DNA from: Verrucomicrobiales bacterium
GTDB taxonomy: Bacteria > Verrucomicrobiota > Verrucomicrobiia > Limisphaerales > CANJXF01
Assembly (NCBI GenBank): GCA_947478865.1
Contig: CANJXF010000005.1
Coordinates: forward strand, 73,846-116,152
DNA length: 42,307 nucleotides
Direction: 5' to 3'
The translations under genes and the position numbers were made by a program. Under the pieces are notes generated by a model that saw nothing but the letters and a program-made list of their open reading frames with translations, ran no database searches and was not told where the DNA came from. Each line of letters starts with the position of its first letter. The stretch's first letter is position 1. Shown here one piece after another: positions 1 to 42,307 of the stretch.

Positions 1-2746
1 GCTGTTGAAAATCAATGCCGCCGCGATATTGCATTCGAACCATCGGCGCCCGGATTTCCAAATCGTCGGAATAAACGATTCCGTTGCTGACGAGAAACTT
101 TGCCGAAGCTTCCCGAGCCCGGCTGTTCCCGGCGCCGGGAACAACTGCGTTGAGCAGCGGCGAGAAAATTCCAAAAATCGGAACATCCCAGATCAGTCCG
201 TCGCGGAGATTTATTTTGCCTGTTCCCAGCAGGCTGTCCCAGTTGCGGGTATTCCCGGACTCAAGCGTGAACTGTCCATGCACCAGGCCTTCCAGCCGGT
301 TGGTTGAGCCTTTCATGCTATGCACCACGCTGCGCAGATCGATGTCTCCCGCCGCGAGGTCGAATTTAAAATCTGCGCCGTTCGTGGGCGAAAATTCGAA
401 GTAGCTCCAACCGGCAATGTTTCCACCGTGATAGGCGCTCGCCTGGATGTTGGTCAGGAGCAATGTGTTCCCGACCCAATCCACGTGGCTCTTGATGCGA
501 TCCGCATTGAAAAATTTCCATTCGAACGCCGTTCCTTCCACGATGAAATGCAGGTCGGTGTCCTCCTTCTGGCCGATGCTCATGCTGCCGTTGAGCCGGA
601 CGGCGGGGGACTCGGCAAATTGATACGGCTCAATGGCGGCGGCGACTTTGCTGCCGATCAAACGAGTGACGAGATAGGGATCCACCGTGCTATAAACGTT
701 GTTGAACTGAAGATTCTTAGTCGGCAAATCCAGCGAGACGCTATCGGCAGTAAGAAACTTTTGCCCTTGCTCGAGGCGCGCTTCGGAGACGGTCAGTCGT
801 TCATTCGTGAACAGCACCGAGCAGGTAAGTTTGTCCACGACATTGCTTCGATACGAGAAACCGCGCGCCAGAAAATCGCAATGCCCGGAAGCTTCGGTCA
901 AGTTGCGCCAGAGCCCGGACAGCTCGCCCTTGATGTGGGGTTGCTCCGTGAATTTGAAATCATTGAAAATATTCAGCTGCTTTTCCGCGAGCAAAGGACG
1001 AATCGCCGCGGGATCCAATTCGCTCGAAAAGCGCCAGTGAAACGTTTTCGCCAGATCGTTGGCGACGAGGCTCAAGTCCGCGCCACCTTCGGGACGATCC
1101 AAGCGCAGCAGCGGCAGCGTCCAGATGCGGTTGGTGTAGAAAAATTCGGTGCTGGCAGATTTGGCGGTGACTTTTCGAAATGCGCTGGAGCCGACCGAAG
1201 CTTTCCCTTGCAAGACAAGTGATGGCAAAACTTCCTCGTGCCAGTTCGGCGTGGCGTTCGTCCAGACCGGCAAAATAACACTCAACTCACCGGCAACCTG
1301 GGGCGGCTTCTCCCATGAGAATTGGCTGAGCCACTCCTGGCCAAAAGGGGTAAGCAGCGGAGAGATTTTCAGAACGTCAAAATTGGAGGAGCCTTGAAGA
1401 CGGGCGGCCCGCGTGGCCACGTTCACCAGGCCGCTCATTTTCATTTCGCCATCATAAAGCTCCGCCTCCAATCGCGAGACCGTCAGGTCGGGGGCTCGCC
1501 AGGTGCCGGCGCACACGGCCTTGGCGATTTGCAGCTTGGGACTGAGAATGTCGGATAACTGCGCGTCCCAGTTCAGAAGAAATGGCTCGGCCTTGCGCCA
1601 GGCGGCCCAGGTTGCGTCACCGATTTTCTCCGCGGAATTGGTGGAGCCGGAAAAGGAAATTACCCCCGAACGGGCGCTGCCCCATTTGATAAAACCTTGG
1701 CTGAACGAGGCTTTCCCCGTGGCGGCGGTGGGAAGAAAATTAGTCCATGCTTGCGCAGTATGGGCGGCAAAAAATAGATCTGCGGCCCGAACGAGTTCCG
1801 GACCGTTCGGTTGTTTGGCTGAAATGGTTTTCCCCAGAAGCCTCAAGTCGGTTTCGAATAGGCCGGTGTTTGTGGAAATAGAGGAAAGCCGGGCGGAGCA
1901 GTTCAAATTAGACCCGCTGCCCCACGGCGTATCAGCTGCCAGGAGCTTGAGTTGCACAAAATTATTTTCGGATGGCTTGGTTAAATCGCGCAGCTGAACG
2001 GTCAATTGCAGGTTTGCTCCTTTACCCCAGGGCGTTTCCACGCGAGGAACGGTAAAGTGAATGTCGCCCGTGAAACGAAAAGGATCGGCCGCATCGCCGC
2101 TCACAAACAGGCGCAATTCGGGCGTGCCCCGGAAATGAATTTTCTCGATGGCATCCGCAAACCCGCCAAGGTCGGCAGCGGGCCGGCCGGTTTTGGAGGC
2201 GTGAAAAATTTTCCACGCGCGCGCGGTCGAGAGATTAGTCACCGAACATGCCAGTGTGATTTGTGCACCCGCAAATTGCGCCGTGAATTCGCGCACCTCG
2301 ATTTGCTCAGCGGAATCAAAATGGATTTGGGTGGTAATATTACTGAGCGAAAGCGCGCGGTTGGTCGAGATCGGCCAGGTTAAATCGGCCTGTTTCACGC
2401 CGACGGAATTAAGCTTCAGCCGTGAATTGCCTAGAGAACGGATGTCGATATCCAGCTCGGTTTCCAGCGCTGAGAATCTGGGCCGCAAAGGATTTTTGAG
2501 AAACGTAAATGTCGGCTGGTCCATGACGATTCCGCGATACCAGCGCATGCGCATGCGTGTGAAATCCACCTGCACCCCTTCCGCGCGCAACCGGGCCACC
2601 AGCGGCTCTTTCAGAAAATCAGGAATGCCAACCAGGTTTAGATAAAGACCGGAGAGAAGTGCGGCGAGGATCACCAACAGCACAGAAATCCGAAACCAGC
2701 GAAACATCCGGCGCACGAGCGATTGATGTTTTTTTTGTTTCGCCAT
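1..2746 (-). CDS. AsmA-like large membrane-anchored protein, C-terminus beyond window
   Basis: The minus strand is open from an ATG at 2746-2744 to the window edge, 915 codons with no stop in my codon-by-codon reading. The product starts with a basic stretch (MAKQKKHQSLVRR), then one membrane segment near residues 16-37 (VLLVILAALLSGLYLNLVG), then long beta-rich sequence. Close to the edge are the phrases LEGLVHGQFTLESGN, LLGTGKINLRDGLIWDVPIF and ASAKFLVSNGIVYSDDLEI, which resemble the C-terminal part of AsmA-family proteins (inner-membrane-anchored periplasmic proteins linked to outer-membrane lipid homeostasis). The start lies one base after the DUF4340 stop (TGA-C-ATG), so translation is probably coupled. 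The family call rests on these patterns only; a DUF3971 or TamB-like relative is possible. The end of the gene is not in the window. Confidence 0.72.
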   Translation of the reverse strand, partial: MAKQKKHQSLVRRMFRWFRISVLLVILAALLSGLYLNLVGIPDFLKEPLVARLRAEGVQVDFTRMRMRWYRGIVMDQPTFTFLKNPLRPRFSALETELDIDIRSLGNSRLKLNSVGVKQADLTWPISTNRALSLSNITTQIHFDSAEQIEVREFTAQFAGAQITLACSVTNLSTARAWKIFHASKTGRPAADLGGFADAIEKIHFRGTPELRLFVSGDAADPFRFTGDIHFTVPRVETPWGKGANLQLTVQLRDLTKPSENNFVQLKLLAADTPWGSGSNLNCSARLSSISTNTGLFETDLRLLGKTISAKQPNGPELVRAADLFFAAHTAQAWTNFLPTAATGKASFSQGFIKWGSARSGVISFSGSTNSAEKIGDATWAAWRKAEPFLLNWDAQLSDILSPKLQIAKAVCAGTWRAPDLTVSRLEAELYDGEMKMSGLVNVATRAARLQGSSNFDVLKISPLLTPFGQEWLSQFSWEKPPQVAGELSVILPVWTNATPNWHEEVLPSLVLQGKASVGSSAFRKVTAKSASTEFFYTNRIWTLPLLRLDRPEGGADLSLVANDLAKTFHWRFSSELDPAAIRPLLAEKQLNIFNDFKFTEQPHIKGELSGLWRNLTEASGHCDFLARGFSYRSNVVDKLTCSVLFTNERLTVSEARLEQGQKFLTADSVSLDLPTKNLQFNNVYSTVDPYLVTRLIGSKVAAAIEPYQFAESPAVRLNGSMSIGQKEDTDLHFIVEGTAFEWKFFNADRIKSHVDWVGNTLLLTNIQASAYHGGNIAGWSYFEFSPTNGADFKFDLAAGDIDLRSVVHSMKGSTNRLEGLVHGQFTLESGNTRNWDSLLGTGKINLRDGLIWDVPIFGIFSPLLNAVVPGAGNSRAREASAKFLVSNGIVYSDDLEIRAPMVRMQYRGGIDFQQ

Positions 2747-2747
2747 G

Positions 2748-4529
2748 TCACTTTTGCGGAATCGTCAAACTATCCTGCACCTCGAAAAAGAGCGGCCAGG
2801 GAAATTCAAAAATGGTTCTCGCTCCGTTGAGTTGAAATGCCGCGTAACGCGTTTGAAAGGGGGTGAACTCACCCAGCTCGATGGTGTAGTTGAGCGTTTC
2901 GCCGCCGCGCTTCAGCTCGATGGTGATCCGGTGGTCGGCGCCTTTGATGCCGAAGCGCTCGGGTTTTTTTTCATCGGGAGAAACCCAGAACGCCGCCTTC
3001 AGCATGCCCAGGCGGATCAAGGCTTCTTCAAAGGAAAATGGATTCATGATGCCTTGCGAGCCGGGCGCAAAGGTCCAATCGCCCGAGCGATTGCGAATGA
3101 ATTTGCGATCCTTGCCCTTCTGATGAATGGACATGCTGACCACCTCGTTCGTTGAAAAATTTAAGATGCGGCGCTCTCGAAATTGCCACCAGGTCTGGGG
3201 CAAGCGGCGAAATTGTTCCAGCGGGAGCGTATTGACGCGGTCGGCATATTCATCGAGACGGCGAACGAAAATTTTATGGGCCTGGTTGGTTCCAAAAGCC
3301 AATTGTGCGATGAACGAACCGGAAGAGGCGCCGTTGGTTTTGAGTCCGTATTCCAACGATGGCGTGACCAATCCGTAAGCCGCAAAGTCGGTCACCACTT
3401 CTTTTTCAATCTCGACTTCAGCGCGGCTTAGCAAAGTTAAAACGTCGCTGGCCAATTCTGAATCGACGGGCAGACCCGGTTTGGTCGGAATCGTCCACGA
3501 GGCCCCATCGCGCTGGAGAGTGAAGGGCTCGGAGGCGCGCACATCGATTTGTGTGACGGCTGCAGGCGTAAAGTTGGCGAGATGATGATCGACCAAATTG
3601 GTGTAGGAGCCTCGCCAGCCGCTCAAAGGTTCCTTGGCGATGCGGAAAATGTGGGTTTGATTTTGCACGCGGGCAAAGGCGACGGTTGGATCGTTGGTGG
3701 GGCTTTGGCCGACTTGCAGCACAGTCGGCGGGCTCGTCCCGGCGCTGAGCTGTATTTCCATTTCCGGCGTGTGCAGGCCAAAGGCATCGAGATCCGCAGC
3801 GGAATCGTCCGTTTCAAAAGCGGCCACTTGCAACGAAAGGGTTTGGTTAAGCAATTCCTGGACTTTGGCATTGTCCGCGCGGGCCTGATGCGGCGTCGTC
3901 ATGCGCCAGGAGTCATTCGTGTTCTGCAAAGTGAAACCGATATTGCCGGAACGGGCTTTGATTAGATCGATGGCGCCGGGGCGAGGCAGCAACGTTCTAT
4001 CCCGCCAATCGTTGGCCGAGCGAGGCAGAAATTTCAGGAATGCTGAATCGACGACATAAACGTCGGAGTCGCCCAGAAGCTGCACAAAAACCTGTTCGCC
4101 CACCGGGGTATTGGTGCCGACCTGCAAGTTGAGGGTGGCGCCATTGAGCAGGACGGAAATCGAGGCCAGCGGCGCGGTGAAACCAAATTCCTCCTGCGCT
4201 TTGGGGCGATTGCGCAATTCTCCCGCGGAAATATGCACCTGCCAATTCAGATCGGCGATCGCGAGCAAAAGGTTTCGGATGGGCGTTTCAGCCGCAGCGT
4301 ATGGAAACGGTTTGCTTAATGCCCAAACGGAATTGGTCCGGTCGGCGCGGATGGTGGAGGCAGGCCGGCGCACCTCGATTTGATCTGCGCGCGCGGCATC
4401 AAAGGCTGGAAATACTTTCGTGCTGCGAGCCTGGTTGAGTTTGCCGCGAAAGGGTTTCTCCACCCAGACGATGAAGGCAAAAAGGACGGCGGCAATTGCC
4501 ACGTAAGACCATGTCGTTTTTGAATTCAT
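2748..4529 (-). CDS. DUF4340 domain-containing protein of a Gld-type ABC operon
   Basis: 593 residues. An N-terminal membrane anchor (about residues 8-26, YVAIAAVLFAFIVWVEKPF) is followed by a large predicted extracytoplasmic region made of repeated DUF4340-type units: statements such as ADQIEVRRPASTIRADRTN, GATLNLQVGTNTPVGEQVFV and ERRILNFSTNEVVSMSIHQK recur with the same layout. DUF4340 proteins are commonly encoded beside GldG-like proteins and ABC-2 permeases; their biochemical role is unknown. The gene starts 17 bases after the GldG-like stop and ends one base before the AsmA-like ATG, so it sits inside one transcript. I infer it is a periplasm-facing partner of the exporter. The family assignment is fairly secure; the function is open. 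Confidence 0.85.
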   Translation of the reverse strand: MNSKTTWSYVAIAAVLFAFIVWVEKPFRGKLNQARSTKVFPAFDAARADQIEVRRPASTIRADRTNSVWALSKPFPYAAAETPIRNLLLAIADLNWQVHISAGELRNRPKAQEEFGFTAPLASISVLLNGATLNLQVGTNTPVGEQVFVQLLGDSDVYVVDSAFLKFLPRSANDWRDRTLLPRPGAIDLIKARSGNIGFTLQNTNDSWRMTTPHQARADNAKVQELLNQTLSLQVAAFETDDSAADLDAFGLHTPEMEIQLSAGTSPPTVLQVGQSPTNDPTVAFARVQNQTHIFRIAKEPLSGWRGSYTNLVDHHLANFTPAAVTQIDVRASEPFTLQRDGASWTIPTKPGLPVDSELASDVLTLLSRAEVEIEKEVVTDFAAYGLVTPSLEYGLKTNGASSGSFIAQLAFGTNQAHKIFVRRLDEYADRVNTLPLEQFRRLPQTWWQFRERRILNFSTNEVVSMSIHQKGKDRKFIRNRSGDWTFAPGSQGIMNPFSFEEALIRLGMLKAAFWVSPDEKKPERFGIKGADHRITIELKRGGETLNYTIELGEFTPFQTRYAAFQLNGARTIFEFPWPLFFEVQDSLTIPQK

Positions 4530-4546
4530 CGCGCGTCACGGGGAAC

Positions 4547-6058
4547 TTAGCTGCGCCGCCGCAGCCAGACTAATCCGCCAATCAGCAAAATGGATCCAGG
4601 CATTCCTGCGAGCAAGAGCCATTGCAAGCTCCTGGTTTGCGACGGGGTAAGCACGATTTTGTATTCCTTGATGTATTTTGGACCAATGCCGGCGAGTAAC
4701 ATTTGCGGGCGGTCCACCAGCCAGGTAACGGCAGCATTGGCGAAATAATGATTGGCCTTGGTGTCCAGCAGAGCGTTGTCGAAGCATAACGAATCGCCGA
4801 GCGCGAGAATGCGGGTCACGCCGCGTTCAGTGACGTTTTTAATTGAGCCATGCTCCACGGCCACGATCAGAGGGAAGGTGCCTTTCTCCTTCCGCACGCT
4901 CGGGACGCCGGAAGGCCCGGCGGTTTTAATCTGGCCAATGGCGTTGGTGCTGGTTGCCGCGAGAATCTCAACCTGGGGCGCGTCTGCCGGCTGTTTGCCG
5001 CCCGAGCTTTGCGGAAAAATGGAGCGCGGCGCCGCTAAATAAATCTGCAATTCCTCGGCCACGATCGATTTCATAATCGGGTGAGTCCCTTTCACCTGTG
5101 CCGGCACAATGTCGCCACCCGTGGGCGAAAAGCCTTTGTCCTCGATATGGTAGCCGACCACGCCGACGTTCCATTGCGCCAAAACTTTTTCAATGCCGGA
5201 AGGGCCGCCCATTTCCGTGTTGTTCAACAGGACAAGCAGGCGGCGGCCTTGTTTCAAATAAGCCTCGATTTTGCCGAGCTCTGCATCATCAAACCGCGCC
5301 TTGCTGGGCCCGGCAATAATCATCAAATCGCAATCGGCTGGAACATCGTTCGTGTTCGAAAGAAACAAGCGCTCCCATTCCACGTTGGTTTCGTCCTTGA
5401 GAATGGAGGCAAATTTGGCGTAGCCGAGATCTTGATTCGAGTTTTCTGGATTGTGTTCGCCGTGGCCGTAAACGAAATAAGCTTTGGTCTGCCGCGGGTA
5501 GGTGACATTGAAAATCGCTGCGGAAAAAAGTAATTCGCCCTTGAATGTGTCGCGGCGAAATGTCCTTTCGCCGCTGCTTAACGCGGCATTGATGTCGTAG
5601 TCGTAAAGATCATTGCCAAAAACAACTTTGGAGCGGCCGTTGCATTCGAAAACAATAAAATTGTTGTCTTTAAGCGCAGTCAGTTTGTATTTGGCAATCA
5701 GCGCAGCGGCGCGGGCGGGTGCGCGGGTGTAATCCAGGCTTTGAACGGAAATCTTCGGGTTGGCGTAGGTGTATTGCTTGAGCAGGGCCGACGCGAGGCT
5801 GTAGATCTCCTCTTCACCTCGTTGATTGAAGAAAAGCGTAACCTCAACTTGATTAGTTAAATTCTGAAGCAACGTTGCGGTTTGGGGAGAAATGTCGAGG
5901 CGCGAGGTGGTGCATTGAAAGCGCTTAAAATAGCCCGAGGCCAGGTAGTTGGCCATGGCGATGAGAGCCACCACGGCGGCAACCCCGAGCAGGGTGTTGA
6001 ACCACATCAGCCAGCGGCGGCCCGAGGAGAAACTGGGTTTGGAAGAATCGTCGCGCAT
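4547..6058 (-). CDS. GldG-like ABC transporter auxiliary protein
   Basis: 503 residues. There is one membrane segment near the N-terminus (about 19-42, LLGVAAVVALIAMANYLASG) and one at the extreme C-terminus (LLLAGMPGSILLIGGLVWL) ending in an RRRS tail. Between them is the ABC_transp_aux/GldG-type extracytoplasmic domain: TSRLDISPQT, VEVTLFFNQ, the typical AYFVYGHGEHNP and LVLLNNTEMGGPSGIE. In Flavobacterium GldG works with GldA and GldF as a transporter needed for gliding; in other phyla the same module occurs without proven gliding. ATG follows the permease stop by one base (TAA-C-ATG), indicating translational coupling. The architecture is clear, but the substrate and any role in motility cannot be read from the sequence. 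Confidence 0.88.
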   Translation of the reverse strand: MRDDSSKPSFSSGRRWLMWFNTLLGVAAVVALIAMANYLASGYFKRFQCTTSRLDISPQTATLLQNLTNQVEVTLFFNQRGEEEIYSLASALLKQYTYANPKISVQSLDYTRAPARAAALIAKYKLTALKDNNFIVFECNGRSKVVFGNDLYDYDINAALSSGERTFRRDTFKGELLFSAAIFNVTYPRQTKAYFVYGHGEHNPENSNQDLGYAKFASILKDETNVEWERLFLSNTNDVPADCDLMIIAGPSKARFDDAELGKIEAYLKQGRRLLVLLNNTEMGGPSGIEKVLAQWNVGVVGYHIEDKGFSPTGGDIVPAQVKGTHPIMKSIVAEELQIYLAAPRSIFPQSSGGKQPADAPQVEILAATSTNAIGQIKTAGPSGVPSVRKEKGTFPLIVAVEHGSIKNVTERGVTRILALGDSLCFDNALLDTKANHYFANAAVTWLVDRPQMLLAGIGPKYIKEYKIVLTPSQTRSLQWLLLAGMPGSILLIGGLVWLRRRS

Positions 6059-6059
6059 G

Positions 6060-6812
6060 TTATTTCCAGCGGCGGCTTTCCACGACGCGATAGGTTAAAA
6101 AAAGAAAAAGCACAGTGAGGCTGAGATAAAAGACGACGTAGCGCGTATCGATAATGCCGCGGGAGAAATCGCGCATGTGTTCGCGCATGGCAATGTAATT
6201 GAGCGCCTGGCTCCACCAGCTTTTGCTGGCGCTGAGCTGTTCGGACAAAAAGCTCAGCAGGAAAAAAGTGATCCCGATCGCGAACCCCACCATCGCCGCG
6301 ATCATCTGGCTGCGCGTCATCGCCGAGGCAAAACAGCCGAGCGACATGTAGAGGCAACCAATCAGGAAGATTCCAAAATAGGTGCTGGCGATCGTGCCGG
6401 GGTCGAGCGCCGTGGCGCCACCGGTGAAACGTTGCACAATCAAAATGCAACCGAGCAACGGCAGCCACATCAGCATATAGAAAATCATTGCGGCAAAGAA
6501 CTTGGCGAGCACCACTTGGAGATCGCCCACCGGCGCGGTCATCAAGGTTTCGAATGTGCCGGAATATTTTTCCAAGGCGAAGAGCCGCATCGTGATTACC
6601 GGCGCGGAAAGGAGAAGGATCAGCCAGAAAAAGGCGGTCACATAAAATACTTCAGTGACGGGCATCGGGGTGGATTCGCCCTGAAGATTGTTCAGAAGAA
6701 TGACGAAGCTGAGCCCCATTTGAAATACGGCCACCGCGATGATCACGTAGCCGGTCATGGAGACAAAGAAGCTCGCCAATTCGCGGCGGGTCAAGGTCAG
6801 GAAGGCTTGCAT
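6060..6812 (-). CDS. ABC-2 type transporter permease (GldF-like)
   Basis: 250 residues, with about six hydrophobic segments: MTGYVIIAVAVFQMGLSFVI, VTAFFWLILLLSAPVITM, FFAAMIFYMLMWLPLLGCIL, YFGIFLIGCLYMSLGCFA, MIAAMVGFAIGITFFLLSF and a last one before the RRWK C-terminus. The cytoplasmic motif after the second segment (RLFALEKYSGTFETLMTAPV) is characteristic of ABC-2 permeases, which couple there to the ATPase. The ATG overlaps the ATPase stop by one base (TAATG), and the GldG-like gene follows after one base. It should form the membrane channel of the complex with the ATPase at 6812-7774. Confidence 0.92.
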   Translation of the reverse strand: MQAFLTLTRRELASFFVSMTGYVIIAVAVFQMGLSFVILLNNLQGESTPMPVTEVFYVTAFFWLILLLSAPVITMRLFALEKYSGTFETLMTAPVGDLQVVLAKFFAAMIFYMLMWLPLLGCILIVQRFTGGATALDPGTIASTYFGIFLIGCLYMSLGCFASAMTRSQMIAAMVGFAIGITFFLLSFLSEQLSASKSWWSQALNYIAMREHMRDFSRGIIDTRYVVFYLSLTVLFLFLTYRVVESRRWK

Positions 6813-7774
6813 TAAAGGGATTCCTCCTCGTGCTCAGCGCGAGTCACCCGCATGTAAATATCTTCCAGCGACTGGCGGCTGCGAGAGAGTTCCCGGAGGG
6901 TCCAACCGCGCTGTGTGATCGCGGAGAAAATCTGCGGGCGCACATCTGCTCCTTCGGAGGGCGTCAGGGCGCAACGGAAAAAATCACCATCGGTCGGCGC
7001 GATGTCGAAGTGCTTGATCTCCGCCATTTCTTCCCAGCAGGTGCGCAACGCTTCGATCGGCGCCAGGATTTCGGTGATAATCTGGCCGTCGTTCATCGTC
7101 TTCTGCAAATTCTCCGATGTTTCGGACAGCAGAACTTTTCCGCGCCGCATAATGAGCACCCGGTTACAGGTCATTTCGACTTCGGGCAAAATGTGTGTGG
7201 AGATCAAGACGGTGTGCGTGCGCCCGAGATCTTTAATGAGCTGGCGGACGGAACGAATCTGGTTGGGATCCAGGCCGATCGTTGGTTCGTCGAGAATGAT
7301 CAACTCGGGTTCATGCACCAGAGCATCTGCCAGGCCGACCCGTTGCCGATAACCCTTGGAAAGGTGGCCGATGATTTTCTTTTGCACCTCCGTCAAATCG
7401 CATTGCTGCATGACGATATCGACGCGTTCGCGCGAGCGACGAAGGCCGAGGCCTTTCAGGCGCGCGCGAAATTTCAAATATTCACGAACGCGCATTTCCT
7501 GATGCAGTGGATTGTTTTCTGGCATGTAACCGATGCGGCGGCGGACTTCGTTAGCCTGCGTGAAGACATCAAATCCCGCTATCCGAGCCGTGCCCGAAGT
7601 CGCCGGAAGAAAACAGGAAAGAATCCGCATCGTTGTGCTTTTTCCCGCGCCATTGGGACCAAGCAAGCCGACGATCTCGCCGCGACGCACTGAAAAGGAA
7701 AGATCTGAAACGGCTGTATTCCCCGCGTAACGCTTGGTCAGGTTGGCAACTTCAATCATTAAACTGTCGGTCAT
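6812..7774 (-). CDS. ABC transporter ATP-binding protein (GldA/CcmA-type)
   Basis: 320 residues, one nucleotide-binding domain. Walker A is GPNGAGKST at residues 39-47, the signature is LSKGYRQR, Walker B is LIILDEPTIGLD, and the switch His is in LISTHILPE. The region after about residue 220 (ITEILAPIEALRTCWEEM and beyond) is the C-terminal extension common in ABC-2 drug/Gld-type ATPases. The start at 7774 gives MTDSLMIEVANL; an internal ATG at 7759 (MIEVANL) is equally plausible by length. It is the first gene of the five-gene minus-strand operon; 52 bases separate it from the stop of the HtrA gene, so it may have its own promoter or read through from htrA. Confidence 0.95.
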   Translation of the reverse strand: MTDSLMIEVANLTKRYAGNTAVSDLSFSVRRGEIVGLLGPNGAGKSTTMRILSCFLPATSGTARIAGFDVFTQANEVRRRIGYMPENNPLHQEMRVREYLKFRARLKGLGLRRSRERVDIVMQQCDLTEVQKKIIGHLSKGYRQRVGLADALVHEPELIILDEPTIGLDPNQIRSVRQLIKDLGRTHTVLISTHILPEVEMTCNRVLIMRRGKVLLSETSENLQKTMNDGQIITEILAPIEALRTCWEEMAEIKHFDIAPTDGDFFRCALTPSEGADVRPQIFSAITQRGWTLRELSRSRQSLEDIYMRVTRAEHEEESL

Positions 7775-7826
7775 GGTCAGAGTGAAAATATTCAGCAGCG
7801 GCGGATTGAGCGAACAAAATCGCTGC

Positions 7827-9197
7827 TCAACGCGTTTTCAATGTAGCGGTTCCCTGCTCGTAACCGATGAGATAGTTGCCCTGCCTTTGCGGAACAAGGA
7901 TGGTGAGTTTTGCAGAGTCGCCTTTTTTTAAATTGCCAAGAGCCGAGACTGCGCTCAGCGAGGTCGGGGTTGGCTGACCGTTGATTTCCGTTATGACAAA
8001 ATTTCTTTGCAGCGGGACGGCGCTGGCAGGACCGTTCCTATCGACGCCGGCAATCACCAATCCAGCGTTGGGATTCAACCCAAAACGGGGCGCCAGTTCC
8101 TCGCTCAATTCCTGAGCATCAATGCCCAGTTTTTCTCGAATCACCTTCGCGAATGGAATGGTCTGCCCTGCGAGATCCATCTTCTGAGTTCCCCGTTGCA
8201 CGGTGAGTCGGAAGGTGTCCTGCGCGCTGTCCCGAAGCATGTTGTTGAACTGGATAAATCCAGTCGGTGTTTTCCCGTTCACCTGCAGGATGGCATCTCC
8301 GGCTTTCAATCCGCTCTTTTCCGCCGGACTGCCTTTCTGCACCGAGTTGACCACCAATGGCGATGCCGTCGGCGTTAGTCGCGCGCCGAACCAGCGATCT
8401 GCCGTTTCCGGCGTGTAAATTTCTGAAAGTGCTTCACTCACATTTTTTACCGGAATGGCAAAACCAATTCCTTGCCCCTGCGCGAGAATGGCCACGTTCA
8501 GGCCGATCAGTTCGCCGCGCAAATTCACCAGCGGACCGCCGCTGTTTCCAGGATTGATCGCAGCATCGGTCTGCAGCCAGTTGGGTATGTCCAACTGCTC
8601 GTTTTCCTTGGGTAGCGCCCGGCGTTTGGCGCTCAGGATTCCCCTGCTCACCGAGCCTCCCAGCCCGAAAGGATTTCCGAGCGCGATGACCGTTTCGCCG
8701 AGGAGCAAATCGTCATCTTTGGCAAATTTGACCGCTTTAAATTTTTCACCGGGCGTCTTCGGAATAATTTTCAGGAGCGCCACGTCACTGCGCGTGGTGC
8801 CGCTGATCCGTTGCACTTCATATTCCCCGCCGCCAGCCTCGTCGGAGAGTTTGATTTGCACGCGGTTGGCGCGCCGGACGACATGTAAATTGGTTAGAAT
8901 ATAGCCTTCTTCATCGATGATGACACCGGAACCGAGGCTGTATTGGCTTCTCTGGCTGCGATGATAGGGATCAAAAAACTGGCGAAACATCGACTCGAAT
9001 GGATCGCTGCTTTGCACAATGGTTTCCGTGCGAATATTGACAACGCTGGGCATGACTTGCTGAACGGCATCTACCGTCGCATCGCGGCGGATGTCAGGAG
9101 TCGCGGCGGTTAAACTTGCCGAGAAAAAAAGCGAGCAAACCGCCAAGGCGGCTCTATCCCTCCAGCTCTGTCGAAGAAAAACATTCAAAAAACGCAT
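7827..9197 (-). CDS. htrA: HtrA/Deg-family periplasmic serine protease with two PDZ domains
   Basis: 456 residues from the ATG at 9197. The open frame continues upstream to a TTG at 9302, but only the 9197 start places a signal peptide at the N-terminus (MRFLNVFLRQSW..AALAVCSLFFSASLTAA). The trypsin-like triad is visible: His105 in TNLHVV, Asp138 in SDVALL and Ser219 in GNSGGPL. Two PDZ domains follow: one with GSPAEKSGLKAGDAILQVNG, and a more divergent one with AGLVIAGVDRNGPASAVPL. Deg proteases degrade or refold misfolded envelope proteins. It is divergent from the DUF2851 gene and directly upstream of the ABC operon on the same strand. No strong Shine-Dalgarno sequence precedes the chosen ATG. 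Confidence 0.93.
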   Translation of the reverse strand: MRFLNVFLRQSWRDRAALAVCSLFFSASLTAATPDIRRDATVDAVQQVMPSVVNIRTETIVQSSDPFESMFRQFFDPYHRSQRSQYSLGSGVIIDEEGYILTNLHVVRRANRVQIKLSDEAGGGEYEVQRISGTTRSDVALLKIIPKTPGEKFKAVKFAKDDDLLLGETVIALGNPFGLGGSVSRGILSAKRRALPKENEQLDIPNWLQTDAAINPGNSGGPLVNLRGELIGLNVAILAQGQGIGFAIPVKNVSEALSEIYTPETADRWFGARLTPTASPLVVNSVQKGSPAEKSGLKAGDAILQVNGKTPTGFIQFNNMLRDSAQDTFRLTVQRGTQKMDLAGQTIPFAKVIREKLGIDAQELSEELAPRFGLNPNAGLVIAGVDRNGPASAVPLQRNFVITEINGQPTPTSLSAVSALGNLKKGDSAKLTILVPQRQGNYLIGYEQGTATLKTR

Positions 9198-9301
9198 AGT
9201 TCTGAGGACAAAAAAAGGGCCGCTCCGTTCAAGTTTGCCGCCAATCCCGGGCTGCGGGCTTTTCTGAGGCTTGACTTTGCAAAGGCATCCGCCGAAAAGC
9301 A

Positions 9302-10774
9302 ATGCCGGTGTCTGCGCCTGAATCTAACTTTTATGCCGAGTGGCGCTGCCGAGAGGGACGGGCCAACCTCCTGCGGGATTCTGGCGGGCGCGTGCCCGAG
9401 CGGCTGTTGCAAATTGTTTGGTATCATCAACGTCTCCTTCGCGATCAATTAAGCACGTTGGACGGGCGACCGATCCGCATTCTTCATCCCGGTTTTTGGA
9501 ATCACGAGGCCGGCCCGGATTTTCGCGGAGCCGTGGTTCAAATTGGTGGCGAGCCCGCCCGAAGTGGCGATGTGGAAATAGATTTGCGACCCGAGGGCTG
9601 GCGCGATCACGGCCATGATCGCAATCCGAATTTCGAGAATGTAATTCTGCATGTGGTTTGGGAAGCCGAGACAGATTCCATCGCGCCTGCACCAGCCTTG
9701 GCGTTGAAACCATTTTTGGATTCGCCGATCGAGGAACTCGCTTTATGGCTGGGCAGCGAATCTGCGCAGAATTATCCGGCCCCGATCAAGGGACAATGTA
9801 GCGCGCCACTCGGTGAATTATCAGAGGAAAAGCTGGACGGCCTTTTGCGTCAGGCGGCCTTCGTGAGGCTGCGTAGGAAGGCGAATGAATTTCAAGCGCG
9901 GGCGCGCGAGGCCGGCTGGGAGCAGGCACTGTGGGAGGGATTATTTCGCGCGCTCGGTTACAAGAACAACGTGTGGCCGATGCAGCGGCTGGCAGAGTTG
10001 TTGCCAAGGGTCGCCGGGGAAAAACGATCGGCGCACTTCTGGCAAGCATGGCTCTTTGGCATGGGCGGATTGCTTCCCACACAGCCCGAAGAATCTGACA
10101 GCGACGAATATCTTCGAGGAATTTGGGAAATCTGGTGGCGCGAACGTGACGCCTCCAGCGACCTGATATTTCCGAGAAGTTTGTGGCGTTTCAATGGATT
10201 GCGTCCGGCCAATTTTCCGCAGAGAAGGCTGGCGCTCGCCGCGCATTGGGTTGCAGATAAAAAGTTTTTCCCGAGATTGGAAAAATGGTTCACCGGCTCG
10301 ATTAGCGTCGCGCCGCTCTCGGACCTGCTTGCATTACTTCAGGTCGACAATGACGAATTCTGGTGCCGACACTGGAGCTTTCGCTCGGCGGGTCTACCGG
10401 GAACGCAACCGCTGATCGGAGTGGCGCGCGTTTCGGATCTGGCGGTGAATGTGATTCTGCCGTGGCTCTGGATGAGGGCTGTGGTTGGGAAAAACGAGCT
10501 GCTGCAACGGCGCGCGGAGAAATTCTTTTTTGAATGGCCCGCGGCGGAAGACAATTCGGTCTTGCGTCTGGCGCGGCAACGATTGCTGGCTGGGGCATCA
10601 CCGCGAAGGTTCAAAACGGCGGCCGCCCAACAGGGATTGCTGCAAATCGTGAGAGATTTTTGCAATCATTCAAACGCGATTTGCGCCGAATGCCAGTTTC
10701 CGGACCTGGTCCGGAGTTGGAATTTGGGAGGGGTCGAACCAAAAGCCAGCGGTTCCGTCACGCCTGGCTTGTAA
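9302..10774 (+). CDS. DUF2851 family protein
   Basis: 490 residues, usual length for the family. The recognisable DUF2851 features are the N-terminal segment with LLQIVWYHQRLLRDQL, then RPIRILHPGFWNHEAGPDF, GDVEIDLRPEGWRDHGHDRN and NVILHVVWEAE, and near the end CAECQFPDLV. These are the typical WxxGPDF, GDVEIH-like and HDxxxxNVILHVV motifs, although the usual His in GDVEIH is Asp here. The function is not known; no signal peptide or membrane segment is visible, so it is probably cytoplasmic. The ATG lies 104 bases from the divergent htrA start. It converges with infC, whose stop is 41 bases downstream; I see no strong terminator between them. Confidence 0.88.
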   Translation: MPVSAPESNFYAEWRCREGRANLLRDSGGRVPERLLQIVWYHQRLLRDQLSTLDGRPIRILHPGFWNHEAGPDFRGAVVQIGGEPARSGDVEIDLRPEGWRDHGHDRNPNFENVILHVVWEAETDSIAPAPALALKPFLDSPIEELALWLGSESAQNYPAPIKGQCSAPLGELSEEKLDGLLRQAAFVRLRRKANEFQARAREAGWEQALWEGLFRALGYKNNVWPMQRLAELLPRVAGEKRSAHFWQAWLFGMGGLLPTQPEESDSDEYLRGIWEIWWRERDASSDLIFPRSLWRFNGLRPANFPQRRLALAAHWVADKKFFPRLEKWFTGSISVAPLSDLLALLQVDNDEFWCRHWSFRSAGLPGTQPLIGVARVSDLAVNVILPWLWMRAVVGKNELLQRRAEKFFFEWPAAEDNSVLRLARQRLLAGASPRRFKTAAAQQGLLQIVRDFCNHSNAICAECQFPDLVRSWNLGGVEPKASGSVTPGL

Positions 10775-10815
10775 TATTTCTGACGCCGCTCTTGGTGTTC
10801 GAGGGCTGTCTTAAG

Positions 10816-11559
10816 CTATTCCTGATCCGTCTCGGTATCGGCTTCGGCGAGCACTTCGTTATCCAAAGATTCTTCATCGGCGGAATCATCTTCGACCGCC
10901 ACCTGCTTCTTGGGCTTGCCTCCGCCCGCTTTGGCCTGCCGTTCTTCTTCAGCACGCTCTGCTGCCAATTCAATATCGCGCTCTGCCTGACGGGGGTTCT
11001 TGGCGCGTTTGTTTCGCGGCAGCGGGCTGAGCATGACGTTCAACCCTTTGCCAATCAGCTTTGGCGGCGCATCCGGGTGACCGTAAGGGGTCACTTCCGC
11101 GATGAATTTCTGAATCTGCTGGAACCCGAATTCTTTGTGGGCCATTTCGCGTCCGCGAAAACGAAGCGTCACTTTTACCTTCATATCTTCGCAAAGGAAG
11201 TTGATGGCGTGGCTCAATTTCACTCCGAAATCGTGCGGATCAATGTTGGCCGTGAGCTGAATTTCTTTAACTTTGTTGGCGTGCTGATGCTTCTTGGCAT
11301 CTTTATCGCGCTTGGCCAGTTCGTAACGATATTTTCCAAAGTCAACCAGGCGGCAGACCGGCGGCGTGGCGTTGGGAGCGATTTCGACAAGGTCCACCCC
11401 GTTGGCGCGGGCCATGTTGATGGCGTCGCCAAGAGACAAAACACCAACCTGTTCGGCGTTTACGCCGATGACTCGGACTTCGCGGGCGCGAATTTTCCCG
11501 TTGACGCGAATGAACGAAGCAGGGGACGGAGCCGGACGAGGAGAATAAGGGCGACTCAA
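10816..11559 (-). CDS. infC: Translation initiation factor IF-3 with C-terminal extension
   Basis: 247 residues read from a TTG at 11559-11557. The N-terminal domain begins at FIRVNGKIRAREVRVIG and includes VDLVEIAPNATPPVCRLVDFGKY; the linker and C-terminal domain include VKEIQLTANIDPHDF, KVKVTLRFRGREM and LIGKGLNVMLSP. Beyond about residue 180 there is a 65-residue charged tail (RAEEERQAKAGGGKPKKQ, then very acidic), absent from the 180-residue E. coli protein. No ATG lies in frame before the conserved domain: the first is near residue 48, and a TGA closes the frame 39 bases upstream. A non-ATG start is therefore required; TTG has GGTGAGG five bases upstream. IF-3 controls start-codon selection, so a rare start codon could allow autocontrol. 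rpmI and rplT are not downstream. Confidence 0.96.
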   Translation of the reverse strand: MSRPYSPRPAPSPASFIRVNGKIRAREVRVIGVNAEQVGVLSLGDAINMARANGVDLVEIAPNATPPVCRLVDFGKYRYELAKRDKDAKKHQHANKVKEIQLTANIDPHDFGVKLSHAINFLCEDMKVKVTLRFRGREMAHKEFGFQQIQKFIAEVTPYGHPDAPPKLIGKGLNVMLSPLPRNKRAKNPRQAERDIELAAERAEEERQAKAGGGKPKKQVAVEDDSADEESLDNEVLAEADTETDQE

Positions 11560-11564
11560 GATGC

Positions 11565-11571
11565 CCTCACC
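11565..11571 (-). promoter_or_regulatory. Shine-Dalgarno sequence deciding the TTG start of infC
   Basis: On the minus strand GGTGAGG is followed by GCATC and then TTG (11559-11557), a spacing of five bases. An in-frame ATC directly before the TTG would have a spacing of only two, and an in-frame ATT 21 bases upstream of the TTG has no complementary sequence before it. This is why TTG is chosen. Confidence 0.6.
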
Positions 11572-11607
11572 AGTTGAAATTTGTTCATGCAGTATTCAAA
11601 ACAGACT

Positions 11608-11635
11608 TGGGCATACGCCCATAAACAGCCGTTTA
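11608..11635 (-). promoter_or_regulatory. Two abutting stem-loops in the infC leader
   Basis: On the minus strand TAAACGGCTGTTTA (11635-11622) is directly followed by TGGGCGTATGCCCA (11621-11608). Each is a perfect 5-bp stem with a 4-base loop and no base lies between them. They are 49 bases upstream of the infC TTG and would sit at the very 5' end of a transcript begun from the TATAGT box at 11642-11647. A role in IF-3 autocontrol or mRNA stability is inference. Confidence 0.45.
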
Positions 11636-11641
11636 CATACG

Positions 11642-11647
11642 ACTATA
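11642..11647 (-). promoter_or_regulatory. Possible -10 element for infC
   Basis: Minus strand TATAGT, five of six matches to the sigma-70 type -10 box. Upstream are TTGGCT (14-base spacer) and CTTTTG (17-base spacer), both poor -35 boxes. Predicted start of transcription is near 11635, which gives a leader of about 75 bases. Confidence 0.35.
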
Positions 11648-11785
11648 GACAATTTGCTGCAAGCCAAAAGCGGAGAGGAGCGGCCGCATTTTCGAATAAT
11701 GGCGAAGCTGAGTTCGCTGCTGAATTCTCCGCGAACTTTGAACGTGCGTTCTGATTTTCCTCCAGTATGGTGCCACCAATTTTTT

Positions 11786-13000
11786 ATGGCTCAAATTAAA
11801 CCGTTTTCCGCCCTGCGACCCCAACCCGCCCTGGCTGCCCAGATTTGTGAGCTGCCCTATGACGTCATGTCCTCCAATGAGGCCCGGCAAATGGCGCAGG
11901 GAAATCCGCTCAGCTTTTTGCATGTGAGCAAGCCGGAGATCGATCTGCCGAGCGCGACGGATGTTCACGCCGATTCGGTTTACGCGAAGGGCAAAGAAAA
12001 TTTCGACCGGCTCATGGCCCAGGGCGCGCTGAAACAGGACGCGCAGCCCTGCTTTTATCTTTACCGGCAAATCATGGGCAATCACAGCCAGGTCGGAATT
12101 GTGGCAGTGGCAAGCTGCGAAGAATATTTGCAGGGCATCATCAAAAAACATGAATTCACCCGCCCCGACAAAGAAGATGATCGCGTTCGGCACATTGAGA
12201 CGTTGAATTCGCAAACCGGCCCGGTCTTTCTCACCTACCGGGCCACCGCCGATGTGGATCAGTTTATTGCCAGCAAGATTGTTGAGAAACCCGAAATTGA
12301 TTTCGTCGCCAAAGACGGGGTGCGCCACTCGGCTTGGGTGATTTCGGATGCCGCGAGCATCAACAGTCTCGAAGGACATTTCCAACGCATCCCGGCGCTT
12401 TACATCGCCGATGGACACCACCGCAGCGCCGCGGCGGCGCGGGTTTACAAATCGCGAAACGGAGCAGGAGGAAGCGCCTGGTTTTTAACGGTGATTTTTC
12501 CGCACAATCAAATGCAGATTCTGCCCTACAACCGTGTTCTAAAAACCCTGAACGGCCTGACTCCCGAAGCGTTGCTCGAAAAGCTCGACGCCGTTTTCAT
12601 CATCAAAAAGGATGGCGCGCCCCGGCCGACGCGGAAGCACGAGCTCGGACTCTACCTCGCGGGCCAATGGTATGCGCTCAATTTTCGCCCGACCTTCGCC
12701 GCGGCCAGCGATCCCGTTGAGAAACTGGACGTCACGCTTTTGCAAAGATATGTGCTTTCACCGATCTTCGGCGTCGATGACCCGCGCACGAGTGTGGATA
12801 TACAATTCGTTGGGGGAATCCGGGGAACGGGCGAACTGGAGAAGCTCGTGAACAGCGGCGATTTTGCCTGCGCGTTTTCCATGTTTCCGACCAGCATCGA
12901 AGATCTGATGAACATTGCAGATGGCGGCGGAATCATGCCGCCGAAAAGCACCTGGTTTGAACCCAAGCTGCGCGATGCGATGTTCTGCCATATGATCTAG
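11786..13000 (+). CDS. DUF1015 family protein
   Basis: 404 residues from the ATG at 11786 (MAQIKPFSALRPQP), which matches the usual DUF1015 N-terminus. The frame is open back to 11561, but that extension overlaps the infC leader and is not family-like. Conserved pieces are PYDVMSSNEAR, NPLSFLHVSKPEIDLP, FYLYRQ, GIIKKHEFTRPDKEDDR, and the most typical, PALYIADGHHRSAAAARVY. No signal peptide is seen, so it is probably cytoplasmic. The enzymatic role of DUF1015 is not established to my knowledge; a catalytic function is suggested by the His/Asp-rich DGHHR motif. It is divergent from infC, 226 bases between start codons. Confidence 0.9.
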   Translation: MAQIKPFSALRPQPALAAQICELPYDVMSSNEARQMAQGNPLSFLHVSKPEIDLPSATDVHADSVYAKGKENFDRLMAQGALKQDAQPCFYLYRQIMGNHSQVGIVAVASCEEYLQGIIKKHEFTRPDKEDDRVRHIETLNSQTGPVFLTYRATADVDQFIASKIVEKPEIDFVAKDGVRHSAWVISDAASINSLEGHFQRIPALYIADGHHRSAAAARVYKSRNGAGGSAWFLTVIFPHNQMQILPYNRVLKTLNGLTPEALLEKLDAVFIIKKDGAPRPTRKHELGLYLAGQWYALNFRPTFAAASDPVEKLDVTLLQRYVLSPIFGVDDPRTSVDIQFVGGIRGTGELEKLVNSGDFACAFSMFPTSIEDLMNIADGGGIMPPKSTWFEPKLRDAMFCHMI

Positions 13001-13098
13001 AAGAGCGCCGGCGCGGAGGACGGAAGAGCGGGCTCGCCGCGTTTGGAATCGGCTCGATTCGTATTTTAGGTTAGCGAAGTTCGTGATTTATTTTGCCT

Positions 13099-13986
13099 GT
13101 GTCCAAAGATCGCCTCCAACGCAGTTTGCGCGTCACCTTCATCGGGATGGCGGTCAATGTTTTCCTCGCGAGCGCGAAACTCGCGGCGGGCATTCTCGGT
13201 CATTCCTACGCGCTGATTGCCGATTCGGTCGAGTCACTCGCGGACATTTTCAGCTCGGTCATCGTTTGGCGTGGAGTCGTTTTGGCCGCGGAGCCCGCTG
13301 ATGAGAATCATCCATACGGTCATGGCAAAGCGGAGCCAATTGCCGCTGCCATTGTTGCCACAATGCTGCTGATCGCCGCCCTTGGAATCGGGACGCAAGC
13401 CATTCGCCAGATTTTTACTCCGCACGAAGGCCCCGCGCCATTCACTCTTCTGGTGTTGTTGCTTACCATTGTAATCAAAGAAGGTCTCTTCCGTTTCGTC
13501 TTGCGCGAGGGCGCCCAAATCGAAAGCTCTGTCGTGCGAACCGATGCATGGCATCATCGCAGTGACGCGATCACTTCGCTGACCGCGGCAGTCGGCATTA
13601 CGATCGCGCTGCTGGGCGGCAAAGGTTTCGAATCAGCGGATTCAATCGCGGCGATCGTCGGCGCCGTGATAATAGCCTGGAACGGCTGGCGCTTGTTGCG
13701 CCCAGCGCTTGACGAGCTGATGGACGCCGCGCCGAGCCAGAGTTTCAATGCTGAAATCAAGGAGATCGCGGGGAAAATAGATCGCGTGAATACGGTCGAA
13801 AAATGCATCGTGCGCAAAATGGGTTTTCATTACTTCGTCGATATGCACGTGCAAGTGGACCCTCGCATGACGGTCCGCGACGCGCATGAAATTGCGCATC
13901 GAGTCAAAGACGCGATCCGAGAGCAGCTACCCACCGTTTATGACGTGCTGGTGCATATCGAGCCGAGCAAAACGCCTGAGCGCTGA
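13099..13986 (+). CDS. Cation diffusion facilitator (FieF-like metal efflux protein)
   Basis: About 295 residues. Hydrophobic segments VTFIGMAVNVFLASAKLAAG and onward form the usual six-helix domain. Metal-site motifs are HSYALIADSVESLADIFSS in the second helix region, HPYGHGKAE in the loop, and DAWHHRSDAITSL in the fifth helix. A cytoplasmic C-terminal domain begins around LDELMDAAPSQ and includes HYFVDMHVQVDPRMTV. CDF proteins exchange Zn, Fe, Mn or similar ions for protons. The start is uncertain: GTG at 13099 (MSKDRLQR) is used here, a TTG two codons earlier is possible, and neither has a clear ribosome site. The metal cannot be told from the sequence. Confidence 0.92.
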   Translation: MSKDRLQRSLRVTFIGMAVNVFLASAKLAAGILGHSYALIADSVESLADIFSSVIVWRGVVLAAEPADENHPYGHGKAEPIAAAIVATMLLIAALGIGTQAIRQIFTPHEGPAPFTLLVLLLTIVIKEGLFRFVLREGAQIESSVVRTDAWHHRSDAITSLTAAVGITIALLGGKGFESADSIAAIVGAVIIAWNGWRLLRPALDELMDAAPSQSFNAEIKEIAGKIDRVNTVEKCIVRKMGFHYFVDMHVQVDPRMTVRDAHEIAHRVKDAIREQLPTVYDVLVHIEPSKTPER

Positions 13987-14028
13987 CATTTTATCGACGT
14001 GACGAGCCGGGCAAACTAGATTTTTCAG

Positions 14029-15039
14029 ATGCTACGCCTGGTACAATTAATCCACCCGCAACACGGCCGTCGTGTGGCGATGGTTGCGGATGAAAATGCG
14101 CTTCGTTTGTTGAGGGCGACCGCTTCGATTTACGTTCTCGCTCAAGACGCGGCCGCTCAGAAAACTCCGCTCGAACAACTCGTTGCCTCTCGCCTCTCCA
14201 GCGATGATTTGGATTACACCGCTGTTTACGAAGGCAGATCCGAATGGCGTTTACTGCCTGCATTTGATCATCCCGATGAACCTGCGCGATGCCTCGTCAC
14301 CGGCACCGGCCTGACCCACAGAAAAAGTGCGGAAAATCGCCAGGCCATGCACGTCGATGGCGCCGCTCAAACCGCGCCGACCGACAGCATGCGGATGTAT
14401 CAATGGGGATTAGAAGGGGGGCGCCCCGCAGACGGGCAGATTGGCATCGCGCCGGAATGGTTTTACAAAGGGTGCGGCACAATCCTGCGCGCATCCGGCG
14501 AGCCGCTGGAGGTTCCGAACTTCGCAGGTGACGGCGGCGAGGAAGCCGAAGTTGCAGGAGCTTACATTGTCGATTCAGCCGGTGTTCCCCATCGCGTTGG
14601 CTTGCTGGTCGGCAACGAGTTTTCCGATCACGTCATGGAGCAGAAGAATTATCTCTGGCTCGCGCCCTCAAAACTGCGCACCTGCTCGATCGGCCCTGAA
14701 TTGATCGTGGACGCTGACTTCGCCGATGCGCGGGGAAACATCAAAATTTATCGCGGCGGAAAACTCTTTTGGACGCGATCATTTCAAACCGGCGAGAAAA
14801 ACATGTCGCACACGGTTGCGAACCTCGAGCATCACCACTTCAAATATCCGGCGCACCGTCGGGCGGGTGATGCGCACCTCTATTTCTTCGGCGCGGACGC
14901 GTTCAGCTTTGGTGAAGGCGTCACGTTGTGCGGCGGCGACATCATGGAAATCGAGCTGCGCGGTTTTGGCCGGCCGTTGCGCAACCCGGTTCGGATCGAC
15001 ACTTCTGCGCAAACTTTGGTCCGGATTGCGCCGTTGTGA
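14029..15039 (+). CDS. AraD1/GguC family protein (fumarylacetoacetase-like fold)
   Basis: 336 residues. The middle and C-terminal parts carry FAH-superfamily features: CLVTGTGLTHRKSAENR, the metal-ligand-like GGEEAEVAGAYIVD, VGNEFSDHVME, KLRTCSIGPELIVD, and the closing FFGADAFSFGEGVTLCGGDIMEIEL. These match the GguC/AraD1 group, which is linked to uptake or catabolism of sugars or sugar acids (gguC lies with a sugar transporter in Agrobacterium). The xylulokinase gene two places downstream fits such a role, but the exact reaction is not readable. No signal peptide. It begins 42 bases after the CDF gene on the same strand. Confidence 0.82.
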   Translation: MLRLVQLIHPQHGRRVAMVADENALRLLRATASIYVLAQDAAAQKTPLEQLVASRLSSDDLDYTAVYEGRSEWRLLPAFDHPDEPARCLVTGTGLTHRKSAENRQAMHVDGAAQTAPTDSMRMYQWGLEGGRPADGQIGIAPEWFYKGCGTILRASGEPLEVPNFAGDGGEEAEVAGAYIVDSAGVPHRVGLLVGNEFSDHVMEQKNYLWLAPSKLRTCSIGPELIVDADFADARGNIKIYRGGKLFWTRSFQTGEKNMSHTVANLEHHHFKYPAHRRAGDAHLYFFGADAFSFGEGVTLCGGDIMEIELRGFGRPLRNPVRIDTSAQTLVRIAPL

Positions 15040-15125
15040 AACAAGTTGCAGCCTCCCGCTTTGCGGCTAAAGTAACCCGACCGGTTGCCCAGCAAACCTA
15101 GAAACGACTGAACAATTAATATTTT

Positions 15126-15557
15126 ATGCAAACAACAACATTAGACAGACCAACTCAAAGCAGCGGCGACTTGCTCACCGCCAAAATCGAGGAGCTTTGC
15201 GAAGCGCTCCTGAAGCAACCGGAAGTACAATCGATTCGTCAGCGCGTGGATGCGTTCAACGCTGACAGCGCCGCTCAAAAACAATACGAGACGCTCTCGG
15301 AACGCGGCGAATATCTTCAACACAAGCAACAGCAAGGTTCGCAGCTGACCGACGCCGAAATCGCCGAATTCGAAACGCATCGCGAACAGTTTTTCGCCAA
15401 TCCTGTGGCCAAAGGCTTCGTCGATGCGCAGCAGCAGATGCACGAAATGCAGCAAACGGTGACCAAATACGTCAGCAAAACGCTCGAGCTCGGTCGCGTT
15501 CCCGCTCCGGAAGATATGGAATCCGGATCCTGCGGAAGCGGCTGCGGCTGCCACTGA
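15126..15557 (+). CDS. YlbF/YmcA-family protein with Cys-rich tail
   Basis: 143 residues, largely helical: EELCEALLKQPEVQSIRQRVDAF, KQYETLSERGEYLQHKQQQG and FVDAQQQMHEMQQTVTKYV match the Com_YlbF family. In Bacillus subtilis, YlbF (RicF), YmcA and YaaT form a complex with Fe-S clusters that affects RNA processing and development. Here the protein ends with Cys136, Cys140, Cys142 and His143 (CGSGCGCH), a likely metal or cluster ligand set; the C-terminal position recalls RicF. It is read with no clear ribosome site, 86 bases after the GguC-like gene. The family call is good; the function in this lineage is unknown. Confidence 0.8.
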   Translation: MQTTTLDRPTQSSGDLLTAKIEELCEALLKQPEVQSIRQRVDAFNADSAAQKQYETLSERGEYLQHKQQQGSQLTDAEIAEFETHREQFFANPVAKGFVDAQQQMHEMQQTVTKYVSKTLELGRVPAPEDMESGSCGSGCGCH

Positions 15558-15583
15558 CCTGCAATCGGGTTTTTAGTTTCAAC

Positions 15584-15609
15584 GGGCACAGAGAAATTTC
15601 TCTGTGCCC
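15584..15609 (+). terminator. Perfect 26-base palindrome between ylbF-like gene and xylB
   Basis: GGGCACAGAGAAA is followed directly by its exact reverse complement TTTCTCTGTGCCC, so the RNA could form a stem of about 11 bp with a small loop. It lies 27 bases after the ylbF-like stop and 38 bases before the xylB ATG. The following bases TTTGTGTCTCTGTGG are T-rich but not a clean U-run, so it may be a terminator, a processing site or a dispersed repeat. Confidence 0.45.
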
Positions 15610-15647
15610 TTTGTGTCTCTGTGGTAAACCATCCGGCCATTGATATT

Positions 15648-17174
15648 ATGAGAACTCTTTTGATCGGCATTGATAGCGGAACGCAATCCACCAAAGTCCT
15701 GGTTGTCGATGCGCGGAATGGGCGAGTCGTCGCAGAGGCCTCGCAGAAATACGGGCTCATCGCCGGTCTTGCGACAGGTGCCAAAGAACAACATCCGCAC
15801 ACCTGGCGCGATGCTGCGGCAAAAGCAATTCGCGAAGCGCTGAAAAAGGCCAAGGCCAAAGCCAGCGAAGTCAAAGCCATCGGCATCAGCGGCCAGCAAC
15901 ATGGGTTTGTTCCGCTCGATAAAACCGGCGAGGTCATCCGTCCGGCCAAACTCTGGTGCGACACTTCCACAGCGGCGGAATGCGAGGAAATCACAACGAA
16001 GCTCGGCGGGCAAAAAGCCGCGATCCGGGCGGTGGGCAATTCCATTCTACCGGGCTTCACGGCGCCCAAGATTTTTTGGCTGAAAAATCACGAGCCAAAA
16101 AATTTCGCGAAACTCGCCACGGTTCTTCTGCCGCACGACTATTTGAATTTCTGGCTTACGGGCGAAAAGAAAATGGAATACGGCGACGCGAGCGGAACGG
16201 CCTTGCTCGATGTGAAAAAGCGCAAGTGGTCCGAAGCGGTGCTGAACGCGATTGATCCATCGCTTGCCGAAAAATTGCCTGCGCTCGGCTCCAGCGATCA
16301 ACCCGCCGGGTTCTTGCAGGCAAGCACCGCTCGCGCGCTCGGTTTGAGCACCGACGTTCTCGTCAGCGCCGGGGGCGGTGACAACATGATGGGCGCCATC
16401 GGCACCGGCAACACGCGAGACGGCGTAGTGACGGCAAGTTTCGGCACCAGCGGAACGATTTACGCCAGCTCGGGGAAGCCGATCATCGATCCGCAAGGCG
16501 AGATCGCCGCGTTTTGCGATTCGACCAATCGCTGGCTGCCGCTGCTTTGCACGATGAATGTCACGGTCGCGACCGAGATGTTGCGCGCCGATTTCAAATG
16601 GACGCACGAACGTTACGAGCGTGAGTCGCGCAAAATTTCCGCCGGGGCCAACGGCCTGCTGCTCCTGCCCTATTACGAAGGGGAGCGAACTCCCAACATT
16701 CCCGACGGCACCGGCGTCTGGTTTGGCGTGAACGCGAAGACGTTTGACGCCGCGCACTTTGCTCGCGCCTCGATGGAGGGAGTCACGCTCGGCATGAATT
16801 ACGGCCTGCGTCGCCTTTCGCAACTCGGCGTGAGTGCAAAGCAAATTCGCGCAACGGGCGGCGGCGCAAAATCAAAACTGTGGCGGCAAATCATGGCGGA
16901 TATTTTCAACGCCGAAGTTGTCACCCTAAAAGTCAGCGAAGGCGCGGCGTATGGCGCGGCGCTCCAGGCGCTTTGGAATTGGCGTTTGCAGCAAGGTGAA
17001 AAGATATCCATCAGCGATATCACCGATGAATTCGTGAAACTAAACAGCGCCGAAACCGCGCGCCCCGATCCGAAGAGCGTCGAGATTTACCGCGAATTGC
17101 AGACGATCCAGGACGATACCGCGCGAGCTTTGCGCCCAGTTTTCACGCGCCATCGAAAACTCGTGTTACGCTGA
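15648..17174 (+). CDS. xylB: Xylulokinase
   Basis: 508 residues from the ATG at 15648 (MRTLLIGIDSG); a GTG at 15621 in the same frame only adds an unlikely nine residues. FGGY kinase features: phosphate-binding GIDSGTQSTKV near residues 7-17, GISGQQHGFVPLD, LWCDTSTAAECEE, PHDYLNFWLTG, YGDASGTALLDV, the catalytic Asp245 in GGGDNMMGAIGTG, and the ATP-binding ATGGGAKSKLWRQIMADIF. These fit D-xylulose kinase better than glycerol kinase. It makes D-xylulose 5-phosphate for the pentose phosphate pathway. slyX follows after six bases and is probably cotranscribed. No xylose isomerase or xylose transporter gene is in the window. Confidence 0.92.
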   Translation: MRTLLIGIDSGTQSTKVLVVDARNGRVVAEASQKYGLIAGLATGAKEQHPHTWRDAAAKAIREALKKAKAKASEVKAIGISGQQHGFVPLDKTGEVIRPAKLWCDTSTAAECEEITTKLGGQKAAIRAVGNSILPGFTAPKIFWLKNHEPKNFAKLATVLLPHDYLNFWLTGEKKMEYGDASGTALLDVKKRKWSEAVLNAIDPSLAEKLPALGSSDQPAGFLQASTARALGLSTDVLVSAGGGDNMMGAIGTGNTRDGVVTASFGTSGTIYASSGKPIIDPQGEIAAFCDSTNRWLPLLCTMNVTVATEMLRADFKWTHERYERESRKISAGANGLLLLPYYEGERTPNIPDGTGVWFGVNAKTFDAAHFARASMEGVTLGMNYGLRRLSQLGVSAKQIRATGGGAKSKLWRQIMADIFNAEVVTLKVSEGAAYGAALQALWNWRLQQGEKISISDITDEFVKLNSAETARPDPKSVEIYRELQTIQDDTARALRPVFTRHRKLVLR

Positions 17175-17180
17175 TCGACC

Positions 17181-17393
17181 ATGAACGACGAGCTTGCCCA
17201 ACGCATCGATAAGCTGGAATCCCATGTTGCCCATCTGGAGCGGCAGATTGACGAATTAAACCAGGTCGCTGTCCAGCAGGCGCAGGAAATCGATCGCTTC
17301 AAAAAACAACTTGGCCGCGTTTCGCAATCGATCGAGAACGCGGAAATGGAGCGCATCAAATCCGTCGATTCCAAACCGCCGCATTATCAATGA
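17181..17393 (+). CDS. slyX: SlyX family protein
   Basis: 70 residues, almost entirely a coiled coil: LAQRIDKLESHVAHLERQID and LNQVAVQQAQEIDRFKKQL show heptads of Leu/Ile/Val. The ending SKPPHYQ is typical of SlyX, whose conserved tail is PPHY. SlyX function is not known. The ATG is six bases after the xylB stop, suggesting an operon. Confidence 0.88.
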   Translation: MNDELAQRIDKLESHVAHLERQIDELNQVAVQQAQEIDRFKKQLGRVSQSIENAEMERIKSVDSKPPHYQ

Positions 17394-17411
17394 TCGGTCG
17401 CGGCACGAATT

Positions 17412-17442
17412 GACCCGCCGGACGCGGGTGCTACCCTTTTTT
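17412..17442 (-). repeat. Copy 1 of a small intergenic repeat, hairpin plus T-run before thiH
   Basis: On the plus strand ACCCGC-CGGAC-GCGGGT (17413-17429) is a perfect 6-bp stem with a 5-base loop, then GCTACCC and six T (17437-17442), four bases before the thiH ATG. Read on the minus strand, 17436-17413 (GGGTAGCACC..CCGG..GGGT) matches 31619-31642 on the plus strand in 20 of 24 positions by my alignment. It lies 18 bases after slyX and could be a terminator of the xylB-slyX unit, a leader hairpin for thiH, or a mobile intergenic element. Confidence 0.45.
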
Positions 17443-17446
17443 ACGA

Positions 17447-18655
17447 ATGAGTTTTGTTGCTGAGTTCAATGCCCTTCCCTTACCTGGCCTGCTGGATCGA
17501 TCGCGTTCCGCCACGACGCAAGCCGCGCGGGTGAGTTTTGCCAAAGCAAATCCATCGCTCGCCGATTTCGCGCAGCTCATTTCGCCTGCTGCATCCGAAT
17601 TACTCGAGCCGCTCTGCCGCCGCTCGCAACAAATTACGCAGCAGCGTTTCGGCAAAGTCATTCGTCTTTTCGCGCCGCTTTACTTGAGCAATGAGTGCAT
17701 CAATAACTGTTCTTATTGCGGATTTTCCCGCGACAACGCGATTCTTCGCGTCACGCTTTCAATCGATGAGGTGCTGCGCGAAGCCCGCTCGCTGAAGGCG
17801 CAAGGTTTCCGCAACATTCTCCTCGTCGCGGGCGAGCATCCGAAATTTGTTTCCAGCGGTTACATGGCCGAATGCGTCGCCGCGTTGCACGAAGAAATTC
17901 CCAGCATTTCGCTCGAAGTCGGCCCGATGGAAACCGAGGAATATCGTCCGCTGGTCGAGGCGGGCGCGGATGGACTCGTCGTTTACCAGGAAACCTACGA
18001 TCGTAAAGTTTACGGCGAAATGCACACTGCCGGTCCGAAGCGAAATTTTGATTGGCGCGTCGAAACGCCCGAACGCGCCTACGCCGCCGGCTTCCGCCGA
18101 CTCGGCATCGGCGCCCTGTTTGGCCTGAGCGATTGGCGCCTGGAAGCGCTGAGTGTCGCCGCGCACGCCGATTATCTGCTGCGCAATTGTTGGAAGGCGC
18201 AGGTCACCATTTCGCTCCCGCGATTGCGCCCGTGCGCGGGAGAATTTCAGCCGCTGACCACGTTGAACGACCGCGAATTGGTGCAATTGCTTTGCGCCTT
18301 TCGCCTGATGTTTCCGGATGTTGGCCTGGTGTTATCGACGCGCGAACCGGCCAAGCTGCGCGACTCGTTATTTCCGCTCGGCGTCACGATGATCAGCGCG
18401 GGAAGTCACACCGAACCGGGCGGCTACACCGGCGCTGGCAAAGAGAAAATTCATCAAACCGTGCGCGGCCGAATCGTCGAGCTCGCCGTTGGTTCCAGCG
18501 AATGGGCCACCACCGTCGGCAATGCGACCAATGCCACCGGCCAATTTGAAATCGCCGACCAGCGCTCGCCGGACGAAGTCGCCGCGCGCCTGCGCCAACT
18601 CGGTTACGAACCTGTCTGGAAAGATTGGGATGCGGCGTTGATCGCAAGAGGGTAG
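17447..18655 (+). CDS. thiH: 2-iminoacetate synthase ThiH (radical SAM)
   Basis: 402 residues. The radical-SAM cluster motif CxxxCxxC is Cys84, Cys88, Cys91 in SNECINNCSYCGFSRDN, in the form typical of ThiH. Other matches are LLVAGEHPKFVSSGYM, ISLEVGPMETEEYRPLVEAG, DGLVVYQETYDRKVYGEMHT and RRLGIGALFGLSDWRLEAL. ThiH cleaves tyrosine with S-adenosylmethionine to give 2-iminoacetate for the thiazole ring of thiamine. It works with ThiG and the sulfur carrier ThiS; a ThiS gene is 1.6 kb downstream, and ThiG is not in the window. No TPP riboswitch is visible upstream. Confidence 0.95.
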   Translation: MSFVAEFNALPLPGLLDRSRSATTQAARVSFAKANPSLADFAQLISPAASELLEPLCRRSQQITQQRFGKVIRLFAPLYLSNECINNCSYCGFSRDNAILRVTLSIDEVLREARSLKAQGFRNILLVAGEHPKFVSSGYMAECVAALHEEIPSISLEVGPMETEEYRPLVEAGADGLVVYQETYDRKVYGEMHTAGPKRNFDWRVETPERAYAAGFRRLGIGALFGLSDWRLEALSVAAHADYLLRNCWKAQVTISLPRLRPCAGEFQPLTTLNDRELVQLLCAFRLMFPDVGLVLSTREPAKLRDSLFPLGVTMISAGSHTEPGGYTGAGKEKIHQTVRGRIVELAVGSSEWATTVGNATNATGQFEIADQRSPDEVAARLRQLGYEPVWKDWDAALIARG

Positions 18656-18664
18656 GGTGGAGTT

Positions 18665-19093
18665 ATGGATGATTCAGAAATGGGAATCTGGCCGAAGCTG
18701 TTGTCTCGGCTGTTGTTTCTTTTTCTGGTCGCCTGGATTTTCTCGAATTTCATCCTGCCGCCGCTGGTCCGTAAAAAGAGGCCAAAGGTTCCGCAGGCTA
18801 GAATGGAAATAAATAATCTGATTGCGGCGCTGGACCAATACCACGCAGAGACGGAAAATTACCCATTTGGAACCACTGCGGAGATTTGTAGGGTTCTCTA
18901 TGGTGAAAATCCTGCCAAGCTCGTATTTTTTACTGCAAACCCAAAGCGAGTTGGAGCGTCGGGCGAGCTAATGGATCCTTGGAACACGCCTTACGAAATT
19001 CAGATTCTCGGGCAAACCAACTACATCATTCGTTCGGCCGGACCGAATCGCATCTTCGGTGACAAAGATGATCTGGAACTTTCGACCAAATGA
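18665..19093 (+). CDS. GspG/pseudopilin-like membrane protein without prepilin cleavage motif
   Basis: 142 residues. An N-terminal membrane segment (about 11-33, LLSRLLFLFLVAWIFSNFI) is preceded by MDDSEMGIWPK rather than the short basic leader and Gly-Phe-x-x-x-Glu site of real pseudopilins. After it, MEINNLIAALDQYHAETENYP strongly resembles the alpha-helix-to-globular joint of GspG, and the C-terminal part (MDPWNTPYEIQIL, IIRSAGPNRIFGDKDDLEL) matches the calcium-site end of major pseudopilins, where DPWGxPY and SxGPDG are usual. I infer a membrane-anchored, uncleaved relative. It begins nine bases after thiH. No other secretion gene is nearby. Confidence 0.68.
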   Translation: MDDSEMGIWPKLLSRLLFLFLVAWIFSNFILPPLVRKKRPKVPQARMEINNLIAALDQYHAETENYPFGTTAEICRVLYGENPAKLVFFTANPKRVGASGELMDPWNTPYEIQILGQTNYIIRSAGPNRIFGDKDDLELSTK

Positions 19094-19320
19094 ATCGGCC
19101 AGCCAAATCAGTCCTGTTCGGTCTCATCGCATTACTTTTGACCTGGATCTGTCTTTGGGAAAATGGCCCAAGCAAAGCAGGTTTTTTCGACGGATTGGTA
19201 TCTGGAACTTCCAACTGTGGCGGGAACAGCTCCGCGCTCACTAGCAAAATTAGAGGAAAAGCCCTGAACTTTTTCGCGGAAAAAGCTCAAATTTTTTTCC
19301 TTTTTTCCCTGATGTGCTAA
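19090..19320 (+). pseudogene. Small ORF coupled to pseudopilin-like gene, probably decayed
   Basis: 76 residues. The ATG overlaps the preceding TGA (ATGA), which favours real coupled translation. The first 25 residues form a signal-like or membrane segment (SVLFGLIALLLTWICLW). The middle, SGTSNCGGNSSAL, reads like the start of a small Cys-containing exported protein. The last third (KALNFFAEKAQIFFLFSLMC) is encoded by a very A/T-rich stretch that is itself a hairpin and T-run (19269-19298), so the natural gene probably was longer or ended elsewhere. I do not recognise the family. A genuine short membrane protein cannot be excluded. Confidence 0.35.
19269..19298 (+). terminator. Likely rho-independent terminator
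   Basis: CTTTTTC-GCG-GAAAAAG (19269-19285) is a perfect 7-bp stem with a 3-base loop, followed after six bases by seven T (19292-19298). It stands before the metallophosphoesterase gene and would end the xylB/thiH-direction transcript. The stem is A/T-rich, which lowers confidence. Confidence 0.5.
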
Positions 19321-19339
19321 ATTCTGCGCTCAAGGAGCT

Positions 19340-20209
19340 ATGTCAGTGACCCAAAAGAAATTTAATCGCAGGAAATTTTTGTCCAGCCTCGGCATTCTGG
19401 GAATCGGCACCGCCGCCACGGGTGCGTATGGAAAAGTGATTGGGGCTGAAGCGCTGGAGCTCGGCGAACACCGCATCTTGATCAGCAACGTCCCCGGGCA
19501 AAAACCGCTCAAGATCTTGCAGCTTTCCGATCTTCACGCCTCCGAAACGGTCAGCCTCGATTTCATTCAGCGCGCAGTGAATCTCGGGCTGGAGTCCAGG
19601 CCCGATTTGATTTGTCTCACCGGCGATTACATCACGCGCAAATACGATCAGTGGGAGCGTTATGCCGATATCCTGGCTCCGCTCGCCGCGGCCGCGCCCA
19701 CTTACGCCACGCTCGGGAACCACGACGGGGGCAGATGGTGCAGGCAACATCTGGACGGCTACAACGACACCGAAGAGGTGCGGAAGCTTTTGGAGAAAAG
19801 CCAAATCAAGCTGCTGGACAACAGCGTGGAGCAAGTTGATTTGCGCGACTGGAAAATTAATCTGGCCGGCCTCGGCGATGTTTGGGCGAAAGAATTTTCG
19901 CCCGAGAAAACATTTAAAAACGTCTCGGCAACCAGCGGCCGCCATACCGTCGTTCTCTCGCACAATCCCGACACCAAGGACGCGCTCAAGAATCATCCTT
20001 GGGACCTGATGTTGTGTGGCCACACGCACGGCGGGCAGGTGCGTTTGCCATTGGTCGGCGCGCCGATTTCTCCCGTGCGAGACAAGCGGTTCGTCCAGGG
20101 ATTGCATCGTTGGGACAACCGCTGGATTCATATCACAAAAGGTGTGGGAAACCTTTACGGCCTTCGTATAAATTGCCGTCCGGAAGTCAGCCTGCTCACG
20201 CTGGTTTGA
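19340..20209 (+). CDS. Tat-exported metallophosphoesterase (YkuE/YaeI-like)
   Basis: 289 residues. The N-terminus has a twin-arginine motif (NRRKFLSS, Arg10-Arg11) and a hydrophobic stretch, so folded, metal-loaded export is expected. The calcineurin-like metal ligands are all present: SDLH (Asp64, His66), GDYI (Asp96), GNHD (Asn127, His128), LSHNPD and GHTHGGQ. The group contains phosphodiesterases acting on lipid-linked or nucleotide substrates; the substrate here is unknown. Start choice: AAGGAG stands only two bases before ATG 19340 but eight bases before an in-frame GTG at 19346, so translation may begin at GTG two codons later. thiS follows after eight bases. Confidence 0.88.
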   Translation: MSVTQKKFNRRKFLSSLGILGIGTAATGAYGKVIGAEALELGEHRILISNVPGQKPLKILQLSDLHASETVSLDFIQRAVNLGLESRPDLICLTGDYITRKYDQWERYADILAPLAAAAPTYATLGNHDGGRWCRQHLDGYNDTEEVRKLLEKSQIKLLDNSVEQVDLRDWKINLAGLGDVWAKEFSPEKTFKNVSATSGRHTVVLSHNPDTKDALKNHPWDLMLCGHTHGGQVRLPLVGAPISPVRDKRFVQGLHRWDNRWIHITKGVGNLYGLRINCRPEVSLLTLV

Positions 20210-20217
20210 TTCCATGC

Positions 20218-20424
20218 ATGACGAATTCAATCATCGCCAACGGCCAGGAAATTGCGGCGCAGTTGCCCTGCACCGTTGAAGAATTTTTACTGGCGCAGAA
20301 TCTTCTGCCGCGCAGCGTCGTCATTGAGCACAATGGCGAAGCCGTGGCGCCGTCCGAGTTTGCGCGCCGGGAGTTGCGCGCGGGAGACAAACTGGAAATT
20401 GTCAAAATTGTGGCGGGCGGTTGA
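20218..20424 (+). CDS. thiS: Sulfur carrier protein ThiS
   Basis: 68 residues, usual size. The ubiquitin-like fold is suggested by SIIANGQEIAAQLPCTVEEFL, NGEAVAPSEF and LRAGDKLEIVKIVAGG; the C-terminal Gly-Gly is where ThiF adenylates and a thiocarboxylate is made. ThiS gives sulfur to the thiamine thiazole. The ATG chosen at 20218 lies eight bases after the phosphoesterase stop. It belongs to the same pathway as thiH at 17447, yet three unrelated genes lie between them. Confidence 0.9.
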   Translation: MTNSIIANGQEIAAQLPCTVEEFLLAQNLLPRSVVIEHNGEAVAPSEFARRELRAGDKLEIVKIVAGG

Positions 20425-20503
20425 CGATTTCGCGTTTTCCGATAAATACCAAGAGAACTTTCATGGGCCGAAAAGGCCGGGCCGTTAAAAGAAATTTTCC
20501 CAT

Positions 20504-22003
20504 ATGAAGAAATTGAGATTCGAGATTTTTATACGCACAGGTGTGTTCGTAATCCTGGTTTTGTTTTGCTGGTCGTTTCTAGCCGAGGCGCAGACGAACA
20601 GCGCTTCGCCGGCGATTGTTATTAAAAGTCCGGAGAATCATTCCAAATTCCGGGAAGGCGCCGAGATTGAATTCGCTCTGGAAATTTCCCCTGCACAAAC
20701 GAATTACCAAAGCATCCAGTTCTTTGAGGACAACAAACCTTTGTCGGTGGTGAGCAACGGTCCGCGCGCGTTTGTCTGGCAAAATGCGCCGCGCGGCAGC
20801 CATGCGGTCATGGCCAAGCTGATCTATCCGGATCGCCGGACCGAAAACTCCACCCCTGTCAGCCTTCGCGTCAACAACGCGGCATTGACCTTCGGATTGG
20901 ACAAGCTGGATTTTCTGACGACCTCGGTGCTCCGCATTCCGCTGTGGCAATACTGCGCGTCGTTCATTTACATATTCCTGGCTTTTTACATTTCCAAAGC
21001 GATCGACTACGCGTTTCGTTTCTGGCTGAAAAAGTGGGCCGCGAAAACGGAGACACAATTTGACGACCTGCTGCTCGAGTTGCTCCACGGGCCGGTCAAA
21101 GTCATCGTATTTGTCATCTTTCTATTCATCGGGCTGGATCTTTACGATTGGCCGCCGCTTCTCGAGGGCATTCTCGACAAGGGCTTCCGCATCATCTTCG
21201 CCTTTTCCGTTACATACACGGCGCTCAAAGCCGTGGACATGATGATGAACTATTGGAAGGAACGTTCGGCGGGAACGGCCGACGTTCACCTCGACGCGCA
21301 TTTGTTCCCGATTGTCAGCAAGACTCTGAAGGTATTTATCGTCGTGATCGCGATTCTGGTGACGTGGCAAAACCTTTCCGAGAAACCAATCACAGCCATT
21401 CTCGCTTCATTGTCCATCGGCGGCCTGGCCATTGGCCTGGCCGCGCAAGATACGATTGCCAATTTCTTCGGCGCGGTCGTTGTCTTCGTTGATAAGCCGT
21501 TCCGCATTGGCGACACGATCAAATTAACCGACGTCGAAGGCGTGGTGGAAATGATTGGCCTGCGCAGCACGCGCGTTCGCAATCTCGACGGTCACCTCAT
21601 CACGGTCCCGAATAAAACCATGGGCAACGCGACGATTACGAACATCACGAGCCGACCCAATATCAAATCGCAAACCAACATCGGCCTGACCTACGACACC
21701 ACCTCGGAGAAATTAAGCCGGGCCCTGGTTTTGCTGGAAGAAATCTACAAAGCCCATCCGATGACCCACGATGTTTTGATCGCGTTCAACAAGTTCGCTG
21801 ACTCCGCGCTGAACATCCAGGTTGTGCACTGGTGGAAATCGACGAATCCGCGGGAGCAACTTCTCGGGATGCAGGAGTTGAATCTCGCTGTGAAGAAACG
21901 TTTCGACGAAGAAGGCATCACCTTCGCCTTCCCAAGCCAAACCGTCTATTTGAAACAAGATTCCGATTGGCGAATCGCGGACCATGAAAAGCGGAACGGA
22001 TGA
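20504..22003 (+). CDS. MscS-family mechanosensitive channel with N-terminal Ig-like domain
   Basis: 499 residues. A signal peptide (about 1-29, ending FLAEAQ) is followed by an extracytoplasmic Ig-like domain near residues 35-124 (IVIKSPENHSKFREGAEIEF, IQFFEDNKPLSV, HAVMAKLIYPD). Membrane helices lie near 148-165, 198-214, 228-247 and 272-288, then the pore helix with the Gly/Ala pattern LASLSIGGLAIGLAAQDTIA (300-319). The MscS beta domain follows: VVFVDKPFRIGDTIKL and ITVPNKTMGNATITN, with a C-terminal alpha/beta region to about 485. Such channels release solutes at hypo-osmotic shock. The Ig-like head is an unusual addition that could bind wall or outer-membrane material. Confidence 0.9.
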   Translation: MKKLRFEIFIRTGVFVILVLFCWSFLAEAQTNSASPAIVIKSPENHSKFREGAEIEFALEISPAQTNYQSIQFFEDNKPLSVVSNGPRAFVWQNAPRGSHAVMAKLIYPDRRTENSTPVSLRVNNAALTFGLDKLDFLTTSVLRIPLWQYCASFIYIFLAFYISKAIDYAFRFWLKKWAAKTETQFDDLLLELLHGPVKVIVFVIFLFIGLDLYDWPPLLEGILDKGFRIIFAFSVTYTALKAVDMMMNYWKERSAGTADVHLDAHLFPIVSKTLKVFIVVIAILVTWQNLSEKPITAILASLSIGGLAIGLAAQDTIANFFGAVVVFVDKPFRIGDTIKLTDVEGVVEMIGLRSTRVRNLDGHLITVPNKTMGNATITNITSRPNIKSQTNIGLTYDTTSEKLSRALVLLEEIYKAHPMTHDVLIAFNKFADSALNIQVVHWWKSTNPREQLLGMQELNLAVKKRFDEEGITFAFPSQTVYLKQDSDWRIADHEKRNG

Positions 22004-22073
22004 AAAATCCGAAGCGATAATCGGGAGGGTTGTGATCAGGTTTGGCCGGCTTCGCACGCGTTAGCCCGATATC

Positions 22074-22430
22074 TCATTTAAAAAACAGCAGTCGCAAACC
22101 GACCAATACGAGAAATCCGCCGAACGACTTTTTCAAATTATCCGCTGAGATGATCGTGGTCAGCCATGCGCCGCCAAATCCGCCTGCGATGGCCATCGGT
22201 GCCAGCGAAAAGGCGATCTTCCAATCGACGTTGCCCTGCGAAAAATGTTTGTAGGTTCCCATCAGCGCGGTCGGGATGATCACGGCCAACGAAGTGCCCA
22301 CCGCCGTTTTGATCGGTACGTTCATGAAAAACATCATGGCTGGAACCATGACGATTCCGCCGCCGACGCCAAACAGGCCGCTGGCGATTCCACTAACCAA
22401 GCCGATCAGACCGGCGATCAAAAGATTCAT
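22074..22430 (-). CDS. Half-size TauE/SafE-family membrane protein
   Basis: 118 residues with about four hydrophobic segments. The TauE/SafE signature is clear: GLVSGIASGLFGVGGGIVMVPAM followed by TAVGTSLAVIIPTALMGTY, then FGGFLVLVGLRLLF at the end. Full-length relatives have two such repeats in about 250 residues; this has one, with proper ends, so it probably works as a dimer rather than being a fragment. The family exports sulfite, sulfoacetate or other organic anions; the substrate is unknown. It converges with the MscS gene, with a weak ATCGGG/CCCGAT inverted repeat in the 70-base gap. Confidence 0.85.
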   Translation of the reverse strand: MNLLIAGLIGLVSGIASGLFGVGGGIVMVPAMMFFMNVPIKTAVGTSLAVIIPTALMGTYKHFSQGNVDWKIAFSLAPMAIAGGFGGAWLTTIISADNLKKSFGGFLVLVGLRLLFFK

Positions 22431-22534
22431 GGCTGGTTATTGCCGGGGGCGGGCCAATCGGACAACTGTTTTTTTCCACGCGATCGCGATGGAATTCGCG
22501 TTTTTTAAATCCAGTAATGAATTAGTTTATTGCC

Positions 22535-23146
22535 GTGCTGCCATTTGAAAATCCGGCTCTGAAAGCGTTTGTCGCCGAAATTAAAACCGAGTTGCTCTTC
22601 GCCCAGATTCTAGTTCGCAGGAGCGGAAAAGGCTTTGAATTACGACACGCCAGCGACGCCACGAAACCAGCCGAAATTCTGCGGCCTGTGCTGGAGACAG
22701 AGCTGCGAGCCATATCGCAATTCACAGAAACCGGCAGCTTTCGCCCGCTGAAATCGGCGCCGGATTTGCGTGACGGCTGGCGTTATGAAGCGCTGACTGA
22801 AAACGCCTTGGAGTTCGCGCTCAACACGTTTTATCCCGGTGCGATTGCGGACTGGTTTGCGGCGCGGGCACCCCGACCGCCGGTGACGAGCTACCGCGAA
22901 TTTGCCCAACGGCAATCCGGAATGTACCGAGTCACCGCGAAGTTGTCCGACGAACAGGTGGCCTTCGTAATTGGCGCCTGTTGCTCGCGGAAACTTTGTT
23001 TGAAGCAACGGCTCTGGAGCGTGGATGGCCTGGCGCCGGATTCCAGCGGAGAAAAAAGTTTGATTCCATGCCTCGAACCGTGCGCAATCCTGCTGGAGTT
23101 CGCGCGCAAGACCACGCGGCTCCAACCGCCGACACCGAACCTGTAG
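22535..23146 (+). CDS. Cys-rich putative Fe-S protein (DR2241-like C-terminal region)
   Basis: 203 residues from a GTG at 22535 (MLPFENPAL). The first half includes FELRHASDATKP and FRPLKSAPDLRDGWRYEA, then ALNTFYPGAIADWFAAR and SYREFAQRQSGMYRVT. The C-terminal third holds Cys149, Cys150, Cys155, Cys179 and Cys183 in ACCSRKLCLKQRLW and IPCLEPCAILLEFARK, a plausible [4Fe-4S] set. The pattern recalls the C-terminal region of Deinococcus DR2241, where it follows a CbiX chelatase-like domain; here it stands alone. That relation is from memory and moderate. It is divergent from the TauE-like gene. Confidence 0.55.
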   Translation: MLPFENPALKAFVAEIKTELLFAQILVRRSGKGFELRHASDATKPAEILRPVLETELRAISQFTETGSFRPLKSAPDLRDGWRYEALTENALEFALNTFYPGAIADWFAARAPRPPVTSYREFAQRQSGMYRVTAKLSDEQVAFVIGACCSRKLCLKQRLWSVDGLAPDSSGEKSLIPCLEPCAILLEFARKTTRLQPPTPNL

Positions 23147-23171
23147 AGAAAAACGAAAAGAAGAAGATGCC

Positions 23172-23648
23172 ATGAAATTGACCCGCAAAAAGGCACGGAA
23201 TTTTTCAGGAGTAACGACAACTAGCGTCGCCATAGTTTTGGCGGTTCTCTGCCTCGCTTCCTCCGGTTGCTCCAGCTTTAACCACGATTGGAAAAAAGCG
23301 GGTGCAGCGGCAGAGCCAAACGGCATTGAAGGGCGGTGGCAAGGAACTTGGCTGAGCGACGTCAACGGACATTCCGGAGAATTGCGCTGCCTTTTGGAAA
23401 AGGTTTCGGAGGAGAGTTACAGGGCGCGATTCGATTCCACTTACAAAAAGGTTTTGCACTTCAAATCGACCGTAATCTTGAGCGGGACGAATGACCCGGG
23501 CGGCGTTCGTTTCAGCGGCGAAGCCAAATTGCCGTGGTGGGCGGGTGGACTCTATCGCTACGAGGGAAAGGCGAGTGGGACGAACTTTTTTTCGACTTAC
23601 CAGTGCAAGTACGACCACGGGACATTCCGGATGATTCGACCCGATTAA
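23172..23648 (+). CDS. Hypothetical lipoprotein
   Basis: 158 residues. The N-terminus has a basic start, a hydrophobic core (SVAIVLAVLCLA) and then SSGC, a usable lipobox with Cys at about residue 33. The exported part has GIEGRWQGTWLSDVNGHSGEL and YRARFDSTYKKVLHFKSTV, an arrangement that suggests a small lipocalin-like or beta-barrel domain, with later LPWWAGGLYRYEGKASG. I do not recognise a named family. It lies 25 bases after the Cys-rich gene and 56 bases before the DD-peptidase, same strand, so it may be cotranscribed with both. Confidence 0.7.
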   Translation: MKLTRKKARNFSGVTTTSVAIVLAVLCLASSGCSSFNHDWKKAGAAAEPNGIEGRWQGTWLSDVNGHSGELRCLLEKVSEESYRARFDSTYKKVLHFKSTVILSGTNDPGGVRFSGEAKLPWWAGGLYRYEGKASGTNFFSTYQCKYDHGTFRMIRPD

Positions 23649-23704
23649 GGGATTAAATTTCTTTCTTCGAACGGCTGCGCTATAAAAACGGCGTGGAAAA
23701 AAGC

Positions 23705-25231
23705 ATGAACTATACTTTGCGTCTTCGCGGGCTGATCTTCGCTTTCGCGTTCACAGCGCTCTGCATTTTCGCGGCGCCGGTCACCACCAACCAAGCGCCG
23801 GAAACGTTCTCGGAATTTCAGGCTCGGCTCGAAAAAGTGGCAACCCACCCGCGTTTTTCGGCGGCGATGCTCGGCGTGAAAATCGAATCCCTGGACACGG
23901 GGAAAGTTATTTTCGAAAAAAACGCGGAGAAGCTGTTGAAGCCCGCTTCAAACGGAAAGATGTACACCGGCGCGCTTGCCTTGGATCGGCTGGGTCCCAA
24001 CTTCAAAATTAGAACATCTTTTTATGCGTCATCAAAGCCGGACGTCGCGGGAAAATTGACGTGCGATCTGATTATTTATGGGCGGGGAGATCCTTCGTTT
24101 TCGCATCGATTTCACGACGGAAATTACAAAACCGCCATCGAACAACTCGCCAACGCGGTCGTGGCGGCCGGAATCAAAAGCGTGCAGGGCGATTTGGTCG
24201 GCGACGAAAGTTTTTTCCGCGGAACCCGATTCGGCGTCGGATGGAGCGCGGACGATTTGCAGTATTATTATGGAGCAGAAGTTTCCGCCCTGACGTTGCA
24301 GGAGAACACCGTTGATCTCGTTTTCAAACCGGGCTCCGCCGTGGGTCAACCGGTGAAGATTCTCATGAAACCGGAGACCGGTTATCTCACGTTCGAAAAC
24401 CGCACGCGAACCGTCGAAAAGGGCGGCAAACGCGGCATTGATGTCTATCGGCCGATCGATAGCAACGTTGTTTACCTCCATGGAACGCTGCCTTTGGACG
24501 ATGCTGGCGCGGACGACGCCGTGGCCGTTTACAACGCGCCGCTTTGGTTTATTTCCACGTTGCGAGACGCCTTGCTGCGGCGTGGCGTGACAATTTCCGG
24601 GAAATTGAAAACGGTCAACTGGCTCGACCGCGAAGTGAACCCGATTGATTTTTCCAAGCTGACTGAGGTTGCGGCGATCGAATCCAGGCCGATCTCCGAA
24701 ATCGAGAAACACATGATGAAGCCGTCGCAGAATTTGTATGCGCACTTACTGCTGCTGCAGGTCGCCGAAAAAGTTCGTACCGCAGAAACCCGGAAGATGA
24801 ATTCCGACGATCTCGGGCTCGCGGAATTGAAAAAGTTTTGCGCGGAAGCGGGCACCGAAAAAGGCGCGGTGCTCATGGAAGAAGGCTCGGGCCTGTCACG
24901 CGGTTGCCTCGTGAAACCGGCTGCGTCCGTTCAACTTTTGAAATACATGCGGAGACATCGCTACGCCGAAACCTTTTATGATTCGTTCCCGATTGCCGGA
25001 GTGGACGGAACCTTGAAGAGCCGCTTCAAAGGAACGGCTGCCGAAAAAAATCTTCGCGCGAAAACGGGAACGATTCGTTACGTGAATTCCATCTCGGGTT
25101 ACGTCACGTCGAAGGCGGGAGAACATCTGGTTTTTTCCATCATGCTCAATGCCTACAACGGAAGCGATGGCCGAGCGCAAATAGATGAAATCGCCGCGAT
25201 GCTGGCTGAGTTGGCGGCAAGGACGCAATAG
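23705..25231 (+). CDS. dacB: D-alanyl-D-alanine carboxypeptidase/endopeptidase (PBP4, S13 family)
   Basis: 508 residues from the ATG at 23705; a GTG at 23693 adds four residues. A signal peptide ends near FAAPVTTNQA. The S13 active-site motifs are SxxK as SNGK (Ser82, Lys85), SxN as SQN (341-343) and KTG (453-455, in AKTGTIRYVNSISGYV). Between the first two lies the usual large S13 insert, including LVGDESFFRGTRFGVGWSADD, where the WSxDD element is a hallmark. It trims or cleaves peptidoglycan cross-links in the periplasm. It converges with the debranching-enzyme gene, 22 bases apart. Confidence 0.93.
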   Translation: MNYTLRLRGLIFAFAFTALCIFAAPVTTNQAPETFSEFQARLEKVATHPRFSAAMLGVKIESLDTGKVIFEKNAEKLLKPASNGKMYTGALALDRLGPNFKIRTSFYASSKPDVAGKLTCDLIIYGRGDPSFSHRFHDGNYKTAIEQLANAVVAAGIKSVQGDLVGDESFFRGTRFGVGWSADDLQYYYGAEVSALTLQENTVDLVFKPGSAVGQPVKILMKPETGYLTFENRTRTVEKGGKRGIDVYRPIDSNVVYLHGTLPLDDAGADDAVAVYNAPLWFISTLRDALLRRGVTISGKLKTVNWLDREVNPIDFSKLTEVAAIESRPISEIEKHMMKPSQNLYAHLLLLQVAEKVRTAETRKMNSDDLGLAELKKFCAEAGTEKGAVLMEEGSGLSRGCLVKPAASVQLLKYMRRHRYAETFYDSFPIAGVDGTLKSRFKGTAAEKNLRAKTGTIRYVNSISGYVTSKAGEHLVFSIMLNAYNGSDGRAQIDEIAAMLAELAARTQ

Positions 25232-25253
25232 TTGCCTCGCCGAGGAGGCCGGC

Positions 25254-28200
25254 TCAAAGTTTTTGATTCAACAATTTCCAAACGCGCAACGCCTCCGTCA
25301 CTCCCCACGCCTGCGCATCGCAGCCACGTTGTGGGTGCGGCGCATCGCCGTCGAGGATTTCGGGAATTTGGCCCAGGCAGTTTTCTTTCATCAATTGATC
25401 CATGCTGCCGAGATAGGATTTCGCGGCGGCGACGGCAGCTGGAGAAAAATCCCAAGCGCGCGCCAGCGCTTCGCAGAAGATCGGGAAGGTCCAGGTCCAT
25501 GCCGTGCCATTGTGATAAGCAGGCTTGCGTTGAGTATCTTCGACTCCGACGTATTGGCCGCAATACGGTTCCTCAGGATGATTCACGAGATGACCATGCG
25601 CGTGAATCGGAAGCGGCGGCGAGACAGGCAGCGGCGCAAGGCTTCGCAACGCGCCGGGCACAACGAGAAACCGCAGCGCTGCATCCACGCAGCGTTGCGC
25701 GCGTTCGCCGGTGACAAATCCGAACGCAACGGCGAGCAGATAATTACTGCGCAGCGCATTATCGATCACGGCGGCGGCGGCGGATTGGCCCGCTTTTGCG
25801 ATCAAGAGGTCTGAGAAATAGCCTCGCTCTTCCAGCCAGAAATATTTTTGCAGCGAACTCTCGGTCCGCTCGGCCAAATCTTTCCACGGTCCGTCCACGG
25901 GCGGGGCGTTCAGGTTGGCAAGTTGGCGCAGCAGACGAATCCACAAGACTTGAATCTCGATGGGGAACCCTTCGCGCGGCGTCCCGGCGGGATGATTGGT
26001 ATCCATCCAGGTGAAGTGGCTTGGGCTCCAGATCAAGCCCGAGGCCGCGTCCATTTTGATCCCGTTCTGCGTCCCGCGAATGTAGCCGAGCGCGATTTCC
26101 CGCAACACATCGGCGATCGTTCGCCCGCGCTGATCGACGATGAGCGTGTATAAATCTTCGGTCAGAAACGCCGCAGTTTCCTCGCAGACCACGCCGAACC
26201 AAAGCGGCGCGTCGCTCGTATCGCGATTCGAGGCGTCGCCGCCATGAATCGTGTTGGGCATCGTGCCGTTTTCGACAAATCGGCCAAAGGTCATGAGCAG
26301 TTCGGTGACATCGCCGATCAAACCAGCGGCAAGCAGCCCGCGCGCAGCGATCAAGGAATCGCGTCCCCAATCGAGAAACCAGGGGTAACCGGCGATCACC
26401 GTTTTCCCGCCATCCCGGCGAACGACAAAAGCGCGGGCGGCCAAAACCAATTGTCGGGCGAACGAATCGTCTTCAGGGAATTTGGCGCGGTTCAGGGCGA
26501 GTTTGTTTTCAACGAGGCGATTGGCCGAAATTTCATCGACCATTTCCGCAGTGGGATCCACCGGATCGGCGCAGAGCACGAGCGAAGCCGCGCCTTTGGC
26601 CGGCGGCAGTTCAAACCAGCCGGGGCTGTAGGCATCGCCCGCGCCGACCTGACCGCGATTTAGCTCGACGGGATGCGGAATATTTTCCGACCACTCGGCT
26701 TCGTGATGATAAAACCCGCTTGTGCTGTAAACGCGCAGCTGCCGCTCTGTGGCGGGGGTAAAAGTGAATCCGGCCCTGTCCGGCATCGAGCGGGTGTTGC
26801 TGCTGAAGTGATGTTCCGCTCCCGGGTTGCGATGGGTTTCGGTGTGGAAATTGCGATCTTCAATATCCACCCGAACGATCAGGCTGACGTTTATCTCTGG
26901 CGTGAAAAGCAAAGTCTTTTCACTCGGATCGGCAGGCTTCAGGGCTGGCCCGGGTTGCGCGCTGCAATTCTTAAAACGAAACACCGAGGTGTTTTTTCCA
27001 TTGAGCAGGTCGGCGGTGAGCTCGATTTCGACGGTTCGCTGGTCTCCGACCTTGGCTAAAAAATTCCAAATCGCCGGCGGACCGGGATGAATAGAGCGCA
27101 GATTATGCGCGTTCAACGGCGTAATGAAGCCATCCGCGTTCAGCCAGACACGGATGCGCTTCACAAAAATGTGGCGATCGGTCGGCAAGGTTGGATGCAA
27201 ATTAGCACCGAGCGCGCAGTCGTATTTGGAATTGATCTGACCGAGATCAGTGCAGATGCGCGCCATCCCGCCGATCTCATTGGTCAGTAACACCAGAGAT
27301 TCTGGTGCTGGATTGGAGATCAGCTTTTCAGGAAATTGCGGGTGAGAGGAAAGGAAACGAACCGCTGCGGCAACGTGCGATTCGGCCAGGGCGTATCGCT
27401 CAATTTTCAGCTCAGCGGAGGAGGCTGCCTCCACGTCTTGCGGCGGAAAAAAGGCGACGTGTCCGTCGTGGACGGGAATGGATTGCGCGTGTTGCAGGCT
27501 GTGGCTGTTGGCGCGTTTCAATGTGACGCGGAAGGGCGCGGAGTCGTGCAGGCAAAGCCAATGTTTTGGCGGAACAGGGGTGATGCGCTTGCGATCCAGC
27601 AAGGTCCAGATGACCACTTGCGGAAATTCCCCGGCGGCCGTCTCGAGGTCGGCCAGCAAATTGCCAGTGCGCGATCGCCGTTGCAGATGGGCAATCGAGC
27701 CGAGAAATTTTCGGGAGTTTTCATCGACCATTTTTGCCAGCGCCTTCCAGTCCACCGAGCCGATTTGATCCGGGCTCAATCGGTGACTGAGCGCGGTGAT
27801 TGTCCACGCGGCCTGCGCTTTGGCCCGGCGATATTTTTCGCCGGACAGCCCCTTCGATGTGGCCCTGCTGCTCAGGCAATGCGTGGCGGCGGGAGCGAGG
27901 GTGAAGAGAATTGTTCCATCGGCTGCTTCGCTGAATTGAACCGGCGCGTGGTCGAGCAGCTCGACGCACGGCTCGTTCAATTCCCGGTAGGTTTTTGCGT
28001 CGAGCGAAAACGTTTTTTGGTGTTCGATGTCGTTGTTGATCAGGACGAGGACCGAGTCTTTTCCCTCGGCGGAATTGCGGCGCAACGCATAAATCGGCGA
28101 GTCTGCTGAGCTGAGTCGGGTCAGTGTTGCGCCGTCGAAAAAGCAAGGGTGCTCGGTCAATAATTCGTTCAGCTGCGCGAGTTCGGAAATAATATTATCA

Positions 28201-29612
28201 TGGCTGCCCCACGCGAGTCCGCGACTTTGGTGCACTTCAATCTTTTCCTCGGCGAGCCATTCGACACCGCACGTGAAACCAAATCCGCCGCAGACGCTCG
28301 TCAACCCGCACAACCGATTTCTCAGCAGCGCCCAGGCACGGCCTTTTTTCGCGAGACGATCATTGTCGTGCGTCTCGCTATAATGGACATAAACGCCGAC
28401 TCGTTCGGTTTGGTGCAGCGCGTAATCGAGATACCAGGCGACTTCGGCGCCGGAATAATTTTGAAACAGCTCGGAATAAGCCCATTGCATTCCGCCTTCG
28501 GTGAGCAACGATTCCGTCGCCGACCACGCCCCGCCCAGCCCTTCGAGGAGAAAGAGTGTGTCCGGAAATTCCTGGCGGACGCGCGCTTCGATGTATTGCC
28601 AGACCGGCAACGGAACTTTGTAGCCGGCGTCGCAGCGAAAGCCATCCACGCCGCGACGGCACCAGGTCAAAAAAGATTCGGCAAAATGTTCCCACAAGCC
28701 GGTGAAATTCGGGTCCAGCTCAACGAGGTCAGCCCAGATGTTTCCCCAGGCACCGGGGCTCACGAAGAGTCCTTTGTGATCGCGCAGGAACCATTCGGGA
28801 TGGCTTTCCCAGAGTGTCGAGCCCCAGCCGGTGTGATTGATCACGAGATCCAAAATCACCCGCGCGCCCCGCCGATGCGCCGCGGTGGTCAGTTCACAAA
28901 ATTGTTCGACGCCAGTCGTGCGTTGGTCGAACTCAACGAGTGCGGGATCGATCGCAGTCAGATCTTGCGCGGCGTACGGGCTGCCGAACCGGCCGAAGCG
29001 CGCAAAGGTGGTGGGCGTGGGGTTGACCGGGAGCAAATGCAAAATGCGGCAGCCCAGCGTGTCGACAATGTGCGGGAGCTGCAGGGTCAGATCGCGCAAT
29101 TTTCCGGAGGGCGGGATGACGGTGTAGCCCCGCGCATCGAGTTTGGCGAAATCATTTTCAAGTTTCTCGTCGCGGGTGGTTCGCAACTCTTTCGACGCGC
29201 CAAACAGCCGGGTGAAGGCGCAGTAAATCGTATTGCCGGTTCGATAGCTGTCGGGATGAACCGAGATGCCGAGGTCGGCGCCCTCCGGCCAGGTTTGCCG
29301 GCCTTGCGCATCGACGAGATAGGCTTTCGCCCGAAAATATCCAGGCTCCGTGAGTGGTAAATCGATTTGCCATCGGCCCTCGCCCACATGCTGCATCGGA
29401 ATGTCGCGCCAGAACGCAATCGACATCGGACGCTTGCCGGCATACGACGAAATAATTTCTTCGCGAGTGGCCGCCGCTTTGCCGAGGTTGGTGCGCAACA
29501 ATGCGCGAAAGTTTTTCGGGGCATCTGCGGCGCGCAGGGTGAACTGGATTTGGTCGCCCACAAAACGCAAGACGCGTTCGCCCGTGGCTGGTGTCATTTC
29601 CGGTTTGTGCAT
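25254..29612 (-). CDS. Bifunctional glycogen-debranching-type enzyme: GH13 domain fused to amylo-1,6-glucosidase domain
   Basis: 1452 residues from ATG 29612; a TTG one codon earlier is also placed well behind GAAGGA. Residues 1-130 look like a beta-sandwich. A GH13 barrel follows with region I DLVINHTGWG, region II GVDGFRCDAG (nucleophile Asp near 328), region III FLLEGLGG (acid/base Glu near 357) and region IV ETHDNDR (Asp near 416). The C-terminal part from about 1040 carries GDE features: AGYPWFLDWGRDSLIAARGL, MPNTIHGGDASNRDTSDAPL, SGLIWSPSHFTWMD and PAYHNGTAWTW. Two activities, 4-alpha-glucanotransferase and alpha-1,6-glucosidase, are inferred by analogy with the animal and yeast debranching enzyme, which has the same order. 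No signal peptide, so likely cytoplasmic glycogen use. It is 53 bases behind nagZ. Confidence 0.88.
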   Translation of the reverse strand: MHKPEMTPATGERVLRFVGDQIQFTLRAADAPKNFRALLRTNLGKAAATREEIISSYAGKRPMSIAFWRDIPMQHVGEGRWQIDLPLTEPGYFRAKAYLVDAQGRQTWPEGADLGISVHPDSYRTGNTIYCAFTRLFGASKELRTTRDEKLENDFAKLDARGYTVIPPSGKLRDLTLQLPHIVDTLGCRILHLLPVNPTPTTFARFGRFGSPYAAQDLTAIDPALVEFDQRTTGVEQFCELTTAAHRRGARVILDLVINHTGWGSTLWESHPEWFLRDHKGLFVSPGAWGNIWADLVELDPNFTGLWEHFAESFLTWCRRGVDGFRCDAGYKVPLPVWQYIEARVRQEFPDTLFLLEGLGGAWSATESLLTEGGMQWAYSELFQNYSGAEVAWYLDYALHQTERVGVYVHYSETHDNDRLAKKGRAWALLRNRLCGLTSVCGGFGFTCGVEWLAEEKIEVHQSRGLAWGSHDNIISELAQLNELLTEHPCFFDGATLTRLSSADSPIYALRRNSAEGKDSVLVLINNDIEHQKTFSLDAKTYRELNEPCVELLDHAPVQFSEAADGTILFTLAPAATHCLSSRATSKGLSGEKYRRAKAQAAWTITALSHRLSPDQIGSVDWKALAKMVDENSRKFLGSIAHLQRRSRTGNLLADLETAAGEFPQVVIWTLLDRKRITPVPPKHWLCLHDSAPFRVTLKRANSHSLQHAQSIPVHDGHVAFFPPQDVEAASSAELKIERYALAESHVAAAVRFLSSHPQFPEKLISNPAPESLVLLTNEIGGMARICTDLGQINSKYDCALGANLHPTLPTDRHIFVKRIRVWLNADGFITPLNAHNLRSIHPGPPAIWNFLAKVGDQRTVEIELTADLLNGKNTSVFRFKNCSAQPGPALKPADPSEKTLLFTPEINVSLIVRVDIEDRNFHTETHRNPGAEHHFSSNTRSMPDRAGFTFTPATERQLRVYSTSGFYHHEAEWSENIPHPVELNRGQVGAGDAYSPGWFELPPAKGAASLVLCADPVDPTAEMVDEISANRLVENKLALNRAKFPEDDSFARQLVLAARAFVVRRDGGKTVIAGYPWFLDWGRDSLIAARGLLAAGLIGDVTELLMTFGRFVENGTMPNTIHGGDASNRDTSDAPLWFGVVCEETAAFLTEDLYTLIVDQRGRTIADVLREIALGYIRGTQNGIKMDAASGLIWSPSHFTWMDTNHPAGTPREGFPIEIQVLWIRLLRQLANLNAPPVDGPWKDLAERTESSLQKYFWLEERGYFSDLLIAKAGQSAAAAVIDNALRSNYLLAVAFGFVTGERAQRCVDAALRFLVVPGALRSLAPLPVSPPLPIHAHGHLVNHPEEPYCGQYVGVEDTQRKPAYHNGTAWTWTFPIFCEALARAWDFSPAAVAAAKSYLGSMDQLMKENCLGQIPEILDGDAPHPQRGCDAQAWGVTEALRVWKLLNQKL

Positions 29613-29665
29613 CAATGGTTTTTTCCTTCAGGTCGCAATGAAATATAACAGCTGCGCCCGGCATG

Positions 29666-30724
29666 CTATCCGGCGGACGATAGTTTTTTCTTCAGGCGCT
29701 GGATGCGTTGAAACGATTCATCGATGCGCGCTTCGGAAATTTTTCCGGATTGGACGAGACGCAAAATCAGCTCCATCGCCTTTTCGCCGATATGCGCGTC
29801 GTAATTCATGTTGTTGCCAAAGCAGAGCAAATCGAGCCCTGCTTCGATGCCGAACTCGATCGCGTTTTCCAATCCATAATGGCCCGAGATCGCTCGCATT
29901 TCCATGTCATCGCTGATGATCAATCCGTCGAAGCCCAGCTTGTCGCGCAGAAGTCCCTTCAGGATTTTCTGCGACAGAGTGGCGGGCCGTTCCGCGTCGA
30001 GATGGGCGTTGAACACATGCGCGGTCATGATCACGTCGCAAAGGCCGGATTCAATCAAGCGTTGGAAGGGAATCAATTCGCGCTCGTGCCAGGTCTGGGT
30101 CACGTCCACGAGACCGAGGTGCGTGTCGCCCATCGCGCTGCCGTGGCCGGGAAAATGTTTGGCGCAAATCAGGACGCCATGCTTGCGATGCGCCCTGGCG
30201 AACTCGATGGCGTGCTGCGCGACAATTTCCGGGTCGGAATGGAAGCTGCGTTTTTTTCCCTTGATGATCGGGTTGTCCGGATTCGCATCGAGATCGACGA
30301 CCGGCGCGAGGTTTAAATTGATTCCTGAATCGGCCAGGGTTTTCGCGATCACTTCCGCGTGTTGAAAAGTGAAGGCGAGATCGTTTTTGAGGCCGAGCTC
30401 TTCATGCGAAAGCGTTTCCGGAAAACCGTAGGCCGCCTTGAGCCGATTGACGCGGCCGCCTTCCTGGTCGATGGAAATGAGCAATGGGCTTTGCGCGAAA
30501 CCTTTCAAAGAATCCACCAGCGCCTTCAACTGCGCCGGAGATTTGACATTCCTTCCCTGCAGTTGGGTGTCGGCCATCTCCTGGTCGAAGAAAACGACGC
30601 CGCCGAGATTGCGTTCCGCTGCATCGCGCGCCACCGGATCGCTCGCCTTGACTTCAAATCCGCGAAAACCGACCAGCACCATCTGCCCGATTTTTTGCCG
30701 CAAGGTTGGAGGTTGAATGCTCAT
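29666..30724 (-). CDS. nagZ: Glycoside hydrolase family 3, NagZ-like beta-N-acetylglucosaminidase
   Basis: 352 residues, single GH3 N-terminal barrel as in NagZ. Key motifs are ISIDQEGGRVNRL, LAPVVDLDANPDNPII, the NagZ-defining KHFPGHGSAMGDTHLGL (the Asp-Thr-His supplies the acid/base His), and FDGLIISDDMEM with the nucleophile Asp near residue 273. No signal peptide, fitting cytoplasmic release of GlcNAc from muropeptides in cell-wall recycling. AAAGGA lies nine bases before the ATG. It is upstream of, and probably cotranscribed with, the debranching-enzyme gene. Confidence 0.92.
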   Translation of the reverse strand: MSIQPPTLRQKIGQMVLVGFRGFEVKASDPVARDAAERNLGGVVFFDQEMADTQLQGRNVKSPAQLKALVDSLKGFAQSPLLISIDQEGGRVNRLKAAYGFPETLSHEELGLKNDLAFTFQHAEVIAKTLADSGINLNLAPVVDLDANPDNPIIKGKKRSFHSDPEIVAQHAIEFARAHRKHGVLICAKHFPGHGSAMGDTHLGLVDVTQTWHERELIPFQRLIESGLCDVIMTAHVFNAHLDAERPATLSQKILKGLLRDKLGFDGLIISDDMEMRAISGHYGLENAIEFGIEAGLDLLCFGNNMNYDAHIGEKAMELILRLVQSGKISEARIDESFQRIQRLKKKLSSAG

Positions 30725-30841
30725 TTGAAATTATCCTTTGGGTAAAATACAATTCGCGAACAATAATTAAATGTAAAACCGCGGACGCACCGTGAAGTCA
30801 GAATCGTGCGCGCTTAAATTCATCAAATTCAAAACGAAACT

Positions 30842-31615
30842 ATGAAACGAATCGGCTTATTTTTCATCGCGCTGGCGCTGGCCGGGTCCGCGCGGGCGGA
30901 AATCCGGACGGAAACCGTCGAATACAAACAAGGGGATGCGACGCTCGAAGGCTTCCACGCCTACGACGATTCCATCGCCGGAAAGCGGCCGGGCGTCCTG
31001 ATTGTTCATCAATGGAAAGGTCTGGGCAATTATGAGAAAAAGCGCGCCGAGATGTTGGCCAAACTTGGCTACAACGTGTTCGCGGCGGATATTTATGGAA
31101 AAGGAATTCGCCCAGCCACGCCGAAAGAAGCCGGCGGGCTCGCCGGTAAATACAAAGCCGACCGCGCGTTGCTGCGGGAACGCGTCAAAGCCGGACTCGA
31201 TGCCCTTCGCAAAAGCGAACTGACCGACGCGAAGAAGGTTGCCGCGATCGGCTATTGTTTCGGCGGAACGACCGTTTTGGAATTGGCCCGCAGCGGAGCG
31301 GATGTCGCGGGCGTCGTGAGTTTCCATGGCGGATTGAGCACGCCCAACCCGGCCGACGCGAAAAATATCAAAGGGAAAGTTCTGGTATTGCATGGAGCCG
31401 ACGACCCGAACGTCCGACCCGAGGTGCCCGGTTTCGAAGAGGAAATGCGCAGCGCCAAGGTGGATTGGCAATTGGTTTCCTACGGCAACGCGGTCCACAG
31501 CTTCAGCGATTGGAATGCCGGGACCGACAATTCCAAGGGAGCCGCTTACAACGAGAAAGCCGACAAACGCTCCTGGCAAGCCATGGAGCAGTTCTTCGTC
31601 GAGCTATTCCGCTAG
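30842..31615 (+). CDS. Secreted dienelactone hydrolase family protein
   Basis: 257 residues. A signal peptide MKRIGLFFIALALAGSARA is followed by an alpha/beta-hydrolase domain. The dienelactone-hydrolase triad is Cys139 in GYCFGG, Asp188 in HGADDP and His219 in NAVHSF. Cys as nucleophile separates this family from usual Ser esterases. PGVLIVHQWKGLGNYEKKRA is also typical. The family includes carboxymethylenebutenolidase and broad esterases; the true substrate is unknown. It is divergent from nagZ (117-base gap) and converges with mdh. Confidence 0.88.
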   Translation: MKRIGLFFIALALAGSARAEIRTETVEYKQGDATLEGFHAYDDSIAGKRPGVLIVHQWKGLGNYEKKRAEMLAKLGYNVFAADIYGKGIRPATPKEAGGLAGKYKADRALLRERVKAGLDALRKSELTDAKKVAAIGYCFGGTTVLELARSGADVAGVVSFHGGLSTPNPADAKNIKGKVLVLHGADDPNVRPEVPGFEEEMRSAKVDWQLVSYGNAVHSFSDWNAGTDNSKGAAYNEKADKRSWQAMEQFFVELFR

Positions 31616-31618
31616 TTT

Positions 31619-31663
31619 GGGTGGCACCAGCCTCCGGTGGGTTGGCATCTGCGCCCGCCGGAG
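31619..31663 (+). repeat. Copy 2 of the small intergenic repeat, with a 10-bp hairpin
   Basis: 31619-31642 matches the minus-strand reading of 17436-17413 in 20 of 24 positions. Here the repeat extends into an imperfect hairpin: CTCCGGTGGG (31632-31641) and CCCGCCGGAG (31654-31663) pair in nine of ten positions plus a G-T, with a 12-base loop. It lies between the convergent genes for dienelactone hydrolase and malate dehydrogenase and could serve as a two-way terminator. Confidence 0.45.
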
Positions 31664-31678
31664 CAGGCGTTGCCCGCG

Positions 31679-32674
31679 TTAAGCCGGCAACAAGCCAAGC
31701 TCGGTCGCCATCGCTTTTTCGTCCTTCAGCTCGTTCACCGTCGCATCGATTTTCGATTGACTGAACTCATTGATCGCCACGCCCTGCACGATTTCCAAGG
31801 TCTTGCCGTTGCTGCGAATTGGGAACGAGCAAATGATCCCTTTCTCGATTCCGTAGCTGCCGTCCGAACAGACACAGACACTGTGCCAGTCGCCAGCTTT
31901 GGTTGGGTTTGCGATGGATTTGACGCTGTCAATGGCGGCATTCGCCGCGCTGGCCGCACTGCCGGCTCCGCGGGCTTTCAAAACGGAGGTGCCGCGCTGC
32001 GCCACGGTCGTGACGAAATCAGTTTTCAACCAGCTTTCGTCCGTAATGACTTCGGTCACCGGCTTGCCGTTGATCCTGGCGTTGTAGAAATCAGGGAACA
32101 TCGTCGGGCTGTGATTGCCCCAGATGGCGAGGTTTGAAATCGCAGAAATATCGACGCCTGCCTTCTTGGCGAGCTGGGTTTTCGCGCGGTTTTCGTCCAG
32201 GCGCGTCATGGCGAACCAGCGATCGCGCGGCACTTCCGGGGCGGCGTTCATCGCGATCAGGCAATTGGTGTTGCACGGGTTGCCCACCACCAGAATGCGC
32301 ACATCTTTGGCCGCATATTTCTGGATGGCCTGGCCTTGGCCGGTGAAAATCTTGCCGTTGATCCCGAGCAAATCCTTGCGTTCCATGCCCGGTTTGCGCG
32401 ACACGCTGCCGACCAGCAACGCCCAATTGATATCTTTGAAACCTTCTTCGAGGCTGGCCGTGGCGACGAGGCCCTTGAGCAGGGGCGAAGCGCAATCCTC
32501 CAATTCCATGACCACGCCTTGCAGCACGGGCAGGGCGGGTTCGATATCGACGAGGTGAATGATCACCGGCTGGTTCGGTCCGAACACTTCACCGGAAGCG
32601 ATGCGGAACAAGAGTGAATAACCGATCGCGCCCGCTGCGCCCGTTACTGCCACACGAATTGGAGTAGAGTTCAT
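31679..32674 (-). CDS. mdh: Malate dehydrogenase
   Basis: 331 residues from the ATG at 32674 ([20 protein letters not shown]). The frame is open for another 116 codons upstream, but that part is unlike any MDH. The NAD-binding loop is [15 protein letters not shown]; substrate-site parts are [26 protein letters not shown] and the catalytic His188 in IWGNHSPT. This is the longer cytosolic-type MDH, which interconverts malate and oxaloacetate in the TCA cycle. In relatives I remember the first motif more often as ARPRKPGM; here it is SVSRKPGM, yet the substrate-binding Arg is kept. Confidence 0.95.
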
Positions 32675-33151
32675 AATTTCGAGCGCGAAGTATGCGATCT
32701 CAGAAGAGGCGCGCAAGCGGAATGTGTTTTGCATCCCGGATTGCGCGAGAACCGTCATCGCCCCGCCACGGGAATGGATGCCCCGCCCTGGTCCCTGGAG
32801 AGCGGGCTGGTCGGCCCGATCGGTCTTCAAACCCGCGGGAGTTTCGCATCCACGCCCTTGGCCTTGGATCTGCTGAATGCGCGACCGTGAACCGGATTTC
32901 ATTTTTGCGATTCCAGCCAGCGTCCAAAAAGTGGGCAAAACACCTGTCGCCAAAGTTACTTTGCTTGACAAAAAGCGGACATCTATGCTCTCATCGCGAG
33001 ACTTTGGAATCGGGCGGGGCAAAAACTCAGGTATTCTGGATGAGATTTTTAACCATGCTAACGATCAAGCGTTTGTGCCTGTGATGGCCGATGCTGCAAC
33101 GGGGGAGAAATCACCGATCGGCCACGGAATTAGGGCGGAACGAAATTTTTT
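32675..33151. other. 477-base gene-free region between mdh and the YDG-repeat gene
   Basis: No frame here gives a credible protein: the open frames encode Arg/Pro-rich, patternless sequence. It must hold the mdh promoter and that of the YDG-repeat gene. A long-range pairing TGGATGC (32775-32781) with GCATCCA (32846-32852) encloses 64 bases rich in CCCGC/GCGGG pairing options. A TTGACA at 32965-32970 has no -10 box at the normal distance (TATGCT is 13 bases away). Confidence 0.5.
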
Positions 33152-35512
33152 ATGAAACAAATTTTAAAGAACCACCGGAACGGAATCATGGCGGCTAAAT
33201 CGAGCGGACGCGTTTTCGCCGGACTGCTTTTTCTCTGGATTTTGATGGATGGATTTGGCGCGCTCGCCGCTAATGGACCGACTTCAGTCACTGTAGGATC
33301 TCAGTCTGTTGCGCTCACCTATGGAACCGGCGGCAGCCCAACCTTCACTATCAACGCATCTGGAAACGGCAATCTTAATGTAAATTGGAGCGTGTTATTC
33401 ACAGGGGGAACTCCGGCTGGGGTTTCGACGTCATTTTCGCCCAATCCCAGCCCCGGCAACGGATCATGGAGCTCGACATTAACGGTGACCACTACGGGTT
33501 CCACTCCGGCTGGAGGATTTTCGTTCACGGTAACAAACAACCAAACTGTAACAACAGGTGCAGGCACGTTGACCGTGGGTCAGAAAACGTTGACGCCAAC
33601 TGTTACGCTCAACAACAAAGTCTATGACGGAACGACTGCTGCCACAACGGTAGCCACCCGGTCTCTAAGCGGGATTATCAACAGCGATGATGTCAACCTC
33701 GGCACCAGTGGCACAGTGGGCGTATTCAGCAGCAAAAATGTCGCGGCTTACACCCCCACCGTCAGCGGCCTCAGCCTGAGCGGAACGACTGCGGGCAACT
33801 ACGTACTTTCGACCACATCGGTCACGCCCAGCGCCAGCATCACGGCTAAGGCGCTGACGGTTTCGGGCAGCACGGCGGCGAGCACGATTTATGACGGTAC
33901 GACGACGGCGAAGCTGGGCGGAACGGCGGCGTTCCAAACGGCGGAAGCGGCGGCGGTCGGGACTGGCGGAGACGGCAAGCCTTACACGGGCAATGGCGAT
34001 GTCATTTCAATTGGCGGAACGGCAGTGGGCACGTTGGCGGCGAAAGATGTGGGGACGCAAGCAGTGACGATCACCGGCGTGACGGCGACGGGCACGGGCA
34101 GTGGCAATTACACGGTGACGCAACAAACGGGATTGACGCAGGCCGTCACGCAAAAGGCGCTGACGGTTTCTGGCATCACAGCGGCAAGCACGATTTATGA
34201 CGGAACGACAACGGCGAAGCTGGGCGGGACGGCGGCGTTCCAGGCGACGGAAGCAGCAGGGGCTGGCACCACCAGCGACGGCAAGCCTTACAATGTGGAC
34301 TCGGTGACAGCAGGCGGGACGGCAGCGGGCACGTTGGCGGCGAAGGATGTGGGGACGCAAGCAGTGACGATCACCGGTGTGACGACAGGCGCGGGAGCGG
34401 GCTTTGGTAATTACACGGTGACGCAGCAAACGGGATTGACGCAGGCCATCACACAAAAAGCGCTGACGGCGGTTGGAACCTTGGTGTTTCCGGCGAGCAA
34501 GGTTTACGACGGCACGACGACCGCGACACCCACGTCGGGTTCGGCGGCGTTGCAGACGGCGGAAACCACGGGCAGCGGCAACACGTCGGATGGCAAGCCC
34601 TACACTGGCAATGGGGACGTGGTGAGTCTGACCGGGACGGCCAGTTACAGTTTCAACACGAAGGATGTCGCCACCGCCACGACTGTGACCGCGAGCGGTT
34701 TGTCGCTGACGGGAACCGGCAATGGAAATTACACGCTCACCGCACCGACCTTCTCGGAAACGATCACGGCACGTCCGATCACCGTGACGGCCGCAAGCAA
34801 CACCAAGCCTTACGACGGAACGACCAGCGCGGCGGCGATCCCGTCCGGCAACGCTTTGCAAAACGGCGATGTTATTACCTCGGGTGAGAGCTACGACAAT
34901 GCAAACGTGGGGGCGGCGCACGTTTTGACCCCGGCGACGGTGGTGATCAAGAACAGCGCGCAGACCGTGGTTGAAACGGCCAACTATACGATTTCCACTG
35001 CCACGGTGAACACCGGAACGATCAATCCACAGTCTTTGACGATTTTGCGCCAGACTGGTTTGAATTCAACGAAAGTGCTTAAAAGTGTTTTGGCCGACTT
35101 GGCCGTAGGAGCGACGATCAGTTCCTTCGCAAGCACAAGCGCAGCCGGTGCAACGATCAGCAATGACGGAACATGGGTGTTCTACGCGCCCACCGAGGCC
35201 ATAAATGCGAATGACACGTTCACTTATACCGCCAGTGGAGCAACCGGCACGGTGAACGTGAATATCGATCCCGGCACCACGGCTCAATCTTTGAACATGC
35301 TTCCCTCCACCGGAACTCCTGGCACTGGTGATTTCACGATTCATTTCGCCGGGATTCTCGGGTTTACCTATACCGTCCAATGGGCTCCCACCGTCACGGG
35401 GACTTGGACTACGCTAGGCACCGCCACCGCTGATTCCACAACCGGTCAGGGCAGTTACATCGACCCAGATGGTCACGGCGGCACTGCATTTTATCGAACC
35501 GTTTATCCGTAA
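33152..35512 (+). CDS. Secreted YDG-repeat surface protein
   Basis: 786 residues. A signal peptide ends near FGALAANG; translation may start at ATG 33152 or at ATG 33188, which has GGA eight bases upstream. Residues about 40-145 look Ig-like. Then five YDG-type repeats each begin with YDGT (KVYDGTTAA, TIYDGTTTA twice, KVYDGTTTA, KPYDGTTSA) and end with a GNYxLT/TVT-like strand. After these come a cadherin-like piece (SNDGTWVFYAPTEAINANDT) and a C-terminal beta domain ending GGTAFYRTVYP. YDG repeats occur in large adhesins. No membrane anchor, LPxTG or PEP-CTERM is seen. Composition is Thr/Gly/Ala rich. The P-domain gene follows after 24 bases. Confidence 0.82.
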   Translation: MKQILKNHRNGIMAAKSSGRVFAGLLFLWILMDGFGALAANGPTSVTVGSQSVALTYGTGGSPTFTINASGNGNLNVNWSVLFTGGTPAGVSTSFSPNPSPGNGSWSSTLTVTTTGSTPAGGFSFTVTNNQTVTTGAGTLTVGQKTLTPTVTLNNKVYDGTTAATTVATRSLSGIINSDDVNLGTSGTVGVFSSKNVAAYTPTVSGLSLSGTTAGNYVLSTTSVTPSASITAKALTVSGSTAASTIYDGTTTAKLGGTAAFQTAEAAAVGTGGDGKPYTGNGDVISIGGTAVGTLAAKDVGTQAVTITGVTATGTGSGNYTVTQQTGLTQAVTQKALTVSGITAASTIYDGTTTAKLGGTAAFQATEAAGAGTTSDGKPYNVDSVTAGGTAAGTLAAKDVGTQAVTITGVTTGAGAGFGNYTVTQQTGLTQAITQKALTAVGTLVFPASKVYDGTTTATPTSGSAALQTAETTGSGNTSDGKPYTGNGDVVSLTGTASYSFNTKDVATATTVTASGLSLTGTGNGNYTLTAPTFSETITARPITVTAASNTKPYDGTTSAAAIPSGNALQNGDVITSGESYDNANVGAAHVLTPATVVIKNSAQTVVETANYTISTATVNTGTINPQSLTILRQTGLNSTKVLKSVLADLAVGATISSFASTSAAGATISNDGTWVFYAPTEAINANDTFTYTASGATGTVNVNIDPGTTAQSLNMLPSTGTPGTGDFTIHFAGILGFTYTVQWAPTVTGTWTTLGTATADSTTGQGSYIDPDGHGGTAFYRTVYP
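33851..34459 (+). repeat. Two tandem DNA repeats of 306 and 303 bases inside the YDG gene
   Basis: Both units begin GCGCTGACGGTTTC (33851 and 34157) and a third, divergent unit begins at 34460. They share long near-identical stretches, for instance GATGTGGGGACGCAAGCAG and GTGACGATCACCGG, and end with GGATTGACGCAGGCC. Each encodes one YDG repeat of about 102 residues. The low nucleotide divergence points to recent duplication and a possible site of repeat-number change. Confidence 0.85.
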
Positions 35513-35536
35513 AGAATCAATTCTGAACACCTATTT

Positions 35537-36214
35537 ATGAAAATTTTAAAGACTCTCTTGGTTCTCGGAGGATTGGCTGTCGGATTGCATCAGGCTGGCG
35601 CCACTTTAATCTCCACTCACACCTCCGTCGGTCAAACCGTCACGGATAACAACGCCAGCGGTATTGTCAGCACTTTTTTCAATTCAAGCACCTCTATTTC
35701 TTCGATCACCAATGTCCGGGTGAACATCACGATGACCGGAGGATTCAATGGCGACCTTTACGCGTATCTGACCCACGAGGGAGCGACGGCTATTCTGCTC
35801 AACCGGATTGGCACCACCGGCAGCGGCACGTTCGGTTCCTCACAAGATGGAATGAACGTTTGGTTTCAGGACGGAGTTGGTGCCGCGAACGTACATACTA
35901 ACGTAGGAAACCTGGGTGTGGGCTCGACCTACGGATCCGATGGACGCTACGCCAGCCCGACAGATTTAACGGCCGTGAACAACGCTTCTGCGACCCGGAC
36001 GTTGAGTGGCTTCAATGGGCAGCAGGCCTTTGGCACCTGGACCCTGTTTGTGGCGGACCTGAGCGGCGGCGCTGTATCGACTTTGAGCAGTTGGGACCTG
36101 GAAGTCAGCGGCGTGCCCGAGCCCGTGAATGTGGCGCTGATGATTCTCTGCGGCTGCTTCATCATTGGCCATTGCATCAAGTGGATGAAGCGTAAACCCA
36201 CGGCTGCGGCTTAG
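35537..36214 (+). CDS. Exported P-domain protein with PEP-CTERM sorting signal
   Basis: 225 residues. Signal peptide MKILKTLLVLGGLAVGLHQAGA. The body is a proprotein-convertase P-domain: VRVNITMTGGFNGDLYAYLT, LNRIGTTGSGTFGSSQ, and the typical closing FNGQQAFGTWTLFVADLSGG and LSSWDLEVSG. The end is VPEP, a hydrophobic helix (VALMILCGCFIIGHCI) and basic KWMKRK, the PEP-CTERM layout recognised by exosortase. Such proteins are transferred to the outer surface with exopolysaccharide. No protease domain accompanies the P-domain. Lies 24 bases after the YDG gene. The exosortase gene is not in this window. Confidence 0.88.
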   Translation: MKILKTLLVLGGLAVGLHQAGATLISTHTSVGQTVTDNNASGIVSTFFNSSTSISSITNVRVNITMTGGFNGDLYAYLTHEGATAILLNRIGTTGSGTFGSSQDGMNVWFQDGVGAANVHTNVGNLGVGSTYGSDGRYASPTDLTAVNNASATRTLSGFNGQQAFGTWTLFVADLSGGAVSTLSSWDLEVSGVPEPVNVALMILCGCFIIGHCIKWMKRKPTAAA

Positions 36215-36403
36215 TCTAAAGTCCGAACCCCCCCCCTCCTCTATCCTTTCCCCGCCCATGCTTCACGGGCGATGAAGTGATTGCGCCAGATCCCGGTTTC
36301 AGTCATGCCCGCAGGAGGAATCTTGTCCCATCGGCCGAAAAGAAAACATTGAGACCCGCGTTTTAATGTTTCAACTGTCGCGTTAACCCGATAAGAGCAC
36401 TTC

Positions 36404-37111
36404 ATGTCTGCTGATATTTCGTTGTTCGATGGGCTGGCGTGGTACGTCGTTTTTTTATTTTCCACGACGGTGCACGAGGCAAGCCATGCGTTGGCCGCGC
36501 TGAAACTGGGCGATGACACGGCGCACCGGGGCGGACAAGTGACGCTCGATCCGGTACCCCACATCAGGCGTGAACCGATCGGCATGGTGGCGGCGCCGTT
36601 GCTTTCCTATTTCCTCGGCGGGTGGATGATCGGCTGGGCCAGTGCGCCTTATGATCCAGTCTGGGCGCATCGTTACCCGAAGAGGGCCGGCCTGATGGCG
36701 CTCGCCGGGCCGGCGTCAAATCTCGCGCTGCTCCTGGTCGCGGCCCTGCTGATCCGGCTGGGCATGGCGGCCGGAATTTTTGTCCCGCCAGAATCGGTCA
36801 ACTTCGACCATGTCACCTCTGCGACCAGCGGCGGCATTCCATACCTGCTGGCGACCTTCGCGAGCATAGCCTTCTCGTTGAACCTGCTGCTGTTCCTGTT
36901 CAATCTGCTGCCGTTTCCGCCGCTGGACGGGAGCAGTCTTCCGTTCCTGTTTCTATCGCACGAAAGAGCCAATTCCTACTGGCAACTGCTCCGCCATCCC
37001 GGGATGAATATGTTTGGGATTTTCATCGCCTGGAAAATTTTTGGCGCGATTTATCCCCCGCTCCATTTATTTGCCATCAACCTGCTTTATCCCGGGATGC
37101 ATTACGGGTGA
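36404..37111 (+). CDS. Site-2 protease family (M50) membrane metalloprotease
   Basis: 235 residues with about five hydrophobic segments. The zinc-binding HExxH is His24-Glu25-x-x-His28 in FSTTVHEASHALAAL, within the first helix. The third ligand region is FNLLPFPPLDGSSL near residue 170, the family's NxxPxPxxDG. Between them, GQVTLDPVPHIRREPIGM and RAGLMALAGPASNLALLL are also typical. No PDZ domain is present, as in short rhomboid-like M50 relatives. It cleaves other proteins inside the membrane; the target is unknown. The 189-base gap before it contains a run of nine C (36228-36236). Confidence 0.88.
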   Translation: MSADISLFDGLAWYVVFLFSTTVHEASHALAALKLGDDTAHRGGQVTLDPVPHIRREPIGMVAAPLLSYFLGGWMIGWASAPYDPVWAHRYPKRAGLMALAGPASNLALLLVAALLIRLGMAAGIFVPPESVNFDHVTSATSGGIPYLLATFASIAFSLNLLLFLFNLLPFPPLDGSSLPFLFLSHERANSYWQLLRHPGMNMFGIFIAWKIFGAIYPPLHLFAINLLYPGMHYG

Positions 37112-37168
37112 AAGGAAGTCTCGCCTCATCGGCTTTGTGAATTGGGCGAAGATGCGGCAGGGTGAAGC

Positions 37169-37852
37169 GTGAGCCGCATTCGGAAATTCTACGAGAACCG
37201 GTTTCGGCGGCTCGCGGTCAAGCTCGGGAAGACGTCGGAAGAAGTGGCGCACGCGAGCCTGGACCGGGCCGCCGCGCTCCGCCAGCGGGAGCATCTTCAT
37301 CCCGACCTGGCGCTGGCATTGGTTCACGCCGATTTGCGCCGGGCCACGGGTGAGACCGCCGGTTTTCCGCAACGATTTCTCTGCGATGGCGGGCTGGGCG
37401 GTCTGGCGCGGTGGCTGCGCGCCGCGGGTTATGAATCGGCTTGGAACCCGGAGCTGGACGATGCTGGGATCATTGCCGAGGCGAAACAGGCGGGCGCGAC
37501 CTTGCTCACGACCGACACGATGATGATGGAGCGCGGCGTCCTGCGCGACGGGTGGCTGCCGGCGATCTGCGTGCCGTCGTCACTGAAGCGCGGCGAGCAA
37601 TTGGCGGTGGTGTTGCGCGAAGCCGGTTTGGAGCTGCGACCACCGCGCTGCATGGCCTGCGGAGGGGAGCTGCGTCCGGTGCCGAGAGAAACGATTGCCT
37701 CGCGCATCCCGCCGCGCACGGCGCTGTGGCTCAAGGACTATTTCGTTTGCGCACAATGCCATCAACTCTTCTGGCACGGAACGCATTGGCGAAAGATTGC
37801 GCGGGAACTGGAACGCTCAAGCCGGGTGGGTTGCCTTGACTTGCCGCCGTGA
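37169..37852 (+). CDS. Mut7-C RNase-like domain protein with zinc ribbon
   Basis: 227 residues from a GTG at 37169 (MSRIRKFYENRF). A helical N-terminus of about 65 residues precedes the Mut7-C (PIN-fold) domain: FLCDGGLGGLARWLRAAGYE with Asp73, DDAGIIAEAKQAGATLLTTD with Asp116, and RGEQLAVVLREAGL. A zinc ribbon follows with Cys161, Cys164, Cys194 and Cys197 (CMACGGEL and CAQCHQLFWHGTHW). Most bacterial relatives carry a ubiquitin-like domain in front; the N-terminus here is helical and different. Predicted RNA nuclease; target unknown. It starts 57 bases after the M50 gene. Confidence 0.82.
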   Translation: MSRIRKFYENRFRRLAVKLGKTSEEVAHASLDRAAALRQREHLHPDLALALVHADLRRATGETAGFPQRFLCDGGLGGLARWLRAAGYESAWNPELDDAGIIAEAKQAGATLLTTDTMMMERGVLRDGWLPAICVPSSLKRGEQLAVVLREAGLELRPPRCMACGGELRPVPRETIASRIPPRTALWLKDYFVCAQCHQLFWHGTHWRKIARELERSSRVGCLDLPP

Positions 37853-37951
37853 ACGGGACGAGGGCGAACGGCTTTTCGTTCCGTGCGCGAACCGCTCCCG
37901 CCGTTCTGGAATTCACTCGAAAAAGATCGGCGCGACCCTATCCTGATTCCG

Positions 37952-39874
37952 ATGTCAAACCCCACCAAGCTTGTCGCGCCTGAGATGGCTCCCGCGGACC
38001 TTCAAGCCAAGCCGCGCAGCGCCTGGGCCTGGGTTCCAAGCCTCTATTTCGCGCAAGGCATTCCCTACATCGCGGTAAACACGATGTCTGTGGTCATGTT
38101 CAAGCGACTCGGCATTTCCAACACCGACATCGCGCTCTACACAAGCCTGCTGAACCTGCCGTGGGTCCTGAAACCGCTCTGGAGTCCGTTCGTCGATATT
38201 TTCAAAACGAAACGGCTCTGGATTGTCGCCACGCAATTCCTGCTCGCGCTCGGGCTGATGGGCGCGGGCGCTTCGATCCAGACGGCCGCGTTCTTTTTCA
38301 TGTCGCTCTCCATTTTCTGGGGCATGGCCTTCATCTCCGCGACGCACGACATCGCCGCCGACGGTTTTTACATGCTGAGCTTGAACAAGCACGACCAGAC
38401 GTGGTGGAACGGGATTCGCAGCACCTTTTATCGCATTGCCATGATCGTCGGGAGCGGGCTGCTCATCGTGCTGGCGGGAGTTTTGGAGAGTAAAAACGGT
38501 TTGCCGCCGCTGGAAATTCCATTGCAGGCGCAGCCGGGACTGGAAAGCGCGTCGCGATTCGATCCCGCTTCCATTCCGGCCGTCGCGCCAGCAGGCGAGC
38601 TGCGGCTGGTGGCCCATCCCGCGACGCTGGCGGTCGGCATCACGGAAAAAACGGCCGATGAAGCCGGGGCGGTCATCGATGCCGCCAGGAAATGGAATCG
38701 AGCCCATGGATTCATCGCGGTGGAAAAACCGATGGTGAAAACGGCCGGGGACAGCTCCTGGTGGACGAAACATATTTCCAAACCGCTGGGCGATTTTTTG
38801 CGGGCGACGTTCCCGAAAGAATTAAAAGCCAGGCCGAACGCGGCCGGCAACGTGGGCCTGATTTATTTCACGCTGTCCAAGGAACCGCCGGCGCAAAAGG
38901 AGATCGTGGTCAATTTTGAGCGGAAGAAAAGCGGGCGGGAATACCTCGGGTTCAGCGCGGGCGATCGCGGATTCAAACTCGTGGAGGGCGAACGGTTTGT
39001 TTTCAATTCCACGAACTGGAACCAGCCGTTCGCGGCGGTGGTGCAGCTGGATCCCAAGTTGAAACAGAGCTCCTCGGTCATCTTCGCTTCGCGCGCGGGG
39101 AACATCGCGCTGGCGTGGTCGATCACGCTTTTTCTGCTGGGCGGATTATTTTTGCTCGCCTGCTTCTACCATCAATTCGCCCTGCCCCGGCCGGCGGCGG
39201 ATGTGCCGGTGGGTTCCGGCAAGAATCTCTGGGGCGATTTCTTTGGGACCTTTGGCGCTTTTTTCAAGAAGCCCGGCATCCTGGTCGCCCTCTCGTTTAT
39301 TTTGTTTTATCGGCTGGCCGAGGCGCAGGCGCTGAAGCTGGTCAGCCCGTTTTTGCTCGATGCGCGCGAAGTCGGCGGACTGGGCCTGAGTACGAGCCAG
39401 TTGGGCCTGGCTTACGGCACCTTCGGAATTCTCGCGCTGACCTTCGGCGGAATTTTCGGCGCCATTCTCGCCTCCAGGTATGGATTGAAAAAAATGTTGC
39501 CGATCATGGTCTGCGCCATTCATTTGCCGAACGCGGCGTTTCTTTACCTCGCATTCGTGCAGCCGGAGAATTTTGCGGTGATCAGCGGCTGCATTGCCAT
39601 TGAGCAATTCGGCTACGGCTTCGGCTTTTCCGCCTACATGCTTTACCTGCTGTATTTTGCAGATGGCCCCAATAAAACGGCGCACTACGCGATCTGCACC
39701 GGATTCATGGCGCTCGGCATCATGCTGCCGGGAATGTGGAGTGGCTGGCTGCAAGACCTGGTCGGTTACAAGAACTTCTTCGCCTGGATCATGCTCTCGA
39801 CGATCCCCGGGTTTCTCGTGGCGTTCCTGATCAAGGTGGACCCGCAGTTCGGAAAAAAAGCGGCCAGGGAATGA
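37952..39874 (+). CDS. MFS (AmpG-like) transporter with large soluble insert
   Basis: 640 residues from ATG 37952 (MSNPTKLVAPEM); a GTG at 37883 would add 23 unlikely residues. The N-terminal membrane half begins WVPSLYFAQGIPYIAVNTMS and has the AmpG-like loop LPWVLKPLWSPFVDIFKTKR, then ATHDIAADGFYML. After the helix ending LLIVLAGVLE there is a soluble region of about 200 residues (about 180-382, no hydrophobic segment) before membrane helices resume at IALAWSITLFLLGGLFLLAC. The C-terminal half includes ISGCIAIEQFGYGFGFSAYM and ICTGFMALGIMLPG. AmpG imports muropeptides; this substrate is not known. nagZ and dacB elsewhere in the window make a wall-recycling role attractive but unproven. Confidence 0.85.
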   Translation: MSNPTKLVAPEMAPADLQAKPRSAWAWVPSLYFAQGIPYIAVNTMSVVMFKRLGISNTDIALYTSLLNLPWVLKPLWSPFVDIFKTKRLWIVATQFLLALGLMGAGASIQTAAFFFMSLSIFWGMAFISATHDIAADGFYMLSLNKHDQTWWNGIRSTFYRIAMIVGSGLLIVLAGVLESKNGLPPLEIPLQAQPGLESASRFDPASIPAVAPAGELRLVAHPATLAVGITEKTADEAGAVIDAARKWNRAHGFIAVEKPMVKTAGDSSWWTKHISKPLGDFLRATFPKELKARPNAAGNVGLIYFTLSKEPPAQKEIVVNFERKKSGREYLGFSAGDRGFKLVEGERFVFNSTNWNQPFAAVVQLDPKLKQSSSVIFASRAGNIALAWSITLFLLGGLFLLACFYHQFALPRPAADVPVGSGKNLWGDFFGTFGAFFKKPGILVALSFILFYRLAEAQALKLVSPFLLDAREVGGLGLSTSQLGLAYGTFGILALTFGGIFGAILASRYGLKKMLPIMVCAIHLPNAAFLYLAFVQPENFAVISGCIAIEQFGYGFGFSAYMLYLLYFADGPNKTAHYAICTGFMALGIMLPGMWSGWLQDLVGYKNFFAWIMLSTIPGFLVAFLIKVDPQFGKKAARE

Positions 39875-39895
39875 CGCGGGCCGAGCGGCCGAAAA

Positions 39896-40429
39896 TTATT
39901 TCCCGGCCACCAGCGTCTCTTTCACGAGCGGATTGACCACGATGCTGTTCACCAGCCATTTGATTTTCTGCCGATAAGAGAATTGATAAGCGGAACGCCA
40001 CTCGCGCCCGAAAGAGTTTGCGACCTTTCGCGCGATGTCGCTGAGCGAGCCGTCGCACGGGACCACGGGATCGGCGTCCGCCCGATTGTTGTAATCGAGG
40101 TAACCTTTGATGGCCGGCACGTAACAAACCACGTGCGTTTCGCCAGCCATTCGCACGGCATAGAGCTCGGTGTCGTAACCGCTTTGTTGCAGGACTCCAG
40201 CGGCGAGCGTGGCAAAGTCGTCGCAATCCCCTGACTGGGTCGCCAGAAACACTTCGGGATCCTGGACCTTTTCGTGATAGGCGAATTTGAAGTTCGCGAA
40301 GCTCTTGAGGAAATGTTCGGGCGTTTCCGCGGAAGCAGCGGACTGCAAAAACAGTCCCGCGCAGAGGGCCGCCATCCCGCAGGCGAGGCGGGCGAATGGG
40401 TTGTCCCGGAAATTAGTTTGTTGTCTCAT
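39896..40429 (-). CDS. Exported transglutaminase-like cysteine peptidase-fold protein
   Basis: 177 residues from ATG 40429; the frame is open another 17 codons upstream, but the later start gives a proper signal peptide (LACGMAALCAGLFLQSAASA). The transglutaminase-like triad is visible: Cys69 in SGDCDDFATLAAGVL, His99 in GETHVVCYV and Asp112 in YLDYNN. The group contains papain-fold proteins that may cleave or link proteins or peptidoglycan. It converges with the MFS gene 21 bases away and is divergent from nth. Confidence 0.8.
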   Translation of the reverse strand: MRQQTNFRDNPFARLACGMAALCAGLFLQSAASAETPEHFLKSFANFKFAYHEKVQDPEVFLATQSGDCDDFATLAAGVLQQSGYDTELYAVRMAGETHVVCYVPAIKGYLDYNNRADADPVVPCDGSLSDIARKVANSFGREWRSAYQFSYRQKIKWLVNSIVVNPLVKETLVAGK

Positions 40430-40689
40430 TGCTCGTGACTTTCGTTGAACCGAACGTTGACCTCCTCCTCCGCGCTGCAAATCCCGTCAGCCTTTGACTG
40501 CGACAGCCCCCATGGTTTTTCCGTCCGGGACATCAGGTTTTTCCTCATGGAACGCGCGAAATATCCGCCGAAAAATTGAGAGCGCAAATTTTATTTTGAG
40601 AAAATATTCAATGGATCTGAAACCCGGAGAATTGCTCTGGAAACCGAAAACTCTTGGCGGAACAAATTGCGGCGTCGCACAATGAGGCG

Positions 40690-41406
40690 ATGAAAGAATC
40701 TCTTTCGGCGAAAGAAGCGCGCGTGACGAAAATCATCGCGCAATTGAAGCGGGCTTACCCGAATGCGCACTGCGAATTGAATCACATCAATCCGCTGGAG
40801 CTCTTGATCGCGACGATTCTTTCCGCCCAATGCACCGACAAGCAGGTCAACATCGTCACCGCGGATTTGTTCCGGAAATATCGAAGCGCGGCCGACTTCG
40901 CCAACGCCGCCTTGCCCCAGCTGGAAGAGGACGTGAGGCGCATTGGCTTCTTTCGCAACAAGGCCAGGAACATCCAGGCCTGCTGCCGGCTGCTCCTGGA
41001 AAAGCACGCGGGCCAGGTTCCGCGAACGATGGAGGAGCTGACCCATTTGCCCGGAGTGGGACGCAAAACCGCGAACGTGGTTCTCGGCAACGCGTTCAAC
41101 ATCAACGTCGGCGTGGTCGTGGACACCCATGTGGCGCGGCTCTCGGAGCGGCTGGATTTTTCGCGGCAAAGTTCGCCGGAAAAAATCGAGGCAGACCTGC
41201 AAAAACTGAATCCGCAAAACGATTGGTGTCTCTTCAGCCATTTATTGATCTGGCATGGACGCCGCCGTTGTTACGCCCGGAATCCCGACTGTTTGAATTG
41301 CGAAATCAGCGGCGATTGCCCGACGGGGCAGAAGAACCTGTCGTCCGAGGTTGAGGGAAAAAGCGTTCGCGCCGGCCGCAAAGCGCGGAAACTCAAAGTT
41401 TCCTGA
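40690..41406 (+). CDS. nth: Endonuclease III
   Basis: 238 residues from ATG 40690 (MKESLSAKEARVTKI); a TTG at 40654 would add 12 residues. All Nth features are present: LLIATILSAQCTDKQVN, the helix-hairpin-helix LPGVGRKTANVVLG with catalytic Lys126, Asp145 in VVVDTHVARL, and the [4Fe-4S] ligands Cys194, Cys201, Cys204, Cys210 with the exact C-x6-C-x2-C-x5-C spacing. It removes oxidised pyrimidines and cuts abasic sites in base-excision repair. A basic tail (GRKARKLKVS) follows the cluster. The lipoate ligase-like gene begins three bases after the stop. Confidence 0.96.
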   Translation: MKESLSAKEARVTKIIAQLKRAYPNAHCELNHINPLELLIATILSAQCTDKQVNIVTADLFRKYRSAADFANAALPQLEEDVRRIGFFRNKARNIQACCRLLLEKHAGQVPRTMEELTHLPGVGRKTANVVLGNAFNINVGVVVDTHVARLSERLDFSRQSSPEKIEADLQKLNPQNDWCLFSHLLIWHGRRRCYARNPDCLNCEISGDCPTGQKNLSSEVEGKSVRAGRKARKLKVS

Positions 41407-41409
41407 CGT

Positions 41410-42096
41410 ATGCCTGAGACGTGGTTTCTTTTGCAGTCCGGCCCGGGTAATCCAGCATGGAACATGGCTCTGGACGAAGCGCTCCTGGAAAACGCGCCGC
41501 AGTTGGCCAGGCCGGTCCTGCGCTTCTACGGCTGGACCGAGCCCGCGGCTTCCTTCGGTTACTCGCAACATTTCGCCGACCTGGAACGAGTAACCCTTTT
41601 GCGTCCGCTGATTCGGCGTCCCACGGGCGGCGGGCTCGTCCCGCACGACGCCGATTGGACTTACAGCCTGGCCGTTCCGCCGAATCATGCGTGGTTCAAA
41701 TTGCGGGCAACGGAAAGCTATCAGCGCGTCCATGAATGGATTCGCGATGCGTTTGCGGCGATCGGCGTGGCCAGCGAACTTTCGCCGTGCTGCAAGAAAG
41801 AGATTCCCGGCCAATGCTTTGTGGGCGCGGAAAAATTCGACCTGCTCTGGCAAGGCCGAAAAATCGCCGGCGCCGCGCAACGCCGGACCAAGGCGGGCTT
41901 GCTGGTGCAAGGCTCGGTGCAACCTCCGCCGATTCGCCTGGCGCGAGCCGACTGGGAACAAGCGATGCGCGCCGTGGCGCAGCAACAATTCGGAGTCGCG
42001 TGGGCGGAAATGACTCCGGGTCAGGATTTGGAATTCGCGGCTTCCGCGTTGGTGGAGAAAAAATATTCGCAGCCCGATTACCACGGGAAACGCTGA
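41410..42096 (+). CDS. Lipoate-protein ligase A family protein
   Basis: 228 residues. The LplA/BPL fold shows in GPGNPAWNMALDEALLE, LRFYGWTEPAASFGYSQHF, the lipoyl-AMP loop RRPTGGGLVPHD (69-80), QCFVGAEKFDLLWQGRKIAGAAQRR with the conserved Lys, and GLLVQGSV. It lacks the separate C-terminal LplA accessory domain, as in LipM/LplJ-N-terminal-like relatives, so it could be an octanoyltransferase (LipM-like) or a ligase. His-Asp in PHDADWTYSLAV agrees with the family. Probably cotranscribed with nth. Confidence 0.85.
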   Translation: MPETWFLLQSGPGNPAWNMALDEALLENAPQLARPVLRFYGWTEPAASFGYSQHFADLERVTLLRPLIRRPTGGGLVPHDADWTYSLAVPPNHAWFKLRATESYQRVHEWIRDAFAAIGVASELSPCCKKEIPGQCFVGAEKFDLLWQGRKIAGAAQRRTKAGLLVQGSVQPPPIRLARADWEQAMRAVAQQQFGVAWAEMTPGQDLEFAASALVEKKYSQPDYHGKR

Positions 42097-42101
42097 CGAT
42101 T

Positions 42102-42307
42102 TTACGAACCCGGCTTGCGTCGGATCCGCACAAAGGCGTTGGAGTTTTTCAAGAATTCGAAATCGGTCTGGACCTCTTCAAAAATGAAATCAGCGAAGTC
42201 GGGATCGTTTTTCAATTCCGCAAAAATGCGCGAGCGCTCGGCTTTGAAATTGACGAGCGGATAAAGCCGCGCTTCGCCGGAAGTGATGCGCATGATTTCC
42301 AAGAGCG
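42102..42307 (-). CDS. C-terminal end of an unidentified gene, truncated by window edge
   Basis: The minus strand is open from the window edge to a TAA at 42104-42102, so 68 C-terminal codons are visible. The sequence (ITSGEARLYPLVNFKAERSR, IFAELKNDPDFADFIFEEV, FLKNSNAFVRIRRKPGS) is soluble, with mixed charge and a basic end. An internal TTG or ATG could start a short protein, but the frame continues beyond the edge without a stop, so a longer gene is more likely. I do not recognise the family. It converges with the lipoate ligase gene five bases away. Confidence 0.5.
   Translation of the reverse strand, partial: LLEIMRITSGEARLYPLVNFKAERSRIFAELKNDPDFADFIFEEVQTDFEFLKNSNAFVRIRRKPGS

Follow-up and report, generated by a model that had tools for sequence, protein, structure and literature searches.

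The window, by which we mean the whole 42,307-nucleotide stretch of DNA that was analyzed, contains an intact gene at positions 37952–39874 (+ strand) that is open throughout and encodes a protein of 640 amino acids. Pfam, NCBIfam, AlphaFold and structure comparison mark this protein as an AmpG-like MFS permease with a predicted periplasmic insert. AmpG returns used cell-wall fragments to the bacterial cell; the muropeptides so imported enter wall recycling and in certain bacteria also serve to induce beta-lactamase. Most tests of AmpG have been made in proteobacteria and in T. forsythia. The neighbors of the gene are an M50 peptidase, a Mut7-C protein, a transglutaminase-like gene and endonuclease III, and the Pfam and NCBIfam searches of these neighbors found no wall-recycling gene beside it. 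A preliminary description of the locus had taken NagZ and PBP4 genes elsewhere in the window as a hint of muropeptide uptake; a NagZ-like GH3 gene (29666–30724) and a PBP4-like S13 peptidase gene (23693–25231) are indeed present, but they lie 7 and 13 kb from the permease gene and so are weak evidence. Since its neighbors are not wall-recycling genes, assignment of a substrate to the window gene is drawn from its homology and from the operons in which relatives lie (below). The window also encodes a 786 amino acid protein with five YDG repeat stretches (33152–35512, + strand) and a small P-domain protein (35537–36214, + strand) whose C-terminus resembles a PEP-CTERM sorting tail in having VPEP, then a hydrophobic stretch and finally basic residues.

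The carrier and its relation to AmpG

The only carrier families in Pfam that match the 640 amino acid protein at E values up to 0.001 are MFS_1, BT1 and Acatn; the POT family profile does not match it at that threshold. NCBIfam ranks AmpG models first, with TIGR00901 at 146.3 bits, and because this score is below the curated cut-off of 350 we name the protein AmpG-like and not a TIGR00901 member. The AmpG of a near relative of T. forsythia (locus L156) likewise falls under that cut-off, at 174.3 bits, and thus TIGR00901 under-covers this clade. RhtX/FptX siderophore carriers rank second in NCBIfam (68 bits). The best stretches of the Pfam and NCBIfam carrier matches end or begin near residues 179 and 375–386.

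The full-length AlphaFold model was built from a 70-row alignment (A4: the window protein and 69 of the 80 loci of the named-genome scan described below) and has a pLDDT of 90.5, a pTM of 0.90 and 12 transmembrane (TM) helices. Its secondary structure places TM1–TM5 at residues 28–181 (38033–38494, + strand), TM6 at residues 385–410 (39104–39181, + strand) and TM7–TM12 at residues 443–626 (39278–39829, + strand). Among the 1000 chains ranked highest by Foldseek, the top structural match is AmpG 8zgz (VIA-align Z 44.8, rmsd 2.3 Å, 384 residues aligned) and the second is AmpG 8zke bound to GlcNAc-1,6-anhMurNAc (Z 41.7); SotB comes next after the AmpG chains (Z 37.9). The protein also matches the permease 9c3f by sequence (E 4e-19). 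The solved AmpG proteins (8zgz, 8zke and 9c3f) and the window protein have in common the MFS fold and sequence homology in both halves, although they are only 22–23% identical over the structural alignment. The aspartate of SASQDI in the solved AmpG chains aligns with D133 of SATHDI in the window protein. Unlike the window protein, the solved chains have no domain at the site of the insert, and residues 175 and 387 of the query align to neighboring chain residues. With 8zgz and 8zke leading the structural matches, the proposal of the preliminary description that the gene encodes an AmpG-like MFS carrier is supported.

A predicted periplasmic domain between TM5 and TM6

In the AlphaFold model about 200 soluble residues lie between TM5 (146–181) and TM6 (385–410); the TM5 helix is unbroken to residue 181, where the insert starts, and TM6 begins at residue 385 straight after it. 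AlphaFold, the charge pattern and homologous inserts together delimit the putative periplasmic domain as residues 182–384 (38495–39103, + strand). The preliminary description had set it between the two membrane halves, but the model places it within the N-terminal half. Its observation that the stretch interrupts the membrane bundle and has no hydrophobic segment holds: a 19-residue Kyte-Doolittle scan found no hydrophobic window in residues 183–383, where the highest mean is 1.02; outside this stretch, those segments whose mean exceeds 1.4 range from 1.43 to 2.28.

Lysine and arginine make up 16–41% of six of the seven predicted cytoplasmic stretches in the 70 rows (the seventh, TM4–5, has 4%), and 0–6% of the short periplasmic loops. 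TM5 runs from inside to outside, in agreement with this positive-inside pattern, and the insert is therefore predicted to be periplasmic, the side that had been suggested from helix order. The topology and AlphaFold check proposed at that time thus gave a domain that is predicted to be folded and in the periplasm, not a cytoplasmic stretch without a fold.

Within the full-length model the insert has strands at residues 187–194, 219–222 and 226–229, helices at 235–251 and 270–286, and further strands within 301–382. The last of these regions is the C-terminal strand-rich part (38852–39097, + strand), which carries the motif GD.S...EG.R..F...NW..P...Q.D. Modeled alone with an alignment of 41 inserts (A5: the window's own and 40 of 63 listed inserts), the domain has a pLDDT of 87.9 and a pTM of 0.79 and consists of three short strands, two helices and then six strands; the predicted fold is an Ig-like beta-sandwich plus two helices. 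Strongly conserved positions in A5 include L131, G160 and N178-W179. A few relatives have short inserts of 125–141 extra residues (L106, L111, L123, L019 and L026), which are without much of the middle, the part that forms the helices in the window protein, and keep the C-terminal strand-rich end.

Relatives of the inserted domain

The window's insert matches no Pfam family at E values up to 1. Searched at the same threshold, the 41 inserts match 14 families, each in one member only, the best being DUF2124 (E 5.3e-4); no family recurs, and none of these matches was accepted as real. None of the 14 is a carbohydrate-binding family as judged by name, and the Calx-beta profile matches none of the 41 inserts (E up to 1, HMMER filters on). 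A profile of the insert finds three matches among solved chains, the best at only E 0.27. The Foldseek search of the insert alone that had been suggested gave 0 matches at E values up to 0.001, and its top rows, p53-family chains with a TM-score of about 0.1, are meaningless. VIA comparison of the lone insert gives a best Z of 6.3 and a mixture of Ig-like folds (MSP, ASH/HYDIN, Calx-beta and pilus chaperones), among which Calx-beta domains match weakly, at Z 4.6–5.6, level with the MSP, ASH and chaperone folds. These comparisons of a modeled structure would indicate a common fold arrangement and nothing more.

When 16 genomes were searched with the insert profile, the transporter was found in all 11 insert-bearing genomes, some of whose rows had helped to build the profile. 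Beyond transporters the search found six weak stretches, the best of which (E 1.7e-4) is in a 1621 amino acid frame. The C-terminal part of the insert resembles repeats of long proteins of relatives, with E values of 1.7e-4 (genome G238) and 0.134 (G349) and pairwise hhalign probabilities of 92% and 75%, respectively, and the pattern G(D/N)...F...NW is common to both. The long repeat-bearing proteins are probably secreted. Compared with such Calx-beta/Ig-like repeats of long bacterial proteins, to which the likeness is a profile likeness of its C-terminal half, the insert has extra N-terminal strands and helices and sits inside a transporter; we infer that it is an Ig/Calx-beta-like module that was recruited into a carrier. 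A second membrane protein of the window with an added Ig-like domain is an MscS-type channel (20504–22003, + strand), in which a bacterial Ig domain of the Big_7 family lies close to the N-terminus (24.2 bits against a cut-off of 24.1).

Spread and history of the insert

Full-length matches that span the insert are present in eight other genomes of the same order, at 49–67% identity. A survey of the order, the window's own genome included, found a match in 17 of 97 genomes, nine with the insert, seven without it and one a fragment. Across the phylum 58 of 288 genomes have a match; only the 30 best loci of these were fetched, and five of them carry the insert, three in a shorter form with 140–173 extra residues. 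The named-genome scan drew on the best 80 loci among 578 relatives of an insert-bearing query, and so shows range and not prevalence: 67 of these loci have the insert and 13, two Roseateles among them, do not. Within those best 80 loci the insert occurs in Bacteroidota, Ignavibacteriota, Calditrichota, KSB1, Neomarinimicrobiota, Planctomycetota, Rhodothermota and Verrucomicrobiota/Lentisphaerae, as well as in one MAG labeled Caldisericaceae. In a sample of the Tannerellaceae family 46 of 59 genomes match; the match is unbroken across the insert in three and split around it in most others. The spread of the insert-bearing form, which the preliminary description had thought worth following, thus takes in homologous inserts at the same site in several phyla.

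The insert-less junction typically reads LE..TG followed by NIPLAWSITF, and the insert-bearing junction LE..TG, the domain, SG and then NIPLAWSITF; three insert-less Tannerellaceae-family loci (L156, L157 and L163) have 6–19 extra residues left at the site. A tree of the carrier core has 127 rows, 74 with and 53 without the insert, in which the two forms are intermixed; it leaves out the partial genes L089, L107, L113, L116 and L127, and also L054, L068 and L090, which were taken as repeats of genomes already included. The state of the insert changes nine times on this tree, at least seven of the changes being forced by starred branches, and shuffled labels need 41. Members of unlike form can be close in the core (L130, without the insert, is 77% identical to L066, and L157, also without it, is 75% identical to L076). 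Across insert-bearing pairs the identities of core and insert are correlated (Pearson 0.73); the core averages 61% and the insert 29%. A single ancient insertion, passed on vertically and then lost cleanly on repeated occasions, would be the simplest history. Repeated gain is possible, and midpoint parsimony even permits an insert-less root.

Operons of relatives

Relatives in Bacteroidota share a recurrent gene order, namely a Golvesin-type protein, GT2, DUF4922, SpoIID, AmpG, NamZ, a NagX/MurT-like protein, a MurK-like protein, a MurQ-like protein and GH3. Neighbors of the 80 scan loci, whose flanks vary in length, were grouped by single-linkage clustering, with Pfam run on cluster representatives only, and the classes counted were NamZ, GH3, MurQ-like, MurK-like, BadF-type kinase, NagX/MurT-like and SpoIID. 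On this count 50 of the 67 insert-bearing and 11 of the 13 insert-less loci have a wall-sugar or SpoIID gene within seven genes, as do 29 of the 35 insert-bearing loci that are flanked on each side by 4 kb or more. In Dysgonomonas (L078, insert of 193 residues) the order is Golvesin, GT2, DUF4922, SpoIID, AmpG, NamZ, BadF-type kinase and MurQ-like; DUF4922 and GT2 recur in the Bacteroidota AmpG-NamZ operon (L078, L091, L096, L102 and others). No labeled wall-recycling cluster was seen near the Verrucomicrobiota insert-bearing loci L054, L058, L068 and L093.

The operon of T. forsythia provides a comparison with an experimentally tested permease. Extracts of the published account give its order as xanthan lyase, gtf, gtf, lytB, ampG, ybbC, murT, murK and murQ (PMC5388701). 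A near relative of T. forsythia (genome G395, locus L156) has nine genes in matching order with an insert-less AmpG of 433 amino acids; DUF4922 replaces the second gtf, NamZ replaces ybbC and an HGSNAT-type protein replaces murT. Its kinase is identical to the 8oqw chain at 267 of 283 positions, as counted on the alignment, and 8ow9, described in an extract of PMC10465942 as T. forsythia MurK with MurNAc, is almost as similar. According to extracts of two reports, an E. coli ampG ampD strain took up muropeptides again when it had T. forsythia AmpG (PMC5388701, PMC7670621), an E. coli reporter confirmed this AmpG as a permease for muropeptides (PMC5388701), and a T. forsythia ampG deletion did not grow on GlcNAc-MurNAc(-peptides) or GlcNAc-anhMurNAc(-peptides) (PMC7670621). 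This AmpG (Tanf_08365) has the same operon slot as insert-bearing relatives, and its near relative L156 shares one tree with the window protein. The extracts of PMC5388701 predict 12 TM helices for it and do not mention an insert; judging by L156, the insert would be absent from the AmpG of T. forsythia as well.

Muropeptide uptake, which had been thought worth considering for the window gene, is thus plausible because its relatives occupy muropeptide-recycling operons. Both forms hold the slot of an experimentally tested permease, which suggests that the domain is not essential for transport. Co-occurrence gives no signal for SpoIID or NamZ as a docking partner of the domain in these loci; both neighbors occur with either form.

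The window's own genome has NamZ, MurQ and AnmK matches outside the window. In the same order AnmK is found in six of nine insert-bearing and none of seven insert-less genomes (Fisher p 0.011), NamZ in seven of nine and two of seven (p 0.13), and MurQ over its cut-off in six of nine and one of seven (p 0.06); a link between the insert and these enzymes was not counted, as there is one independent pair on the tree. The own-genome MurQ match (G000:C7:5878-6684) contains one in-frame TGA within the matched stretch. NamZ domains of this order occur in open frames that are unusually long, at 788–892 amino acids (G000:C33:1161-1757, G292, G305, G308, G353 and G368), which are perhaps fusions.

Discussion

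Taken jointly, an AmpG-type carrier that imports wall fragments and an accessory periplasmic domain make up an account of the window protein that we regard as likely. The protein would be an inner-membrane permease, presumably proton-driven, that imports peptidoglycan breakdown products, either GlcNAc-anhydroMurNAc or GlcNAc-MurNAc, whether or not peptide is attached; that the substrates are such GlcNAc-(anhydro)MurNAc fragments is suggested by T. forsythia AmpG and the operon context. The domain would be an ancient module that the carrier can do without. Clean losses or gains of it at one site are numerous, with the operon slot of the relatives kept, and so it is probably not what moves the substrate and may instead help to supply it.

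We rank docking of a wall hydrolase first among the possible roles of the domain, then capture, then a part in structure or gating. A periplasmic peptidoglycan hydrolase would dock on the domain next to the entry side of the carrier, a proposal by analogy that we hold tentatively. The more specific form, in which a modular, removable docking domain holds a peptidoglycan-cutting enzyme, such as NamZ, GH3 or a lytic enzyme, where the muropeptide importer opens, we put forward with a little more reserve. In the mammalian peptide carriers PepT1 and PepT2 an extracellular domain is inserted between TM9 and TM10. Like the window protein, these have Ig-like soluble domains set into an MFS carrier on its outer side; unlike it, they belong to the POT family, are mammalian and have two Ig-like lobes. 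Extracts of PMC4597091 report that the Ig-like extracellular domains of PepT1 and PepT2 bind trypsin and are dispensable for transport. It is in the removability of the domain that the analogy would fit our data, and if docking is true the insert would be a separately arisen bacterial counterpart of PepT1/PepT2 with trypsin.

We are more doubtful that the insert is a capture domain, which would bind muropeptides or the peptidoglycan mesh and pass fragments to the carrier. The predicted folded state of the insert and its position in the periplasm on the entry side agree with capture, as do the strongly conserved positions of A5 (L131, G160 and N178-W179), and beta-sandwich modules often bind sugars; however, the insert diverges much faster than the core (mean identities of 29% and 61%), no family that is carbohydrate-binding by name is among the 14 matched by the 41 inserts, and relatives without the insert fill the same slot of the operon. 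It is unlikely that the insert instead stabilizes the protein, sets its oligomeric state or gates the carrier through the TM5/TM6 link. The continuity of the TM5 helix into the start of the insert, with TM6 directly after it, agrees with such a role, but insert-less forms are frequent, and intact insert-less relatives are close to insert-bearing ones in the core (the L130/L066 and L157/L076 pairs at 77% and 75%).

The carrier itself might merely resemble AmpG and move something else, such as a siderophore or a different glycoside; in this direction point the secondary RhtX/FptX matches (68 bits), the AmpG score under its cut-off and a window without wall-recycling neighbors; against this, AmpG has the higher score (146 bits) and is first in the structure ranking, and many relatives are within wall-recycling operons, so that we judge another substrate to be quite improbable. 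A disordered cytoplasmic loop, an assembly or frame artefact, or chance can, as far as prediction goes, be set aside with near certainty; nothing was found in favor of a loop or an artefact, and against these stand pLDDT values of about 88–90, the positive-inside charge pattern and homologous inserts in the same order and in several phyla. Of these readings, docking of a hydrolase on the domain is the one we prefer.

Our literature search on AmpG, which covered mostly papers outside subscription and outside the work on AmpG structures, found no description of this domain. The AmpG-type transporter is already known, and the form of it with this widespread insert, which has no Pfam family, would be new. 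Operons of one kind that hold the carrier either with the module or without it amount to a natural experiment. If the docking idea is true, a docking domain spans the Bacteroidota/Verrucomicrobiota/Planctomycetota side of the tree and couples wall digestion to uptake, and breakdown of the wall and uptake of its fragments would then be physically coupled across much of the bacterial world.
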